DNA of 64,000 nucleotides from Neobacillus paridis (GTDB lineage: Bacteria; Bacillota; Bacilli; Bacillales; Cytobacillaceae): assembly GCF_016765675.1 (NCBI RefSeq), contig NZ_JAESWB010000371.1, forward strand, positions 1-64,000. The letters are read 5' to 3'. The position numbers were made by a program, and so were the translations under genes. Of this stretch, positions 1 to 64,000 are shown in pieces; the first letter of the stretch is position 1, and each line of letters opens with the position of its first letter. The notes beneath the pieces were generated by a model that worked only from the letters and a program-made list of their open reading frames with translations, was not told the origin of the DNA and did not search any database.

Positions 1-284
1 AGCATTAAAAGAGTTGGCCGGTTTTTAAAAAAGACAAATTTTCTATCAAGAGAGCACTCTAAATAAGTGAATCCGCTTTCACTTCTGTGGAGATAAAAAA
101 ACTGCCCACAAATACTTGACTCAAACATAGAACGTATAAGTGTTGTTATTTTGACATATTTTCGATATACTCATAATTGTGTGCAAAATGGGGAGAGTTG
201 AACAAAACTATTCATTTAATTACTATTCTTATAGTATTTTTTTGGGAATTTGACATTATTATGGTTAAACAAAGGGGAATCAAG
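1..284. other. Gene-free leader upstream of yutJ
   Basis: I see no convincing gene here. The stretch carries a perfect inverted repeat AAGTGAA-N6-TTCACTT at 65-84, which could be an operator, and a candidate sigma-A promoter for yutJ: TTGACA at 151-156 with a weak -10 (TAATTG, 174-179) 17 bases later. Confidence 0.5.
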
Positions 285-1352
285 ATGAAAAATCTAGTAA
301 TTCTTGGAGGCGGTTATGGGGGCATGAAGATCCTCAATGAACTTCTTCCCAATAACCTGCCGGAAGACGTCATGATTACGTTAGTTGACCGGGTTCCATA
401 TCATTGTTTAAAAACGGAATATTATGCGCTTGCAGCCGGTACGGTGTCCGACAAAGAAGTTCGGGTTGACTTTCCTGAGCATCCCCGGCTTAGAGTGAAA
501 TTTGCCGAAGTCATTGGAGTGGAGTCGCAGAACAAAAGGGTTATTTTAAAAGATGCGGAACCACTTAATTATGATGATTTAGTGATTGGCTTGGGTTGTG
601 AGGATAAGTATCATGATGTTCCCGGTGCCGAACAATTTACCTATAGTATACAAAGTATTGAAAAATCCCGCCAAACGTACTCAGCCTTAAATAATTTAGG
701 ACCAGGATCGATTGTCGGTATCGTTGGTGCTGGACTTAGCGGAGTGGAGCTTGCCAGTGAATTAACGGAGAGCCGCCGTGACCTTAACATTAAATTATTT
801 GACCGTGGTAAGCATATTCTTTCCGCCTTTCCGGATCGTTTGAGCAAGTACGTTGAAGGTTGGTTTAAAGAACACAATGTTGAAATTATCAATAACTCCA
901 ATATTACTAGAGTAGAAGAAAATACACTTTACAATAATGACAATCCGATATACTGTGATGTCATTGTCTGGACTGCTGGGATTCAAGCTAATAAAGTTGT
1001 ACAAAATATCGATACGGAAAAAGATCGTTCCGGAAGATTGGTCATCACACCACGACACCATCTGCCTACGGATGAACATATCTTCATTGTGGGGGACTGT
1101 GCCAGCCTGCCGCATGCACCGAGTGCCCAACTGGCTGAGGGGCAAGCCGTGCAAATCGTTGAGGTGTTAAGAAAGCGCTGGAATGGAGAAGAACCACCTG
1201 TTGAATTCCCGCCCATTAAACTGAAGGGGGTCCTTGGTTCGCTTGGAAAAAAACAGGGATTTGGCGTCATGGCCGACCGGGCCATAACTGGCCGTGTCGC
1301 CCGGCTGTTAAAGTCAGGGGTCTTATGGTTATACAAATTCCATAATGGATAA
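285..1352 (+). CDS. yutJ: NADH dehydrogenase-like FAD protein (YutJ family)
   Basis: Pyridine-nucleotide-disulfide oxidoreductase fold, 355 aa. The N-terminus is a dinucleotide-binding motif (GGGYGG, residues 7-12), a second Rossmann motif (GIVGAGLSG) lies mid-protein, and the C-terminal FAD-binding GDCA motif is present. There is no membrane segment, as in type II NADH dehydrogenases that sit peripherally on the membrane. I chose the ATG at 285, which follows AAAGGGGAAT; the longer frame from 177 adds a hydrophobic, non-homologous leader. In B. subtilis yutJ sits beside yuzD and yutI, as here. The electron acceptor is inferred from family, not shown. It shares a bidirectional terminator with yuzD. 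Confidence 0.85.
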   Translation: MKNLVILGGGYGGMKILNELLPNNLPEDVMITLVDRVPYHCLKTEYYALAAGTVSDKEVRVDFPEHPRLRVKFAEVIGVESQNKRVILKDAEPLNYDDLVIGLGCEDKYHDVPGAEQFTYSIQSIEKSRQTYSALNNLGPGSIVGIVGAGLSGVELASELTESRRDLNIKLFDRGKHILSAFPDRLSKYVEGWFKEHNVEIINNSNITRVEENTLYNNDNPIYCDVIVWTAGIQANKVVQNIDTEKDRSGRLVITPRHHLPTDEHIFIVGDCASLPHAPSAQLAEGQAVQIVEVLRKRWNGEEPPVEFPPIKLKGVLGSLGKKQGFGVMADRAITGRVARLLKSGVLWLYKFHNG

Positions 1353-1355
1353 TCT

Positions 1356-1392
1356 TAAAAGGCTGACCTTTTTCTAAAAGTCAGCCTTTTAA
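1356..1392. terminator. Bidirectional terminator between yutJ and yuzD
   Basis: Stem AAAAGGCTGAC (1357-1367) pairs with GTCAGCCTTTT (1380-1390), flanked by A and T tracts, so it can serve both converging genes. Confidence 0.8.
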
Positions 1393-1719
1393 TCATTTAG
1401 CTCGATATCCATATTTCTTCATTTCTGCAAAAATTGTTTTCAGCCGGGGATTTCCCTCACCGACCACCTTTTCCTTAATAAGAACCACAGGATAAAACAT
1501 ATCTTCCTCAATGACTCTCTTGGCGAACTCTGCTTTGACCGGATCATTTGGGGGCTGATAAATATCTACATAGCTGATTTTAAATGGCTGCTTGGGGAAT
1601 TTCCGGGAAATTGCTGCTTCAAGCCATTCATATGTTTCCTTGGATGACGGCAGGTTCACACAGCTTGGACATAATTGTTCAGCCCCATATAGAATAATTT
1701 CCACTTCAGTAAATTCCAT
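1393..1719 (-). CDS. yuzD: YuzD-like thioredoxin-fold protein (DUF1462)
   Basis: A 108-aa protein with a redox-type CPSC motif near residue 18, in the arrangement strand-CxxC-helix typical of thioredoxin-like folds. The start ATG at 1719 follows GGTGAGGA; the longer reading from 1734 has no better site. B. subtilis YuzD has about the same length and the same position between yutJ and yutI. Family DUF1462 has no established reaction; its constant place beside the Fe-S carrier NfuA suggests, but does not prove, a thiol or Fe-S role. It converges on yutJ. Confidence 0.8.
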   Translation of the reverse strand: MEFTEVEIILYGAEQLCPSCVNLPSSKETYEWLEAAISRKFPKQPFKISYVDIYQPPNDPVKAEFAKRVIEEDMFYPVVLIKEKVVGEGNPRLKTIFAEMKKYGYRAK

Positions 1720-1813
1720 AAAATCATTCCTCACCGTTTTCTTTTATTTTACTATATTCATAATCTAAATATAAGAAAATTACTCAATTGTACCTTTCTC
1801 CGATTTCTGATAA

Positions 1814-1842
1814 TGGATTTTTCAAGCTGGTGTCAGTATAAT
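1814..1842 (+). promoter_or_regulatory. Candidate sigma-A promoter of nfuA
   Basis: A perfect TATAAT at 1837-1842 lies 24 bases before the nfuA start codon; the -35 hexamer at the correct distance (TGGATT, 1814-1819) is weak. Confidence 0.5.
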
Positions 1843-1865
1843 ATAATGTAGGAAAGGAGTCGATT

Positions 1866-2105
1866 ATGATGTCAGAACAAGAAATGTTTGAACAAGTTTC
1901 AGAAGTATTAGATAAATTACGTCCATTTCTTCTTCGCGATGGCGGAGATTGCGAGCTAATTGATGTTGAGGATGGTATCGTGAAACTTCGCTTATTAGGT
2001 GCATGCGGATCCTGCCCAAGCTCTACAATCACACTGAAAGCAGGGATTGAAAGAGCACTCCTTGAAGAAGTTCCTGGAATTGTCGAAGTTGAACAAGTCT
2101 TTTAA
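1866..2105 (+). CDS. nfuA: NifU-like Fe-S cluster carrier NfuA/YutI
   Basis: A 79-aa stand-alone NifU C-terminal domain. It has the family signature [14 protein letters not shown] and the cluster-ligating CGSC (residues about 46-49) in the context GACGSCPSS. Such proteins carry a [4Fe-4S] cluster between two subunits and deliver it to apo-enzymes. AAAGGAG precedes two adjacent ATG codons (1866 and 1869), so the true start may be one codon later. It is divergent from yuzD and converges on yutH across a strong terminator. Likely clients in this window include LipA, which needs two [4Fe-4S] clusters (inference). Confidence 0.92.
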
Positions 2106-2114
2106 TATGATGGT

Positions 2115-2152
2115 AAAAGCGATTGCGGCTAACAGCGGCAATCGCTTTTTTT
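2115..2152 (+). terminator. Terminator after nfuA
   Basis: Stem AAAAGCGATTGC (2115-2126) and GCAATCGCTTTT (2138-2149), followed by a T run. Confidence 0.85.
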
Positions 2153-2181
2153 CATCCAGTGTTTCGTTTCCGAAAATGTCG

Positions 2182-3192
2182 TTATTGATACAACCACTCC
2201 AACAAAGGGAGATTCATTCTGTTAAGCGGAGCCCCGCTGATTTGATAAAAGCCTGCCAAAAAACGTTCGTTCTCCGCTGATTGTTTAATAATTTTGCTGA
2301 GCCACTCTTCCAATGACCTTTTTTCCTGCTCTGACTGAGATAAATAATAGCTTTCAACACAGTCAAAATAATGGAGCGGGAAAATCAGCCGTGCAAACAA
2401 CAACCGCCATGAGAACGAAGATAGTGGGGCAATGCTTTGATATTCAGCAAAAAATTGCTTTACGTCAACATCATAGGTTTGGTTATTACGGAAATATCGC
2501 TCCCTTGTCCATTCGGCCAAATCACGGCTGCGATGATCGAATACCCAGTCAAACGGGTTTTTGATAAGATCGCTTCCCCCCCACGTTTTTGCGGTAAAAC
2601 GTTCATGACACACGGTACCGCTGTCAGTTGGCTGCGGCTCGTCATCAAGCTCTGTATCGACCAAATATTGAATGGCATTCTCGGTCAAGCCCATATAATA
2701 AGGAAACGATTCAATAAACATCCGTTCAAATTCGTCCTCAGGAGTTTGAAACAGCAAGCCATTCCAAACTTTTTCCATCTGTTCAAGCCGTTTTTCCCAT
2801 AGTACTTTCCACTGACCGATCCTCGAGGTCCGTTCTATTTGAAATGGCACCCTTCTGCCGCGTTCGTGGAATTTGGCCAGCCTCCTCCCTAATTTTGTGT
2901 GCCGTTTTTGGCGGTCAACTTCTCTTATTGCCAGTACACAATATTTTTGCTGCTCCCAATTAGTGAGATAGCTCCTGTCTTTTGATTGCATAATGATCGG
3001 GACCTGTTTGTCGCCATACGACCTTAAATGCTGTGAGATTCCGCTTAATTCGATGACATCGGCTTCTTCTCGATTGTTGGGATTGGTGATGATGTAGATC
3101 CAGCCATTTCCTCTTACGGCATCATAGGTTTTCATTTTGAGTTGTTCTTTAGCCGTAATCCCATAATGAGTTTCTAACAGTGTGGGTAACAT
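2182..3192 (-). CDS. yutH: Spore coat-associated protein YutH (CotS/kinase-fold family)
   Basis: A 336-aa protein resembling B. subtilis YutH, a member of the CotS group of spore-coat proteins with a degenerate aminoglycoside-phosphotransferase fold. The start ATG at 3192 follows AGAGGTGG; the upstream in-frame start at 3228 lies beyond that site. No intact kinase HxD...D pair is obvious, so a structural role in the spore coat is more likely than catalysis (inference). In B. subtilis, yuxL and the hom-thrC-thrB genes lie between yutI and yutH; they are absent here. Confidence 0.8.
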   Translation of the reverse strand: MLPTLLETHYGITAKEQLKMKTYDAVRGNGWIYIITNPNNREEADVIELSGISQHLRSYGDKQVPIIMQSKDRSYLTNWEQQKYCVLAIREVDRQKRHTKLGRRLAKFHERGRRVPFQIERTSRIGQWKVLWEKRLEQMEKVWNGLLFQTPEDEFERMFIESFPYYMGLTENAIQYLVDTELDDEPQPTDSGTVCHERFTAKTWGGSDLIKNPFDWVFDHRSRDLAEWTRERYFRNNQTYDVDVKQFFAEYQSIAPLSSFSWRLLFARLIFPLHYFDCVESYYLSQSEQEKRSLEEWLSKIIKQSAENERFLAGFYQISGAPLNRMNLPLLEWLYQ

Positions 3193-3300
3193 TGTGTTCC
3201 ACCTCTTCTTTTTTCCCTCTAAACTCATGTATATGTAGCAACACCGAAAAACTTGTTGACCTCCTTATTTTAAAAAATAGCGGTTAGCAATGTATTTTAG

Positions 3301-3330
3301 TTGATTGTTTTTCCTCATTTTGCATATGAT
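3301..3330 (+). promoter_or_regulatory. Candidate sigma-A promoter of yutG
   Basis: TTGATT at 3301-3306 and TATGAT at 3325-3330 with an 18-base spacer, about 50 bases upstream of the yutG start. Confidence 0.5.
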
Positions 3331-3378
3331 AAATTAATGGGAGATTAGCCAAATTATACAGAAAAGGTGATAGTAGGA

Positions 3379-3885
3379 ATGGCAGATAATAAAAAAGTTG
3401 ACCTGACTGAAGAAACTGCACGCAGATGGTTGAAAGAAAGGGGTGTCCAAATTAAGGATATTGCCGAACTGGTCTATTATTTACAGAAAAAATATCATGA
3501 GAATTTAAAAATGGAAGATTGTATTGAGAATGTCGAACGTGTGCTCACAAAACGTGAGGTCCAAAACGCCATTATAACCGGGATTCAACTAGACATGTTG
3601 GCAGAAAAAGGGATGCTGGAAGAACCGCTGCAAACCATTATTGAAACGGATGAAAGCTTGTACGGGGTAGACGAAATTCTGGCCTTTTCAATTGTTAATG
3701 TTTATGGTTCAATTGGCTTTACTAACTATGGCTATATTGATAAACAAAAGCCAGGGATATTGGCTCACTTAAATGATAAATCAACCGGAGAGGTTCATAC
3801 CTTTTTAGATGATATTGTCGGGGCTATTGCCGCTGCTGCCTCAAGCAGATTGGCACACAGAGCAGCGGGGATTGACAAAGATTAA
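3379..3885 (+). CDS. yutG: YutG, phosphatidylglycerophosphatase A-related protein
   Basis: A 168-aa soluble alpha-helical protein matching the YutG/PgpA-related family. Conserved-looking blocks are ETARRWLKERGV at the N-terminus and a C-terminal DDIVGAIAAAASSRLAHR segment. It has no membrane segments, unlike classical PgpA, so phosphatidylglycerophosphate phosphatase activity should not be assumed. The ATG at 3379 follows AAAAGGTGATAG; the GTG at 3367 lies inside that site. It converges on yutF over a bidirectional terminator. Confidence 0.8.
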   Translation: MADNKKVDLTEETARRWLKERGVQIKDIAELVYYLQKKYHENLKMEDCIENVERVLTKREVQNAIITGIQLDMLAEKGMLEEPLQTIIETDESLYGVDEILAFSIVNVYGSIGFTNYGYIDKQKPGILAHLNDKSTGEVHTFLDDIVGAIAAAASSRLAHRAAGIDKD

Positions 3886-3925
3886 AAAAACAGGATGGGT
3901 GTGCTCACCCTATCCTGTTTTTTTA
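3884..3925. terminator. Bidirectional terminator between yutG and yutF
   Basis: Long hairpin: AAAACAGGATGGGT pairs with ACCCTATCCTGTTTT (3887-3920 overall), with A and T tracts on both sides. Confidence 0.85.
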
Positions 3926-4687
3926 AAATTCCCATTCTTCTAAGGAATCAATCGCATATGTCGGCTTTTTCTCGTATCCCGCCAACAGTTCTTTTGTTGT
4001 CACTCCGGTATGAACCAATAAGGTATCCATTCCGGCATTCATCCCCGCCAAAATATCGGTATCATAATAATCACCGACCATCAGCGTCTCTTCCTTCGGT
4101 GTCCCCAGCACCTTTAAAGCCTGTTCCATAATAATCGATTCCGGTTTGCCAATAAAAATCGGTTTGGTTTGGGTGGAAACGGCAACGACGGATGTCAATG
4201 AACCATTTCCCGGCAGCAATCCTCTTTCAGTTGGAATGGCAATATCCGCGTTCGTCGAAATGAAAGTGGCCCCATTCCTCACCGCTAAACAAGCAACCGC
4301 CAATTTTTCATAGCTAATCGCGCGGTCGATGCCCATTACGACAAAGTCAGCATGCTCTCCGCCAGGGTGAAATCCTTTTTCAGCAATCGCGGTGTTAATT
4401 CCTTCTTCACCAATGACATAGACGGAGGCATCTTTTTTACACTCATATATGTAATTAGCAGTGGCTTGACTGGTGGTAAACACGAGCTCCGGTGCTGCAG
4501 GAATATCAAAACCAATAAGTTTTTCGGCAACCTGTGCCGGTGTTCTTGAAGAATTATTGGTAACAAACAAATAAGGAATCCCTTTTTGCTTCAACCCCTT
4601 CACAAAGTCAGAAGCAGCTTCAATTCGCTCCGACCCGCGATACATTGTTCCATCTAAATCAATGAGGTATCCTTTATACTTTTTCAC
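3923..4687 (-). CDS. yutF: HAD-superfamily sugar/nitrophenyl phosphatase YutF
   Basis: A 254-aa NagD-type HAD phosphatase. HAD motif I is DLDGTMYRG (nucleophile D and acid/base D), motif II is the NNSSRTP stretch, and motif IV is VGDYYDTDILAG. The cap type places it with NagD/AraL enzymes acting on small phosphorylated compounds; the natural substrate is unknown. I chose the GTG at 4687, giving a protein that begins VKKYKGYLIDLDGT, as in B. subtilis YutF (about 256 aa). The longer reading to 4759 adds an unrelated segment. yutE lies upstream in the same direction. Confidence 0.88.
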   Translation of the reverse strand: MKKYKGYLIDLDGTMYRGSERIEAASDFVKGLKQKGIPYLFVTNNSSRTPAQVAEKLIGFDIPAAPELVFTTSQATANYIYECKKDASVYVIGEEGINTAIAEKGFHPGGEHADFVVMGIDRAISYEKLAVACLAVRNGATFISTNADIAIPTERGLLPGNGSLTSVVAVSTQTKPIFIGKPESIIMEQALKVLGTPKEETLMVGDYYDTDILAGMNAGMDTLLVHTGVTTKELLAGYEKKPTYAIDSLEEWEF

Positions 4688-4787
4688 TACATTCACTCCA
4701 GTATGTCTAAATGCTCTTGATAGGCAGTATGAGCAAAGCTCGGGTAGAAATATTTCCATAGCCTTAATGTCATCTGCGGCACAACAG

Positions 4788-5225
4788 TTAGTTTCTAAAG
4801 GCAGAAACCGGCCCTAATTCGTTCTTTAAATAGTCACGAACATTTTCCGCAAAAATCGATAAGGCCGGTAAATGTTGGCTGAATTGCTCAAGAAGTTGTT
4901 GATGGTCAATATCCGTATAAGATTGAACAAGCGGCTTGCGAAAACTAATCAGAACCTTTAACGCCTCCCCGGTTTCCTGGGAAATCACCTTTTCATCCAT
5001 CAGAATGTCAATAATATCCTCATAGCTTCCCGGATCACGCATAATAAATCCGTCAATCATTGTATTCCCGACATCCAATACGGATTCCAGACACATTTGC
5101 GTAATTCGTTCTAATGCGGCTTTTTCTAAAGGCGTTTTCCACTCCTTCTTGCTTACAAAAAGACGAATTTGCGCTTCTAAGTAGACTAATGTGGTTTCTA
5201 TTTTTTCCCGATCAACAAAATACAT
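4788..5225 (-). CDS. yutE: HepT-like DUF86 protein YutE
   Basis: A 145-aa all-helical protein of the DUF86/HepT-like family. The helix around residues 45-65 (ESVLDVGNTMIDGF) is the typical family block. Some DUF86 members are HepT toxins paired with MNT nucleotidyltransferase antitoxins, but no MNT gene lies next to this one. It is the conserved stand-alone yutE found beside yutF and yutD in Bacillus, so I do not call it a toxin. The start ATG at 5225 follows AAGGAAG. Confidence 0.82.
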   Translation of the reverse strand: MYFVDREKIETTLVYLEAQIRLFVSKKEWKTPLEKAALERITQMCLESVLDVGNTMIDGFIMRDPGSYEDIIDILMDEKVISQETGEALKVLISFRKPLVQSYTDIDHQQLLEQFSQHLPALSIFAENVRDYLKNELGPVSAFRN

Positions 5226-5388
5226 TTATTCCACTTCCTTATGATTTCTAACCAATTTCCAGCTATATTGTAACATATTTTCCTGAATATATTTTTGTCT
5301 GACTTTACAATCTTATAAATTCCCCTTCACCTGGTTTATTTGTTACTATTAAGGAGATGTGAAATATGGAAAAAGGAGACTATCGTTT

Positions 5389-5655
5389 ATGACTGAACGC
5401 TTTTTTCTCTATGATGATAAAGAGGAAACGACAACAAGATTTGTCAGTTTTGTTGGTGAACACCAACGGTTTGATTTAGCCATTATCCAAACAGGCCGTC
5501 ATTATGGAAAACAGCTGGTTCTCGATATGCAGGGAAACCGCTTTGCCATCATTGGGCAGGATGATTTACAGGAGGAAGGCTATTTGGAATTTGCCTTTCA
5601 AATAAATGAAGAGGTTGCGGAGGAGCTCAGGTCTTTCCTGATAGAAGTGATCTAA
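5389..5655 (+). CDS. DUF3055 family protein
   Basis: An 88-aa acidic soluble protein matching my memory of the DUF3055 family of Bacillales, with blocks RFFLYDD, RFVSFVGEHQRFDLAI and GKQLVLDMQ. The ATG at 5389 follows AAAAAGGAG; the earlier ATG at 5359 would read through that ribosome site. Function is unknown. It lies divergent from yutE. Confidence 0.75.
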   Translation: MTERFFLYDDKEETTTRFVSFVGEHQRFDLAIIQTGRHYGKQLVLDMQGNRFAIIGQDDLQEEGYLEFAFQINEEVAEELRSFLIEVI

Positions 5656-5714
5656 ATAAGTATCCACATGTTTTTCACATCCCTTGCCATACTAAGGGAA
5701 AAGGAGTGAAACAC

Positions 5715-6008
5715 ATGGCTGATAAAGAAAAACAATACGTTGACTTTTCCAATGTCGAGAAACAACGGAATTACCTAGCGGCCGAAGAATTTCCGGATGG
5801 TCCGTTTGGGTCCCCGATTCGCCAAGATGAGCCTGTTCAGTTGAAGAGTACCTCTTGGAAGGATGGTCAGCGCCGCTACAGTGCCTTCAATTACGAAAAT
5901 AAATCACTGCATCAAGATTTGCCGCGGCAAATGGCTGGTTCCCATCCAACCCATGATGACCCCAACGGCGAAGAACAGCCGCCTTACAATGATTCTATTC
6001 ACCGCTAA
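5715..6008 (+). CDS. Small hydrophilic Bacillus protein of unknown function
   Basis: A 97-aa very hydrophilic protein rich in N, Q, D, P and R with no membrane segment or known motif. It looks intrinsically disordered. Similar short proteins are usually annotated 'cytosolic protein' in this neighbourhood of Bacillaceae (recollection). AAAAGGAG precedes the ATG at 5715; a GTG at 5706 is too close to it. A terminator follows directly. A spore role is possible but nothing in the sequence shows it. Confidence 0.65.
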   Translation: MADKEKQYVDFSNVEKQRNYLAAEEFPDGPFGSPIRQDEPVQLKSTSWKDGQRRYSAFNYENKSLHQDLPRQMAGSHPTHDDPNGEEQPPYNDSIHR

Positions 6009-6043
6009 AAAACTCGCCCTTGATAAGCGAGTTTTATTTTTTT
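6006..6043. terminator. Terminator between the 97-aa protein gene and yutD
   Basis: AAAACTCGC (6009-6017) pairs with GCGAGTTTT (6027-6035); A and T tracts on both sides suit the two converging genes. Confidence 0.75.
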
Positions 6044-6312
6044 ACCTTTTTTAACACAAAATAAGCACAGCCAAAATTACAATACTCAAAAAGATATTCA
6101 CTGAGTGTACTGATTTTTGTATCAAAGGTCGCCTTTTGATTTTGGTCATCGAAGAAACCTTTTAACCGCAGTTGGCCATAACCCCAATCACCCACAATGT
6201 AATCATATCTCGATAAAATATCACTGAATCTGGCTTTAAAGGCCTCTTCATTAAAAGCGTTGCGATATTCTTGGATGACTTCATATGTAGTGTTATTAAT
6301 AATCGTCACCAT
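6034..6312 (-). CDS. yutD: YutD, DUF1027 family protein
   Basis: A 92-aa protein with the strongly conserved family block YIVGDWGYGQLRLKGFF and a cysteine-containing C-terminus (YCNFGCAYFVLKK). Function is unknown; the family is near-universal in Bacilli. I chose ATG 6312 after GAGGTGAAAGAC; the GTG at 6321 overlaps the ribosome site. Confidence 0.85.
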   Translation of the reverse strand: MVTIINNTTYEVIQEYRNAFNEEAFKARFSDILSRYDYIVGDWGYGQLRLKGFFDDQNQKATFDTKISTLSEYLFEYCNFGCAYFVLKKVKK

Positions 6313-6428
6313 GTCTTTCACCTCTAACTCGGCACCTCTAGTCTACTTCTCATTATAACCGATAAACCATCAATTACTAAGAAAAAAAATATTCGCTTTG
6401 GCAATTCTAATGAAAGGAGGTGTTTCAT

Positions 6429-7001
6429 TTGAAAAAGTTGGCCATCACCGCTGGCTTATGCGCCGCAATCGCTTTAACCGGCTGTTCTAAGGATATCGGG
6501 AACCGTGATGTTTATGAGGAATCCAGTAATACCATCAATGTCAATAATAAGCGCCATGAGCTATACCGGGAAGGTGGCGGGCAGAGTATCCGGAATGTCA
6601 GCAATGACTTTGGCTATGTTCGTCATCAAAAGAGCCCGGTGATGAACGATCATACGGCAAACGAGACCCGGATAGCGCTTGACCGTGAACAGTTAGCCCA
6701 TATTATTAGTAAATATAGTGTCAACCTCCCAAATGTCCATGATGCGGCAGCACTTGTTACCGATCAAGAGGTCTTGGTTGCCTATACCACCGATTCAAAA
6801 AATCGTAACTTAACTGCTGATCAAGTGAAGCGAACCGCCATGTCGGTCGTCCCGAGATACTTTCGGGTTTATGTCACGGACGATAAAACCCTAATGCAGG
6901 ATGTCGAGAATCTGGCAAGTCTGGATTCGACAAGCCGCCATGCCCGCTCACAAGTCAATTATCTGATTAATAAAATGAAAAAATCTCCACAAAGAAAATA
7001 G
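6429..7001 (+). CDS. yutC: YhcN/YlaJ-family sporulation lipoprotein (YutC-like)
   Basis: A 190-aa predicted lipoprotein. The signal peptide MKKLAITAGLCAAIALTGC has an LTGC lipobox with Cys near residue 19. The mature part has the YhcN/YlaJ pattern seen in spore-membrane lipoproteins, including an RVYVTDD strand and a basic C-terminus. GAAAGGAGGTG precedes a TTG at 6429, which gives a clean signal peptide; the GTG at 6420 overlaps the ribosome site. A role at the spore inner membrane or in germination is inferred from family. Confidence 0.8.
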   Translation: MKKLAITAGLCAAIALTGCSKDIGNRDVYEESSNTINVNNKRHELYREGGGQSIRNVSNDFGYVRHQKSPVMNDHTANETRIALDREQLAHIISKYSVNLPNVHDAAALVTDQEVLVAYTTDSKNRNLTADQVKRTAMSVVPRYFRVYVTDDKTLMQDVENLASLDSTSRHARSQVNYLINKMKKSPQRK

Positions 7002-7045
7002 AAAAGTTGAGTTCAGGCCCATATGTGGATCTGAACTCTCTTTGC
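7001..7045. terminator. Bidirectional terminator between yutC and lipA
   Basis: GAGTTCAG (7009-7016) pairs with CTGAACTC (7031-7038). Confidence 0.7.
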
Positions 7046-7963
7046 TTAAGCCTCTTGTGCCTTTTGTTCGCCAAGCAGCTGCTTTTGTCTGGCGGCGGCA
7101 TTTACCTGTTCGTCTGCATGGTAGGACGAGCGCACGAGCGGACCGGCCTCGCAATGGTTAAAGCCCTTCTTCATAGCCATTTTCCGTAACTCTTCAAATT
7201 CTTCCGGGCTGTAGTATTTTTCAACCCGAAGGTGAGCTTTTGTTGGCTGTAAATATTGTCCAATTGTCATAATGTCTACATTATTTTTCCGAAGATCATC
7301 GATTACTTGGATAATTTCTTCTTTTGTTTCCCCTAGTCCAACCATTAGGCTAGACTTAGTGGGGATGGTTGGCTCCATTTCTTTTGCCCGGCGAAGGAAT
7401 TCCAGCGAGCGGTCATATTGGGCCCGGGCCCTGACTCTCGGAGTCAAGCGTCTGACTGTTTCAATATTATGATTCAAGATGTCTGGCTTGGCCTCCATTA
7501 AAATCCTTAAGTTTTCTTCCTTGCCGCCCATGTCAGACGGAAGCACTTCAATGGTGGTAAACGGATTTTTTCGGCGGATCGCCCGCACCGTCTCGGCAAA
7601 AACAGCGGCACCGCCATCCGTTAGATCATCGCGGGCCACCGCTGTGACGACGACATGTTTAAGATTCATGAATTGGACAGAATCAGCAACTCTTTCCGGT
7701 TCGGCCCAATCCAATTCCGTTGGCATGCCTGTTTTCACCGCACAGAAGCGACAGGCTCGGGTGCACGTATCCCCCAGAATCATGAATGTTGCCGTTCGGC
7801 GTGCCCCCCAGCATTCATGAATATTGGGACAGCGGGCTTCCTCACAGACAGTATGTAAATTTTTTTCACGCATTAGCTTTTTTAAACCTGTATAGGAATC
7901 GTTGGTATTTAGCTTTATTTTTAACCAGTCCGGCTTTCTTAAAAGTTCATCCCTTTTGCTCAT
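7046..7963 (-). CDS. lipA: Lipoyl synthase LipA
   Basis: Radical-SAM enzyme, 305 aa, that inserts two sulfurs into octanoyl groups on lipoyl domains. It has both cluster motifs: the auxiliary cluster cysteines [12 protein letters not shown] (about residues 40-51) and the radical-SAM CxxxCxxC as CTRACRFC (about 67-74). The auxiliary cluster is sacrificed as the sulfur source and must be rebuilt, which ties the gene functionally to nfuA and suf in this window. In B. subtilis (yutB/lipA) octanoyl-GcvH is the substrate; gcvH is at 31.5 kb. AAGGGGGA precedes the ATG. It is divergent from lytH. Confidence 0.96.
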
Positions 7964-8119
7964 TTTCGTCCCCCTTGTTTAAAATCATTCTTCTCTGCCA
8001 CTTTACCATACTCTCAGCTAGAAGGACAAGATAACTGGGTTTGGACAAATAAACATTTTCTTACAAAAATCAACCTAGAGACTTACCATTTATTAGCGAT
8101 AATGAAATCTCTTATTATT

Positions 8120-8128
8120 CATAAACTA
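8120..8128 (+). promoter_or_regulatory. Possible sigma-K -10 element upstream of lytH
   Basis: CATAAACTA matches the sigma-K -10 pattern CATANNNTA and lies about 30 bases before the start. B. subtilis lytH is sigma-K dependent. No clear -35 was seen. Confidence 0.35.
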
Positions 8129-8160
8129 AACTTGTACTTTTAATCGGAAGGAGGATTCCT

Positions 8161-9159
8161 TTGCGAGTTGCTCTATTCATTGGAACCTTTCTTTTATGCT
8201 TCACCACCGCATTTTCCGGCAACAAGGTCAATGCCAAAGAGCCCAATCCAAACGTATATCAGGAAAGAATGCGACTTTATGAGAAGGTGGAAGCTGTTAC
8301 GCAAATTCCCTGGTACTATTTGGCAGCCATTGATCAATATGAAAGAAACATCCGCCTGGTCCGCCGGGACTTGCCGAAACCGGACGGAACGCTGGGGATC
8401 TATTTTCGTCCGGAAGTATGGGCAGGTCCAGCCAATCCCAACCCTTTTGAAGAAAACCCGGCCATCATTCAATTCTTTAACGGGATCGGAGTGGATGGAA
8501 ATGGGGATGGAAAGGCCAGTTTAAAAGACGATGAGGACAAGTTATATGCAATCGCCAATTATCTCCTTTCTTACGGAATCGATCACGATAATATAAAAAT
8601 CGGATTATGGAATTATTATAAACGTGATCGGACGGTTGGCAGTATTGCCATATATGCCAAGCTGTACCGCCACTTTGGCCGGCTTGATTTGGACAAGCGG
8701 GTATTTCCGGTTCCGCTCCGCAGCAATCATAGCTATCGCAGTACCTGGGGTGATAAACGTGGCTGGGGCGGGCGGCGGATTCATGAAGGCACCGATATTT
8801 TTGCCGGCTACGGTGTTCCTGTTAGAGCTACTTGCTACGGGGTCGTGGAAATTAAGGGCTGGAATAAGTTTGGCGGCTGGCGCATCGGGATTCGTGATAT
8901 CAATAATACGTACCATTACTTTGCCCATTTAAGCGGCTTTGCGAAAGATATTCAGGTTGGCCAAATTGTGGAACCGGGGATGGTGATTGGCGGGGTCGGG
9001 AGCTCCGGCTATGGTCCACCGGGAACCTCCGGAAAATTCCCGCCCCATCTGCATTACGGAATGTATAAAGATAATGGGAAAACTGAATGGTCCTTTGACC
9101 CTTATCCACATCTGGCAAGGTGGAAACAAATAGAACGAATTGAAATGAGAAGAAAATAG
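8161..9159 (+). CDS. lytH: L-Ala-D-Glu endopeptidase LytH (M23 family)
   Basis: A 332-aa exported protein. The signal peptide covers about residues 1-25 and ends GNKVNA. An N-terminal helical domain precedes a C-terminal M23 LytM-type metallopeptidase domain with zinc-ligand motifs HEGTDIFA (HxxxD) and HLHYG (HxH). In B. subtilis LytH cuts L-Ala-D-Glu bonds in spore cortex peptidoglycan, producing single L-Ala side chains during sporulation. The TTG start at 8161 follows AAGGAGG. An EF-hand-like DGNGDGKASLKDDED stretch at about residues 117-131 may bind calcium (inference). It is followed at once by a bidirectional terminator. Confidence 0.9.
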   Translation: MRVALFIGTFLLCFTTAFSGNKVNAKEPNPNVYQERMRLYEKVEAVTQIPWYYLAAIDQYERNIRLVRRDLPKPDGTLGIYFRPEVWAGPANPNPFEENPAIIQFFNGIGVDGNGDGKASLKDDEDKLYAIANYLLSYGIDHDNIKIGLWNYYKRDRTVGSIAIYAKLYRHFGRLDLDKRVFPVPLRSNHSYRSTWGDKRGWGGRRIHEGTDIFAGYGVPVRATCYGVVEIKGWNKFGGWRIGIRDINNTYHYFAHLSGFAKDIQVGQIVEPGMVIGGVGSSGYGPPGTSGKFPPHLHYGMYKDNGKTEWSFDPYPHLARWKQIERIEMRRK

Positions 9160-9184
9160 GACTATCCAATGGATAGTCCTTTTA
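9157..9184. terminator. Bidirectional terminator between lytH and yunB
   Basis: AGGACTATCC (9158-9167) pairs with GGATAGTCCT (9171-9180), followed by T's. Confidence 0.75.
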
Positions 9185-9991
9185 ATTACCTGATTTTTTT
9201 GTCTCCTTCTTCTTTTCCGTTTTGTTATCCGGGGTCTGATTAGGAACCTGAACCGACGGAATCAAACCGCCGCTGCTGTTATAAAATTGTGGTACCGGTC
9301 CGGATATCATTCCGGCGCCGACGGGAATACTTTGCTGCAGTTTTGTAATATCTGTTGCAAATGGGGTGATAAATTGAACCGAAACTTCGATTTCCACAGA
9401 AACTTCAATCCACGTATTGTTTATGCCCATTTCTTTCGTTTTAATTTTCACATCCGGTTCCACTTCACCGACCGCCTGGAATTTTACCGGAATTTTCGGC
9501 CCAAGGTTTCCTAGCAAAGCGATATTGGTCGCCCGTCCTAATGGGACATACCACAGAATGGCATTGTCTGCTGGTGCATCCTCCGTCTCAATTTCGACAT
9601 CTGTCAGCTGTTCTAAGGAAGCGAGTCTCCCTTGCTTTGCCGCCCGGATATTTTTTTGAATTTGTGCGGTTGTTTCGGCCAATACCCGGTTGATTAAATC
9701 AGTGTTTAATTCCGCATTTTGACCAGTTCCATTTTCGCCTGGTGAGACAATTATGACCTTATTATTTTCTCCTACGTTTGTTGTTCGTTTGGTGATGGCG
9801 CGGTTGATAACAATTGATGCGATATTACGCGTCTCTGATTCGGCATAACGCATTAGCGTTGGTTCAATACCTTTATTGACCAACAATACTCCGATTGCTG
9901 TAGATAGCAGAAAAAAAACAAAGGTTAACAGCATTACATATCGGAATGGCAGCGCTCCCCGCCGCAGACGTCGCTTACGAAATTTAGCCAA
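9182..9991 (-). CDS. yunB: Sporulation protein YunB
   Basis: About 269 aa: a basic N-terminus (KFRKRRLRRG), one membrane segment (about residues 18-38), then an extracytoplasmic domain ending in a lysine-rich, proline-containing tail. Matches YunB, a sigma-E-controlled protein needed for full spore formation or resistance in B. subtilis; its mechanism is unknown. The start is uncertain: GAAGGGGTGAT fits best with the TTG at 9991, while GTG 10000 and ATG 9997 lie inside that ribosome site. It converges on lytH. Confidence 0.85.
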   Translation of the reverse strand: MAKFRKRRLRRGALPFRYVMLLTFVFFLLSTAIGVLLVNKGIEPTLMRYAESETRNIASIVINRAITKRTTNVGENNKVIIVSPGENGTGQNAELNTDLINRVLAETTAQIQKNIRAAKQGRLASLEQLTDVEIETEDAPADNAILWYVPLGRATNIALLGNLGPKIPVKFQAVGEVEPDVKIKTKEMGINNTWIEVSVEIEVSVQFITPFATDITKLQQSIPVGAGMISGPVPQFYNSSGGLIPSVQVPNQTPDNKTEKKKETKKSGN

Positions 9992-10079
9992 ATCCATCAC
10001 CCCTTCAAGCTATATTTATGCTTGATTAAGAAGAACTAGCCCAAAAACTTTGCTTTGAAAAATGGCATGTATACCTTGC

Positions 10080-10215
10080 AATTGGCGGAATATAGCTCGC
10101 AATTGGCGTTTCGCGTCTTTCAATTGGCGGCTTCCGACCTCCTATTGGCGGTTTGCGCCTTTCAATTGGCGGCTTCCGACCTCCTATTGGCGGTTTGCGC
10201 CTTTCAATTGGCGGG
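10080..10215. repeat. 21-bp tandem repeat with AATTGGCGG core
   Basis: Six units of exactly 21 bases (10080-10205) plus a partial seventh. Each begins AATTGGCGG, TATTGGCGG or the variant AATTGGCGT. Units three/four and five/six are identical pairs, so the array expanded partly as a 42-base double unit. Read on the minus strand it would encode a heptad (PPIERRK/PPIGGRK), but there is no ribosome site and the only start is in the yunC terminator, so I treat it as non-coding. It fills the yunC-yunB gap. Confidence 0.85.
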
Positions 10216-10221
10216 CAATAC

Positions 10222-10246
10222 AAAAAGCTTGCATCACTGCAAGCCT
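10222..10246 (-). terminator. Terminator after yunC
   Basis: GCTTGC/GCAAGC hairpin (10227-10244) followed on the minus strand by a T run (10226-10222). Confidence 0.75.
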
Positions 10247-10549
10247 TTAAATCATTTTAAGCAGGGCTTCCCTGCCAATCATGCCTTGATAAATTCCCAG
10301 TTCCTCTGCCTCCAATGTGACGGACTCCAGCGGGGCATCTAACAGCTGGTCAATCGTCCGCACCCCGACTGCCCTGCCGGCAATGATTTTTCGATCCTTA
10401 AGTTTTTCATTTAAAAGACCAACATCTAAGGCACCGCACATGATATACCCTTTATCATTGGTAACGGCCAGTAAGGTTGTTTTCGGAAGCAAAACGGAAA
10501 CAGCCAGAAATGTATGGCCGCTAATTTCAATAGGAGATAAATTAATCAA
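10247..10549 (-). CDS. yunC: YunC, DUF1805 family protein
   Basis: A 100-aa protein with the family core YIMCGALDVGLLN followed by GRAVGVRTIDQLLDAPLE. Function unknown. The start is a TTG at 10549 (protein begins INLSPIEISG), placed 10 bases after AAAGGAG, giving the same length as B. subtilis YunC. The GTG at 10579 lies upstream of that ribosome site. yunD is the next gene upstream in the same direction. Confidence 0.82.
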   Translation of the reverse strand: MINLSPIEISGHTFLAVSVLLPKTTLLAVTNDKGYIMCGALDVGLLNEKLKDRKIIAGRAVGVRTIDQLLDAPLESVTLEAEELGIYQGMIGREALLKMI

Positions 10550-10617
10550 AGGCTCCCACGCTCCTTTCCTTACTAACACATTATGTCAAGGATCGGCTAA
10601 GTGTCTTAGGCAAAGGA

Positions 10618-11964
10618 CTAGTTTTCAAGCTTCCATTTTAATATGTCCCGCATAAACTCCGGAAGGATATACCGTTTTTCCTTACCTGGGAGGACATCCT
10701 TGAAAAAATGACCAAAAGTAAACATATCGGGAAGAGCTAACGTATAAGTCCTGTTACGAACTATTTTTTCATTATCGATGAAGATACAGCCTGAGCGGAA
10801 ATGAATTTGGTCATAAACAAATCTTCCGATGACCGTTCCCCTGAAGCCAAGCCCTTTAATTTGCCTGTGATGCAGGCTGTCATCCATTGATTCAACCAGC
10901 ATCTTTGCAAGTTCCTCTCCACTCAGTTCAACCACACATGGATTGATCGGATGAGGACAAACCGATAATAAGTCATATTCAGTTACTTCACCTGTTAATG
11001 GACCTAACAGAAGCCCGGCATTGATCATCGCACAATCCGCCTGACACCATTCCCTTACTGCCTGACATAACAAATGCGACAGCTCCGTTTCCTGAAACGG
11101 ATCACTATCAAGCGTGTGAGCTAACGAGGTCACCGTCGTTTTTAAAAGGTCTTTTCCCGTATCAAGATAGGACTGAATTTGCTCCCTTTCATTTTCAACG
11201 GCTGGAAGCTTGTCTACCTCATATAAAGTTGCCTGTTTATTCATCACCGATTTTTGCTCGTCCAATTCCAGCGTCATATGACCGACATAATAGCCAAATT
11301 TCCCAGCGGCCCCCAACAATGTATGGTTAACCAATTTACCGTTTTCCAGAACATGATGGGTATGCGCACCTAAAATGACATCCAGTTCCGGAAATTGTTC
11401 GGCCATCCGTTCATCATCGCGAATTCCTAGATGGGAAAGCAATATCACGATATCGGCTTGCTGTTTTAATTGTTTAAGCCGCTTTTTTATTTCCAAAAAA
11501 GGGTCGGTTCCTTTCCAGCCAAGCAAAGTATAAAGCTGGGAAAAATTTGCGGTTAAGCCGATCACAGCTAGTTTTGTTCCCGATTTTGTCTGATAAATTT
11601 TGTATGGCTGGGCCCAATCCGGGATTTCTCCATTTTTTTGATAAAGATTTGCCAGCAGAATATCAAAATGAGCCTCATCATACAAATGATGCAAATCACT
11701 ATGGGGGAGGTTTACTCCCTCATTATTGCCAATCGTGACTGCCGTATAGCGGCTGTTATTTAACAGAGCAATATTGGCTTTTCCCTTTGTCGCCTCCGTC
11801 AACGGATGCCAACGGTCAATGAAATCGCCGATATCAAAAAGAAAAAACTCGTCGCCTGCTGCGAGATGCTGCTGTCTTTGTTGGTTTATAAACTGATGAA
11901 TTCGCGGCCAATTTTCCAAATGGCTGTGAACATCATTGGTATGATAAAGATGGATTTTTTCCAT
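10618..11964 (-). CDS. yunD: Metallophosphoesterase/5'-nucleotidase family protein YunD
   Basis: A 448-aa UshA/5'-nucleotidase-type protein. The N-terminal metallophosphatase domain shows HTNDVHSHL (metal ligands D and H), GNNEG where GNHE is usual, SHLGIRDDE and GAHTHH. A C-terminal 5'-nucleotidase domain follows. There is no signal peptide, so it is cytoplasmic. The GNHE to GNNE change alters a catalytic His and may lower or change activity (inference). Family substrates are nucleotides and UDP-sugars. It starts 10 bases after yunE ends, so the two are probably one operon. Confidence 0.85.
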   Translation of the reverse strand: MEKIHLYHTNDVHSHLENWPRIHQFINQQRQQHLAAGDEFFLFDIGDFIDRWHPLTEATKGKANIALLNNSRYTAVTIGNNEGVNLPHSDLHHLYDEAHFDILLANLYQKNGEIPDWAQPYKIYQTKSGTKLAVIGLTANFSQLYTLLGWKGTDPFLEIKKRLKQLKQQADIVILLSHLGIRDDERMAEQFPELDVILGAHTHHVLENGKLVNHTLLGAAGKFGYYVGHMTLELDEQKSVMNKQATLYEVDKLPAVENEREQIQSYLDTGKDLLKTTVTSLAHTLDSDPFQETELSHLLCQAVREWCQADCAMINAGLLLGPLTGEVTEYDLLSVCPHPINPCVVELSGEELAKMLVESMDDSLHHRQIKGLGFRGTVIGRFVYDQIHFRSGCIFIDNEKIVRNRTYTLALPDMFTFGHFFKDVLPGKEKRYILPEFMRDILKWKLEN

Positions 11965-11973
11965 AGTACAACA

Positions 11974-12795
11974 CTACCCTATAATTCCTTGATAAATGAG
12001 CCGGACTCCGACAACAACAAGAATAATCCTGATGATCAAAACAATGGTTTTGCTCTTCAGCTTTGAGTTTAAATAGACACCAATTTTTGCGCCAATCCAA
12101 GCGCCGGGCACTAATGCCAGGGCATAAAGCCAATTGACATTGCCAAGGGCAATATGCGTAATCGAACTTAGGATCGATGTCGGCAGGATCATAAACATCG
12201 ATGTAGCGGTAGCCACATGCGGCGGGAAGAAAAATAATAAAATCATCGTTGGAACCATTAACGAGCCGCCGCCAATGCCGAAAATCCCTGACAAAAAGCC
12301 AACGATGAAGGAAATAATCACCGCCAACACCGGGTTAAAGCCATATTCAAACGTTTTTTCGCTATTATCCGTAAAGCTGCGGACAATCCCTTTTTCCTTT
12401 TTATAAGGAAGTGGTTTTAGTTTGTCCCTGACCACCATGACAACTGAAACAAACAGGATAAACAGACCAAAATAAATATTAAATGAGTGCAAATCTAATT
12501 TTTCTGTGACCCAAGCTCCAAGGATACTCCCCGGACCGCTTCCAATGAGAAAAATGAGGCCACTTTTATAATCAACTGTTTTCCGTTTCATATACGCCAA
12601 TGTCGAGGAAAGGCCGGTAAAAATCATCGTGAATAAGGATGTCCCTACCACTACCTGCGGCGTCAAATGGCTGAAGGTCGCAAGTGTCGACAAATAAAGC
12701 AAGGTGGGAACGACAATGATTCCTCCCCCCATACCGATCAGCGAACCCAGTGAGCTCGCAAAAATCCCGACTATAACTAATACAATCCATTCCAT
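11974..12795 (-). CDS. yunE: TauE/SafE family permease YunE
   Basis: A 273-aa membrane protein with about eight hydrophobic segments in two repeats, each carrying the glycine-rich family motif (GSLIGMGGGIIVVP near the N-terminus and GIFGIGGGSLMVP mid-protein). The family exports sulfite, sulfoacetate or other organic anions; the substrate here is not known. The ATG at 12795 follows GGAAGGTG. It is the promoter-proximal gene of yunEDC. Confidence 0.85.
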   Translation of the reverse strand: MEWIVLVIVGIFASSLGSLIGMGGGIIVVPTLLYLSTLATFSHLTPQVVVGTSLFTMIFTGLSSTLAYMKRKTVDYKSGLIFLIGSGPGSILGAWVTEKLDLHSFNIYFGLFILFVSVVMVVRDKLKPLPYKKEKGIVRSFTDNSEKTFEYGFNPVLAVIISFIVGFLSGIFGIGGGSLMVPTMILLFFFPPHVATATSMFMILPTSILSSITHIALGNVNWLYALALVPGAWIGAKIGVYLNSKLKSKTIVLIIRIILVVVGVRLIYQGIIG

Positions 12796-12975
12796 GTTTT
12801 CACCTTCCATAGTCTAAGCTGAGACTTGTTAAATGCAAAATCGAAGCTCCATTACCTTATAATAGCATAACCTTTTTTAAAAAAAGGAGTTTTAACATTG
12901 AAAAAGTATGATTGTCAATTCATGATTACATGAAAAACGTCTCCTGAAAATGCCTGGAGGAATTTGATAAGGTCC

Positions 12976-13137
12976 TTTTAATTCAGAATATTTTAGGGTA
13001 TAATGAATGTATAATAAAAAAGAGAAGTGCTCCTAACACTTCTCCATGCAACTGCTACCGTCAGGGTGGTGGTTGTCTAAATAAATTTATCTTCGAAAGC
13101 CACCCTTGTGCTTCCGACGGCGTAGGGTGGTTTTCTT
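12976..13137 (+). ncRNA. Candidate antisense antitoxin RNA of a type I toxin-antitoxin locus
   Basis: A perfect TATAAT at 12999-13004 (weak -35) would start a transcript near 13011. It ends at a strong terminator: CCACCC (13100-13105) pairs with GGGTGG (13125-13130), followed by TTTTCTTGTT. The predicted RNA of about 125 nt is fully complementary to the 3' part of the opposite-strand small transcript, including its last third of coding sequence. Convergent, 3'-overlapping layout with terminators on both strands is the arrangement of TxpA/RatA and BsrG/SR4. No expression evidence is available. Confidence 0.6.
13015..13045 (-). terminator. Terminator of the small minus-strand (toxin) transcript
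   Basis: On the minus strand GAGAAGTG-loop-CACTTCTC is followed by TTTTTTATTAT. Confidence 0.75.
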
Positions 13138-13212
13138 GTTATCTAAAAGTTGTTTCTGAAAGATAAAGGCAGCGGTTTCCCGTACAATTCCCTTCAGAAT
13201 CTCTCGTAGCAT
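13087..13212 (-). CDS. Small cationic amphipathic peptide, candidate type I toxin
   Basis: A 41-codon frame. The N-terminal half reads as an amphipathic helix (LREILKGIVRETAAFIF); the C-terminal half is strongly basic (KKTTLRRRKHKGGFRR). No good ribosome site sits just before its ATG (13212). A near-perfect GGGAGGTGAT lies upstream at 13233-13244 and fits an 11-codon overlapping leader frame, so translation may be coupled. Promoter, convergent antisense RNA and terminators on both strands support a type I locus. I do not recognise the peptide family with certainty; it is not the usual very hydrophobic holin-like toxin. Confidence 0.5.
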   Translation of the reverse strand: MLREILKGIVRETAAFIFQKQLLDNKKTTLRRRKHKGGFRR

Positions 13213-13229
13213 CTCAAGAAATGTTCCAT
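13194..13229 (-). CDS. Eleven-codon leader frame overlapping the small peptide
   Basis: The ATG at 13229 is ideally spaced (8 bases) from GGGAGGTGAT and encodes MEHFLRCYERF before a TGA at 13196-13194. It overlaps the start of the 41-codon frame in another register. It could be a coupling leader, as mok is for hok, or the remains of a toxin frame broken by an indel. Confidence 0.4.
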   Translation of the reverse strand: MEHFLRCYERF

Positions 13230-13302
13230 GATTATCACCTCCCTTCCCTAAAGCTTAGGAAAAGAAGACTGGCCACCCTCACAATATCCAGTTGCAACTC
13301 TA

Positions 13303-13308
13303 TTCTAA
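13303..13308 (-). promoter_or_regulatory. Extended -10 promoter of the small toxin transcript
   Basis: On the minus strand TGTTAGAAT is an extended -10 (TGn-TAGAAT), about 75 bases upstream of the first start codon. The -35 is poor, being a T-rich tract. Confidence 0.5.
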
Positions 13309-13429
13309 CATTTTCTACATACCAAAAAACCTATCAATATTCGACAAAATTCGAGTAGTACCTGTGGACCCTGATCTAATGAAATCATCTCTCAAATGAT
13401 ATAGCGATTATCAATTTAAAAAGTAAAAT

Positions 13430-13783
13430 ACAATGCTTTCCCGACTCGTATTACTCAAAGAAGCTTTTCCGGCTGATTCAAAGAAGCATTTCTTGCAAGC
13501 ATACTCGAGGAAGCCATCTACACTGAACCTAGTTTTGGTTCCCCCGGCGCTTCCGTTTCCTTTTGGCTCAGGGCCCCAGGGCTCATGTGATGTGTTGCCG
13601 CCGCCGGCATTCACCTACTCGCAGCGCTCAAACATCAGCGACTTCCGGCGAATCAGCCTATCACATAGCCCACCCAAACCAAAAGACTACAGGTCGCCGG
13701 GGAATTCGTCTTTTCCTCTTTCGGTCAATTTCACGAAGTTTTTTTCAACAGATTCAAATGTCTCTCCAGAAGCCGCACGCTTC
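13430..13783. other. GC-rich non-coding patch
   Basis: This stretch is visibly richer in G and C than its surroundings, with runs such as CCCCCGGCGCTTCC and CCGCCGCCGG. Frames of 67, 119 and 78 codons cross it on both strands, but none has a ribosome site, homology I recognise, or a sensible composition (Ser/Pro/Gly-rich shadows). It abuts the 3' end of the truncated activator gene and looks like imported or repeat-derived sequence. Confidence 0.4.
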
Positions 13784-14689
13784 CTACTTTAAATCCTGAC
13801 AATACTCCCTAATTAATTTGGCCGCGTATGTTTGACTGATTTGCAGATCCTTAGCAACGCGTCTGGAAGTCCGGTTTAATTTGTAAGAAGTACGAACCAT
13901 CTTCCTTTTTGCCAAATCTATTGCTTCACTCAAGGAAGTAGGGGTATTTTTTTCAATTTGCAAATGACTATGGATATAAATGCCTTTAGGTAAGTCATCT
14001 ATGCCTATGACCTCTTCACTTGTAATCACAAGCCTTTCAATGAGGTTTTCTAATTGCCTGACGTTACCAGGCCAAGAATAATAGGTTAGCCATTGAAGGC
14101 AATCTTCCGAAATCAATTTGTTCATCCCATACTTTCTGTTAAATTTATATAAGAAATGATAAGTTAGTGGGCTGATATCTTCTTGTCTTTCTCGAAGAGG
14201 AATCATGGTGATATCTACTACACTCAGTCTATAATATAAATCCTCACGAAATATTTTATTCGTTACCATTTCGCTCAAATCTCTATTGGTTGCAGCAATA
14301 ATACGGATATCTACCATCTTTTCTTTAGTTCCACCAATAGGAAAAAATTTCTTTTCCTCTATAACGTGTAATATTTTGGCCTGAAGAGATAAAGGCATAT
14401 CCCCAATTTCATCAAGAAATAATGTACCCCCATCAGCACTTTCTAGCAGTCCTTTTTTTCCGGAACGGCTTGCATTGGTAAAGGCACCTGAGGTATAACC
14501 AAATAACTCCGACTCCATTAAGTCAGGCGGAATGGCTGCACAATTAATTGTTAAGAAGGGACCGTTCTTTCTGCTGCTGTTTTCGTGAATGTAATGAGCT
14601 ATAAGACTTTTACCTGTTCCAGACTCGCCAAGAATTAAGACAGTTGAGTTTGCAGCAGCTACCTTCCGAGCAAACTTCAGGGACACCAT
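13784..14689 (-). pseudogene. Sigma-54-dependent activator, N-terminal part missing
   Basis: The 301 codons cover a complete AAA+ domain and DNA-binding tail: Walker A GESGTGKS, sigma-54 contact loop GAFTNA (consensus GAFTGA), Walker B LFLDEIGDM, a WPGNVRQLEN motif, and a C-terminal helix-turn-helix (SRRVAKDLQISQTYAAKLI). Family members carry 150-350 residues of sensory domain ahead of this. Here homology begins at the first residue and the gene stops against the 5'-truncated enzyme gene on the other strand, with no promoter left. If translated it might be a constitutive fragment, but loss of the sensor and promoter suggests a pseudogene. Confidence 0.75.
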
Positions 14690-16068
14690 TATTGCACATT
14701 ACGGGAGAAGTTGATTCCAATTATATTGGAACGGATCAGCGTTATATTCATGAGGCGAAGGATCAGTTAAAAATGATGGAGGGCGTGAATAAAGCAGCCT
14801 ATTTGTTGAAGCGTCCAAAGCAAATCACACCGTACATGCGCCAGGCTATCAAAGAAGCACTATCTGTTCCAACAGGTCCAGTGACGATTGCCATTCCAAC
14901 AAATTTCCAAGCACAAATTATTCCACAAAATCAATTAATCGAAGTGGAAACAATTCAAAATCAGGAAGTAAAAATGGACATTCCGGATATAATTGCTGAA
15001 ATGATTTCCGAAGCCAAAAGACCAATCGTCTGGGCAGGAAATGGAGTAGTTGCTTCAGGTGCAACGGAGGAACTACAAAAGTTAGTAGATAAAATTCAGC
15101 CTGCAGTCGTTACAAGTGAATCCGGAAAAGGGTCTATCCCTGAAAATTATCCACTTTGCATCGGTAACTTTACATTTACCCCTCAAGTAGAGAAATTATT
15201 GGAAAGATCCGATCTCCTAATTAGTATTGGGGTTCACTTCCGTGGCTGGGAAACGAATGGATGGACATCTCCAGTACCCAAAAATCACATTAACATTGAT
15301 TTAAATTCACATGCTTTTAATCGAAGCTTTGATACTTTGTATACATTGAACGGGGATGCTAAAAAAGTTTTACAGGCGATTAACGACGCGTTGGTACACA
15401 AGGAAATCAAGCCAGACGCAACATACGTAGAAGAAGTGAGGTCTGTCCGTCTAGCAGTTCGTAACGACCTTCGAATCCAAATAGGACCATACGGAGAAAT
15501 TGTAGACATCATGCGTGAACAACTACCTGAAAATACAATCTTGGTAACTGACGTAACGATTCCTGGGTACACTTGGGGAAATAAATTGTTTGACATTTAT
15601 GAGCCAAGAAATTACCTCTACATGACAGGTGGAGGAATTGGCCAAGGCTTACCTATGGCGATTGGCGCAAAAATAGGGCAGCCAAACAAGCCTGTCGTCC
15701 TTATTGCAGGAGATGGGGGATTCATGGTGAATGTTGGCGAGTTGATTACTGCAATCCAGGAGAATACACCTATTATCGTTCTGCTATTCGATGATGGCGG
15801 CTATGGAATTTTAAGATATTACCAAGAAGCAGCTTATGGCAGACGTACATCTGTAGACTTGAAAAATCCGGATTTCGTCATGTTGGCAAAATCAATGGGT
15901 TTTGAATCGGAGAGGGTACATTCAGTCGAAGAATTCAAAAAAGGGCTAGAGAATGCAGTCAGGAGCAAGAAACCTTATATGGTAGTGGTAGATGTAGAAG
16001 CCGTAGGAGTATTGGAATACAAAGAGTCGGAGGAATACATCGAATCTTTCCGTCCGCAACACGGGTAG
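14690..16068 (+). pseudogene. Thiamine-diphosphate enzyme (acetolactate synthase-like), N-terminus missing
   Basis: Recognisable homology starts at TPLLHITGEVDSNYIG, which corresponds to about residue 90-100 of acetolactate-synthase/benzoylformate-decarboxylase-type enzymes. The central domain (AKRPIVWAGNGVV) and the ThDP-binding domain are intact, with GDGGFMVNVGELITAI followed by the FDDGGYG cofactor motif. The lost part of the PYR domain contains the catalytic Glu that activates ThDP, so the product should be inactive. The open frame runs back to a TTG at 14644, but that portion is antisense to the activator. The original substrate is unknown; the downstream symporter suggests a carboxylate pathway (inference). 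Confidence 0.75.
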
Positions 16069-16453
16069 GTTTTACTAATTATTCATCCAATACTTTTAAA
16101 AGGTGTTGGATGAGCTAACTCATCGAGCTGACAAGTATAAGGAACAAACACTATATTAATGGGCAAAAGGGCTACACAAGTAACTAGAATAAGCTTGATA
16201 TTATAATTCTGCCACTCAGGAAGTTATTGCCTGATCTCTGAAGCTAACTAAAGATAAACAGAAGAAGACACTAAAATAGCAGAAAAAAGGCTTTAAAGGG
16301 AGCTGGACCAATTAATCCTCCTAAGAGAGGGCTACAGTTTTACTTCAGAGTATTGATTACCTCATTCATCAATTATATTGAAACTTTAAAGATCAGTTTT
16401 TTAGTTTGATAAGCAAAATATAAGCTCAACAAAATATATAAGGATGGTGAAAT
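16069..16453. other. Gene-free stretch between the enzyme relic and DUF3311
   Basis: A hairpin (TCATCCAATAC at 16083-16093 with GTGTTGGATGA at 16103-16113) follows the stop codon but lacks a T run. The rest is AT-rich with many stops in all frames. I see no gene or element that I can name. Confidence 0.4.
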
Positions 16454-16654
16454 ATGAATAAGAGAATTTTAATATTTATATTAACTCTAATACCAGCTTT
16501 GGGTTCACTTGTTGTAATAAATCGGGTGGAACCCTATGTACTTGGATTACCATTTGTTCTTTTTTGGGCTATTTGCTGGGTTGTTCTAACATCTTTGTTT
16601 TTGGTCTCTGCTAATAAACTGCAGGCCTTAGATGGGGAGGAAGAAGACCTATGA
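16454..16654 (+). CDS. DUF3311 small membrane protein
   Basis: A 66-aa protein with two membrane segments (about residues 4-22 and 32-54) and an acidic tail (DGEEEDL). DUF3311 proteins are encoded next to sodium:solute symporters, like YhdT with PanF, and are thought to be accessory subunits. AAGGATGGTG precedes the ATG. Its TGA overlaps the ATG of the symporter (ATGA, 16651-16654), a classic coupling arrangement. Confidence 0.8.
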   Translation: MNKRILIFILTLIPALGSLVVINRVEPYVLGLPFVLFWAICWVVLTSLFLVSANKLQALDGEEEDL

Positions 16655-18131
16655 ATACTGCCCTTTTAGTATTACTTTTTTTCTAGTTCTATGTATATTT
16701 TTAGGATTGCAGGCCCGTAAAGGCAAGGACATGAATATGGAACAGTGGTCTGTCGGAGGAAGAGGTTTTGGAAGTTTATTAATGTTCTTCTTGTTAGCAG
16801 GTGAGATGTTTACCACCTATACCTTCTTAGGAGCGAGTGGCGGTGCTTATAGAGCTGGAATGCCAACAGCCCTATACGCTTTTAACTGCTTCTATTTTGT
16901 AATCGCTTACTGGTTATTGCCTCCTATTTGGAAATATGCAAAACAAAATAATGTTATATCCCAATCAGATTTCTATGAAAAAAAGTATAATAGCAAACCT
17001 CTCGGAGTTCTCGTTGCAGTAATAAGTATTATTGCCGTAATCCCCTATTTAGTGATGCAGTTAAAAGGATTAGGAATCATTGTATCTGAGGCATCCTATG
17101 GCTCTATTTCGCCTCACATGGCAATAGTGATAGGTGTTAGTGCCGTCACGATTTATGTAACGGTATCAGGAATGCATGGGGCCGCATGGACAGCTATTAT
17201 TAAAGATATTCTAATCCTGTCTGTTGTTGTTTTTATGGGTATTTATTTTCCTTTACATTATTACGATGGAATACAACCGATGTTTGAGGCTATCAATACG
17301 GCGAAACATGAAATGTTAATATTCCCTAAACAAGGTTTAAGTATATCGTGGTTTATTTCTGCTACTATTATGACGGCACTAGCCTTTTACATGTTTCCAC
17401 ATATGCTTGCAGGGGTATTCTCTGCTAAAAGTGCAAAATCACTACGTGTGAATGCAGGGATAATGCCCATTTACCAAGTTATTATTGTATTTTCCATACT
17501 TATCGGCTTTTCGGCTATTCTTCAAGCACCAAATTTAAAGGGACCAGATACAGACCTAGCTTTGTTTAAAATGGCAAAAATGTCTTTTGACCCTTGGTTT
17601 GTCGGTATGATTGGAGCAGCTGGAGCAATGGCTGCTTTAATCCCGAGTTCATTAGTACTGACGGCAACTGCCACGATTATATCTAAAAACATATATAAAG
17701 TATGGAAACCACAAACCACAGATCAACAGTTGGCGAGATTAACCAGATTGTTAGTTCCTGTCGTTGCAATAGTAACACTTTACTTTACATTCAATGGCGG
17801 TGATACAATTCTTACTCTATATCTCATGTCTTATAGTTTTATGACACAGTTATTCCCAGCACTGTTTTTTAGCCTTTGGAAAAAGAATCCTGTTACCGTT
17901 CAGGGGGCTTCTGCTGGGATGATTGTAAGCATTGTTATCGTCGCATATTTGACTATTACTGAAAAATCAATTGCCACATTCTTCCCATCCCTTCCACAAG
18001 TAATAAAAGATTTAGATATAGGATTAGCAGTATTAATTATCAATATTGTTGTAACGTTAGGTGTAAGTATACTAACAAGGAAGTCCATTACTATAGTTAA
18101 AGGAAATACTGATATTAGCGATCCAGCTTGA
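16651..18131 (+). pseudogene. Sodium:solute symporter (SSS family), frameshifted in a T tract
   Basis: The body is a normal SSS transporter of about 494 residues with some 13 membrane segments (WSVGGRGFGSLLMFFLLAGE early; PHMLAGVFSAKSAKSLR mid). The native start is almost certainly the ATG at 16651: GGGGAGGAAG precedes it and it overlaps the DUF3311 stop. That frame reads MNTALLVLLFF and hits TAG at 16684 after a run of seven T's (16676-16682). One extra T would restore the frame into LVLCIFLGLQARKG. A 499-codon frame from 16632 avoids the stop but has no ribosome site. So it is a real frameshift, a phase-variable tract or a sequencing error. The substrate is unknown. Confidence 0.75.
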
Positions 18132-18170
18132 TACTTCTATGAAGTAACGAGAGAAAAAAGGTAAAAAATG

Positions 18171-18217
18171 GAGGAACCAACTTCTATTTTAACAAAGATA
18201 AGTTGGTTCCTTTTGTT
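18171..18217 (+). terminator. Terminator after the symporter
   Basis: GGAACCAACTT (18173-18183) pairs with AAGTTGGTTCC (18200-18210), followed by TTTTGTT. Confidence 0.8.
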
Positions 18218-18515
18218 ATCCGATCAAAAGAAGTTATTTCCAAGCTGAGCCAAGAATCGCAGCATGGAAGCCGGCCGGGTCTTCTCTGGCCCCTGCTTCA
18301 GAAGGCCGGGCTGCACTTAATACATAGATTGAGAACTATCAATAAGGACGCAGGATACCGCCCCCTCCTCCCCCCATTGTGCAATGCGTTTTGCGACAAA
18401 AAAGTAATTACAAAAGTATAATCAATTATTACTTTTTAAATTAATTACAAAAATTCAAAATAAGTTATGATTAATGTAAGGATCATGGTAATTAAAATAA
18501 ACAGGGAGGAATAAT
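18218..18515. other. Gene-free stretch with GC-rich patch and palindrome
   Basis: From 18240 to 18385 the sequence is unusually GC-rich (CCGGCCGGGTC, CCGCCCCCTCCTCCCCCC), unlike both sides. An inverted repeat AAAAAGTAA/TTACTTTTT (18399-18407 and 18429-18437) follows. The 72-codon frame at 18203 begins inside the upstream terminator and is not credible. Confidence 0.4.
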
Positions 18516-19184
18516 ATGGCTAAATTAGAAAATGATATTGCTTTAAACGGTAATCATAATGAGGTAAATGATGTTACAGGTTCATTTGAACTACTAATGG
18601 AATCAATAGAAGCATACCAAGATTATATTGGAAAGAAGGTATCTAAACATGCTTCTAAAAGAGATTGGCAATCGTCAACAGAGTTATTGAACCAAGGGAA
18701 GAAAATTGACTTATTTATAGAGAAGGTTCAAGCTTTAAAAAAAGAATGGCTTAATCTAATATTTGGTGATGGCGAGTATGCTGATAATACTGATAACGAC
18801 GGGGTTGATAGAGAAGAAATTTCCGCCACAGCACGAACAAGTTGGAGTATTACAGAGGGGAAAATTCGCATTGAAACAGATAGAATTGAAGGTAAACCTT
18901 ATTCTAACGTTGTTCCATTAGCCTTATTTAAACAAATTATTTTTTGCGCCCTTAACTATATAGGAAAACAAAAATACGTAAAAACGACGAATGTATTGAA
19001 CGACATGGGCAATGAGATCAGGTCAAAGAGTGATTATAAAAGGGCGCAACGAATTCCGATCTATGCCACTTTTAAAGTATTAGTGAAGGAAAACCATTTT
19101 AAAAACGATGAAGGAAATTCACATAAGTACTTACTTGCTAGCTCAAAGGAACAGTTGATTAATTGGGTTGATAGCTTAAAATAA
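18516..19184 (+). CDS. Orphan protein with possible C-terminal winged helix
   Basis: A 222-aa soluble protein I do not recognise. The first 90 residues look helical. A short acidic linker (DGEYADNTDNDGVDREE) follows. The C-terminal part (VPLALFKQIIFCALNYIGKQKYVKTTNVLNDMGNEI) resembles winged-helix modules found in restriction-associated or ATPase-linked proteins, but this is only an impression. AGGGAGGA precedes the ATG. It is AT-rich, has no operon partner and lies in the accessory island, which suggests horizontal acquisition. Confidence 0.6.
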   Translation: MAKLENDIALNGNHNEVNDVTGSFELLMESIEAYQDYIGKKVSKHASKRDWQSSTELLNQGKKIDLFIEKVQALKKEWLNLIFGDGEYADNTDNDGVDREEISATARTSWSITEGKIRIETDRIEGKPYSNVVPLALFKQIIFCALNYIGKQKYVKTTNVLNDMGNEIRSKSDYKRAQRIPIYATFKVLVKENHFKNDEGNSHKYLLASSKEQLINWVDSLK

Positions 19185-19685
19185 TTAATGGCAAGAAAAC
19201 GACTCAAACCTTTAAGGCTAAATAGTAGTATTCTATACGAAAGTGAATTCGGCCTGCGGTATTAGCTATCCCTTTCTTTAACAACTGGAATAAGCTAGGA
19301 AACAGGTCGGTTTTTTGGGTTAAAATCTCAGTACGTTTGTTCTCCATCCTGTCCCACCCTTACTAATGCTCTCACACGGGCTTCCAAAGCCCCGCTTCTG
19401 TATTGACGAATTAATATAAAAAGTATTAAGGGAAATTGCGTCGATGCAACGATTCCTATATAGAGGGTTCCTTATATAAAATAAGAATAAGACAACCGAA
19501 TTGAGACTTACAATCTTTCTGCCTTACTTATCTCGAAATTACCGAAAAAATAGAAGAAGACGAACTTCAAAAGTCCGCCTCCTACACTAAACGTAAAATC
19601 TGAATCGGCACGAAATCGGCACGACTACTTCTTATTAGGTTATTGAATTGCTCTCAAACATTGATACACCAAGGTTTGTAGAGGA
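19185..19685. other. Gene-free stretch next to the sufB 3' end
   Basis: No intact gene. A short frame (about 19523-19592) reads LTYLEITEKIEEDELQKSAS before a stop, and a direct repeat AATCGGCACGA occurs twice at about 19602-19625. These might be remains of an integrase tail or an attachment region, but the signal is weak. The same-strand suf genes begin right after. Confidence 0.35.
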
Positions 19686-21083
19686 TTAACCTATACTACC
19701 TTCCATTTCGAACTTGATTAATCGGTTCATTTCAACGGCGTATTCCATTGGTAGTTCTTTTGTAAATGGTTCGATGAAGCCCATGACGATCATTTCTGTT
19801 GCTTCCTGCTCAGAGATGCCGCGGCTCATCAAGTAGAAGAGCTGCTCTTCGGAAACTTTGGAAACCTTCGCTTCGTGTTCAAGTGAAATATTGTTGTTTA
19901 GTACTTCATTGTATGGGATCGTATCAGAAGTTGATTTATTATCCATAATCAGCGTATCGCACTCAATGTTAGCACGAGCACCGTCAGCTTTACGGCCAAA
20001 GTGCACCAAGCCGCGATAGTTGGTTTTACCACCATGCTTGGAAATTGACTTCGAAACAATCGTCGAAGAAGTATTTGGCGCCAAATGAATCATTTTTGAA
20101 CCCGTATCCTGAACTTGGCCTTTGCCGGCAATTGCAATCGATAATGTCATGCCGCGGGCGCCTTCACCCTTCAGGATGACAGCCGGATATTTCATCGTTA
20201 ATTTGGAGCCAATGTTACCATCAACCCATTCCATTGTGGCATTTTCTTCACAGACCGTACGCTTCGTAACCAGGTTGTAAACATTGTTGGCCCAGTTTTG
20301 AATCGTTGTATAACGGCAGTAGCCGCCTTTTTTAACGATAATTTCAACAACGGCACTGTGAAGCGAATTGGTTGTATAGACCGGGGCGGTACAGCCTTCC
20401 ACATAGTGGACACTGGCGCCTTCATCAACAATGATCAAGGTTCTTTCGAATTGTCCCATGTTTTCCGAGTTGATCCGGAAATAGGCTTGTAATGGCGTAT
20501 CAACCTTTACACCTGGTGGAACATAAATGAACGAACCGCCAGACCAAACCGCCGAGTTTAATGCCGCAAATTTATTATCTGTTGGAGGGATTACCTTTGC
20601 CCAGTGTTCACGGAAGATATCTTCGTTTTCTCTTAAAGCGGAATCGGTATCTTTAAAGACGATTCCTAAGGCTTCAAGGTCTTCCTTCATGTTATGGTAA
20701 ACCACTTCAGACTCATATTGGGCCGATACACCGGCAAGATACTTCTGTTCTGCCTCCGGAATTCCCAGTTTATCGAAAGTGGCCTTGATTTCAGCTGGGA
20801 CCTCATCCCATGATTTCTCGGACTTCTCGGACGGTTTTACATAATATGTGATTTCGTCAAAGTTTAACCCACTTAAATCTCCGCCCCACATCGGCATTGG
20901 CTTGCTGTAGAAGATATCCAGTGATTTCAAGCGGAAGTCCAGCATCCACTGTGGCTCACCCTTCATCTTGGAGATTTCTTCAACAATTTCTCGGGTCAAG
21001 CCACGTTTTGACCGGAATATGGAAACGTCTTTATCGGCAAAACCGTATTTATAATCACCGATTTCAGGCATCTTTTTTGCCAT
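19686..21083 (-). CDS. sufB: Fe-S scaffold subunit SufB
   Basis: A 465-aa SufB of the usual length. With SufC and SufD it forms the SufBC2D scaffold on which clusters are assembled. Typical blocks are [30 protein letters not shown] and the C-terminal [21 protein letters not shown]. The ATG at 21083 follows AAGGAGGAA; the longer reading to 21140 would run through the dispersed repeat. It is the last gene of sufCDSUB, separated from sufU by 170 bases that contain the repeat. Confidence 0.96.
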
Positions 21084-21102
21084 TGTCGTATTCCTCCTTC
21101 TT

Positions 21103-21226
21103 AGAAAAGCGGAAGCGCCTTGGTAAGGGGCGACAAGCAAAGATGCGCCGACATGAAGGTTGTTCTTTAACCTTCCTGTCGGATTGGCTTATGACCTCGA
21201 GCCCCCTAGGCGCTGGAGCTAGACAT
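21103..21226 (+). repeat. Dispersed repeat family 1, copy 1 (in the suf operon)
   Basis: About 124 bases, starting AGAAAAGCGGAAGCGCCTTGG and ending CCTAGGCGCTGGAGCTAGAC. The ends are near-inverted (AGCGCCTTGG versus CCTAGGCGCT). Inside is a strong hairpin, GACATGAAGGTT pairing with TAACCTTCCTGTC. It lies between sufU and sufB and ends just before the sufB ribosome site. The same ends occur at 62548-62839. Confidence 0.8.
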
Positions 21227-21253
21227 CATCCCAATCTCCACCGCTTCGTCGTT

Positions 21254-24220
<2,967 letters not shown>

Positions 24221-24243
24221 GTTAATCCTCCTAACCCTAAGAC

Positions 24244-25029
24244 TTAAGCTTCTTGCTCAACTGTTTCATCTTCAATGCCAAGTTCTTTTTTAATCCAGTC
24301 GTAACCTTCCGCTTCTAAACGTTGCGCAAGTTCAGGACCGCCATTTTTAACAATCCGGCCATCCATCATCACATGGACATAGTCAGGAGTAATATAATTT
24401 AACAAACGTTGATAGTGAGTGATAATCAAGCAACCAAAGTCATCACTGCGCATTTGATTGACACCTTTTGAGACAACCTTTAAAGCATCGATGTCAAGTC
24501 CGGAGTCAATTTCATCCAAAATGGCAATTTTAGGTTGAAGCATCATTAACTGCAGAATTTCATTGCGTTTTTTCTCTCCACCGGAGAAGCCTTCATTTAA
24601 ATAACGCTGTGCCATATCTAAATCCATCTCAAGAAATTCCATTTGCTTATCCATTTGACGAATAAATTTCATTAATGAAATTTCATTTCCTTCGCCACGG
24701 CGGGCATTGATCGCCGAACGTAAGAAATCAGCATTTGTCACACCATTAATTTCACTTGGGTATTGCATTGCTAAAAACAACCCGGCACGGGCGCGCTCAT
24801 CTACTTCCATTTCCAAAACATTTTGACCGTCTAAGGTGATGCTGCCGCTTGTTACTTCATATTTTGGATGGCCCATGATCGCCGATGATAGTGTGGATTT
24901 ACCAGTTCCATTCGGGCCCATGATCGCGTGAATTTCGCCACCTTTTATTTCAAGGTTTACACCTTTTAAAATTTCTTTTCCTTCAATGGCAACATGAAGG
25001 TCCTTAATGATTAAAGTTGATCCAGCCAT
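24244..25029 (-). CDS. sufC: ABC-type ATPase SufC
   Basis: A 261-aa soluble ABC ATPase that drives conformational change in the SufBC2D scaffold. Walker A is GPNGTGKST, the signature is FSGGEKKR, and Walker B is IAILDEIDSGLD. The ATG at 25029 follows GGAGG; the longer frame to 25059 overlaps the leader. It is first in the operon. Confidence 0.96.
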   Translation of the reverse strand: MAGSTLIIKDLHVAIEGKEILKGVNLEIKGGEIHAIMGPNGTGKSTLSSAIMGHPKYEVTSGSITLDGQNVLEMEVDERARAGLFLAMQYPSEINGVTNADFLRSAINARRGEGNEISLMKFIRQMDKQMEFLEMDLDMAQRYLNEGFSGGEKKRNEILQLMMLQPKIAILDEIDSGLDIDALKVVSKGVNQMRSDDFGCLIITHYQRLLNYITPDYVHVMMDGRIVKNGGPELAQRLEAEGYDWIKKELGIEDETVEQEA

Positions 25030-25106
25030 ATCTATACCTCCGAAAATTTTGTATCTCACAGACCGTAGAGATCTGTTCCCTTTATTCTCACTTTATTCTC
25101 ATTACA

Positions 25107-25135
25107 ATCTTATAACATATGAAAACTATTATCAA
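25107..25135 (-). promoter_or_regulatory. Sigma-A promoter of the suf operon
   Basis: On the minus strand TTGATA (25135-25130), a 17-base spacer, then TAAGAT (25112-25107), about 80 bases upstream of sufC. Confidence 0.7.
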
Positions 25136-25330
25136 CTAATAAGCAGAAATAACTATTCCTATTTTCAATGGACTAATCATAAATGAGAATGAAATAAGTT
25201 TTTACGAAAAATACAGATAAAAATATATGTAAAACTTAATCCGCTTTAAATGATACTCCTTTTTTGGCTCAATTTCCAACGCTTGATAATATCTATTTTT
25301 TTCCAAAAAATCCAGATTCATGTATATATA

Positions 25331-25440
25331 AACACTCGCCGACGGGCAAGCCCGTTAGGACGGTTCACGAGGCGTAGTTGAATTTATGCAACTTAAGAAA
25401 GCGTAAAATTCAGAAAAAATTAAATACCTTCTTATTAGCC
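25331..25440 (+). repeat. Dispersed repeat family 2, copy A
   Basis: Starts ACTCGCCGACGGGC, continues with a degenerate GTTAGGACGGTTCACGAGG, and shares GGCGTAGTTGAATTTATGC and a terminal TTATTAGCC with the other three copies. It lies in the gap between suf and metQ; nothing else is seen in 25136-25330. Confidence 0.65.
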
Positions 25441-25476
25441 AAAAAAGGCCAGTGGAGTGCCACTGACCTTCTTTAA
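25441..25476 (-). terminator. Terminator of metNPQ
   Basis: GGCCAGTGG/CCACTGACC hairpin with a T run on the minus strand (25446-25441). Confidence 0.8.
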
Positions 25477-25484
25477 TACTATTT

Positions 25485-26333
25485 TTATTTTGAAATAGGA
25501 ACGACAGCACCTTTGTATTTATTCAGGATAAAGTCTTGAATTTCTTTTGATTGTAATGCCTCGACTAGCGCTTTGATCGCCGGTTTGTTTTCATCGCCTT
25601 TACGAACGGCAATAATATTAACATATGGTGAATTCTTATCTTCGATGGCAATCGCATCTTTTAATGGATTTAAACCAGCATCAATCGCATAGTTTGAGTT
25701 GATTAAGACCGCATCGCCTTCACCCGTTTTATAGATTTGCGGCAGAAGCTTCGGTTCATAGTTGGCATCAAATTTTAGATGCTTGGGATTGTCCGTGACA
25801 TCTTTTATATCAGCAGTTGTCTTATCGATTCCTGCTTTTAACTTAATAAGTCCTTCATTTTCAAGCAGTGATAACAAACGACCATGGTCAGAAACGGAGT
25901 TACTCATAATTAAATGAGCTCCATTAGGAAGATCGCTTAACTTTTTGTATTTCTTAGAATAGATCCCGATTGGCTCAATATGAATGCCGCCGGCGTTTAC
26001 GAAGTCATAGCCAAATTCTTTAATTTGTGCGTTTAAGTAAGGAATGTGCTGAAAGTAGTTCGCATCCAGTTCTTTAGATTCAAGGGCTTTGTTTGGTAAA
26101 ACATAGTCAGTAAATGTCTTAATCTCAAGATCGATTCCCTTTTTCTTGAGGATCGGCTTTGCCTGTTCCAAAATTTCAGCATGGGGAACTGGTGATGCAC
26201 CGACGACTAATTTTGTCGTTTTTGCTTGATCTCCGCCGTTTCCGTTGCTTTCCGATTTTTGTTTTGATGTACCGCAAGCTGCCAATGCCAGTACAAGTGC
26301 TAATGCTAAAAGTGCTCCAAGCCATTTTTTCAT
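25485..26333 (-). CDS. metQ: Methionine-binding lipoprotein MetQ
   Basis: A 282-aa NlpA-family substrate-binding lipoprotein of a D/L-methionine ABC importer. The signal peptide ends in the lipobox LAAC (Cys near residue 20). The mature start has the typical KLVVGASPVPHAEIL strand, and the family blocks YFQHIPYLNAQ and PIGIYSKKYKKL are present. It is the last gene of metNPQ, under SAM riboswitch control. Confidence 0.94.
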   Translation of the reverse strand: MKKWLGALLALALVLALAACGTSKQKSESNGNGGDQAKTTKLVVGASPVPHAEILEQAKPILKKKGIDLEIKTFTDYVLPNKALESKELDANYFQHIPYLNAQIKEFGYDFVNAGGIHIEPIGIYSKKYKKLSDLPNGAHLIMSNSVSDHGRLLSLLENEGLIKLKAGIDKTTADIKDVTDNPKHLKFDANYEPKLLPQIYKTGEGDAVLINSNYAIDAGLNPLKDAIAIEDKNSPYVNIIAVRKGDENKPAIKALVEALQSKEIQDFILNKYKGAVVPISK

Positions 26334-26413
26334 TTTGTATATCCCCTTTTAAGTAATTTGAAAACCCCGCCTTATGGACTGTTCAATTGGATCACCATCG
26401 GGCAAGACTTTAT

Positions 26414-27079
26414 TTAACGTTTATCGATTTTTGCTGTGATTGTATCGCCAATAAATTGAATTACAAAGACAATTAGTAAAATAATGATAGTTGCGACAAC
26501 CGTGACATCATTTTGATTTCGCTGATAACCGTAATTATAAGCGAGATTTCCTAAGCCGCCGGCACCAATTGCCCCCGCCATTGCCGTATAACCAACGAGG
26601 GCAATGGCCGTCACGGTAATTCCAGAAACAAGGGCTGGCAGCGATTCGGGAAGCAGCACCTTCCAAATAATCGTCCATGTTGACGCCCCCATTGATTTCG
26701 CCGCCTCGATTACACCTTTATCAATTTCCCGGAGGCCGATTTCCACCATTCTTGCATAAAACGGTGCCGCTCCGACAATCAATGCCGGCAATGCTGCTGT
26801 TTCACCTATCATCGTCCCAAGTAAAAAAACGGTAAATGGGATCAACAAGACAATGAGGATAATAAACGGGATTGATCGAAAAATATTCACAATCGCACCG
26901 ATCACCGTGTTAATCAGTTTATTTTCCCACATATTATCTTTTCCGGTGAGAAACAGCAGCATACCAAGAATAATTCCCAAAACAAATGTAACAAGAACGG
27001 AAATCCCGGTCATAAATAAGGTTTGATTGGTTGCCTCCCACATGATTTGCCAGTCAACATTCGGGAAATACTTAGCCAT
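26414..27079 (-). CDS. metP: Methionine ABC permease MetP (MetI)
   Basis: A 221-aa permease with five predicted membrane segments and the cytoplasmic EAA loop (EAAKSMGASTWTIIWKVLLPES) that docks on MetN. It is the inner-membrane channel of the methionine importer. Its start overlaps the metN stop by eight bases. Confidence 0.94.
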   Translation of the reverse strand: MAKYFPNVDWQIMWEATNQTLFMTGISVLVTFVLGIILGMLLFLTGKDNMWENKLINTVIGAIVNIFRSIPFIILIVLLIPFTVFLLGTMIGETAALPALIVGAAPFYARMVEIGLREIDKGVIEAAKSMGASTWTIIWKVLLPESLPALVSGITVTAIALVGYTAMAGAIGAGGLGNLAYNYGYQRNQNDVTVVATIIILLIVFVIQFIGDTITAKIDKR

Positions 27080-28097
27080 TTGAAACCACCTCCACGCCTA
27101 CCTGCTGGGAACGAATAAAGTCAACAGCTTTATTCACTTCTTGTTCGTTCCCATCGATATGAACGAATAATGTTCCATAGGAGCCTTTTTGGGTTTGCGA
27201 GATTTTCCCTTGCAAAATATTGACATTGACATGGAAACGGCGAATCAAATTGGCAATCAATGGCTGTTCAGCGGAATCGCCGATAAAGGTTAACTGGATA
27301 ATTTGTCCGGAATCATAGCATTTAAGCAGGTGTTCAGCGATTTCTTTTGTTTCTTCAGGTTCGGACACTTGCTGGACAAACCGTTTGGTGATGGGCTGCT
27401 GCGGGTTTTTAAACACATCCAACACAGAACCAATTTCAACGATTTTTCCTTTTTCCATTACCGCTACCCGGTGACAAATTTTTTGAATGACATGCATTTC
27501 ATGAGTGATTAACACAATCGTTAAACCAAGGCGCTTATTGATATCGACTAATAAGTCCAAAATCGAATCGGTTGTTTCCGGGTCAAGGGCGGAAGTTGCT
27601 TCATCACAAAGCAATACCTTTGGATTATTGGCAAGCGCTCTGGCAATTCCGACACGCTGCTTCTGACCGCCGCTCAACTGTGATGGATAAGCATTCTCCC
27701 TGCCCTCCAAGTCCACCAGCCTGATCAATTCAGCCACCCGTTTTTTCCTTTCCGGCCCTTTTATGCCGGCAATCTCCAGCGGAAAGGCAATATTTTCACT
27801 GACCGTTCGGGACCATAATAAATTAAAGTGTTGAAAAATCATGCTGATTTCCTGACGGGCTTTACGAAGTTCGCTGCCCCTGATCTTCGAAATGTCCCGC
27901 CCGGCGACGGTAATGGTTCCTTCTGTTGGAAGTTCCAGTCCATTCAGCATCCGGATTAACGTGCTTTTTCCAGCGCCGCTGTAACCAATAACACCAAAGA
28001 TTTCTCCGTCCTTAATTTCCAGATTGACATCATCAACGGCAGTTAATTGCCCTTCCTTGAAAGGAAAAATCTTTCGGACATTTTGGATTGAAATCAT
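27072..28097 (-). CDS. metN: Methionine ABC importer ATPase MetN
   Basis: A 341-aa ATPase with Walker A GYSGAGKST, signature LSGGQKQR, Walker B VLLCDEATSALD, and a C-terminal NIL/C2-type regulatory domain (about residues 265-341) that in E. coli MetN binds methionine for transinhibition. The ATG at 28097 is preferred over the TTG just before it. It is the first gene of metNPQ, behind an S-box leader. Confidence 0.95.
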   Translation of the reverse strand: MISIQNVRKIFPFKEGQLTAVDDVNLEIKDGEIFGVIGYSGAGKSTLIRMLNGLELPTEGTITVAGRDISKIRGSELRKARQEISMIFQHFNLLWSRTVSENIAFPLEIAGIKGPERKKRVAELIRLVDLEGRENAYPSQLSGGQKQRVGIARALANNPKVLLCDEATSALDPETTDSILDLLVDINKRLGLTIVLITHEMHVIQKICHRVAVMEKGKIVEIGSVLDVFKNPQQPITKRFVQQVSEPEETKEIAEHLLKCYDSGQIIQLTFIGDSAEQPLIANLIRRFHVNVNILQGKISQTQKGSYGTLFVHIDGNEQEVNKAVDFIRSQQVGVEVVSNG

Positions 28098-28211
28098 CAA
28101 ATCACCCGCTTCTTATCCTAATATATAGGGTTTGATTTTTTGAATGGAAAGATTCTTTTTCTTTAAGGTCAAATCGTGAAAGTCATCACGCCGTTTAAAT
28201 CCTATTCATAG

Positions 28212-28363
28212 AAAAAGCCTTTCCGCACAGGCAGAAAGGCACAACTAATCAAACCTTTCTCCCATCTTTCAAAGCAACTGCTTTGTGTGAATTGGCACCA
28301 TTTCAATAATGACGGTTGCCGGGCTTCATCGGGCACATCCCTCCACCTCTCTTGATAAGAGAT
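28212..28363 (-). promoter_or_regulatory. SAM-I (S-box) riboswitch of metNPQ
   Basis: On the minus strand the leader begins CTCTTATCAAGAGAGGTGGA, continues with GGGATGTGCCCGATGAAGCC and CGGCAACC, the hallmark SAM-I core, and closes with a GAAAGATGGGAGAAAGG segment. The terminator TGCCTTTCTGCCTGTGCGG with AAAGGC and a T run follows (28241-28212). High SAM should end transcription. A possible promoter upstream is TTTACA (28405-28400)-16-TAATGA (28383-28378). Confidence 0.93.
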
Positions 28364-28488
28364 AACAAATCCTATATTCATTATTCAAGCAGCACATTAT
28401 GTAAATGCGCTTCTATAAAGTACAAATGAAATCGTACCACGGATAAAAAGAGGTGTCAATTAATTTCTCTCACATCTGCCCGAAACAT

Positions 28489-29805
28489 TCAGACATTTGT
28501 TTTTAAGGAAGTCAAGCCGGTTGCCGCGGCAATGGCGTCTTCGAGATCTTCGATGAGATCATCGACATTTTCGATCCCAATTGACAGGCGGATTAAATCC
28601 TCCGAAACGCCGGCTGCCTTTAATCCTTCTGCATCCAGCTGCTGGTGTGTCGTGCTGGCCGGATGGATGATCAAACTCTTAGCATCGCCAACGTTTGCTA
28701 CATGAGCCCAGATTTTGATCGAATTAATTAAGGTTGCCCCGGCCTGTTTGCCGCCTTTAATACCGAAAACAACCATTGAGCCTGCCCCTTTTGGGAGGTA
28801 TTTCTGAGCCAGTTGATAATCAGGATGTGACGGATGCCTCGGATAGGAGACCCATTCGACAGCAGGATGGTTCGTTAAATATTCGACCACCTTTTCGGTA
28901 TTAGCCACATGTTCTTTCATCCGGACATGAAGAGTCTCAAGGCCGAGCACAAATTGAAAGGCATTTTGCGGGCTAAGAGCCGGTCCTAGGTCACGCAACA
29001 GTTGAACACGGGCTTTAACGATATAGGCAGCGGCCCCGATGGCCTCGGCATAAACAAGGCCATGATAGCTGTCATCTGGTGTCGTGAAGCCCGGGAACTT
29101 CGGTGAATTCCAATCAAACGTACCGCCGTCGACAATAATACCGCCCGTCGTTGTCCCGTTGCCTAACAGCCATTTTGTCGCAGAGTGGACGACAATATCA
29201 GCACCATGCTCGATTGGCCGGCAGAGGTATGGGGTCGCAAACGTATTATCAATGATAAGCGGCACACCAGCCTCGTGGGCAATCTTGGCTACTTTTTCAA
29301 TATCCAAAATAGTTAAGCTGGGATTTCCGATCGTTTCAGCAAACACCGCTTTTGTTTTTTCCGTGATCGCAGCACGGAAGTTTTCCGGATCTTTCGGATC
29401 AACAAATTTCACATCAATGCCGTATTTCGGGAGTGTCACAGCAAATAAGTTGTAGGTGCCGCCGTATAGAGTGGATGCCGAGACAATTTCATCACCAGCT
29501 TCGGCAATATTTAAAATCGCTAGAGTAATCGCCGCCATTCCACTAGCAACCGCCAGTGCGCCGACACCGCCTTCCAGCAGGGCCACTCTGTCTTCAAAAA
29601 CAGTCGTCGTTGGATTGTGAATCCTGGTATAGATATAACCTGGTTCCGCTAAAGCAAACAGATTTGCGGCATGTTCCGTATTTTTAAATTGATAGGCATT
29701 ATTTTGATAGATCGGAACTGCCCGGGCCCCCGTTACCGGGTCTGGTGATAAGCCACCATGTACACTTAATGTTTCAAAACGATATTTTTTTTGATTCTCA
29801 GCCAT
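28489..29805 (-). CDS. metY: O-acetylhomoserine sulfhydrylase MetY
   Basis: A 438-aa PLP enzyme of the Cys/Met metabolism family that makes homocysteine from O-acetylhomoserine and sulfide. The PLP lysine is in [11 protein letters not shown] (about residue 208); the N-terminal FETLSVHGG and YTRIHNPTT blocks are typical of the OAH sulfhydrylase branch rather than MetI/MetC. Its own S-box lies upstream. It allows direct sulfhydrylation in methionine synthesis. Confidence 0.93.
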
Positions 29806-29837
29806 TCGACACTCGCTCCTTTTGTCACAATTTATAA

Positions 29838-29978
29838 AGAAACCCCCGCTTCATAAGAAGAGAGGGGGGACTCTTCTTATCTTTCAGAGCAAGCCGCTCT
29901 GCTGGATGTAGCACCGTGTTTATAACCGGTTGCCGGGCATCATTGGACCAGTTCCCTCCGCCGCTCGTGATAAGAATC
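29838..29978 (-). promoter_or_regulatory. SAM-I (S-box) riboswitch of metY
   Basis: The minus-strand leader starts TTCTTATCACGAGCGGCGGA, followed by GGGAACTGGTCCAATGATGC and CCGGCAACC, then GCTCTGAAAGATAAGAAGAG. A terminator with CCCCC/GGGGG stem and TTTCTTTA follows. It is the second S-box in the window. Confidence 0.93.
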
Positions 29979-30017
29979 TTTATTGAATTGTGTTTATTGG
30001 TAGAATATTTTAAAAAT

Positions 30018-30046
30018 ATCTTACCCGAAGTTTAATTCCGAGTCAA
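30018..30046 (-). promoter_or_regulatory. Sigma-A promoter of metY
   Basis: On the minus strand TTGACT (30046-30041), 17-base spacer, TAAGAT (30023-30018), placed about 45 bases before the S-box. Confidence 0.75.
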
Positions 30047-30055
30047 TAGGTTTGA

Positions 30056-30412
30056 TTAAATTATTTTTTCTAAATAGTGATCGGGCCTTGTTAAGTAAAA
30101 TATGGACTCGAGCAGCAATACCATTCTCAATGGGGCCACAACCTTTAAACATCCATTCCGTTCCAATAATCTCAGTCTTTCCTTGCCCTCCAACAGCTGC
30201 GCGATCGCCGGTTGACTGCCGGAAATCTCAAATCTTGTAAGGCTGTCGGATATTTCCTTTTCTACAGTGATTTCACCATTATAAAATACCAGTTGGATCA
30301 CCTGGCCGTCAGCAGCCAGGTTTATCCGGAAATCAGCCTGCTGAATAATGGCATGAAGATATTCTTGATTTTTCAATGCCTCGATAAAGTGGTTCACGAT
30401 TTCGATCATCAT
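30056..30412 (-). CDS. yusD: SCP2-like protein YusD
   Basis: A 118-aa protein with the shape of a small SCP2 sterol-carrier-like domain and sequence similar to B. subtilis YusD (IQLVFYNGEITVEKEI strand region). Function unknown. Its position between the met genes and yusE matches B. subtilis order. Confidence 0.7.
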   Translation of the reverse strand: MMIEIVNHFIEALKNQEYLHAIIQQADFRINLAADGQVIQLVFYNGEITVEKEISDSLTRFEISGSQPAIAQLLEGKERLRLLERNGCLKVVAPLRMVLLLESIFYLTRPDHYLEKII

Positions 30413-30616
30413 CTATCACTCCGGTTCATTACTCCTACTTACATATTCGGAATGGAAACCGGAAATCCTTTCATCTTCACTCGACCTTTTCTGCTGAAGT
30501 CCTGAAAAATATGTCGTTTTTTCGAAATATGTGCTGAGTGTATTCATTCTTTTCGGCATTCACTATTTCACCGTGAGTTGTCCGGATTATTGATTAAAAC
30601 CGAAATGACCACATAC

Positions 30617-30651
30617 AAAAAGCAGACACTTCTTAAGCATCTGCTTGTATT
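30617..30651 (-). terminator. Terminator after yusE
   Basis: On the minus strand GCAGATGC-TTAAGAA-GTGTCTGC is followed by TTTTT. Confidence 0.75.
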
Positions 30652-30953
30652 AACTCTTTATTTATTTTTTCCAAAAGAAATGGGACCGAGTGGAAGGCGT
30701 AAATGGTATCAACGATTTCCCCGTTCCGAATCAGCAGCAAGCAGGGGACACTCTCGATCACCAGTTTCTCAGCAAGATCCGAATAATAATTAAGATTCAT
30801 TTTCCCCATTTCTATTTCAACGAGGTGTTCCACCACCCCCAGCATTTTTCCGGCGAGCTGGCAAGTGCCGCACAATGGTGTGTAAAAATACACTAGCCCC
30901 GTTCCTCGCTGATTTAAAAATATTGATAAATCATTACGGTTCCATTCATTCAT
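30633..30953 (-). CDS. yusE: Thioredoxin-like protein YusE
   Basis: A 106-aa thioredoxin fold with the redox motif CGTC (residues about 28-31) in FYTPLCGTCQLAGK and the cis-proline block ESVPCLLLI. Cytoplasmic. The active-site sequence differs from the CGPC of true thioredoxins. It starts six bases after the yusF stop, so the two form an operon. Confidence 0.82.
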   Translation of the reverse strand: MNEWNRNDLSIFLNQRGTGLVYFYTPLCGTCQLAGKMLGVVEHLVEIEMGKMNLNYYSDLAEKLVIESVPCLLLIRNGEIVDTIYAFHSVPFLLEKINKELIQADA

Positions 30954-30959
30954 AAGCCA

Positions 30960-31319
30960 TTATCCCATTTCTAAAAACTCTGTATAAACATCAATATTAG
31001 CGCCCAATAAAACAGTCGCCAAATGATGCACCGGGGCTGTTGCGACTTCGCGGTACATCCGGTCTATATATAAATGTTCTGCATTAGGAAATTCACGCTT
31101 AAATAGCTTGCGGAGCCGTTCACCGGCCTCGTCCGCATCCACAAGGATATAGACATCCTTGTCATCGAGGAATTCAATCCATTCTTCCAATTTTGTATGA
31201 CTAATCGTCCCGTTGGTACAAATAATTTCAACGGGTTCCTTGACAATCCGTTTTACCCTATCTTTATCCGATTTTCCTTCGACAATAAGAACTTTGTCAA
31301 CATACGAATCATTCATCAT
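30960..31319 (-). CDS. yusF: Toprim-domain protein YusF
   Basis: A 119-aa stand-alone Toprim domain with the conserved Glu in VLIVEGKSDKDRV and the metal-binding DxD in YILVDADEAGERL. Small Toprim proteins of this kind are related to RNase M5 and OLD-type nucleases; the target is unknown. It is the upstream partner of yusE. Confidence 0.82.
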   Translation of the reverse strand: MMNDSYVDKVLIVEGKSDKDRVKRIVKEPVEIICTNGTISHTKLEEWIEFLDDKDVYILVDADEAGERLRKLFKREFPNAEHLYIDRMYREVATAPVHHLATVLLGANIDVYTEFLEMG

Positions 31320-31481
31320 CCATCACCTGGCAGAAGTGGTTTACTGTTAACATATTCTAATACCATGAAGTATGCTTCAACTATGTATGTTAACAATATC
31401 ATGATTGTCAATTTTAAAATAGTTTTTTGCCTTCAACCTAGTTTTCCCATTCCTAATGCAGGTAACGTGGAAATATCACCC

Positions 31482-31518
31482 AAAGAAAAAGCACCCCCTC
31501 AGGTGCCCTTTCTCCGAA
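31482..31518 (-). terminator. Terminator after gcvH
   Basis: GGTGC/GCACC stem on the minus strand (31505-31491), followed by TTTTTC. Confidence 0.65.
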
Positions 31519-31521
31519 AAA

Positions 31522-31905
31522 CTAGTCTTCTTTTATTAACTCTTCATATTGTTCAGCCGTCATCAGTTCATCAAGCTCGCTGCTATTTGATAATTCAACT
31601 ACAATCATCCATGCCTTTTCATATGGCGACTCGTTGACAAATTCAGGGCTGTCATTTAACTCTTCGTTTACCTCCACCACTTTACCGCTGATAGGGGAGT
31701 AAAGTTCCGATACCGTTTTAACAGATTCTACACTGCCGAATGGCTCGTTGGCGGTTAATTCATCGCCGACCTCCGGAAGTTCTACAAAAACAATATCCCC
31801 CAGTTCTGATTGTGCGAAGTGAGTGATCCCGACACGCACTTTGTCCCCTTCCACCTTCACCCATTCATGTTCCTCGGTATAACGCAAATCTTTTGGTATA
31901 GTCAT
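31522..31905 (-). CDS. gcvH: Glycine cleavage system H protein / lipoyl relay GcvH
   Basis: A 127-aa lipoyl-domain protein. The lipoylated lysine is in [15 protein letters not shown] (about residue 62). In B. subtilis it serves glycine cleavage and is also the obligate intermediate for lipoate transfer to other complexes, which links it to lipA at 7 kb. The ATG at 31905 follows GGAGGGA; the longer frame to 31944 lies upstream of that site. Confidence 0.95.
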
Positions 31906-31984
31906 AGCAAAAAATCCCTCCATTGTTTTTCTAAAATCTATCATCGAATATGATCGATTCCCGGAACATAAAAAGCCAGCTGAA

Positions 31985-32344
31985 TTATTTCAGCCATATT
32001 TTCTCATACTCATCCTCTTTAAAGCCAACTGTAACAGTTTGCCCGTCGGTTACTATCGGTCGTTTTAACAGCATGCCGTCAGATGCCAGCAAGTCCAAAA
32101 GTTCAGCTTCATCGGCTGACTTCATTTTGTCCTTGATTCCTAATTCTCGATACTTTTGTCCGCTGGTATTAAAAAATTTTTTCAATTCCAAACCGCTGCT
32201 TCGATAGAACTTCTCCAATTGTTCACGTGACGGTGGATTATCCACAATATGTATAGCTTCATAGGAAAGATGATGGGCATCTAGCCATTTCTTAGCATTT
32301 CGACATGTACCGCATTTAGGATACCAGTAAAAAGTCAGAGACAC
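31985..32344 (-). CDS. yusI: ArsC/Spx-family protein YusI
   Basis: A 119-aa ArsC-like fold with the CGTC motif at residues about 10-13 ([14 protein letters not shown]) and the KRPIVTDG block near the C-terminus. It is related to Spx and arsenate reductases but the conserved neighbour of gcvH and fadE in Bacillus, with unknown role. A small hairpin with a T tract follows at 31997-31966. Confidence 0.82.
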
Positions 32345-32493
32345 TCAACCTCACCGCCTTTTACGAAAAATAAGCCCACAGGCCTCCATCTGAATAGTAT
32401 CATATTCTATTAGAAAATCCTAACAGACAAACCCCATCTCATTCAAACAATTTCGACATGATTCTCCGAAATCCTTCTTAGCCAAAAATAAAA

Positions 32494-32538
32494 ATCAACA
32501 GGGCCTCCTCATAGTATGGGAGGAAGCCCTGTTTTCTT
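32494..32538 (-). terminator. Terminator of the fadNAE operon
   Basis: CAGGGC..CCTC and GAGG..GCCCTG form a long stem (32499-32532), with T's on the minus strand. Confidence 0.8.
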
Positions 32539-32541
32539 TGA

Positions 32542-34323
32542 TTAAACGACAAAGCGTTCTGCGGCAATAAGGACATCAGCTGCTTCGCGTTTTTTCGCAA
32601 TCACGTTAATTGGGGTGTGGCGGGTTAATTTGCGAAGGGTAGATAACATCAGCCGCAGTGTATCGCCCTGCTCAACAGCAACAAGCGTTTCTTTGGCAAC
32701 GGCTTCAATATGATTGAAAGCTTCCTGGCAGAAGATTTGCGTATACAGAAGCTTCTGCTTGCTCTTATCTGCGCCGTCTTTGGCCTTTGCTTTTTCGGTC
32801 CGTAAGACAACGGATTCCATGGCGTAAACGTCAGAAATGATATCAGCGATATTTGCCAGTACCTCTTGCTCGGTTTCTAGGGCTTTACCATATTTTTGTG
32901 CGGCTAGGCCAGCTGCTAACAACGCAATTTTCTTGGCATTTTTGACAAGATATTTTTCTTGAGCAAGCGGCTCATCACCTGGTTCTTCCGGCATTAACAT
33001 CATGATTTCTTCCTGCAGCGCCAAGGCTTTTTGGAATAATGGAAGATCGCCTTTTAGTGCTTTTTTCACCAGTGTTCCCGGCACTAATAAACGGTTAATT
33101 TCGTTCGTTCCTTCAAAAATACGCTGAATGCGGGCGTCGCGGTAGGCTCTTTCAATCGGGTATTCCTGCATAAATCCGTAGCCGCCATGAATTTGCACGC
33201 CTTCGTCAACAACATGGGCCAATACTTCACTGGCAAAGAATTTATTTAATGAACATTCAATCGCGTACTCGGCAATTGAGTTGGCCACTTTTTTAATGTC
33301 TTTTGCTTCCTCAGTGGAAAGTCGGCCTTGGTTATCTTCATACAAGCCAACGGTACGGTAGACGGAGCTTTCTGCGGCATAGATTTCAGATGCCAATGTT
33401 CCGAACTTTTCTTTGGTTAAATTGAACTGCGAAATCGGTGTTTTGAATTGCTGACGGCCGTTTGCATATTGAATCGTCATCTCTAATGCTTTTTTCGAAC
33501 CACCGACAGACCCTACTGCCAATTTATAACGTCCAATATTAAGGATGTTAAAGGCAATGACATGACCTCTGCCAATTTCACCCAGAAGGTTTTCAACCGG
33601 AACCGGTACATCTTCTAGAATAAGCGTACGGGTGGATGAGCTCTTGATTCCCATTTTCTTTTCTTCGGCACCGGTAGAAACACCTGGAAAGTCGCGTTCA
33701 ACGATAAAAGCTGTAAACTTCTCACCGTCGATTTTGGCATAAACAACAAACACATCGGCGAAGCCAGCATTAGTGATCCATTGTTTTTCGCCGTTTAAGA
33801 TATAGTGAGTGCCTTCTGCATTTAATTTCGCCGTTGTTCTGGCGCCAAGGGCATCCGATCCGGATCCAGGCTCTGTTAAAGCATAGGCCGCCAGTTTTTC
33901 ACCGGAAGCAAGTGCCGGTAAATAGCGTTTCTTTTGGTCCTCGTTCCCGAATAGAACGATTGGCAATGAGCCGATCCCAACATGGGCGCCATGAGAAAGG
34001 GCAAATCCGCCACCGCCGGACATTTTCTCTGTTACCAGCGAAGAGGTGATTTTATCTAAGCCAAGGCCTTCATATTCCTCGGGCACGTCAACCGCCAACA
34101 GTCCCAATTCACCAGCTTGTTTTAACAGATTGACGGTAATATCGAATTCATGCTGTTCGAGGCGCTCAAGCACTGGCTGCACTTCTTTTTCGACAAAATC
34201 CTCGGCCGTCTTGGCAATCATTAAATGCTCTTCGGTGAAATCTTCCGGCGTTAAAATATCTTCATATGATAAATCTTCAATTAAAAAGCTTCCGCCTTTA
34301 ACTATTTTTTTTGTTTCAGTCAT
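32542..34323 (-). CDS. fadE: Acyl-CoA dehydrogenase FadE
   Basis: A 593-aa FAD-dependent acyl-CoA dehydrogenase, first step of beta-oxidation. It has the YALTEPGSGSDALG and QWITNAGFADVFVVYA signatures, a catalytic region ending QRIFEGTNEINRLLVPGT, and an extra C-terminal helical domain of about 150 residues that distinguishes long acyl-CoA dehydrogenases of this type. It is the last gene of fadNAE, 63 bases after fadA. Confidence 0.94.
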   Translation of the reverse strand: MTETKKIVKGGSFLIEDLSYEDILTPEDFTEEHLMIAKTAEDFVEKEVQPVLERLEQHEFDITVNLLKQAGELGLLAVDVPEEYEGLGLDKITSSLVTEKMSGGGGFALSHGAHVGIGSLPIVLFGNEDQKKRYLPALASGEKLAAYALTEPGSGSDALGARTTAKLNAEGTHYILNGEKQWITNAGFADVFVVYAKIDGEKFTAFIVERDFPGVSTGAEEKKMGIKSSSTRTLILEDVPVPVENLLGEIGRGHVIAFNILNIGRYKLAVGSVGGSKKALEMTIQYANGRQQFKTPISQFNLTKEKFGTLASEIYAAESSVYRTVGLYEDNQGRLSTEEAKDIKKVANSIAEYAIECSLNKFFASEVLAHVVDEGVQIHGGYGFMQEYPIERAYRDARIQRIFEGTNEINRLLVPGTLVKKALKGDLPLFQKALALQEEIMMLMPEEPGDEPLAQEKYLVKNAKKIALLAAGLAAQKYGKALETEQEVLANIADIISDVYAMESVVLRTEKAKAKDGADKSKQKLLYTQIFCQEAFNHIEAVAKETLVAVEQGDTLRLMLSTLRKLTRHTPINVIAKKREAADVLIAAERFVV

Positions 34324-34386
34324 GATTGTTTCCTCCTATTGTTATTTTTCAAACGGGACCAGGGGTTCCCTGGCCCCAACAATGCA

Positions 34387-35562
34387 TTAAAGTAACTCAA
34401 ACACTCCGGCGGCACCCATTCCGCCGCCAATACACATCGTTACGACACCAAATTGCTGCTGTCTGCGTCTTAATTCGTTAATTAATGTTAAGGTAAGCTT
34501 TGCACCGGTACAGCCAAGCGGATGGCCAAGGGCAATCGCCCCGCCGTTGACGTTCACTTTGTCTTCATCGAGACCAAGCTCGCGGATGACTTGGATCGAT
34601 TGAGACGCGAACGCTTCGTTTAATTCAAATAGGTCAATATCGGAAACTTCCAGGCCGGCCAGCTTCAATGCCTTGGGGACAGCGACAACCGGGCCGACTC
34701 CCATAATTTCTGGCGGTACTCCGCCAACGGCAAACGATCTGAATTTGGCCAATGGCTTAAGCCCAAGGGATTCGGCCTTTTCACGATCCATCACCATCAC
34801 GGCGGCCGCTCCGTCACTTGTTTGTGAAGCATTTCCGGCGGTTACGGTGCCTGACACCGAGAATGCGGGACGAAGTTTAGCCAGCGTTTCAAGATTCGTA
34901 TCCGGGCGGACACCTTCATCCTGGGAAAATTGAATGGTTTTTTCGACCAGTTTATTGTTTTGATCAACTGTGCGGATGGTGACGTCAACCGGGACAATCT
35001 CATCGACAAACTTACCTTCTTGAATCGCCTTAAAGGCACGCTGATGGCTTCTTACCGCAAAGGCATCCTGTTCTGCTCGGGTGATGCCGTATTTTTTCGC
35101 CACCTCTTCAGCTGTATGGCCCATTCCCATATAGTATTGCGGTGCGGTTTCTGCCAGTTTAATATTCGGGCGCACCACATGCCCCATCATTGGAATCATA
35201 CTCATCGATTCCACACCGCCAGCGATCGCCGTATCGGCATGTCCAAGCATGATCGACTGCGCTGCATAAGCAATCGACTGCAGACCTGATGAACAAAAAC
35301 GATTCACGGTGATCGCCGGCACTGTATGCGGCAGTCCTGCCAACGCCCCAATATTACGGGCGACATTATTCCCCTGCTCCGCTTCCGGCATCGCACAGCC
35401 TATCACTAAATCATCAATATTTCCTTCATAATTTCCGGCCCGCCTTATTGTTTCTTTTACAACCAATGCTCCTAAATCATCAGGACGTACAGTGGCAAGC
35501 GTTCCTTTTTTTGCCTTACCTACCGGGGTCCGAGCTCCGGCAACGATTACCGCTTCTCTCAT
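34387..35562 (-). CDS. fadA: Acetyl-CoA acyltransferase (thiolase) FadA
   Basis: A 391-aa thiolase. The nucleophilic Cys is in [12 protein letters not shown] (about residue 89), the active-site His in [15 protein letters not shown], and the second Cys in [13 protein letters not shown]. It catalyses the last beta-oxidation step. It lies 81 bases after fadN in the same operon. Confidence 0.95.
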
Positions 35563-35643
35563 GCCATTCCCTCTCTTTCTTGCAATTTGTAAAAATACGA
35601 GTCTATTTTTTAAAGGGGCTGACCGTTTCTGCCCCAGTTCATT

Positions 35644-38031
35644 CTAGTTTCTTAACGGTTTCCCTTTTACAAGCATATGCTGCATGCGCTGCTGCGATTT
35701 TGGTTCCTGAATCAGGCTTAAGAATGCTTCTCTTTCAAGATCCAATAAGTACTCTTCATCGACTTCTGTCCCAAACGGCACTTTACCGCCGGAAATAACG
35801 TAAGCAATCTTTTTGGCAATTTTCATATCATGCTCGGAGATATAGCCGGATAGGCGCATCGCTTCGGCACCAAGCAATAATGTGGCATAGCCGGTTTCTC
35901 CTGTGACCGGTACCTTTCTGCGCACTTTCGGCTTATAACCCTGTTCATATAGAGCAAGCACTGCCTGTTTCGCATCATACAGCTGGTGATCAGGGTTCAC
36001 GCTGATCCCGTCGGATTTGCTTAGGAAGCCATTTTCACGGGCCTCTTCAGCCGAAGTGGAAACCTTCGCCATCGCAATCGTTTCAAACACTTTAATGGCA
36101 ACTTGCTGCAGATCATATGGCACACCGCTTGGCAGGTTTTCCAAGTGTTTCATGTAAAGCTCTTTGTTGCCACCGCCGCCAGGCAGCAAACCGACACCAA
36201 CTTCAACAAGTCCCATGTACGTTTCCGAAGCTGCCTGAATATGGGCAGCAGGCAGGCAAACTTCAGCGCCGCCGCCTAGCGTCATCGCAAATGGTGCGGC
36301 AACAACCGGTTTCGAGCTGTATTTCAGTTTTAATAATGCTTTATGAAGCTGGCGGACAATCAGGTCGAGTTCATAAATATTGTCGTCTTGAACTTCCATC
36401 AGCATCATCGCCAAATTGGCACCGACACAGAAGTTTTTACCTTGGTTGCCGATAACAAGACCTTTATAATTTTTCTCGACTTCATCAATTGCGTAGTTCA
36501 GCATTTGTACGATATCCATCCCGATTGCATTGTTCGGTGAATGGAACTCAAGCAAAGCGACACCGTCACCAAGATCAATCAAACTGGCACCGCTATTCTT
36601 TTTAATGACACCCTTTTGTTTCTTGATTTTTTTAAGGTCAATTACCTTTGGATTGAACTCAACTAATCGATATTCACCATGATGGTAGAAGAAGAGTTCG
36701 CCATTTTCTTCGATATAGAAGGAGGTATGGCCTTTTTCGAGCATTTCTGTCACCCATGCAGGAACTTCAATACCCGATTCCTGCATTTTTTGGACCGATT
36801 TTTCCACACCGATGGCATCCCATGTTTCAAATGGGCCCATTTCCCAGCCAAAGCCCCATTTCATGGCCCGGTCAATCGCGACAATATCATCGGCAATTTC
36901 ACCTAGAAGCTTTGCAGAGTAGACAAACGACTTGGCAAACGTATTCCAGAGGAATTGCCCGGCACGGTCGTTAGCATAGACAAGCGCTTTCAGTTTGTTT
37001 GCCGTTCCTCTTTCTTGTTTGGCAAGCTCAACAGCCGGTGTTGAAAGCTTTTTACGCGGACCGTATTCAAGTGTATTGGGATCCAGTTCGAGGATTTCCT
37101 TGCCCTTTTTCAGGAAGAAGCCTTGACCTGATTTGCTGCCAAGCCAGCCATTCTCAACCATTTTTTTCAAAAATTCCGGTACTTCAAAGACCTTCTTTTC
37201 TTCTCCTTCGACTTTCTCATAGACATTGCCGGCAACATGATAAAATGTGTCTAGCCCCACGACGTCAAGGGTGCGGAAGGTGGCACTTTTTGCCCGGCCG
37301 ATCAGCGGACCGGTGATGGAATCGACTTCCCCGACGCTTAACCCTGATTGAAGCATTTCTTGGACGGTCACTAACAAACCATAAGTCCCAATCCGGTTGG
37401 CAATAAAGTTCGGTGTATCCTTGGCCACGACAACACCTTTCCCGAGAACATCCTCACCAAAAGTTTTCATAAAGGAAAGAACATCCGAGTCCGTATATTG
37501 CGTCGGAATGACCTCTAATAATTTCAGATAGCGCGGCGGGTTAAAAAAGTGTGTCCCTAAGAAATGCTTTTTGAAATCATCGGAACGCCCCTCCACCATG
37601 GCTTCTACTGAAATTCCAGAAGTGTTGGAGCTGATAATGCTCCCTGGCTTACGGTACTGATCTACTTTTTCAAATACTTGTTTTTTTACATTTAGGTTTT
37701 CCACTACCACTTCAATAACCCAGTCGACATCCTTCAGTTTGACTAAGTCGTCTTCAAGGTTACCGGCCTCAATAAGGGCAAGATTTTTTTTCGTTGTTAA
37801 TGGTGCCGGTTTCTGCTTTAGCAGTTTTTGAATCGCTGTGGCACTGATGCGGTTACGCACCTGTTTATCTTCTAATGTAAGTCCTTTTGCTTGTTCTTCC
37901 TTCGTTAATTCACGTGGCACGATATCGAGTAATAATGTTGGAATACCAATATTTGCCAGGTGGGCAGCAATCCCAGATCCCATGACCCCTGATCCTAGTA
38001 CGGCCGCTTTTTTAATCAATCGACTCAACAT
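35644..38031 (-). CDS. fadN: 3-hydroxyacyl-CoA dehydrogenase/enoyl-CoA hydratase FadN
   Basis: A 795-aa bifunctional beta-oxidation enzyme. The N-terminal NAD Rossmann domain begins AAVLGSGVMGSGIAAHLAN; the hydroxyacyl-CoA dehydrogenase domains fill about residues 1-450. The enoyl-CoA hydratase domain is C-terminal (FCVGANLAMMLM and LGGGAEVCLPAA), the reverse of the E. coli FadB order. The ATG at 38031 follows GGGGGAG; the longer frame runs back across the operator. It is first in fadNAE. Confidence 0.94.
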   Translation of the reverse strand: MLSRLIKKAAVLGSGVMGSGIAAHLANIGIPTLLLDIVPRELTKEEQAKGLTLEDKQVRNRISATAIQKLLKQKPAPLTTKKNLALIEAGNLEDDLVKLKDVDWVIEVVVENLNVKKQVFEKVDQYRKPGSIISSNTSGISVEAMVEGRSDDFKKHFLGTHFFNPPRYLKLLEVIPTQYTDSDVLSFMKTFGEDVLGKGVVVAKDTPNFIANRIGTYGLLVTVQEMLQSGLSVGEVDSITGPLIGRAKSATFRTLDVVGLDTFYHVAGNVYEKVEGEEKKVFEVPEFLKKMVENGWLGSKSGQGFFLKKGKEILELDPNTLEYGPRKKLSTPAVELAKQERGTANKLKALVYANDRAGQFLWNTFAKSFVYSAKLLGEIADDIVAIDRAMKWGFGWEMGPFETWDAIGVEKSVQKMQESGIEVPAWVTEMLEKGHTSFYIEENGELFFYHHGEYRLVEFNPKVIDLKKIKKQKGVIKKNSGASLIDLGDGVALLEFHSPNNAIGMDIVQMLNYAIDEVEKNYKGLVIGNQGKNFCVGANLAMMLMEVQDDNIYELDLIVRQLHKALLKLKYSSKPVVAAPFAMTLGGGAEVCLPAAHIQAASETYMGLVEVGVGLLPGGGGNKELYMKHLENLPSGVPYDLQQVAIKVFETIAMAKVSTSAEEARENGFLSKSDGISVNPDHQLYDAKQAVLALYEQGYKPKVRRKVPVTGETGYATLLLGAEAMRLSGYISEHDMKIAKKIAYVISGGKVPFGTEVDEEYLLDLEREAFLSLIQEPKSQQRMQHMLVKGKPLRN

Positions 38032-38052
38032 TGTCTCCCCCTTCATAAGCTT

Positions 38053-38070
38053 TGAATGAATGCTCATTCA
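38053..38070. promoter_or_regulatory. FadR-type operator upstream of fadN
   Basis: TGAATGA-ATGC-TCATTCA is a perfect match to the B. subtilis FadR site (TGAATGAN4TCATTCA). It lies 22 bases before the fadN start codon, so a TetR-type FadR repressor relieved by long-chain acyl-CoA is expected to control the operon. The regulator gene is not in this window. Confidence 0.9.
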
Positions 38071-38240
38071 TTTTTCTGTTAAAAAAAATATGCCTGTGAA
38101 TGAGCCTTGTTATTACTAATAATAAAATATTTTGAAAAATTGTGCAATCAGTAAACGTGGAAAATTGAATTTTTTTTGAAAACTGACTTATCGCCATATT
38201 TTTGTTACCTTAGGGCAATCTATCGGATGAGGTGATAAAC

Positions 38241-38372
38241 ATGGCGAGAATGAAGAAAAATCCTTCCAAAGCCGGCGTAAGTGCAGCAAGCGTGAAGGGC
38301 AATGCTGGCCCCGGCCGAGAAGCCAGCGGGGTCGATAAACAAAACAGCCAAAACAATCAATATAAAAGATGA
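38241..38372 (+). CDS. yuzL: YuzL-like small spore-associated protein
   Basis: A 43-aa basic, Gly/Ser/Asn-rich protein with the core SKAGVSAASVKGNAGPG, matching the YuzL-like family of Bacillus. GAGGTGATAAAC precedes the ATG. It is too short for routine gene finders. Similar proteins are treated as minor spore proteins, but the function is not established. It is divergent from fadN and followed by a strong bidirectional terminator. Confidence 0.82.
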   Translation: MARMKKNPSKAGVSAASVKGNAGPGREASGVDKQNSQNNQYKR

Positions 38373-38421
38373 AGTAAGCGTGGGCCGGAACCTAATATGG
38401 TGCCGGAACACGCTTACCTGT
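38373..38421. terminator. Bidirectional terminator between yuzL and the symporter
   Basis: GTAAGCGTG (38374-38382) pairs with CACGCTTAC (38409-38417), and an inner GCCGG pair adds to the stem. Confidence 0.7.
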
Positions 38422-38437
38422 AAGCTCATTTTTGTAC

Positions 38438-39904
38438 TTACGAACTTTTTCTTTCCTTTTGTTCGGACTTGTAGTACCCATCAGCCCAGAATTCAGCGTT
38501 CTTAATACCTAATTCCGTTGAATTGAATTCCGGATCTTTGCCTTGCTTCAGCTGCGCTTCATAATCTTTTAAGGCGAGAATCGCCGGTTTGCCTAAGAAG
38601 AAAAGGGCTAACAAGTTCAGCCAAACCATGATTCCTAATCCGATATCCCCCATTGCCCATGCGGTCGTGGCTGTTTTAACTGCGCCATAATAAACCGCAC
38701 CTAAAAGGACCAATTTTAAAATAAACATGGCTGGTTTTCTGTTTTTGCCTCTTACCAGAAAGGCAAGGTTTGTTTCGGCAATGTAGTAATACGCATAGAT
38801 CGTCGTGAAGGCGAAGAAAAATAGAGCGACCGCTACAAATGCTGGACCAAATCCCGGGAGTAAAGTATCAACTGCCGCTTGCGTGTAGCCAGGGCCGCTT
38901 TCCACTCCTTTAAGGTGCTCAGCTAATAATTTTCCTGAACCATTTACGACATTGTAAGAATTGGTAAATAAAATCATCATCGCAGTTGATGTAACAACTA
39001 AGAACACATCAAGATAAATGGAAAATGCCTGGACCAGTCCTTGCTTAGCAGGATGTGATACTTCTGCGGCAGCGGCAGGGTGAGCACCAGTACCTTGACC
39101 AGCTTCGTTTGCATACAGACCCCGTTTTACTCCCCACATAATCGTTGAACCGAGAATTCCCCCGAACATTTCTTCTGCCCCGAAAGCACTTTTAAAAATA
39201 AGACCGAAAACTTCTGGAATTTTGTCAAAGTTAACCACCACAATGGAAATAGCGATAAGCAGATATCCGAGTGCCATAAACGGAACGATAAATTCTGCCA
39301 CTCTGGCAATCCGCTTTACCCCGCCAAAGATCGTTGCCGCGATCAGCAAAACAACTACGGCTCCAGTAATAGTAGGGCTAATCCCAAAGGCATTTTTAAT
39401 GCCTTCTGCGATGGAGTTTGTCTGAATACCAGGCATTAAAACAGCCATTGCGAGCAGGGTTGCAACGGCAAACACAACCGCAAACCATTTCCAGCCAAGT
39501 CCTTTTTCAATATAGAATGCTGGTCCGCCGCGATACTCTCCATCTTGCTTTTCTTTATAAATTTGCGCCAGAGTCGACTCAACAAAGGCGGATGCGGCAC
39601 CAATAAAGGTGATGACCCACATCCAGAAGACGGAACCCGGTCCCCCAAAGTAAATACCTGTTGCCGTGCCGGCAATGTTCCCTACCCCAATCCGGCCGGA
39701 TAAAGACATAGCCAATGCCTGGAACGACGAAACCCCCTCATTGGAGCCCTTCCCGGACGCTATTAACTTTACCATTTCTTTAATGTGCCGGATCTGCAAG
39801 AATCTTGTGCGGAAACTAAAGTACACCCCCACAAAAACGATGAAAATGACCAGTGGTGCACTCCATAAATAGCCGGAAACATTGGTTACCAGTTTGTCTA
39901 TCAA
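38438..39904 (-). CDS. Alanine/glycine:cation symporter (AGCS family)
   Basis: A 488-aa symporter with about 11 membrane segments. The AGCS signature is clear: GRIGVGNIAGTATGIYFGGPGSVFW near the N-terminus (here quoted only in part, GNIAGTATGIYFGGPG) and YANEAGQGTGAHPAAAAEV mid-protein. It imports alanine or glycine with sodium or protons. Highly similar in type to B. subtilis AlsT/YrbD. It stands alone behind a terminator. Confidence 0.9.
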   Translation of the reverse strand: MIDKLVTNVSGYLWSAPLVIFIVFVGVYFSFRTRFLQIRHIKEMVKLIASGKGSNEGVSSFQALAMSLSGRIGVGNIAGTATGIYFGGPGSVFWMWVITFIGAASAFVESTLAQIYKEKQDGEYRGGPAFYIEKGLGWKWFAVVFAVATLLAMAVLMPGIQTNSIAEGIKNAFGISPTITGAVVVLLIAATIFGGVKRIARVAEFIVPFMALGYLLIAISIVVVNFDKIPEVFGLIFKSAFGAEEMFGGILGSTIMWGVKRGLYANEAGQGTGAHPAAAAEVSHPAKQGLVQAFSIYLDVFLVVTSTAMMILFTNSYNVVNGSGKLLAEHLKGVESGPGYTQAAVDTLLPGFGPAFVAVALFFFAFTTIYAYYYIAETNLAFLVRGKNRKPAMFILKLVLLGAVYYGAVKTATTAWAMGDIGLGIMVWLNLLALFFLGKPAILALKDYEAQLKQGKDPEFNSTELGIKNAEFWADGYYKSEQKERKSS

Positions 39905-40063
39905 AAAAATTCCCCCTTTAAATGCTGTAAAATAGATTCTAACCCCAAGGTGTTATACAACAGGATGTCACTAAAATATTATAAAATTTCAATAATAATA
40001 TTTCAATAGAATATTTCTTATCTTTTATTTTTTCTGACTTATCTAGAAGTTATAAGGGGTAAT

Positions 40064-40099
40064 AAAAAGCAGGAGGCGAAATAGCTCCTGCTCTTTTAC
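40064..40099 (-). terminator. Terminator after the RodA-like gene
   Basis: GCAGGAG/CTCCTGC stem (40069-40091) with TTTTT on the minus strand. Confidence 0.75.
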
Positions 40100-40104
40100 T
40101 CTTC

Positions 40105-41274
40105 TTATGAGGTTGTCGAGAACATATATTTTTTATAATGATAACGGATCGAAAAAATCAAGCCGATCGCCATAAAATTTCCCATTAACGAACTGCCCCC
40201 ATAACTAATGAATGGAAGTGGAATCCCGGTAATTGGTAAAACGCCAATGGTCATACCGATATTTTGAAAGACGTGAAAGGTAATCATGCTGATCACCCCG
40301 ACACAAATATACGTGTAGAAATGATTCTTCGTTTCCATGCCAACCTTCGTAATGTGGTAAATTAACAGGAAGAATAAACTGATTAAAACACTGGCGCCAA
40401 TAAAGCCATATTCCTCACCGACGACGCTAAAAATAAAATCCGTTTGACTTTCCGGCAGATAGACATCGCGGTTGCCGATGCCTTTGCCGCTTGTCTGCCC
40501 GGAGCCAATTGCCAGCATCGATTTAATCAGCTGATAACCGGCTGAACTTTGATAATTATAAGGATCAAGCCAGGAATAAATCCGACCAAATTGATATTGC
40601 TTTACCCCCAGATACTTTTCCAGAATATCCGGGTTCCACAAAACAAAATAAAAGACCGTCCCCACCATCAGCACTCCGGCCAAAATACCCGGACCAATGA
40701 TCTTCCAGGTAATCCCGGAGATAAAAATCATTCCGGCTAGTATGGCGAGAAAGACAAGTCCTGTTCCCAAGTCCTCTTTAACGATGAGCACAAGCGGTAG
40801 CATGGTGACAAGCCCCATTTTCGTTAACAGCCAGAAATCAGTTTGCAGCGTCTTCATGACATTTTTTTGCTGGTGATCATCAATCACGCGGGCTAATGCT
40901 AGAATCAGAAATATTTTCATAAACTCAGATGGCTGAATTGTCCCGATCCCGGGTAGTTGAAACCAGTTTTTCGAGCCATTGATTCTGGGAGCGATACTTT
41001 CCGGTGCCAAAATCAGCAAAATGAGCACGACAATTCCAGCCCCATAAACATACCATGTCAGCTTGCGCAATTGGTCTGAATCAAAATGCATTACCACTGC
41101 AACAATTACGCACCCTACCACATACCAGGCAATTTGCATCACTAAAAAGTTCCGATCATATTGTCCGCTTTGTTGGGCACTATAAATTGCCGCACAGCTG
41201 GCCAGGAACAAAAGCATTAATATTAAAACAAGACTGTAATCCAGTTTAGAAGTTGTGTTTTTATTGGATGTCAT
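40105..41274 (-). CDS. RodA/FtsW/SpoVE-family peptidoglycan glycosyltransferase
   Basis: A 389-aa SEDS protein with about ten membrane segments. Key blocks are GTIQPSEFMK, VIVKEDLGTG (the Asp in the large loop is essential in RodA), and the C-terminal ITGIPLPFISYGGSSL. SEDS proteins polymerise lipid II glycan with a class B PBP. Sequence reads as closer to RodA than FtsW. No PBP gene is adjacent. The ATG at 41274 follows GGTGGAGAC; the longer frame to 41388 is non-homologous. Confidence 0.88.
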   Translation of the reverse strand: MTSNKNTTSKLDYSLVLILMLLFLASCAAIYSAQQSGQYDRNFLVMQIAWYVVGCVIVAVVMHFDSDQLRKLTWYVYGAGIVVLILLILAPESIAPRINGSKNWFQLPGIGTIQPSEFMKIFLILALARVIDDHQQKNVMKTLQTDFWLLTKMGLVTMLPLVLIVKEDLGTGLVFLAILAGMIFISGITWKIIGPGILAGVLMVGTVFYFVLWNPDILEKYLGVKQYQFGRIYSWLDPYNYQSSAGYQLIKSMLAIGSGQTSGKGIGNRDVYLPESQTDFIFSVVGEEYGFIGASVLISLFFLLIYHITKVGMETKNHFYTYICVGVISMITFHVFQNIGMTIGVLPITGIPLPFISYGGSSLMGNFMAIGLIFSIRYHYKKYMFSTTS

Positions 41275-41456
41275 GATGTGTCTCCACCTTGATATAAAAC
41301 TCGTACATTCCTCCATTATATTTTTAAAAGCAGCAAATCTCAACTTCCAACTAACATTTGGATTTATTTTACAAAGTGGTTTGCGCACTGTAAATGGAAG
41401 GTTGAATTAGCCGACATAGGAAAGTGTAAAATCTGGGGAAACTTTACACTCTCCTA

Positions 41457-42221
41457 TTAACTAAAATAGATCCGCTTTAATTCCTCTGCCATCCATTCGA
41501 GATTGCTGGGCACCTGCGGCAGCCCATAGCCGATATACAGCGGCGTTGTCACAAAACGCGGCATCACCTTAGCGTAAATCTTGCCATTTAAATGATAGAA
41601 AAAGACATTATAGCTAGAAGTCTTGAATGGAAAATGATTCAAGATATAATGAACGGCGACTTGCAAATACTCCGAAAATCTTTCCTGATAGCAACTATCA
41701 TCCATTTCGATATTAAATTCATAAAAGCCAACTCGCGGCCTTGTCGATAATGTGAAGCGCGGACCGTCTTTTTCTTCAGCCATCACAATTCCGGCAAACA
41801 TTTCGGGGACAGCTGTGACGCTGTAGTCTAAATGATGGAGACCGACAATTTGCATATGAGGGTGGGCGATCGAACCTCCCGACAGCGGCCCGTGGTTTTT
41901 GAAAAACAGGACGGAGCGATACTTTCCGGTTTGCTCCATTTTCAGCCAATGCTTGATCCCAAACTGGATTAATCGGTGCAAATGTTCCTTGGAATAACTC
42001 GAAAGGTCGCCGTGACAATCATCCGTTTCGATTAACACGGTTTGATAAGCATTTTCCAAAACGGGGTATTTATTTTTCAAAAGAATGATCGGTCCATCAA
42101 CAGCAATAATATTGGTCAGTTCATCTCTGGCGCAAAACGGGCAGGCTTGCTCTTTGTTACGGATACTTTCAGGTTTCTGTACACCAATCGACGTATTAAA
42201 GTAAAGATGTTTCGTTTCCAA
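41457..42221 (-). CDS. DUF4931 protein, GalT/HIT-like
   Basis: About 254 aa. It has zinc-type cysteines early (CPFCARDEL) and a histidine-triad-like HPHMQIVGL preceded by HGPLSGGSIA, which is the layout of galactose-1-phosphate uridylyltransferase-like HIT proteins. The substrate is unknown and no Leloir genes are nearby. The start is uncertain: AGGGGA favours the TTG at 42221, while the ATG at 42242 would lie upstream of it. It is divergent from uppP. Confidence 0.72.
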   Translation of the reverse strand: METKHLYFNTSIGVQKPESIRNKEQACPFCARDELTNIIAVDGPIILLKNKYPVLENAYQTVLIETDDCHGDLSSYSKEHLHRLIQFGIKHWLKMEQTGKYRSVLFFKNHGPLSGGSIAHPHMQIVGLHHLDYSVTAVPEMFAGIVMAEEKDGPRFTLSTRPRVGFYEFNIEMDDSCYQERFSEYLQVAVHYILNHFPFKTSSYNVFFYHLNGKIYAKVMPRFVTTPLYIGYGLPQVPSNLEWMAEELKRIYFS

Positions 42222-42373
42222 AACGCTTATCCCCTTTCGCAAGTCTATAATCCTATTTTATGGGAGGATTGACTCCCATTGCACACATTTTGTTTTGATA
42301 ATTTCATAGCCCGAGAGAATTTTGCATATCAATATGGTACAGGCATATACTTCATAAGAATGAGAGGGACGTT

Positions 42374-43156
42374 ATGTTAACAAAACTGGAAGCACTGATT
42401 CTAGGAATCATTCAAGGAGTGACAGAATTTTTACCGATTTCCAGCACCGGGCATCTTTATTTGGGAAGAAATTTATTCGGCTTACAGGAAGCGGGATTGC
42501 TGCTTGATACGATGCTCCATGTGGGAACACTCATGGCCGTGTTTGTTTTTTACAAGGACGAATTTATCAAAATTCTCCGAAAGCCATTTAGTAAATTAAC
42601 ATTTTTACTAATCGTTGGTACGATTCCGGCAGTGGTCTTGGGTCTGGCGATGAAAGATTATATTGAGGATATATCGAAAACCGGGGTGACGATTGGCTGG
42701 GAATTCCTGCTGACAGGTCTTTTTCTTTGGCTTGCGGATTCGGCGAAAAATGGCTATAAGCGGATGGAGGATATCAGCTATAAGGATGCTTTGATTATCG
42801 GTTCGTTTCAGGCCGTTGCCATTTTGCCGGCCATTTCCCGCTCCGGAATGACGATTGTCGCCGCCCTCTGGCGCAAATTGGACCGGGAAACTGCCGCCTA
42901 CTTTTCGTTTCTGTTATCGACGCCGGCCATTGTCGGGGCCATTGTGTTACAAACAACGGATCTGCTTGGCGGCGGCGGGGAGGAAATCTCGTTATCCGCC
43001 CTGCTTGTCGGGATCATCTCATCGGCTTTCTTCGGCTATATTGCCGTCAAATGGATGATTGGCTTTTTGAAAAAGCATTCCTTAAAGCCGTTCGCCATCT
43101 ATGTCTGGGCATTAGGGTTGCTCGTCTTGTTTTTCCAGTTTACCGGGAAGTTTTAA
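42374..43156 (+). CDS. uppP: Undecaprenyl-diphosphatase UppP (BacA)
   Basis: A 260-aa membrane protein that dephosphorylates undecaprenyl diphosphate to recycle the cell-wall carrier lipid; it confers bacitracin tolerance. The two family motifs are present: QGVTEFLPISSTGH (residues about 14-27) and PAISRSGMT (about 153-161). Seven or eight membrane segments. The frame also includes a GGGGEE loop. The start ATG at 42374 follows GAGAGGGACG. Confidence 0.95.
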   Translation: MLTKLEALILGIIQGVTEFLPISSTGHLYLGRNLFGLQEAGLLLDTMLHVGTLMAVFVFYKDEFIKILRKPFSKLTFLLIVGTIPAVVLGLAMKDYIEDISKTGVTIGWEFLLTGLFLWLADSAKNGYKRMEDISYKDALIIGSFQAVAILPAISRSGMTIVAALWRKLDRETAAYFSFLLSTPAIVGAIVLQTTDLLGGGGEEISLSALLVGIISSAFFGYIAVKWMIGFLKKHSLKPFAIYVWALGLLVLFFQFTGKF

Positions 43157-43190
43157 GTACATGTTATGTTGGGTCCCCTTCCCTTTTGGG

Positions 43191-43222
43191 ATTTACCCGT
43201 CTGTTTTCTGAATTTACCCGTC
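43191..43222. repeat. Two ATTTACCCGTC units spaced 21 bases apart
   Basis: ATTTACCCGTC at 43191-43201 and 43212-43222. The 21-base period matches that of the tandem array at 10080, although the core differs. Confidence 0.5.
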
Positions 43223-43252
43223 AAACCATTCACACTAGGAAAAATAATCTTA

Positions 43253-43300
43253 GAAAAGCGGCTCGAAAACATGTTCAAGCCGCTTCTTCTTTATTTTCCT
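43253..43300 (+). terminator. Terminator after uppP
   Basis: AAGCGGCT (43256-43263) pairs with AGCCGCTT (43278-43285), followed by CTTCTTTATTTT. Confidence 0.75.
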
Positions 43301-43452
43301 GTTCGCTCATTTTAATTTAAAAATACCATATCCCCATTTTATTTGCTCACTATTACACAAGCCGCGACGTATAGGTGAACTTTAAGATTGCTTTTTAAAA
43401 ACTTGGGACATACAATTTATTTATAAACAGCTGCTGGTTGGGGGGAGTTATC

Positions 43453-44211
43453 ATGAAATATGCAGTGATTACCGGTGCTTCCAAAGGATTGGGTGAAGCC
43501 ATCGCAAAAAGTCTAATCGCAAAACAGTTCGCTGTTGTTACCGTTTCGCGGACAGAAAACGAGAAACTGAAAATGATGGCACAAGAAAAAGGAACCAGCT
43601 ATCAACATTTTTCCTGTAATCTCTCATTGGAAAGTGAAGTACAGGAAGTTTTTATGGAAATTACTCATCGCGTTTTTCAAAAAGAGCCGTCAGATATCTT
43701 TGTCTTTAATAATGCTGGCGTCATCGAACCGATTGCAACGGTCGGTCATTTGGATAAAACGCCGATTGACCGTAATATTACAGTGAATTTAACGGCACCC
43801 ATCATGATTACCAATCTATTTTTACATAAAGCTCAGTTTAGCGACACAGCCGTTCACATTATAAATATTACATCTGGTGCCGCAGTTCGTCCGATTCAAG
43901 GCTGGAGTGTCTATTGCAGTGCCAAGGCGGGCTTAAATATGTTTACCCAAACGGTTGCCAGCGAACAGGCAGCGTTACAAACGAAGCATAGTATTATTGC
44001 CTTCAGCCCGGGGATCATGGATACAGACATGCAAGCAACCATTAGGTCATCCTCCGAAAAAGCATTTAAGGACCTGAAGAAATTTCAAGAATATCAGGAA
44101 AAAGGAATGCTGTTAAAGCCGGATATGGTAGCCAATGCCCTGATTGATTTGACACTCAGCGGGAATGTAGAAAGCGGAAAAATATACAATGTAAATGATT
44201 TGCTAAACTAA
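43453..44211 (+). CDS. yueD: Short-chain dehydrogenase, benzil reductase-like (YueD)
   Basis: A 252-aa classical SDR: cofactor motif TGASKGLGEA at residues 7-16, NNAGV, and catalytic Tyr/Lys in VYCSAKAGLN, with the catalytic Ser in NITSGAA. Similar to B. subtilis YueD, which reduces benzil to (S)-benzoin with NADPH; the natural substrate is unknown. The ATG at 43453 follows GGGGGAG. Confidence 0.85.
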   Translation: MKYAVITGASKGLGEAIAKSLIAKQFAVVTVSRTENEKLKMMAQEKGTSYQHFSCNLSLESEVQEVFMEITHRVFQKEPSDIFVFNNAGVIEPIATVGHLDKTPIDRNITVNLTAPIMITNLFLHKAQFSDTAVHIINITSGAAVRPIQGWSVYCSAKAGLNMFTQTVASEQAALQTKHSIIAFSPGIMDTDMQATIRSSSEKAFKDLKKFQEYQEKGMLLKPDMVANALIDLTLSGNVESGKIYNVNDLLN

Positions 44212-44217
44212 TACTGA

Positions 44218-44258
44218 GTAAAAAAACTCGCCAATATCGAATCGGCGAGTTTTCTTTT
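44218..44258. terminator. Bidirectional terminator between yueD and floT
   Basis: AAAACTCGCC (44223-44232) pairs with GGCGAGTTTT (44243-44252). Confidence 0.8.
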
Positions 44259-44260
44259 CA

Positions 44261-45781
44261 TTATTCATCTTTCTTCTTAATCGTATCGGTTAATTCGGCA
44301 ATACTATTTTTCACATTGGATTTACCTGCATAGTTTTCGATCAACTCTTTGACATCAATACCGCTTGAAGCCTTTAATGATTCCTGGAGGCTTGTCATCA
44401 GGTTAGTGGCATAGCTAGTAATTTTGTTAGCCCCGCCATTTTCACCGGAACCGCCGCCAGTATCGACAACGGTAATTTTATCAATATTGGAAAGCGGCGC
44501 AGCCACTTGCTTCGCGTATTCAGGCAGCATTTTGATGACCATGTCGAGGATCGCTGCTTGACCGAACTGTTCGAAGGCCTCGGCGATTTTTTCCTTTGCT
44601 TCGGCTTCCGCCAGACCTTTCATCCGAATAACTTCTGCTTCGGAAAGACCTTGTGCCTTTTGTGCTTCCGCTTTGGCTAAACCGTCGATGCGAACCCGTT
44701 CCGCCTCGGCCTTCGCCATTGCTTCAATCCGGTATTTATTCGCTTCCGCCTCGGCCATTTGTTTCGCTTTTTCTGCGGCTGCAGACTGCTCAACAGCATA
44801 GCGGTCGGCATCGGCTTTTTTCTTCACTTCCGAATCATATTGGCGCTCACGGCGAAGAATTTCTTTTTCTTCGAGCTCGATTTGTTTTTGTCTTTCAATA
44901 ATCTTAACTTGCATTTCCTGCTCGGTAACATCCTGCTTGGCCTTTGCACTTTCGAGGTCATAGGCCATATCGGCACGTGCCTTGGCAATGTCCTGTTCAC
45001 GGCGGAACTCGGCAATCTTCAGCTGATTGACTTTTTCCGCTTCGGCAATTTCGGTTGCCCGTTCTAATTCGGAGCGCTTCGCTTCCTTGGCAGCTTCAGC
45101 CTTTTTAATTCGCGTTTCCTTTTCGGCTTCAGCTGTAGCAATATCGGCGTCACGTTTAACCTGGGCAATCCGCGGTTTACCGAGAGCGTCCAAGTAGCCG
45201 TTTTTATCACGGACATCTTTAATCGTAAACGAAACAATCACCAGACCCATTTTTGCGAGATCCTGTGAGGCCACGCGTTGAACCTCTTGAGAAAACTTAT
45301 CGCGGTTTTTATATATTTCTTCAACGGTCATCGAACCAAGAATGGAACGCAAATGACCTTCTAAAACTTCTCTTGCTTCATTTTCCCGATCTTCCTTCGG
45401 TTTCCCAAGAAACTGCTCGGCGGCTGTGGCAATTTCGCCAATCGAACCGCCGATTTTGATAATCGCCACACCATCGGCCATAACCGGTACACCCTGTTCA
45501 GTATAAACTTCCGGGGTAGTGACTTCCAGTTTACTAGATAATAAACTTAACGGCTGTGCCTGTTGAAAAACCGGTAAAATAAAGCTCCCGCCACCGCGAA
45601 TAATTTTAATTTTATTCCCGGCTTCATCGACATGGACATTTTTGTTTCCCAGGTAACTCCCGGTTACAATCAAGGCTTCGTCCGGACCAGCCGTTCTGTA
45701 CTTTGTAATAAATACACCAATCAGGGCAATAAGAATAAGGGCAACGATCCCAATGACAATCCATACAAAACTAAATTCCAT
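44261..45781 (-). CDS. floT: Flotillin FloT (YuaG)
   Basis: A 506-aa flotillin. An N-terminal membrane hairpin (residues about 5-25) is followed by an SPFH domain (about 30-190) and a long charged coiled coil with many AEAEK/AKAEA repeats (about 200-400). It organises membrane microdomains and acts in sporulation, signalling and membrane fluidity. It sits 19 bases after yuaF, the NfeD partner, as in the B. subtilis yuaFGI operon. Confidence 0.94.
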   Translation of the reverse strand: MEFSFVWIVIGIVALILIALIGVFITKYRTAGPDEALIVTGSYLGNKNVHVDEAGNKIKIIRGGGSFILPVFQQAQPLSLLSSKLEVTTPEVYTEQGVPVMADGVAIIKIGGSIGEIATAAEQFLGKPKEDRENEAREVLEGHLRSILGSMTVEEIYKNRDKFSQEVQRVASQDLAKMGLVIVSFTIKDVRDKNGYLDALGKPRIAQVKRDADIATAEAEKETRIKKAEAAKEAKRSELERATEIAEAEKVNQLKIAEFRREQDIAKARADMAYDLESAKAKQDVTEQEMQVKIIERQKQIELEEKEILRRERQYDSEVKKKADADRYAVEQSAAAEKAKQMAEAEANKYRIEAMAKAEAERVRIDGLAKAEAQKAQGLSEAEVIRMKGLAEAEAKEKIAEAFEQFGQAAILDMVIKMLPEYAKQVAAPLSNIDKITVVDTGGGSGENGGANKITSYATNLMTSLQESLKASSGIDVKELIENYAGKSNVKNSIAELTDTIKKKDE

Positions 45782-45800
45782 ATTTTAGCCTCCTCTTCCT

Positions 45801-46343
45801 CTATATAAAACTTTCATTTTCTTGATGGACGGTTACTTGCAAGACACCATCCTTCACCTGGACCACCAGCACCCTTGTTCCATTAGCAATCTCTCCGCCA
45901 TCAAAGCTTGATGCCGGTTTGGCAATTCTGCCGCTCGCGCTCTCAATTAACACCTCACCAAAACCATCAGCAGGGATCGGCGTGATCACGGTTCCAATCC
46001 GCCCCCGTAAATCCGATTCTTGATAGGCAAGAGATTCCTCAGCCGATGACATCGGTACTAAAACAAAAACATTTAACAAGGTTACCAGAATAAAAGCAAT
46101 GACGGCTGAAATCGCTAAAATGAGTAGAGAATGCAGTGAAGATAAGCGTTCAAATAAGTAGCCGCTGGCGGAAAGAATGGTCATAAAGGCAAATACAAGG
46201 ACAGGATTTAAAAAGTGTAACCCCCCATCACCGGTGTCAACATGCAGCACATCGGCAAATAAAACATAAATAAACGTTAAAATGCCCGAAATAATCAGAC
46301 CATACAAGTAAACTGTTACGATCGGCACGCCAAATAGTTCCAT
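45801..46343 (-). CDS. yuaF: NfeD-like membrane protein YuaF
   Basis: About 180 aa. Three to four membrane segments are followed by an OB-fold C-terminal domain (RGRIGTVITPIPADGFGEVLIE). The NfeD family partners with flotillins. The ATG at 46343 is nine bases after AAAGGG; two upstream in-frame ATGs (46352, 46349) are too close to it. It is first in the yuaF-floT operon. Confidence 0.88.
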   Translation of the reverse strand: MELFGVPIVTVYLYGLIISGILTFIYVLFADVLHVDTGDGGLHFLNPVLVFAFMTILSASGYLFERLSSLHSLLILAISAVIAFILVTLLNVFVLVPMSSAEESLAYQESDLRGRIGTVITPIPADGFGEVLIESASGRIAKPASSFDGGEIANGTRVLVVQVKDGVLQVTVHQENESFI

Positions 46344-46570
46344 ACGCATCATCCCTTTATCATGATAGGCAAGAAATACAACGGAAAGTGCAGAATGGGC
46401 TTCAAACCTTAATAATCCATCGCATCCATCCCTTCTGTTTTAAAAAAGTTATGTATGATAAATATACGGATTAAAGAAGGAAAGGTTTCAATTTTCCTAA
46501 TTCCAGTATATCTGATTTATGCCAGCCCGGGGGTACTTTTTCCTGATTTCCAATTTTTTTATTTTATGGA

Positions 46571-46636
46571 AACTCGCCGACTGGCGAGTCCTTAAGGATG
46601 GTTCGTGAAGCGTAGTTGAATTTCCTATTAGCTAAC
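46571..46636 (+). repeat. Dispersed repeat family 2, copy B
   Basis: AACTCGCCGACTGGCGAG forms a perfect hairpin (CTCGCC/GGCGAG), followed by TCCTTAAGGATGGTTCGTGA, then GCGTAGTTGAATTTCC and TATTAGCTAA. The surrounding gene-free stretch (46344-46734) shows nothing else that I can name. Confidence 0.75.
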
Positions 46637-46734
46637 AAAATGCAGTAATAAGAATAAGCCTCGAGCTATTGAGTTGTCAGGCGAAGGGCTGTTTGTTAAT
46701 TGAAATAATGGATAAACTTAAATTTCTAAAGGGA

Positions 46735-47073
46735 TTAAGGTTTTATCATCGTTCGAATCGACCCATAGACTAACGTACTATCAAAGTTATCTTTACTGAT
46801 TTTATAGGGAGTTGGGAAAGCAATAACTTGAAAATTTGAATTTTCTTTTACAAATGGAAGCTTAAACTTAAAAATTTTTCTTTCACCAGGATTGACAGAT
46901 ACATTACCTACTAATTCATTATTTATAAAAGGTACTTGTTTCCAATTACTTAAAGCGATCATATTATAGGCCTCTTTTTCCTTACTAATATTTCCAATTG
47001 ATACAAAGATGTTTTCACCACTATTTGCTGTAGGAAGAATATTTAGTTGCTCTTTTTGTTTACTAATAAACAA
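46735..47073 (-). CDS. Hypothetical protein, possibly a gene fragment
   Basis: A 112-aa frame with no recognised motif; the composition (NPGERKIFKFKLPFV, strand-like) suggests an extracytoplasmic beta domain, but there is no signal peptide. The TTG start has no convincing ribosome site and an in-frame stop lies just upstream. It may be the C-terminal remnant of an exported protein. It is divergent from the lipoprotein gene at 47246. Confidence 0.4.
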   Translation of the reverse strand: MFISKQKEQLNILPTANSGENIFVSIGNISKEKEAYNMIALSNWKQVPFINNELVGNVSVNPGERKIFKFKLPFVKENSNFQVIAFPTPYKISKDNFDSTLVYGSIRTMIKP

Positions 47074-47245
47074 AGTATCATATCAACCTATTATTTCCTA
47101 AAATTCAATATTTTTTACAGTAATTTAATTTTTAAATGGGAATCTTATGGATAAATAGGGAGCAGAATTATTATTTCCTTATTGCGAAAATGGGTGAATT
47201 TTGAAATAATTTAATGAAACATTGCATTAATCAGGGGAGTAAAAA

Positions 47246-47878
47246 ATGCGACATATTAAAGGCTGCTGCTTAATTATCATTTTCAGTTTGTTGTTAACAG
47301 GGTGCGCAGGTGTAGAAAAAGTAAAATCTGTATCAAAAGAAAAATCTCCATCAAATATGAAAATAACCATTGATTCATATAATATGAATGAAAAAGAAAA
47401 CCTGCTTATTAGCAAGACTGGTGTAGGACATATTGAATTTTTCAAGCTGAATGGCATCCCGAATGAAGATGCAGATTTGCAATTTTCAGTAGAGGTATAT
47501 GAAAATGGGAAGTTTAAAGAAGAGTTGCTAAAGACTTGGGATGAGCTTGGAACAAAATATAAAGACAGCTTCGTTTCCTTTGGAATAAGTGACACCGGAA
47601 ATAAAGCCCATTCTTTAAAACTGATATCTGGGATACCATCTGGACTTGCTTCAACAACGTATTCAAATAACATGACATCTTTTTCTTTCAGTAAGCTAAT
47701 AGGAGAAAAAGTTACTTTAAAGAAAAATAAACCTATTTATTTAGCAGCGTGGGCAGGAACTACAAAAAACGGACTGAGTTCTGTTGGGGGAGAAAATGGA
47801 GAACTCCCCAAAGGTATTAAAGACACTGAGCTTGCTTTTTTATACAAAGTTGTATGGACAGATAAAGCAAAGAAATAA
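47246..47878 (+). CDS. Hypothetical lipoprotein
   Basis: A 210-aa predicted lipoprotein: signal segment about residues 1-19 with lipobox LLTGC. The mature part is a beta-rich domain of unknown family. CAGGGGAGT precedes the ATG. It is AT-rich compared with the housekeeping genes and has no operon partner. I cannot assign a role. Confidence 0.65.
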   Translation: MRHIKGCCLIIIFSLLLTGCAGVEKVKSVSKEKSPSNMKITIDSYNMNEKENLLISKTGVGHIEFFKLNGIPNEDADLQFSVEVYENGKFKEELLKTWDELGTKYKDSFVSFGISDTGNKAHSLKLISGIPSGLASTTYSNNMTSFSFSKLIGEKVTLKKNKPIYLAAWAGTTKNGLSSVGGENGELPKGIKDTELAFLYKVVWTDKAKK

Positions 47879-48118
47879 CTTCTGTTATAGTAAACAAACG
47901 CGAGCGATTACTGAGTAACACTGATGCTAGAGTAAATATAGACACAGATTGTTATAATAAATATATCAACTATAACGGGAGCCCACCAAACAAAACTTTT
48001 ATCGGAAGATGTAAACTATTCCCTTTTTCATACTATTCCGTAAGGCTACGCAATTTATCAGAAACCTTTAAAACAAGGACCTGTTAAATTTTAATGTTGA
48101 TAATTGCGATTAAGTAAG

Positions 48119-48151
48119 GGAAACCCCATTTTTTAGGGTTTCCTTTGTTCT
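48119..48151 (-). terminator. Terminator after the RibD-like gene
   Basis: GGAAACCC/GGGTTTCC stem (48119-48142). Confidence 0.65.
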
Positions 48152-48160
48152 TGTGTGTCT

Positions 48161-48694
48161 TTATTTTTTAACTTCATAGTGTAGTTCAACGAATTGATTG
48201 AAGTTCCTTACACCTTTCAATGAGAGGTTTAATGGATAATCTCCTTCTCTAAACAGAGGAATTCCTGTTCCTAGTAAAATTGGGGCAACTTTAATGATGA
48301 ATTCATCAACCAATTTATTTTTTATAAAAGAATGTAACAATTCTCCTCCACCAACAACCCAAATGTTTCTTCCTTCTTGATTTTTAAGTTTATTGGTGAA
48401 ATGAACCGCATCTTCATTAATAAATTTTACATCTTCCTTATCATCAAGAGAAGACCTTGTAAATACATAACATTCTTTGTTTTTATATGGGAGTTCTTTT
48501 ATACCTTGTTTCATTACCCAATCGTAGGTCCTTTTACCAAATAAAATCGTATCTACCGTTTCATAAAATTCAGAATAACCGTTATCTCCTTCACCTTCAA
48601 CTTTGAATAGCCAATCAAGAGATTCATCTTTTGTAGCGATATACCCATCTAAACTTGTTGAAATAAATAATACTAATTTTCGTTTTTTACCCAT
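48161..48694 (-). CDS. Dihydrofolate reductase-family protein (RibD C-terminal domain)
   Basis: A 177-aa stand-alone RibD_C/DHFR-like domain, like YyaP/YwjB of Bacillus. Typical blocks are LFISTSLDGYIA at the N-terminus, TILFGKRTYDWV, and IWVVGGGELLHSFI. It should bind NADPH, but the reaction is unknown; it is not the housekeeping DHFR. The ATG at 48694 follows AGAGGGGGA; the longer reading to 48727 is upstream of that site. Confidence 0.82.
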   Translation of the reverse strand: MGKKRKLVLFISTSLDGYIATKDESLDWLFKVEGEGDNGYSEFYETVDTILFGKRTYDWVMKQGIKELPYKNKECYVFTRSSLDDKEDVKFINEDAVHFTNKLKNQEGRNIWVVGGGELLHSFIKNKLVDEFIIKVAPILLGTGIPLFREGDYPLNLSLKGVRNFNQFVELHYEVKK

Positions 48695-48874
48695 AAAATC
48701 CCCCTCTAATTTAGAATGAATGTTCAAGTATTTCGTTGGTTGAATCAGAACTATACATTGAATTTTGATAGTCGCAAACTGTCATATGTGTCAGTCATTT
48801 CAAATACTGGAGAGGTTTCAAATATTAACAATATTCTTTAACAGAGCCTAAAAAAAAGCAAGCAATCGGCTCGA

Positions 48875-49759
48875 TTAACTTGCTTCACTGTTTTTTCTAA
48901 CTGGTTTATCCTGGATTTGGTTCAGGCCTTGTTGTTGATTTTTTTGCTCAGGCAGTTCCCGCTCCGCCGCCTCATGAACGTTCAAAAAGTAGTAGCCTTT
49001 TAGGATATAATAGAAGCCCAGTGTTTTAAAAATATGACCGATAAAATGATCAATATCATACACGCTTTTATAAATGGTAAAAACTAATTCCATTAACAGT
49101 AAAAAGACAAACGCTAAAGCAACGGATAATTTTTCTTCACCTTTTTCTACATGATATTGATATAAGGTTATCAGCAAACAAATAAATTCAATGAAAGTAA
49201 TCCCATACTCCATTGCATTTTTTAACATGGTTGTGCCTTTTCCTTCAACCATCAGCAACGGCAGTTGTTTCTCAAAATAGAATACAATCAATCCGATGGA
49301 ACAAACGATTAAGATCCCTAATACCAGAGCGCCAAGGCGATAATCCCTTTTGAGTCTGCGCTCAGGAATAATTAGCACAAGCAGCATCAGAACAGCTTGA
49401 ATCACCCTTGCGATCACCCAAAACCAGGTCGCTTTTGCAACGGAACTTTCTGAAATGAAGTAAGGCATGCCTTTGAAGGATAAGGTATGGAGCAAGTCAA
49501 TTGATCCTACGAGGAAGAAGGTGATCGCTAAGAGCAGCATTTGGCTCGATCTTGTCTGCTGATAACTTTTAAGTCCGTAAATGAAAACGGCAGCCGAGAT
49601 GCATATACTGATACATTCTAAAAGGATATGGATTCCCACGTAATTTTCAGGGTTATAGAGAACGCTTATCGGTGATTGGAACAGATGGACCATCATCAAA
49701 AGAACAATGGCTGCGACGGAGTAAATGATAAATTTCCCTTCGGTTAGGTGAGTCTTCAT
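48875..49759 (-). CDS. Stand-alone MASE3-type membrane sensor-domain protein
   Basis: A 294-aa protein with about eight membrane segments and the MASE3 core (FFLVGSIDLLHTLSFKGMP). MASE3 is normally the N-terminal sensor of histidine kinases or diguanylate cyclases. Here it ends after a short Gln-rich tail (PEQKNQQQGLNQIQDK) with no output domain, and no kinase or GGDEF gene is adjacent. The ATG at 49759 follows GGGAGGTG. It may sense a ligand for a partner encoded elsewhere, or be a C-terminally shortened kinase. Confidence 0.75.
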   Translation of the reverse strand: MKTHLTEGKFIIYSVAAIVLLMMVHLFQSPISVLYNPENYVGIHILLECISICISAAVFIYGLKSYQQTRSSQMLLLAITFFLVGSIDLLHTLSFKGMPYFISESSVAKATWFWVIARVIQAVLMLLVLIIPERRLKRDYRLGALVLGILIVCSIGLIVFYFEKQLPLLMVEGKGTTMLKNAMEYGITFIEFICLLITLYQYHVEKGEEKLSVALAFVFLLLMELVFTIYKSVYDIDHFIGHIFKTLGFYYILKGYYFLNVHEAAERELPEQKNQQQGLNQIQDKPVRKNSEAS

Positions 49760-49896
49760 GTATTCACCTCCCTTTCTATATTTTTAATTCTTATTATAGA
49801 ACGCTTTAACAGTCCATGACGGGTGAGGTTGTTGCAATTTTATGAACCTTTTATAAAGAAAAGTTCAAGCTTTTCTTTATTCGTCGCGAACCAGTA

Positions 49897-49935
49897 AAAA
49901 AGAGACTGCCTCATGCGGCAATCTCTCTTCTTCCA
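49897..49935 (-). terminator. Terminator after nadE
   Basis: AGAGACTGCC/GGCAATCTCT stem (49901-49926), with A's upstream forming a T run on the minus strand. Confidence 0.75.
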
Positions 49936-50757
49936 TTATTTCCACCATTCATCAAACATTGTGGCAGGCATGCGACGCTTGTGCTCAGTTATAAGATAGC
50001 GCTTTTCAATTTTAGCAGCTACTTCCGCCGGGACCTGCTTTCCTTCCAGATAATCATCCAGTTCATCATAGGAAATTCCTAATTCTGTTTCATCCGCCTG
50101 TCCCGGCTTTTCATCCAACAGGTCCGCCGTTGGGACTTTCAGATAGAGCAGTTCTTCAGCCCCGAGTTCTTTTAACAAAGCCCTCCCTTGACGCTTCGTT
50201 AATCCCGTTAACGGGGTAATGTCTGCCCCGCCATCGCCATATTTTGTATAAAACCCGGTAACCGCTTCGGCTGCATGATCGGTGCCGACGACAAGCAGGC
50301 CAGCCATCCCAGCAACGGCATACTGGGCGATCATTCTCATTCTTGCTTTTACATTTCCCTTTTGATAATCACTCAAAGGCTGGCTGGTTGTCATTAGATT
50401 ATATTCCTTTTGCAGCTCATCTACGGCTGTTTTAATATTAAATACTACTTCTTGGTCAGCCTTGATAAAGGCCAATGCCCGTTTGGCGTCCTCTTCATCC
50501 TGCTGCCGTCCATACGGCAGTCTCACAGCAATAAAAACAGCATCCGTCCCTGCCTGGCGCAGCTCTTCCACTGCCAGCTGTACCAGCCGTCCTGCCAAAG
50601 TGGAATCCTGACCGCCGCTGATCCCTAAAACATATCCTTTTGCCTTTGTCTTCCATAAATAATTTTTCAGAAAATCAATTCGCTTGCGAATTTCTTCCTT
50701 CGGTTGAATCGTGGAAGAGACATGTAAATCCCTCATTATTTGTGCTTGTAAACTCAT
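49936..50757 (-). CDS. nadE: NH3-dependent NAD synthetase NadE
   Basis: A 273-aa enzyme that amidates nicotinic acid adenine dinucleotide to NAD. The ATP-pyrophosphatase loop is [14 protein letters not shown] (about residues 45-58); [23 protein letters not shown] and the C-terminal EHKRRMP are typical. No glutaminase domain is present, so ammonia is the nitrogen source. GAGGGGTC precedes the ATG. Confidence 0.95.
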
Positions 50758-50821
50758 TTTGACCCCTCCTGTTTTTCCTTATCTATTAATGTACCATAGT
50801 TGATGAAAAACGACTGACCCA

Positions 50822-50871
50822 AAAACTTCTCAGGCCCCCCTAATTTTTAGCCTGAGGGATGCCTGAGAAGT
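50822..50871 (-). terminator. Terminator after the DUF3231 gene
   Basis: ACTTCTCAGGC (50825-50835) pairs with GCCTGAGAAGT (50861-50871). On the minus strand T's follow. Confidence 0.75.
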
Positions 50872-51873
50872 TTATTGTAATTTTTGCAGTTTTCTTCGTT
50901 CCGGTGCATGTGGCGGCTTTTGTGCCCAACCGCGTTCAACCATTAGCTTAAAACCTCTTGCTGTATAGGCTAAGACCTCCAGACTGTATTTTTGATAATA
51001 AGCCGTAAGGTCGGTTCTCAGAGATAAGGACAATGCATGACCAATTAAGGTAATATCAATCCCATTCAATAAATTGAAAAGAGTCACAATAAGCCGGTCG
51101 GAGAACGGATTGACCGTTGCCGTCGTTACTTCCATAGACGTAGAGACATTCCCCAATAGTTCCTCCCTCATAAGGATATCGTTAAAGGTATTGATTTGCT
51201 TTTCAGAGATTCTTTTCCCATCAGCAATATATTGATGGATTTCTTTGTCCTTCACAACCTGAAGCAACCCCGTACAAAGTAATACTGAAAGATAATTCCG
51301 TTCCGTATTAAAAAAGATTTCCGTGATTTCCGTTACATTTAAGGGCCGCTTTTTACCAAAACCGCTAATATAAGAGAATTTATCCACATATTCTACCTTT
51401 TCAGGATAAGGCACCATAGGTGGCCTGTCATATATTCCTTTTGCCAGCATCAGTTTTGTCGATTTTTTGTATAAATCAGCCATTTGCTGCAGCATCGTCA
51501 CAAAAAAATCCAGTACATCTTTACGCGCAACATTCGAGGTAATAAAACCCGTGTTAATCATGGAGAAGCGGCTGATGCAATAGACTAAACTAACAGCGAA
51601 CATGTCATAAAATAATGGTGGGGCGGTCAAATCAAGATCTTTTTCGGAAAAGCCATCAGGGAGCGGGATCCCTTCTGATTGAAATATATCGGTCATTTTT
51701 TTGATAAATTCAGAGGATGAAGCAAGCGCATCTTGGAGCAGCTTGGCAACTTCTTCATCCTTATTATGATGTAAAAAGTAGGTCAGCAGGCAAACGGACA
51801 GATTCTCTTGAAGATAGACTTCCCATAAACCGGAGATTTCCGCACTCGACAATCTAATACTGCGCTCGACCAT
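50872..51873 (-). CDS. DUF3231 family protein
   Basis: A 333-aa all-helical protein with the two-fold repeat expected of DUF3231: each half begins with an LSSAEISGLWEVYLQE-type or FNTERNYLSVLLC-type helix and ends near a ferritin-like bundle. The C-terminus is Lys/Arg-rich (KPPHAPERRKL). Members are found in spore-formers; the function is unknown. GGGGAGGA precedes the ATG. Confidence 0.75.
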   Translation of the reverse strand: MVERSIRLSSAEISGLWEVYLQENLSVCLLTYFLHHNKDEEVAKLLQDALASSSEFIKKMTDIFQSEGIPLPDGFSEKDLDLTAPPLFYDMFAVSLVYCISRFSMINTGFITSNVARKDVLDFFVTMLQQMADLYKKSTKLMLAKGIYDRPPMVPYPEKVEYVDKFSYISGFGKKRPLNVTEITEIFFNTERNYLSVLLCTGLLQVVKDKEIHQYIADGKRISEKQINTFNDILMREELLGNVSTSMEVTTATVNPFSDRLIVTLFNLLNGIDITLIGHALSLSLRTDLTAYYQKYSLEVLAYTARGFKLMVERGWAQKPPHAPERRKLQKLQ

Positions 51874-51940
51874 TCATAATCCTCCCCTAAAACATCTATA
51901 AGACTAGATTCCCAAAATAGGGGGTAAATTATTCAAATAA

Positions 51941-51984
51941 AAAATGGGATCAGCGTAAAAATCACGACGATCCCATTTTTCATT
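51941..51984 (-). terminator. Terminator after the AI-2E-type permease
   Basis: AAAATGGGATC (51941-51951) pairs with GATCCCATTTT (51968-51978). Confidence 0.75.
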
Positions 51985-51991
51985 CTGTCAT

Positions 51992-52993
51992 CTATTCGCT
52001 TTCTGTTACTTCGAGGATATCTAAAAAGAAAACAAACACGGGAATCCCAATGATTAAACCCCATACTCCAAAAAAGTGTTCGCCAAAAATCAAGACGATA
52101 AATGTATAAAAAACCGGGAGATTTGTTTTCGAACTCATTAAATTTGGATTTAATATATAGGCCTCAATCCCATGGATGACGGCAATGGCCAGGCCGACAT
52201 AGAGCACCTTCATGATTCCGCCAATACTATAGGCAATAATCACAAGCGGAATTAATGAAATGATGACCCCGGCAACGGGAATCAAGCCTAAAACAAAGAC
52301 CATAATGGATAAACCGCCAAGCTGAGGAAAATCAAGCAGCCACAATGAAATCGTCGTAAGAATACAGTTCACAACGGCAATAATCAATTGCGCTTCAATG
52401 ACTTTCCCAAAGGTTCTAACGAATTTTCGAGCAAAATATTCAATTTCGACATAAATCGATGAAATTTTGCTCGTTTTAAATTTCTTGGTAAATTCAATTA
52501 ATCTTGGCTTTTCAAGCAGGCAAAATAAACTAAGCAACAGAGCTAACAGAATTTGCAAGCCAACTTTACTAATGCCGCTAAAGGACTTTAATAAGTAAGT
52601 AACCCCTTGCTCCAAATAGCTTGAAATATTGATTTCCTCTATTCGAGTCACGATATAATTCAAGACGATATTGTCATGCTTGGCTGTATAAAAATCAGTC
52701 AATTGGATGATTAATGCCCTAATTTCACCAGCAATCATCGGCAAATACATAATTAACCCGTATGAAAGCAGGCCGACAATACTGGAATAACAAATCACCA
52801 CCAGCAATTTTCGATTAAGGGGAATTTTCTTTTGGATGAATTGAACTAGCCGATCCATTAGAAAAGTAAAAATAAAGGTGAGTAAAATTAAATTGATCAT
52901 CGACCTCATGGCATATAAAACAAGGGCAATAATGGCAAAAATTAAAATCCGTTTAAGTGAACTGCTCTGCATTAATTTATTGATCATAGACAA
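51992..52993 (-). CDS. AI-2E/PerM-family transporter
   Basis: A 333-aa membrane protein with about eight segments and the family's C-terminal block GIEAYILNPNLMSSKTNLPVF, then GLIIGIPVF. Members include TqsA and sodium/proton antiporters, so the substrate cannot be told. A TTG at 52993 eight bases after GAGG is a plausible start; the ATG at 52987 is an alternative. Confidence 0.8.
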   Translation of the reverse strand: MSMINKLMQSSSLKRILIFAIIALVLYAMRSMINLILLTFIFTFLMDRLVQFIQKKIPLNRKLLVVICYSSIVGLLSYGLIMYLPMIAGEIRALIIQLTDFYTAKHDNIVLNYIVTRIEEINISSYLEQGVTYLLKSFSGISKVGLQILLALLLSLFCLLEKPRLIEFTKKFKTSKISSIYVEIEYFARKFVRTFGKVIEAQLIIAVVNCILTTISLWLLDFPQLGGLSIMVFVLGLIPVAGVIISLIPLVIIAYSIGGIMKVLYVGLAIAVIHGIEAYILNPNLMSSKTNLPVFYTFIVLIFGEHFFGVWGLIIGIPVFVFFLDILEVTESE

Positions 52994-53091
52994 TTATCGG
53001 TCCTCATTATTTTCAGAATAGAAAGTATTTTAACTCCTGTATATTATAGCAAATATACCGCTGTTTTGTCCTTTATGACACCTTATTGTAG

Positions 53092-54120
53092 CTACTTTTG
53101 TTTAAATTGAAAAGGCGTCATGGAGCTATTAATCGCATGACTTTTATAGCCATTCTTTGTTAAAAAGTCAAGTAGTTTTGGTAAGTTTGCCAGGGTTTCC
53201 TTCCGTTCATGCAAGAGAATCACAATCGGTTCCTGATGATGTTCGATTCTCCTCAACTGCTCGATCACGCTGGTTACATAGCGGCCGTCTTTGAAATACC
53301 AATCTTTACTATCGATGTTCCAATCCCACATCGAATAACCCTTTTCAATGACAGCTTTCCGATATTCCGGTGTCATCCGCGGTACACTGCCATACGGGGT
53401 TCTTATTAAATAGGAATCAACACCTGAGATTTCTTTTAAAGTGTTGCGATTTTGTTCTAATTCACCTAACACGGAATGTACTGAGGCATAAAACCGTTTG
53501 ACGTCATGAGAGACACTATGAAGCCCGACAGCTTCACCTGACTTCACCATTAATTTAGCTGCTTCAGGAAACCGGCGAATATTTCCGTCAATCATAAAAA
53601 ATGTCGCTTTAAAATGATGCTTATCTAACAGTTCAATGATATCACCGGAAAAAGGAGACGGTCCATCATCAAATGTTAAATAAACCACTTTATTCTTGGG
53701 TTCGTCTCTTCCTGATTTGTTTACTTTGTGTTCGGACACGATTGTTTTGGATTCTTTCTTTACAGGTGGAGGAGTAGCTTTATCCTTAGTGGCAGACGGT
53801 GCCGCGGCTGTATCTTGAGTCGTTTTTGATGGCACTTTTCTAATCTCTTTTACATTTTCCCTCGCAAGCGCCTGATCTTGCTGCTTTGGAATCCATTCCT
53901 TATCTTGTCTTTCATCCCTTATTTTTTGTTTTGACACATCTGGTTTGGCCTTCTTCATGACAGGGTGCTCGGCAATTTCCGTTTTTGGTTGATTCATAGG
54001 CTTGCTCGCCGCATTTGCCTGAAAATAGTTTGTAATCGAAATTCCGGCAAACACAACTCCAATCACAATGATTAGGCTTAAAGACCAGATTGACCAAATG
54101 CGCCTAAATTTCTCATTCAT
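53092..54120 (-). CDS. Polysaccharide deacetylase (NodB domain), membrane-anchored
   Basis: About 342 aa. One membrane segment (residues about 9-30) is followed by a Lys/Pro/Thr-rich linker (about 40-135) and a NodB domain: TFDDGPSPFS (metal-binding Asp), LHSVSHD (HxxxH metal ligands), RTPYGS and WDWNIDSKDW. It should deacetylate peptidoglycan N-acetylglucosamine or a similar polymer outside the cell. The ATG at 54120 follows GAGAGGGATC; the upstream GTG frame to 54165 is less likely. Confidence 0.88.
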   Translation of the reverse strand: MNEKFRRIWSIWSLSLIIVIGVVFAGISITNYFQANAASKPMNQPKTEIAEHPVMKKAKPDVSKQKIRDERQDKEWIPKQQDQALARENVKEIRKVPSKTTQDTAAAPSATKDKATPPPVKKESKTIVSEHKVNKSGRDEPKNKVVYLTFDDGPSPFSGDIIELLDKHHFKATFFMIDGNIRRFPEAAKLMVKSGEAVGLHSVSHDVKRFYASVHSVLGELEQNRNTLKEISGVDSYLIRTPYGSVPRMTPEYRKAVIEKGYSMWDWNIDSKDWYFKDGRYVTSVIEQLRRIEHHQEPIVILLHERKETLANLPKLLDFLTKNGYKSHAINSSMTPFQFKQK

Positions 54121-54387
54121 AAGATCCCTCTCTGCTGCTGTTTTTATTTTCCCCTTTATCACCATTATAGACGATATTGCCTTTAAAATGTTTCAAATGT
54201 ATTAAAAAAATTACAATTCTATTAAAAAGGTAAAAAAACTCAGGTGATAGATTTCTCTCTATCATTCTCCTATTTTATTTTACTAAAATGGAAGGAAAAT
54301 GGTAACCTTTAAAAAGAAATAGTACATGATTTAATTTTTGAAATTGAAGAAAAATGGTGAATCCTCGCAATTGTTAATCTCGCCATA

Positions 54388-54401
54388 GTGAAAATGTTCA
54401 C
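54388..54401. promoter_or_regulatory. Crp/Fnr-type (ArcR?) binding site upstream of argR
   Basis: GTGA-AAATGT-TCAC has the exact half-sites and six-base spacing of Crp/Fnr operators. It lies about 63 bases upstream of the start expected from the -10 at 54446, and it is conserved in the relic copy at 63089-63102. Confidence 0.65.
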
Positions 54402-54457
54402 CATTTATCCATGTAAATTTTAAACAAATTGGATTATCATATATATATACTAAAATG

Positions 54458-54473
54458 AAAGCGAGTTCGCTTT
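54458..54473. promoter_or_regulatory. Perfect palindrome abutting the argR start codon
   Basis: AAAGCGA-GT-TCGCTTT ends directly before the ATG at 54474, in the place where a ribosome site should be. It may be an operator or an RNA hairpin limiting argR translation. Part of it resembles a CcpA cre site, but imperfectly. Confidence 0.55.
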
Positions 54474-54926
54474 ATGAATCGAGAGATGCGATTACAGCTT
54501 ATTACTCAATTGATCTCTAAATACGAAGTAAGCACGCAGGACGAGCTACAAAAACTGCTTTTGGAAAAGGGACTGAAGGTAACCCAAGCAACCATTTCCC
54601 GGGATATTCATGCCTTGCAGCTGATCAAAGTACCAACTAAAGACGGTGGCTTTAAGTACAGCTTTAAAGTGGACCAAGAATATATCATATCAGAAAAATT
54701 AAAGCACAAGCTGCGCGACGCCCTTGTGAACATGGAAGCGATCAACTACTTTGTGGTCATTAAAACGCTGCCTGGACATGCCCATTCCTTTGGGGCGTTG
54801 TTTGACTCAATGGACCTGGAAGGAAAAGCTGGAACCATTTGTGGTAATGATACCTGCTTAATCATCTGCCGCTCTCCTGAGGAAGCCATTCATATTCAAC
54901 AGCAAATTGACTTGCTAAATCATTAA
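54474..54926 (+). CDS. argR: ArgR/AhrC-family arginine repressor of the arc cluster
   Basis: A 150-aa ArgR-type regulator: N-terminal winged helix (LQKLLLEKGLKVTQATISRDI, here in part KVTQATISRDI), a linker, and the C-terminal hexamerisation/arginine-binding domain with GTICGNDTCLIIC. The start by alignment with AhrC is the ATG at 54474, although no ribosome site is visible. A housekeeping ahrC is expected elsewhere near recN; this is likely the second, arc-linked paralogue that activates arginine catabolism. Confidence 0.88.
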   Translation: MNREMRLQLITQLISKYEVSTQDELQKLLLEKGLKVTQATISRDIHALQLIKVPTKDGGFKYSFKVDQEYIISEKLKHKLRDALVNMEAINYFVVIKTLPGHAHSFGALFDSMDLEGKAGTICGNDTCLIICRSPEEAIHIQQQIDLLNH

Positions 54927-54955
54927 TTAGGTTAACCTAGAAAGGGGTAACAAAA

Positions 54956-55654
54956 TTGCTAAATTCAGCAGTCTTACAAATGGATGTACTTTCTGATTTG
55001 CAGCAGTTTCCCAATTTAAAATTACTCCCAGCCAAAACATTACAAAAGTATATTCCTTATTTTTATTTTCGTTCTTACAAAAAAAATCAACGCCTTTTTA
55101 TGGAAGGTGATCCGCGCGATAAAATCTTCTTCTTATTGGATGGCTATGTTATGTATGAAAATAGTAATGAAGATGGCAGCATTCACTATATTGACTATGT
55201 AAAAAAGAACCAAATGTTTCCTTACTGCGGTATTTTCAACGATCCGTGCTATAAAAACACGGCGATTGCCGCTACCGATATCATGGTTTATTTTGTGCCA
55301 ACACCTATACTCGAAGAGATGCTTAAGTCCAGTGCAAAGACATTAATCCATACCATTTCAAAACTCTCTACCATTCTCGAACTTCACCAACAGCGGATGC
55401 AACAAATCATCGTACCGAATGCCCAGGAAAGAGTCCTTCATGCCCTTAAGTTCTTGATGGAAGACCTTGGTGAAATCAGTGAACATGAACTTATGATCCC
55501 TTGCCCGCTTACTGCCGCAAATATATCGAAAATTTCCGGCACCACAAGGGAAACAGTCAGCTTGATTATGAATCAATTAAAAAGAGAAGGAATTATCTCC
55601 GTTAAAGAGAAAAAGATTTGCTTTCATCAGCCAGATTATTTTGATGATCTTTAA
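54956..55654 (+). CDS. arcR: Crp/Fnr-family regulator ArcR
   Basis: A 232-aa regulator: cyclic-nucleotide-binding-like beta barrel (residues about 25-130), dimer helix, and C-terminal HTH_Crp (LTAANISKISGTTRETVSLI). Four cysteines occur at about residues 91, 98, 183 and 222. ArcR of B. licheniformis activates the arc operon under anaerobiosis. The start is a TTG at 54956 after AAAGGGG, 29 bases after argR. Confidence 0.88.
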   Translation: MLNSAVLQMDVLSDLQQFPNLKLLPAKTLQKYIPYFYFRSYKKNQRLFMEGDPRDKIFFLLDGYVMYENSNEDGSIHYIDYVKKNQMFPYCGIFNDPCYKNTAIAATDIMVYFVPTPILEEMLKSSAKTLIHTISKLSTILELHQQRMQQIIVPNAQERVLHALKFLMEDLGEISEHELMIPCPLTAANISKISGTTRETVSLIMNQLKREGIISVKEKKICFHQPDYFDDL

Positions 55655-55665
55655 GGAAATACTTA

Positions 55666-55729
55666 AGAAGGGGTCAGCAACTACTGCACTAACCCATTCG
55701 TTGTGCAATAGGCTGGCCTTTTAATTTTT
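55666..55729 (+). terminator. Terminator or attenuator between arcR and arcD1
   Basis: AAGGGGTCAGC pairs (with G-U) with GCTGGCCTTTT, enclosing an inner TGCAC/GTGCA hairpin; T-rich sequence follows. Confidence 0.6.
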
Positions 55730-55748
55730 ACATATAAGGATGGTAATA

Positions 55749-57149
55749 ATGGAAAACAAAGAAAATAATCTAGGTATTTTGGCATTAATTGCCCTAGTCA
55801 TTGGTTCACAGATCGGCGGCGGCGTATTTAATGTTGCTTCTGATTTAGCAGCAGGGGCAAATGCCGGCGCAATTATCATTGGCTGGATCATTACAGGAAT
55901 TGGCATGATCGCATTAGTTTTTACCTTTCAAAATTTAACCAATAAACGGCCGGATTTAGATGGCGGAATCTACAGTTTTGCCAAGGCAGGTTTTGGCAGC
56001 TATTTTGGATTTAACTCTGCCTGGGGTTATTGGCTGTCTGTCTGGCTCGGAAACGTCGCCTTTTTAACCCTGCTGTTCAGTGCGATCGGCTATTTTCTAC
56101 CGATATTCAATGGCGCTAATCTCGTTTCCGTGCTGGGGGCTTCTATTTTCCTTTGGTTATTAATTTTCTTTATCTCCAGAGGAATTCAAACCGCGGCCAT
56201 CATGAATATCGTTGTGACGATTGCGAAGCTCATCCCGATCTTTTTATTCATTGTCATTGCCCTGTTTGCGTTTCATTTTCATACCTTCACATTAGATTTT
56301 TGGGGTGGCACGTCATTTAACCTAGCAAACGTTATGACCCAAACGAAAAGTACGATGCTCGTCACACTATGGGTTTTTACCGGAGTAGAAGGGGCTGTTG
56401 TTTTATCACGCCGGGCCCGGAAGAAAAAGGACGTTGGCCGAGCGACGGTCATCGGCTTAATGTCCACCTTAACGATTTATATTTTAATCTCCTTATTATC
56501 CTTGGGTGTCATGACCCGAGGGGAACTTTCAAGTCTAAAAAGCCCTTCGATGGCATATGTTCTGGAAAGTATCGTGGGTCCTTGGGGGGCCATGTTTATT
56601 AATCTTGGCTTGATTATCTCGTTACTGGGGGCTCTGCTTGGCTGGACTTTATTTTCTGCAGAAATTCCATATCTGGCAGGAAAAGATGGAACGTTCCCGA
56701 AATTTTTCACGAAGGAAAATAAGCATAATGTTCCCACGAACTCCCTTATTTTCACGGGACTTTTGATTCAAATATTCCTTCTAACCTTGTTAATTTCCGA
56801 TAAGCCTTACCAGTTTGCTTTTTCGATGGCCAGTTCGACCATCTTAGTGCCTTACCTTTTTTCGGCTTTATATCAAGTGAAGTACAGCTGGCAGCATAAA
56901 GAAACAAAACAAATAATTATTGGTATCATTGCTTCTATCTATAGTTTTTGGATCTTATATGCAGCAGGGGTGACCTATTTATTATTGACATCGATATTAT
57001 ATTCACTGGGTACTCTCATTTTCTTATACGCCGCCAAAGAAAAGCAGCAGAAAGCGTTTAAACCATTTGAACTCTTATGGGCATGTCTCTTTATTCTGTT
57101 TGCCATTATTGCAATCATCATGCTAGCAACAGGAAAAATTCAAATATAG
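55749..57149 (+). CDS. arcD: Arginine/ornithine antiporter ArcD (first copy)
   Basis: A 466-aa APA-family antiporter with about 12-13 membrane segments. It has the family blocks IGSQIGGGVFN near the N-terminus and [24 protein letters not shown] late in the protein. It exchanges external arginine for ornithine made by the deiminase pathway. The ATG at 55749 follows AAGGA by eight bases; the ATG at 55740 is too close. It is strongly similar to the copy at 61146. Confidence 0.9.
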   Translation: MENKENNLGILALIALVIGSQIGGGVFNVASDLAAGANAGAIIIGWIITGIGMIALVFTFQNLTNKRPDLDGGIYSFAKAGFGSYFGFNSAWGYWLSVWLGNVAFLTLLFSAIGYFLPIFNGANLVSVLGASIFLWLLIFFISRGIQTAAIMNIVVTIAKLIPIFLFIVIALFAFHFHTFTLDFWGGTSFNLANVMTQTKSTMLVTLWVFTGVEGAVVLSRRARKKKDVGRATVIGLMSTLTIYILISLLSLGVMTRGELSSLKSPSMAYVLESIVGPWGAMFINLGLIISLLGALLGWTLFSAEIPYLAGKDGTFPKFFTKENKHNVPTNSLIFTGLLIQIFLLTLLISDKPYQFAFSMASSTILVPYLFSALYQVKYSWQHKETKQIIIGIIASIYSFWILYAAGVTYLLLTSILYSLGTLIFLYAAKEKQQKAFKPFELLWACLFILFAIIAIIMLATGKIQI

Positions 57150-57151
57150 TT

Positions 57152-57184
57152 AAAAAGGTTGGCAATTTGCCAACCTTTCTTCTA
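57152..57184 (+). terminator. Strong terminator after arcD1
   Basis: AAAGGTTGGCAA (57154-57165) pairs perfectly with TTGCCAACCTTT (57167-57178), separating argR-arcR-arcD1 from arcABC. Confidence 0.85.
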
Positions 57185-57217
57185 TTACTAATCGTTTTAA
57201 TTTTGCGAATTCATCTT

Positions 57218-57233
57218 TGTCATTTGTGTGACA
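57218..57233. promoter_or_regulatory. TGTCA-N6-TGACA inverted repeat upstream of arcA
   Basis: A perfect inverted repeat with Crp/Fnr geometry (two five-base arms, six-base gap), about 200 bases before arcA. The half-site differs from TGTGA by one base. Confidence 0.45.
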
Positions 57234-57275
57234 TCCGTTGGTTATTCAATTATTTCCTTTAAAAATCAATATTTT

Positions 57276-57293
57276 TTATGAATATATTCATAA
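57276..57293. promoter_or_regulatory. 18-bp perfect palindrome, candidate ARG operator
   Basis: TTATGAATATATTCATAA is fully self-complementary and contains TGAAT/ATTCA arms like ArgR sites. It lies about 140 bases upstream of arcA, a likely place for ArgR-type activation. Confidence 0.6.
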
Positions 57294-57350
57294 GTATGCA
57301 AATCCCCTTATACAAACAACAAAAAAATGTAATGAATTTAACAGTTTAAT

Positions 57351-57393
57351 TGTGAAGAGGCAAACAAAATTTTTCTTGCACATTGCCTAAAAT
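57351..57393 (+). promoter_or_regulatory. Candidate ArcR-activated promoter of arcABC
   Basis: A -10 TAAAAT (57388-57393) lacks a usable -35. An imperfect Crp/Fnr site TGTGA-N6-AAACA (57351-57366) is centred about 41.5 bases before the predicted start, the class II activator position. Confidence 0.5.
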
Positions 57394-57433
57394 AAAGTTG
57401 TAGCAAGGAAGTTAATAAAAAGGAGGAAGAAAG

Positions 57434-58717
57434 ATGAGCAGTATTCAAGAGACGACACGCGAGAGAGAAACAACCAAATTAAGTCATCCGATCAATGTCA
57501 CATCAGAAATTGGTACTTTAAAAACCGTTCTATTGAAACGGCCTGGAAAAGAAGTTGAAAACCTAGTGCCAGAGTATTTACAACGGCTATTATTCGACGA
57601 CATTCCATATCTACCAATTATCCAAAGAGAACATGACTACTTTGCCGAGACATTAAAAAATCGAGGCGTAGAAGTACTATACCTCGAAAAATTAGTTTCT
57701 GAAACACTCAATAATTCAGAACTAAAAAATCAATTTGTTGATGACATTTTACGCGAAAGCAACGCAAATGTCAATGGTGCTGGAAAAGCATTAAAAGAAT
57801 ATTTATTGTCATTCTCAACCCCAGATATGGTTGATAAAATCATGAGCGGTGTCCTCAAAAAGGAAATCGAAACGAGCAAGAAGACCCGTTTATACGAGTT
57901 AATGGAAGACCATTATCCATTTTATTTGGATCCAATGCCAAACCTTTATTTCACTCGTGACCCTGCAGCAAGTATGGGCAATGGTTTAACGATTAATAAA
58001 ATGCGTGAGCCTGCACGCCGCCGTGAATCTTTATTTATGGAATATATTATTAAACATCATCCAAGATTTGCCGGTCATGATGTTCCAGTTTGGCTAGATC
58101 GTGATTATGAATTCCCAATTGAAGGTGGAGACGAACTTATTTTAAGTAATGAAGTCATTGCTATTGGGGTTTCTGCACGTACATCTGCAAGAGCAATTGA
58201 AAAACTGGCTCTTAATCTATTTAAAAAGAACAGCTCCTTCAAGAAAGTTCTAGCTGTTGAGATTCCTAAGAGCCGTGCCTTCATGCACCTAGATACCGTC
58301 TTTACAATGGTAGACTATGACAAGTTTACGATTCACCCAGCTATTCAAGGACCAGAAGGCAACATGAACGTATACATCCTTGAAAAAGGTCCGGATGAAG
58401 ACCATGTTAATATCACACATCGCAACAACCTTCAAGAAGCTTTAAAAGAAGCTCTTGGACTCAGCGAGCTGATCCTTATCCCTTGCGGTGGCGGTGATGA
58501 AATTGCTGCTGCCCGTGAACAATGGAATGACGGTTCCAACACATTGGCCATTGCCCCAGGTGTTGTTGTGACATATGACCGCAACTACATTTCGAATCAA
58601 TTGTTACGTGAGCACGGAATTGAGGTCATTGAAGTCTTAAGCTCGGAATTATCCCGTGGCCGTGGGGGCCCTCGCTGCATGAGCATGCCAATTGTTCGTG
58701 AGGATCTTCGTAAGTAA
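57434..58717 (+). CDS. arcA: Arginine deiminase ArcA
   Basis: A 427-aa enzyme that converts arginine to citrulline and ammonia. The catalytic cysteine is in GGPRCMSMP near the C-terminus; the [22 protein letters not shown] and [10 protein letters not shown] blocks carry the other active-site Asp, His and Glu residues. AAAGGAGGAAG precedes the ATG. It is first of arcABC. Confidence 0.97.
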
Positions 58718-58741
58718 TTTGTTTGATAGGAGAGATTAAAT

Positions 58742-59752
58742 ATGGAAGCAACTGTATCTAAATTACACGGAAGAAGCTTTCTTCGTGAAATGGATTTTAC
58801 AAAAGAAGAATTTGTATCTTTTATCGATTTAGCAATGAAATTAAAAGACGAGAAAAAACGGGGCATCAAACACCGTTATTTAGAAGGTAAAAATATTGCA
58901 TTGTTATTTGAAAAACCATCTACTCGTACACGCTGTGCCTTCACAGTTGCTTGTATTGATCTTGGTGCACATCCTGAATATTTAGGAAAAGACGATATCC
59001 AATTAGGTAAAAAAGAATCAATCGAAGACACAGCAAAAGTATTAGGCCGCATGTTTGATGGGATTGAATTCCGTGGCTTTGAACACAAAAAGGTAGAAAT
59101 GCTGGCTGAACATTCCGGCGTTCCGGTTTGGAATGGTTTGACTGACCAATGGCATCCAACCCAAACACTTGCTGACTTCTTAACAGTAAAAGAAAACTTT
59201 GGCCATCTTGAAGGCATCAAGTTTGTCTATGTTGGCGACGGCCGTAACAACGTTGCTAACAGCTTGCTTGTTGGCGGTGCCCTTGTTGGAATGGACGTAC
59301 GGATTTGTTCTCCTGAGTCATTATTCCCAGCTAATGACATTGTGGAATTAGCAGAAAACTTAGCAAAACAATCTGGCGGTCGTGTAACCATCACCAGCGA
59401 TGTTGCAGAAGGCGTTGCTGATGCCGATGTAATTTATACTGACGTATGGGTATCTATGGGTGAAGAAGATAAATTTGCTGAAAGAATTGCGCTTCTATCT
59501 CCATATCAAGTCAACATGGAAATGATCAAAAAGACAGGCAATGACAATGTAATTTTCTTACACTGCCTACCTGCTTTCCATGATCTAGAAACAAAGTATG
59601 GCCGTGATATTCATGAAAAACATGGTCTTCCTGAAATGGAAGTAACTGATGAAGTATTCCGCAGCAAACATTCAAAAGTATTTGACCAAGCTGAAAACAG
59701 AATGCATACCATCAAAGCCGTCATGGCCGCAACTCTTGGCAAATTAGATTAA
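58742..59752 (+). CDS. arcB: Catabolic ornithine carbamoyltransferase ArcB
   Basis: A 336-aa enzyme splitting citrulline with phosphate into ornithine and carbamoyl phosphate. Carbamoyl-phosphate binding motif STRTR is in [11 protein letters not shown], the HPTQ motif in [11 protein letters not shown], and the catalytic Cys in [10 protein letters not shown]. Length and context between arcA and arcC mark the catabolic form. TAGGAGAG precedes the ATG, 24 bases after arcA. Confidence 0.96.
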
Positions 59753-59763
59753 TTTCTTTAATG

Positions 59764-59797
59764 CAGGAGAAGGAGTCTGTCTCCCTCTCCTTTCTTT
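59764..59797 (+). terminator. Hairpin between arcB and arcC
   Basis: GGAGAAGGAG (59766-59775) pairs with CTCCCTCTCC (59781-59790), followed by TTTCTTT. It may act as an attenuator, giving less arcC than arcAB. Confidence 0.65.
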
Positions 59798-59875
59798 AGT
59801 TATCTATAAAATATTGTTTCTGAAGGAACATCCCTTCCTTCTTATCAGTATATTTACGACCCGGAGGTTTATACT

Positions 59876-60838
59876 ATGAAAAATAAAAAAGTTGTTATTG
59901 CCTTAGGCGGAAATGCCATCCAATCCGGAGATGCAACCGCTGCTGCCCAACAACAGGCACTTGAAAAAACTGCGAGACAATTAGTTGATTTTATCGCTCA
60001 GGGAATTGATATCATTATTTCCCACGGTAACGGCCCTCAGGTCGGAAATATTTTACTACAGCAGGCTGCCGCTGATTCTGTTAAAAACCCAGCTATGCCG
60101 CTTGATACATGTGGTGCGATGAGCCAAGGCATGATTGGGTACTGGATGCAAAATGCAATGGAAAAAGCATTAAAAGAGCGCGGTATCCAAAAGGATGTAG
60201 CAACCGTTGTTACTCGTGTCGTTGTCGATCAAAAGGATCAGGCATTCAGCAATCCAACAAAGCCAATTGGGCCATTCTACAGTGAAGAAGAAGCTAAAAG
60301 AATTGCTGAAGAAACCGGTGCCAGCTTTAAAGAAGATGCCGGTCGCGGCTGGAGAAGAGTTGTTCCTTCACCTAAACCTGTCAGCATAAAAGAACATGCC
60401 GTTATCAATTCTCTCGTTGAACAGGGACATATTGTTATTTCTGTCGGCGGCGGCGGCATTCCTGTGATTGAAACGGAAGCTGGAGTTACTGGCGTTGAGG
60501 CTGTTATTGATAAAGACTTTGCTTCCGAAAAGCTTGCTGAGCTTGTTGGTGCAGATGCGTTAATCATTTTAACAGCAGTTGATAATGTTTATATCGATTT
60601 TAATAAACCAACTCAAAAGAAACTTGAAGATGTCACCATTGATGAATTAAATGCTTACATCGAGGCTGGTCATTTTGCAGCCGGCAGCATGCTTCCGAAG
60701 GTTGAAGCAGCGATCCAATTTGCGAAAACCAACCCTGAACGCAAAACCATCATTACTTCATTAGATCAAGCATTTAACGCGCTAAACGGCACAGCTGGAA
60801 CAGTCGTTTCCATGCATGGGGCCCCAGTTATCGCTTAA
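59876..60838 (+). CDS. arcC: Carbamate kinase ArcC
   Basis: A 320-aa enzyme that makes ATP from carbamoyl phosphate and ADP, the energy-yielding step. Motifs [10 protein letters not shown] and [11 protein letters not shown] at the N-terminus and [11 protein letters not shown] mid-protein are typical of the amino-acid kinase fold. GGAGG precedes the ATG. The second antiporter follows after 307 bases. Confidence 0.96.
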
Positions 60839-61145
60839 AATTATTGATTTGGAGTAGTCATTCCAATCGAGCTCCATTTACTTCGGAGCTCCTTGGATAC
60901 TCCTTTCCATAAACAAATATTATAATCATCAAAGCAGTAATAGCGGCTACGCTATCGTAAGCGCTGACTATTCCCTGTGGTATCAGACACCTTCAAATTG
61001 TCACAATAAATGAAAACTCGCCTATTGGCGGGCCCTTAAGGACGAAGACAGAGCACAATTGAATTTATCCATCCTATTAGCTTAAAGAAGGACAGACATC
61101 ATGGGGATGGCAGCATAACTTCCTTAAAGAAATGAAGGTGTTCAC
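60839..61145. other. Gap between arcC and arcD2
   Basis: A GAGCTCC/GGAGCTC hairpin (60869-60891) may end arcABC transcription, though the T tract is poor. Copy C of dispersed repeat 2 lies at 61013-61085. No promoter for arcD2 is obvious. Confidence 0.5.
61013..61085 (+). repeat. Dispersed repeat family 2, copy C
   Basis: Reads AAAACTCGCCTATTGGCGGG, then CCCTTAAGGACGAAGACAGA, GCACAATTGAATTTATCC and CCTATTAGCTTAA. Same orientation as copies A, B and D. It lies directly upstream of arcD2. Confidence 0.8.
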
Positions 61146-62543
61146 TTGGAAAATGAAAAAAAACTTGGTTTGATTTCGCTCATTGCCTTGGTCATTGGTT
61201 CGATGATCGGCGGTGGAGCGTTTAATATCGCTTCTGATATGGCCTCAGGGGCCAGTGCCGGAGCGGTCATACTTGGCTGGATTATCACTGGAATCGGGAT
61301 GATCACCTTAGGGTTTTCATTTCAGAATTTAACCAATAAACGGCCTGATTTAGAAGGCGGTGTCTTTAGTTATGCCAAAGCAGGTTTCGGTAATTATTGG
61401 GGATTCAATTCAGCCTGGGGGTATTGGTTGTCAGCATGGCTAGGTAATATTGCATTTTTAACACTTTTATTTAGTGGAATTGGCTATTTTATACCGATAT
61501 TTAACGGAGGAAATGTTGCTTCGATTATCGGCGCTTCCATAATTCTTTGGCTCATGCACTTTCTCATCTTACGGGGCGTTCAATCAGCAGCACTGGTAAA
61601 TCTAGTTGTTACCATTGGTAAGCTTGTGCCGATTTTCCTCTTCATCATCATTGTCATTTTTGCCTTTAATATCGATACCTTTAGCCTCGATTTCTGGGGG
61701 AAGAATGGTTTTCATCTTTCCGATGTATTGAGTCAAACAAAGAGTACCATGCTTGTTACCCTTTGGGTGTTTATTGGGATCGAAGGGGCAGTTGTTCTGT
61801 CAAGTAGAGCCCAGAATATGAAAGATGTCGGAAAAGCGACGGTCATTGGTTTACTTTCCACCTTGGTTATTTACGTGTTGATTTCCTTGTTATCCTATGG
61901 AATTATGTCACAGGCAGAACTGGCAAATTTAAAGAGCCCTTCTATGGCTTATGTATTAAAAGAAGTTGTCGGCCCTTGGGGAGCAGCGATCGTCAATTTA
62001 GGGTTAATCGTTTCCCTCTTAGGTGCTTTATTAGGGTGGACACTATTGGCTGCTGAGTTGCCTTATGTCGCAGCAAAAGATGGAATTTTACCAAAATATT
62101 TTGCTAAAGAAAATAAGAATAAGGCACCAGTAAATTCGTTAATTATTACCAATGTGTTGGTGCAATTATTCTTGCTTACTTTGTTAATTTCCGACAAACC
62201 ATACCAATTCGCCTATTCGTTAGCCAGTTCGGCAATTTTAGTACCCTATCTTTTCTCTGCTCTCTATCAAGTGAAATATAGCAGCCAGCAAAAGGATACC
62301 AAGCAAATGGTCATTGGTATTATTGCTTCCATCTATGGGGTATGGCTGTTATATGCAGCAGGGCTTAGTTATTTAGTGCTAACTTCATTGTTGTATGCAA
62401 TTGGAATCTTGGTCTTTCGATATGCCCAAAAGGAAAATGGCCAGAAGACATTTAAAACCTTTGAACTGGTCTGGGCGATTATTTTCATCATCCTTGCGAT
62501 TGTCGCTATTATCATGTTAGCAACAGGACAAATCAATATTTAG
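61146..62543 (+). CDS. arcD2: Arginine/ornithine antiporter ArcD (second copy)
   Basis: A 465-aa APA-family antiporter, closely similar to the first copy over its full length (for example [19 protein letters not shown] against IGSQIGGGVFNVASDLAAG). It starts with a TTG after GAAGGTG. A tandem-paralogue relationship with arcD1 is clear. The gene is bracketed by family 2 repeats at 61013 and 63221, and a family 1 repeat starts four bases after its stop. Confidence 0.9.
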
Positions 62544-62547
62544 GACC

Positions 62548-62839
62548 AGAAAAGCGGAAGCGCCTTGGTCAGCGGCGTATGGCCTCCTCGAAAAAGCTAT
62601 CGCTTTTCCTTCGTGCGATGCAAATGCTGTCGAAGCCTTCCTTGTGGAGCGCTCCAACTGAGATAAAGGAAACACGAAGAGCCAAGTAACTACCTGAAAA
62701 TGCTTCCTAGGCTTTGCGACGAGCTGAACATCAGCTTCGTTGAATAAGCTTTGGCGCAGAAGCAGGAGGCGATTCGATGTTGACTTATCGTAGGGCGGAG
62801 AGCGAAGGACACTAGCCGCTAGGCGCTGAAGCTGGACAA
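62548..62839 (+). repeat. Dispersed repeat family 1, copy 2
   Basis: About 292 bases, with the same ends as the copy in the suf operon: AGAAAAGCGGAAGCGCCTTGG at the left and CTAGGCGCTGAAGCTGGACA at the right. The interior is longer and different, with several partial hairpins (AAAAGCTATCGCTTTT). It begins just after the arcD2 stop codon. Confidence 0.8.
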
Positions 62840-62841
62840 TA

Positions 62842-62876
62842 AGAAAACCGGGCGAAAAACCGCCCGGTCCTTCTAG
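62842..62876 (+). terminator. Terminator downstream of arcD2
   Basis: ACCGGGCG (62847-62854) pairs with CGCCCGGT (62861-62868), followed by CCTTCT. Confidence 0.75.
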
Positions 62877-62929
62877 GATAAAGGAATTTCCTCTTTTACA
62901 TAACACATCAAACAAACACCTAGCTGAGG

Positions 62930-63220
62930 AAAACCTTGGGTGATATATTTCCTTTCCTGCCATTAACATTCTGATTGAAATGGAGAGAAAATGGTAACCC
63001 TAAAAACATTACTTTCTTTTTTGCATATAACCTTTTGTTGTGAATTAAAAAAATATAGTGAATCCTTGAAATTATTAATTTTGCCATCGTGAGAATGTTC
63101 ACAATTTATTCATGTGAATTATTAGATAGCTATACTAAAATGAAGGCGAATACGCAACTATATGAATGGAGAAATGTGATTACAGCTTATTACTCAATTG
63201 ATCTCTTTCCTATCTTGAAG
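62930..63220 (+). pseudogene. Relic of a second argR upstream region and first codons
   Basis: This stretch repeats the argR leader at about 54240-54520. Shared blocks include AAAATGGTAACC, GTGAATCCT, the GTGA-N6-TCAC site (63089-63102), TATACTAAAATGAA, and the coding start ATGAATGGAGAAATG against ATGAATCGAGAGATG. Then GATTACAGCTTATTACTCAA is identical in both. The relic has a TGA at codon 6 and stops matching after about 17 codons, close to copy D of repeat 2. It is a decayed, truncated duplicate. Confidence 0.85.
63089..63102. promoter_or_regulatory. Crp/Fnr-type site in the argR relic
   Basis: GTGA-GAATGT-TCAC, the counterpart of 54388-54401. Sequence around it has drifted but both arms are intact. 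It could still serve the downstream pepV gene. Confidence 0.5.
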
Positions 63221-63311
63221 AAAACTCGCCGATTGGCGTGCCTCTAGACGAAGACAGAGACGTAGTTGCACTTATGCCTCATAGGAAAGATTATCCTTTC
63301 CTATCGGCTAA
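63221..63311 (+). repeat. Dispersed repeat family 2, copy D
   Basis: AAAACTCGCCGATTGGCGTG, then CCTCTAGACGAAGACAGAGA, CGTAGTTGCACTTATGCC, and a longer tail ending CCTATCGGCTAA. It begins at the break of the argR relic and ends about 33 bases before pepV. Confidence 0.8.
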
Positions 63312-63344
63312 AAAAATTTTTCTAAAGGAGGCTGAAAGATCACA

Positions 63345-64000
63345 ATGAGCTTAGATAACTTAATTCCTGAACTGCGCAAAGTTGAATCAGATTTTCATCA
63401 GGCACTGACAGAGCTAATCGCCATTCCTAGTGTTATTGATGAAAATGAAAGGGATTTCGCATTTGGAAAACAAATTGACCTAGCTCTTAAAAAAGCATTA
63501 GAGATCTGTCAGCAGTTAGGCTTTCGTACTTACTATGATCCAAAAGGTTATTACGGCTACGCTGAAATTGGTGAAGGAGAAGAAATGGTTGGCATCTTGG
63601 GTCACCTTGATGTTGTCCCGGCTGGAAGCCTCGATGAATGGCAGACATCACCATTTGAAGCGGTCATAAAAGACGGAATTATGTATGGGCGCGGTACCCA
63701 GGATGATAAGGGACCGACTCTTGCTGCCCTCTTTGCCGTAAAAGCGCTAATGAATCTCGGTGTTACCTTTAATAAGCGCGTTCGCTTCATTTTTGGAACC
63801 GATGAGGAAACCTTATGGCGCGACATGAAACGCTACTGCGAAATCGAAGAAATTCCGACAATGGGCTTTACACCGGACTCGACATTTCCATTAGTTTATG
63901 CCGAAAAAGGTCTGCTACAGCTTCATTTACAAGGAAAAAATGAAACAAGCTTGCGGCTGCAATCCGGCAGTGCCTTTAATGCGGTGCCTGACTCTGCCCA
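63345..64000 (+). CDS. pepV: PepV/Sapep-type M20 dipeptidase (5' part)
   Basis: The first 218 residues of an M20 metallodipeptidase; the gene runs off the window (family length about 460-470). Zinc ligands and catalytic residues are visible: GHLDVVP (His, with catalytic Asp two residues on), RGTQDDKGPT (bridging Asp) and FGTDEETLW (general base Glu and ligand Glu). It hydrolyses dipeptides in the cytoplasm. AAAGGAGG precedes the ATG. It is not part of the core arc pathway but could supply free amino acids from peptides. Confidence 0.92.
   Translation, partial: MSLDNLIPELRKVESDFHQALTELIAIPSVIDENERDFAFGKQIDLALKKALEICQQLGFRTYYDPKGYYGYAEIGEGEEMVGILGHLDVVPAGSLDEWQTSPFEAVIKDGIMYGRGTQDDKGPTLAALFAVKALMNLGVTFNKRVRFIFGTDEETLWRDMKRYCEIEEIPTMGFTPDSTFPLVYAEKGLLQLHLQGKNETSLRLQSGSAFNAVPDSA

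Follow-up and report, generated by a model that had tools for sequence, protein, structure and literature searches.

Why does the beginning of argR appear a second time, cut off from the rest of the gene, between an antiporter gene and a dipeptidase gene? The window, that is, the whole 64,000-nucleotide stretch of DNA that was analysed, lies on contig C303 of a 4.6-Mb Neobacillus genome (G000). Its genes run in the order argR, arcR (Crp/Fnr family), arcD1, arcA, arcB, arcC, arcD2, a gap, and pepV. The gap between arcD2 and pepV holds 277 bases, here called argR', which an earlier note had read as a second argR leader with the first codons, decayed and truncated, and with a Crp/Fnr-type site kept in better state than its surroundings. 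Is argR' a true duplicate, and has selection kept any part of it? The genes and stretches concerned are:

54234 to 54518, + strand: region upstream of argR plus its first 15 codons, the source of argR' (by alignment)
54474 to 54926, + strand: intact argR, 150 aa, with Arg_repressor N- and C-terminal domains
61146 to 62543, + strand: arcD2, arginine-ornithine antiporter, 95% identical in amino acids to the arcD of a second arc operon (contig C371)
62930 to 63206, + strand: argR', the truncated second copy of argR codons 1-15 and the region upstream of them (by alignment, 209/261 identical)
63162 to 63206, + strand: within argR', the relic of argR codons 1-15, with a stop at codon 6
63345 to 63998, + strand: pepV-like gene for an M20/Sapep dipeptidase, incomplete because the window ends here; M20 metallopeptidase and dipeptidase models are its best NCBIfam matches

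The pairwise alignment of 62930-63206 with 54234-54518 contains nine gaps, six of them of at least 3 nt. Its score is 114.5, while 500 dinucleotide-preserving shuffles give a mean of 14.4, a standard deviation of 2.0 and a maximum of 25.5; the identity is thus not limited to AT-rich low-complexity sequence. When 62930-63340 was searched against its own genome, the argR' part matched the real argR leader only, and the 30 other matches belonged to the repeat on its right. The shuffles and this search together rule out a chance or low-complexity similarity, and the decayed, truncated second leader of the earlier note stands. The relic begins ATG AAT GGA GAA ATG TGA, and the reported stop at codon 6 is confirmed as TGA in place of the CGA of the original. 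The homology to argR ends at 63206, after codon 15, and a dispersed repeat starts about 10 nt further on, at 63216-63218, which bears out the abrupt end near a repeat. With a similarity to its parent beyond chance and a disabled reading frame, argR' has two marks of a pseudogene. Most of what is left is upstream DNA, as 232 of the 277 nt lie 5' of the ATG. Identity is 166/215 over 62930-63160 and 43/46 over 63161-63206 (one base 5' of the ATG plus codons 1-15), so that the leader has diverged more than the coding stretch (p = 0.013). Even decay of the copy, combined with constraint on the coding sequence of the original argR, would give such a difference.

What else lies in the gap? The following elements surround argR':

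62548 to 62840, + strand: dispersed repeat of about 293 nt immediately downstream of arcD2; three other copies are 98% identical
62844 to 62871, - strand: hairpin, terminator-like for leftward transcription according to the scan
63216 to 63317, + strand: dispersed hairpin repeat of about 100 nt abutting argR' (boundaries approximate)

Counting itself, the longer repeat gives 58 whole or partial matches in the genome, and it may have been mobile recently given the identity of its three other copies. The 30 other full or partial matches of the shorter repeat include some that are pieces of one copy; one partial copy lies at 61012-61053, and stretches related to this repeat follow arcD1 in G009 and, in G030, separate arcA from the promoter region. 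The terminator scan found no rightward terminator-like site between arcD2 and pepV. The shorter repeat was considered as such a terminator and rejected: it forms a hairpin, yet no rightward terminator-like match falls there. A search of the gap (62540-63360) for remnants of neighbouring genes returned argR codons 1-15 at E = 2e-4 and no credible relic of arcR, arcD1 or arcABC; the next matches, to nadE (0.017 and 0.081) and weaker ones, were taken as chance. An Rfam search of 53800-64000 gave no credible match (one sub-threshold microRNA at E = 0.3 was taken as chance), and 63080-63215 folds no better than its shuffles (z = 0.67).

Is the duplicate shared with relatives? The DNA of 63040-63212 was searched against 193 genomes of the family and that of 62930-63212 against 61 genomes of the genus. 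No convincing second copy was found outside G000 among the 193 family genomes, in a search that missed most orthologous argR leaders, so that a strongly diverged copy could escape it. The matches outside G000 were the argR leaders of G025 and G021, plus two of 32 nt, one in G021 (contig C44) and one in G030. These two short matches were rejected as second copies and put down to chance, since the original leader is unmatched over that stretch and the box described below is lacking. At the protein level, each of the 193 genomes has one or two ArgR matches (E at most 1e-10), never three. Gene order was then compared around 25 arc-linked argR genes (at least 55% identical), that of G000 included. 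None of these 25 loci has a second argR, though pepV lies outside the stretch in nine of them (for example in G006, at a contig end); the intact second argR between arcD2 and pepV that the earlier note had suggested looking for was thus found neither in the 193 genomes nor in the 25 loci. In the 16 loci with pepV in view, pepV stands between arcB and arcC in 13 and after arcC in G000, G025 and G009, and only G000 has arcD2 between arcC and pepV together with argR'. G025, the closest by ArgR identity, reads argR-arcR-arcD-arcABC-pepV, with neither arcD2 nor argR'.

Two short elements of the duplicated leader might be thought worth keeping, the Crp/Fnr-type dyad and, overlapping it by 7 nt, an 18-nt box:

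54395 to 54412, + strand: 18-nt argR-leader box in the original, TGTTCACNNTTTRTNCAT, conserved in relatives
54435 to 54440, + strand: -10-like TATCAT in the original, 40 nt from where the box starts; 13/17 aligned relatives have TATGAT in these columns
63089 to 63102, + strand: Crp/Fnr-type dyad GTGA-N6-TCAC, GTGAGAATGTTCAC, present in the copy and no better preserved than its flanks
63096 to 63113, + strand: the 18-nt box in the copy, with two changes, both at positions that vary in relatives
63136 to 63141, + strand: TAAAAT in the copy, 40 nt from the box start, a putative substitute -10

The claim that the dyad is better preserved than its surroundings does not hold. Between the two copies its 16-mer is identical at 13/16 positions and the flanks of 60 nt on either side at 89/111 (Fisher p = 1.0); the 14-nt core has 1/14 mismatches (p = 0.46), and of the 246 windows of 16 columns, 151, the dyad's own among them, are preserved at least as well. 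Nor does the dyad look selectively kept in a wider sense: besides showing no excess preservation, GTGA-N6-TCAC occurs in one of the 25 argR leaders scanned, that of G000, and in 0/24 others. How does it compare with known ArcR sites? The arc promoters of the S. aureus ACME carry an ArcR/Crp-type box, TGTGA-N6-TCACA, according to the published account (PMC5452487). With that box the dyad at 63089 shares the GTGA and TCAC half-sites and the N6 spacing, but it lacks the left outer T, where the copy has C and the original A, and is absent from the 24 other argR leaders scanned. TGTGA-N6-TCACA itself is found at arcA in G070 and G155, and the same columns of the arcA leader in Neobacillus read like TGTNA-N6-TNACA, which suggests that the ArcR sites of this group may look unlike the dyad. 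The arcA leader of the window (about 57200-57434) has several conserved blocks that occur also in relatives, and one of them is ARG-box-like, TACATAAATATGCA in some relatives.

The 18-nt box is a different matter as far as the original is concerned. Among the 25 argR leaders it is exact in 16, has one mismatch in four and two in two, and was not found in three; the relatives' leaders that bear it are among L044, L050, L058, L060-L073 and L079. It starts 79-88 nt upstream of the argR start codon and 40 nt upstream of the -10, which is TATGAT in 13/17 aligned relatives. In G000 a search without mismatches finds it at two places, argR and the copy, and one mismatch adds three more places, against two for a reversed control pattern. 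Set beside the ARG box, the operator of Bacillus ArgR/AhrC, the 18-nt box has in its 3' half, TTTRTNCAT, a resemblance to one half-site, while its 5' half gives no inverted half-site.

Has the box been kept in the copy by selection? Columns were counted over 17 relatives, after G141, G160, G159, G070, G155, G131 and G007 had been dropped as distant or of other genera. The copy has changed at 4/54 conserved columns and 14/65 variable ones (p = 0.04), a deficit that speaks against neutrality but that change on the original's own branch would also predict. The box has 2/18 mismatches (p = 0.54 against the rest), and at the copy's rate for conserved columns (4/54) a box of 14 positions would survive by chance with a probability of about 0.34. 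Around the box the promoter has decayed. The spacer from box to -10, ungapped in the 17 relatives, is 16 nt shorter; T63125 of the -10 and Shine-Dalgarno columns 63145 and 63150 have changed, where each column is the same as in G000 in 17/17 relatives; and 3 nt have been inserted before the ATG, where length varies in relatives too. Against neutrality, TAAAAT lies exactly 40 nt from the start of the box, and hexamers as -10-like as this occur at only 4/272 positions of the copy. The rightward promoter-like sites of the region number five, no excess over the shuffle mean of 6.5.

We therefore consider argR' to be a non-functional, neutral relic of a local duplication that was later truncated, an ordinary decaying duplicate, with a probability of roughly three in four. 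No selection need be invoked for the box or the dyad to have survived. Truncated pseudogene relics of local duplications are part of ordinary bacterial genome decay, and argR' resembles them in being the 5' fragment of a paralogue with a nonsense codon, truncated beside a dispersed repeat and present in one genome; it is unlike them in that the piece retained is mostly upstream DNA. How might it have arisen? In this Neobacillus lineage a second copy of DNA that begins upstream of argR came to lie, with its orientation unchanged, in the repeat-rich gap before pepV; it may represent one end of a local tandem duplication that involved the arc cluster. What followed in the extra copy would then have been deleted up to the repeat before pepV; the truncated end is what is seen of that deletion. 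The remaining leader and 15 codons have drifted, as the comparison shows, gaining the stop, losing part of the spacer and a -10 base, and keeping a weakened Shine-Dalgarno sequence. A tandem duplication followed by deletion would explain the orientation, the position and the missing remainder together. That step is not proven, since the other arc genes have left no credible trace in the gap, and the sequence would fit a short insertion just as well.

Could the leader instead have been kept as a promoter of pepV, responding to the same regulator as argR? Shared control would make sense, since 16 of the 25 loci have a pepV-type gene within the arc cluster or next to it. With arcD2 and the repeats standing between pepV and the other arc genes, argR' would have put pepV back under arc-type control. 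The box in the copy still fits the consensus exactly, and the 16-nt deletion would have set TAAAAT in the 40-nt register that TATCAT has in the original, with a start probably near 63148. A transcript from there would reach pepV through a long 5' leader that crosses the repeat, where it would meet no rightward terminator-like site; such leaders do occur, to judge by the repeat-like stretch before arcA in G030. Several observations speak against this possibility. Neither box nor dyad is conserved in excess, the original -10 is lost, and the sole rightward promoter-like site that the consensus scan finds in the copy (62963-62992) does not coincide with the box but lies upstream. The lack of a rightward terminator-like site also means that pepV may be served by read-through from arcD2, and the box stands before pepV in 0/15 other loci with pepV in view. 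On balance we regard a role in pepV control as unlikely.

A further possibility is that arcD2 and argR' arrived together in a single block, whether from a different locus or from a sister species. The arc locus of G025, the closest relative, has neither of them, and arcD2 has an evident counterpart elsewhere in the genome: its DNA homology to C371 spans 60927-62545 and begins 219 nt upstream of the gene. But this homology stops at 62545, beside the stop codon and before argR' is reached. Nor do the ages seem to agree. Whereas arcD2 differs from the arcD of C371 at 86/199 fourfold sites, argR' differs from argR at 49/215 leader positions and 3/46 coding positions (leader against fourfold sites, p = 1e-5). 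Provided that drift is similar at leader and fourfold sites, argR' is the more recent arrival, and the two were probably separate events. A joint arrival is thus very improbable. The second arc operon (arcA-arcB-arcD-arcC, L053), whose arcA, arcB and arcC share only 60-68% identity with their counterparts in the window, was also tried as the source of argR' and rejected, as no argR-leader similarity was found there.

What, then, does argR' mean for the biology of these bacteria? If pepV were after all controlled from it, it would offer a clear example from nature of a regulator gene's leader that, once duplicated, came to serve a different gene as its promoter. As the neutral relic that we prefer, argR' merely records the rearrangement history of the arginine-catabolism cluster. 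The relic has also exposed the 18-nt box before the arc-linked argR genes of Neobacillus, which is a testable candidate operator.
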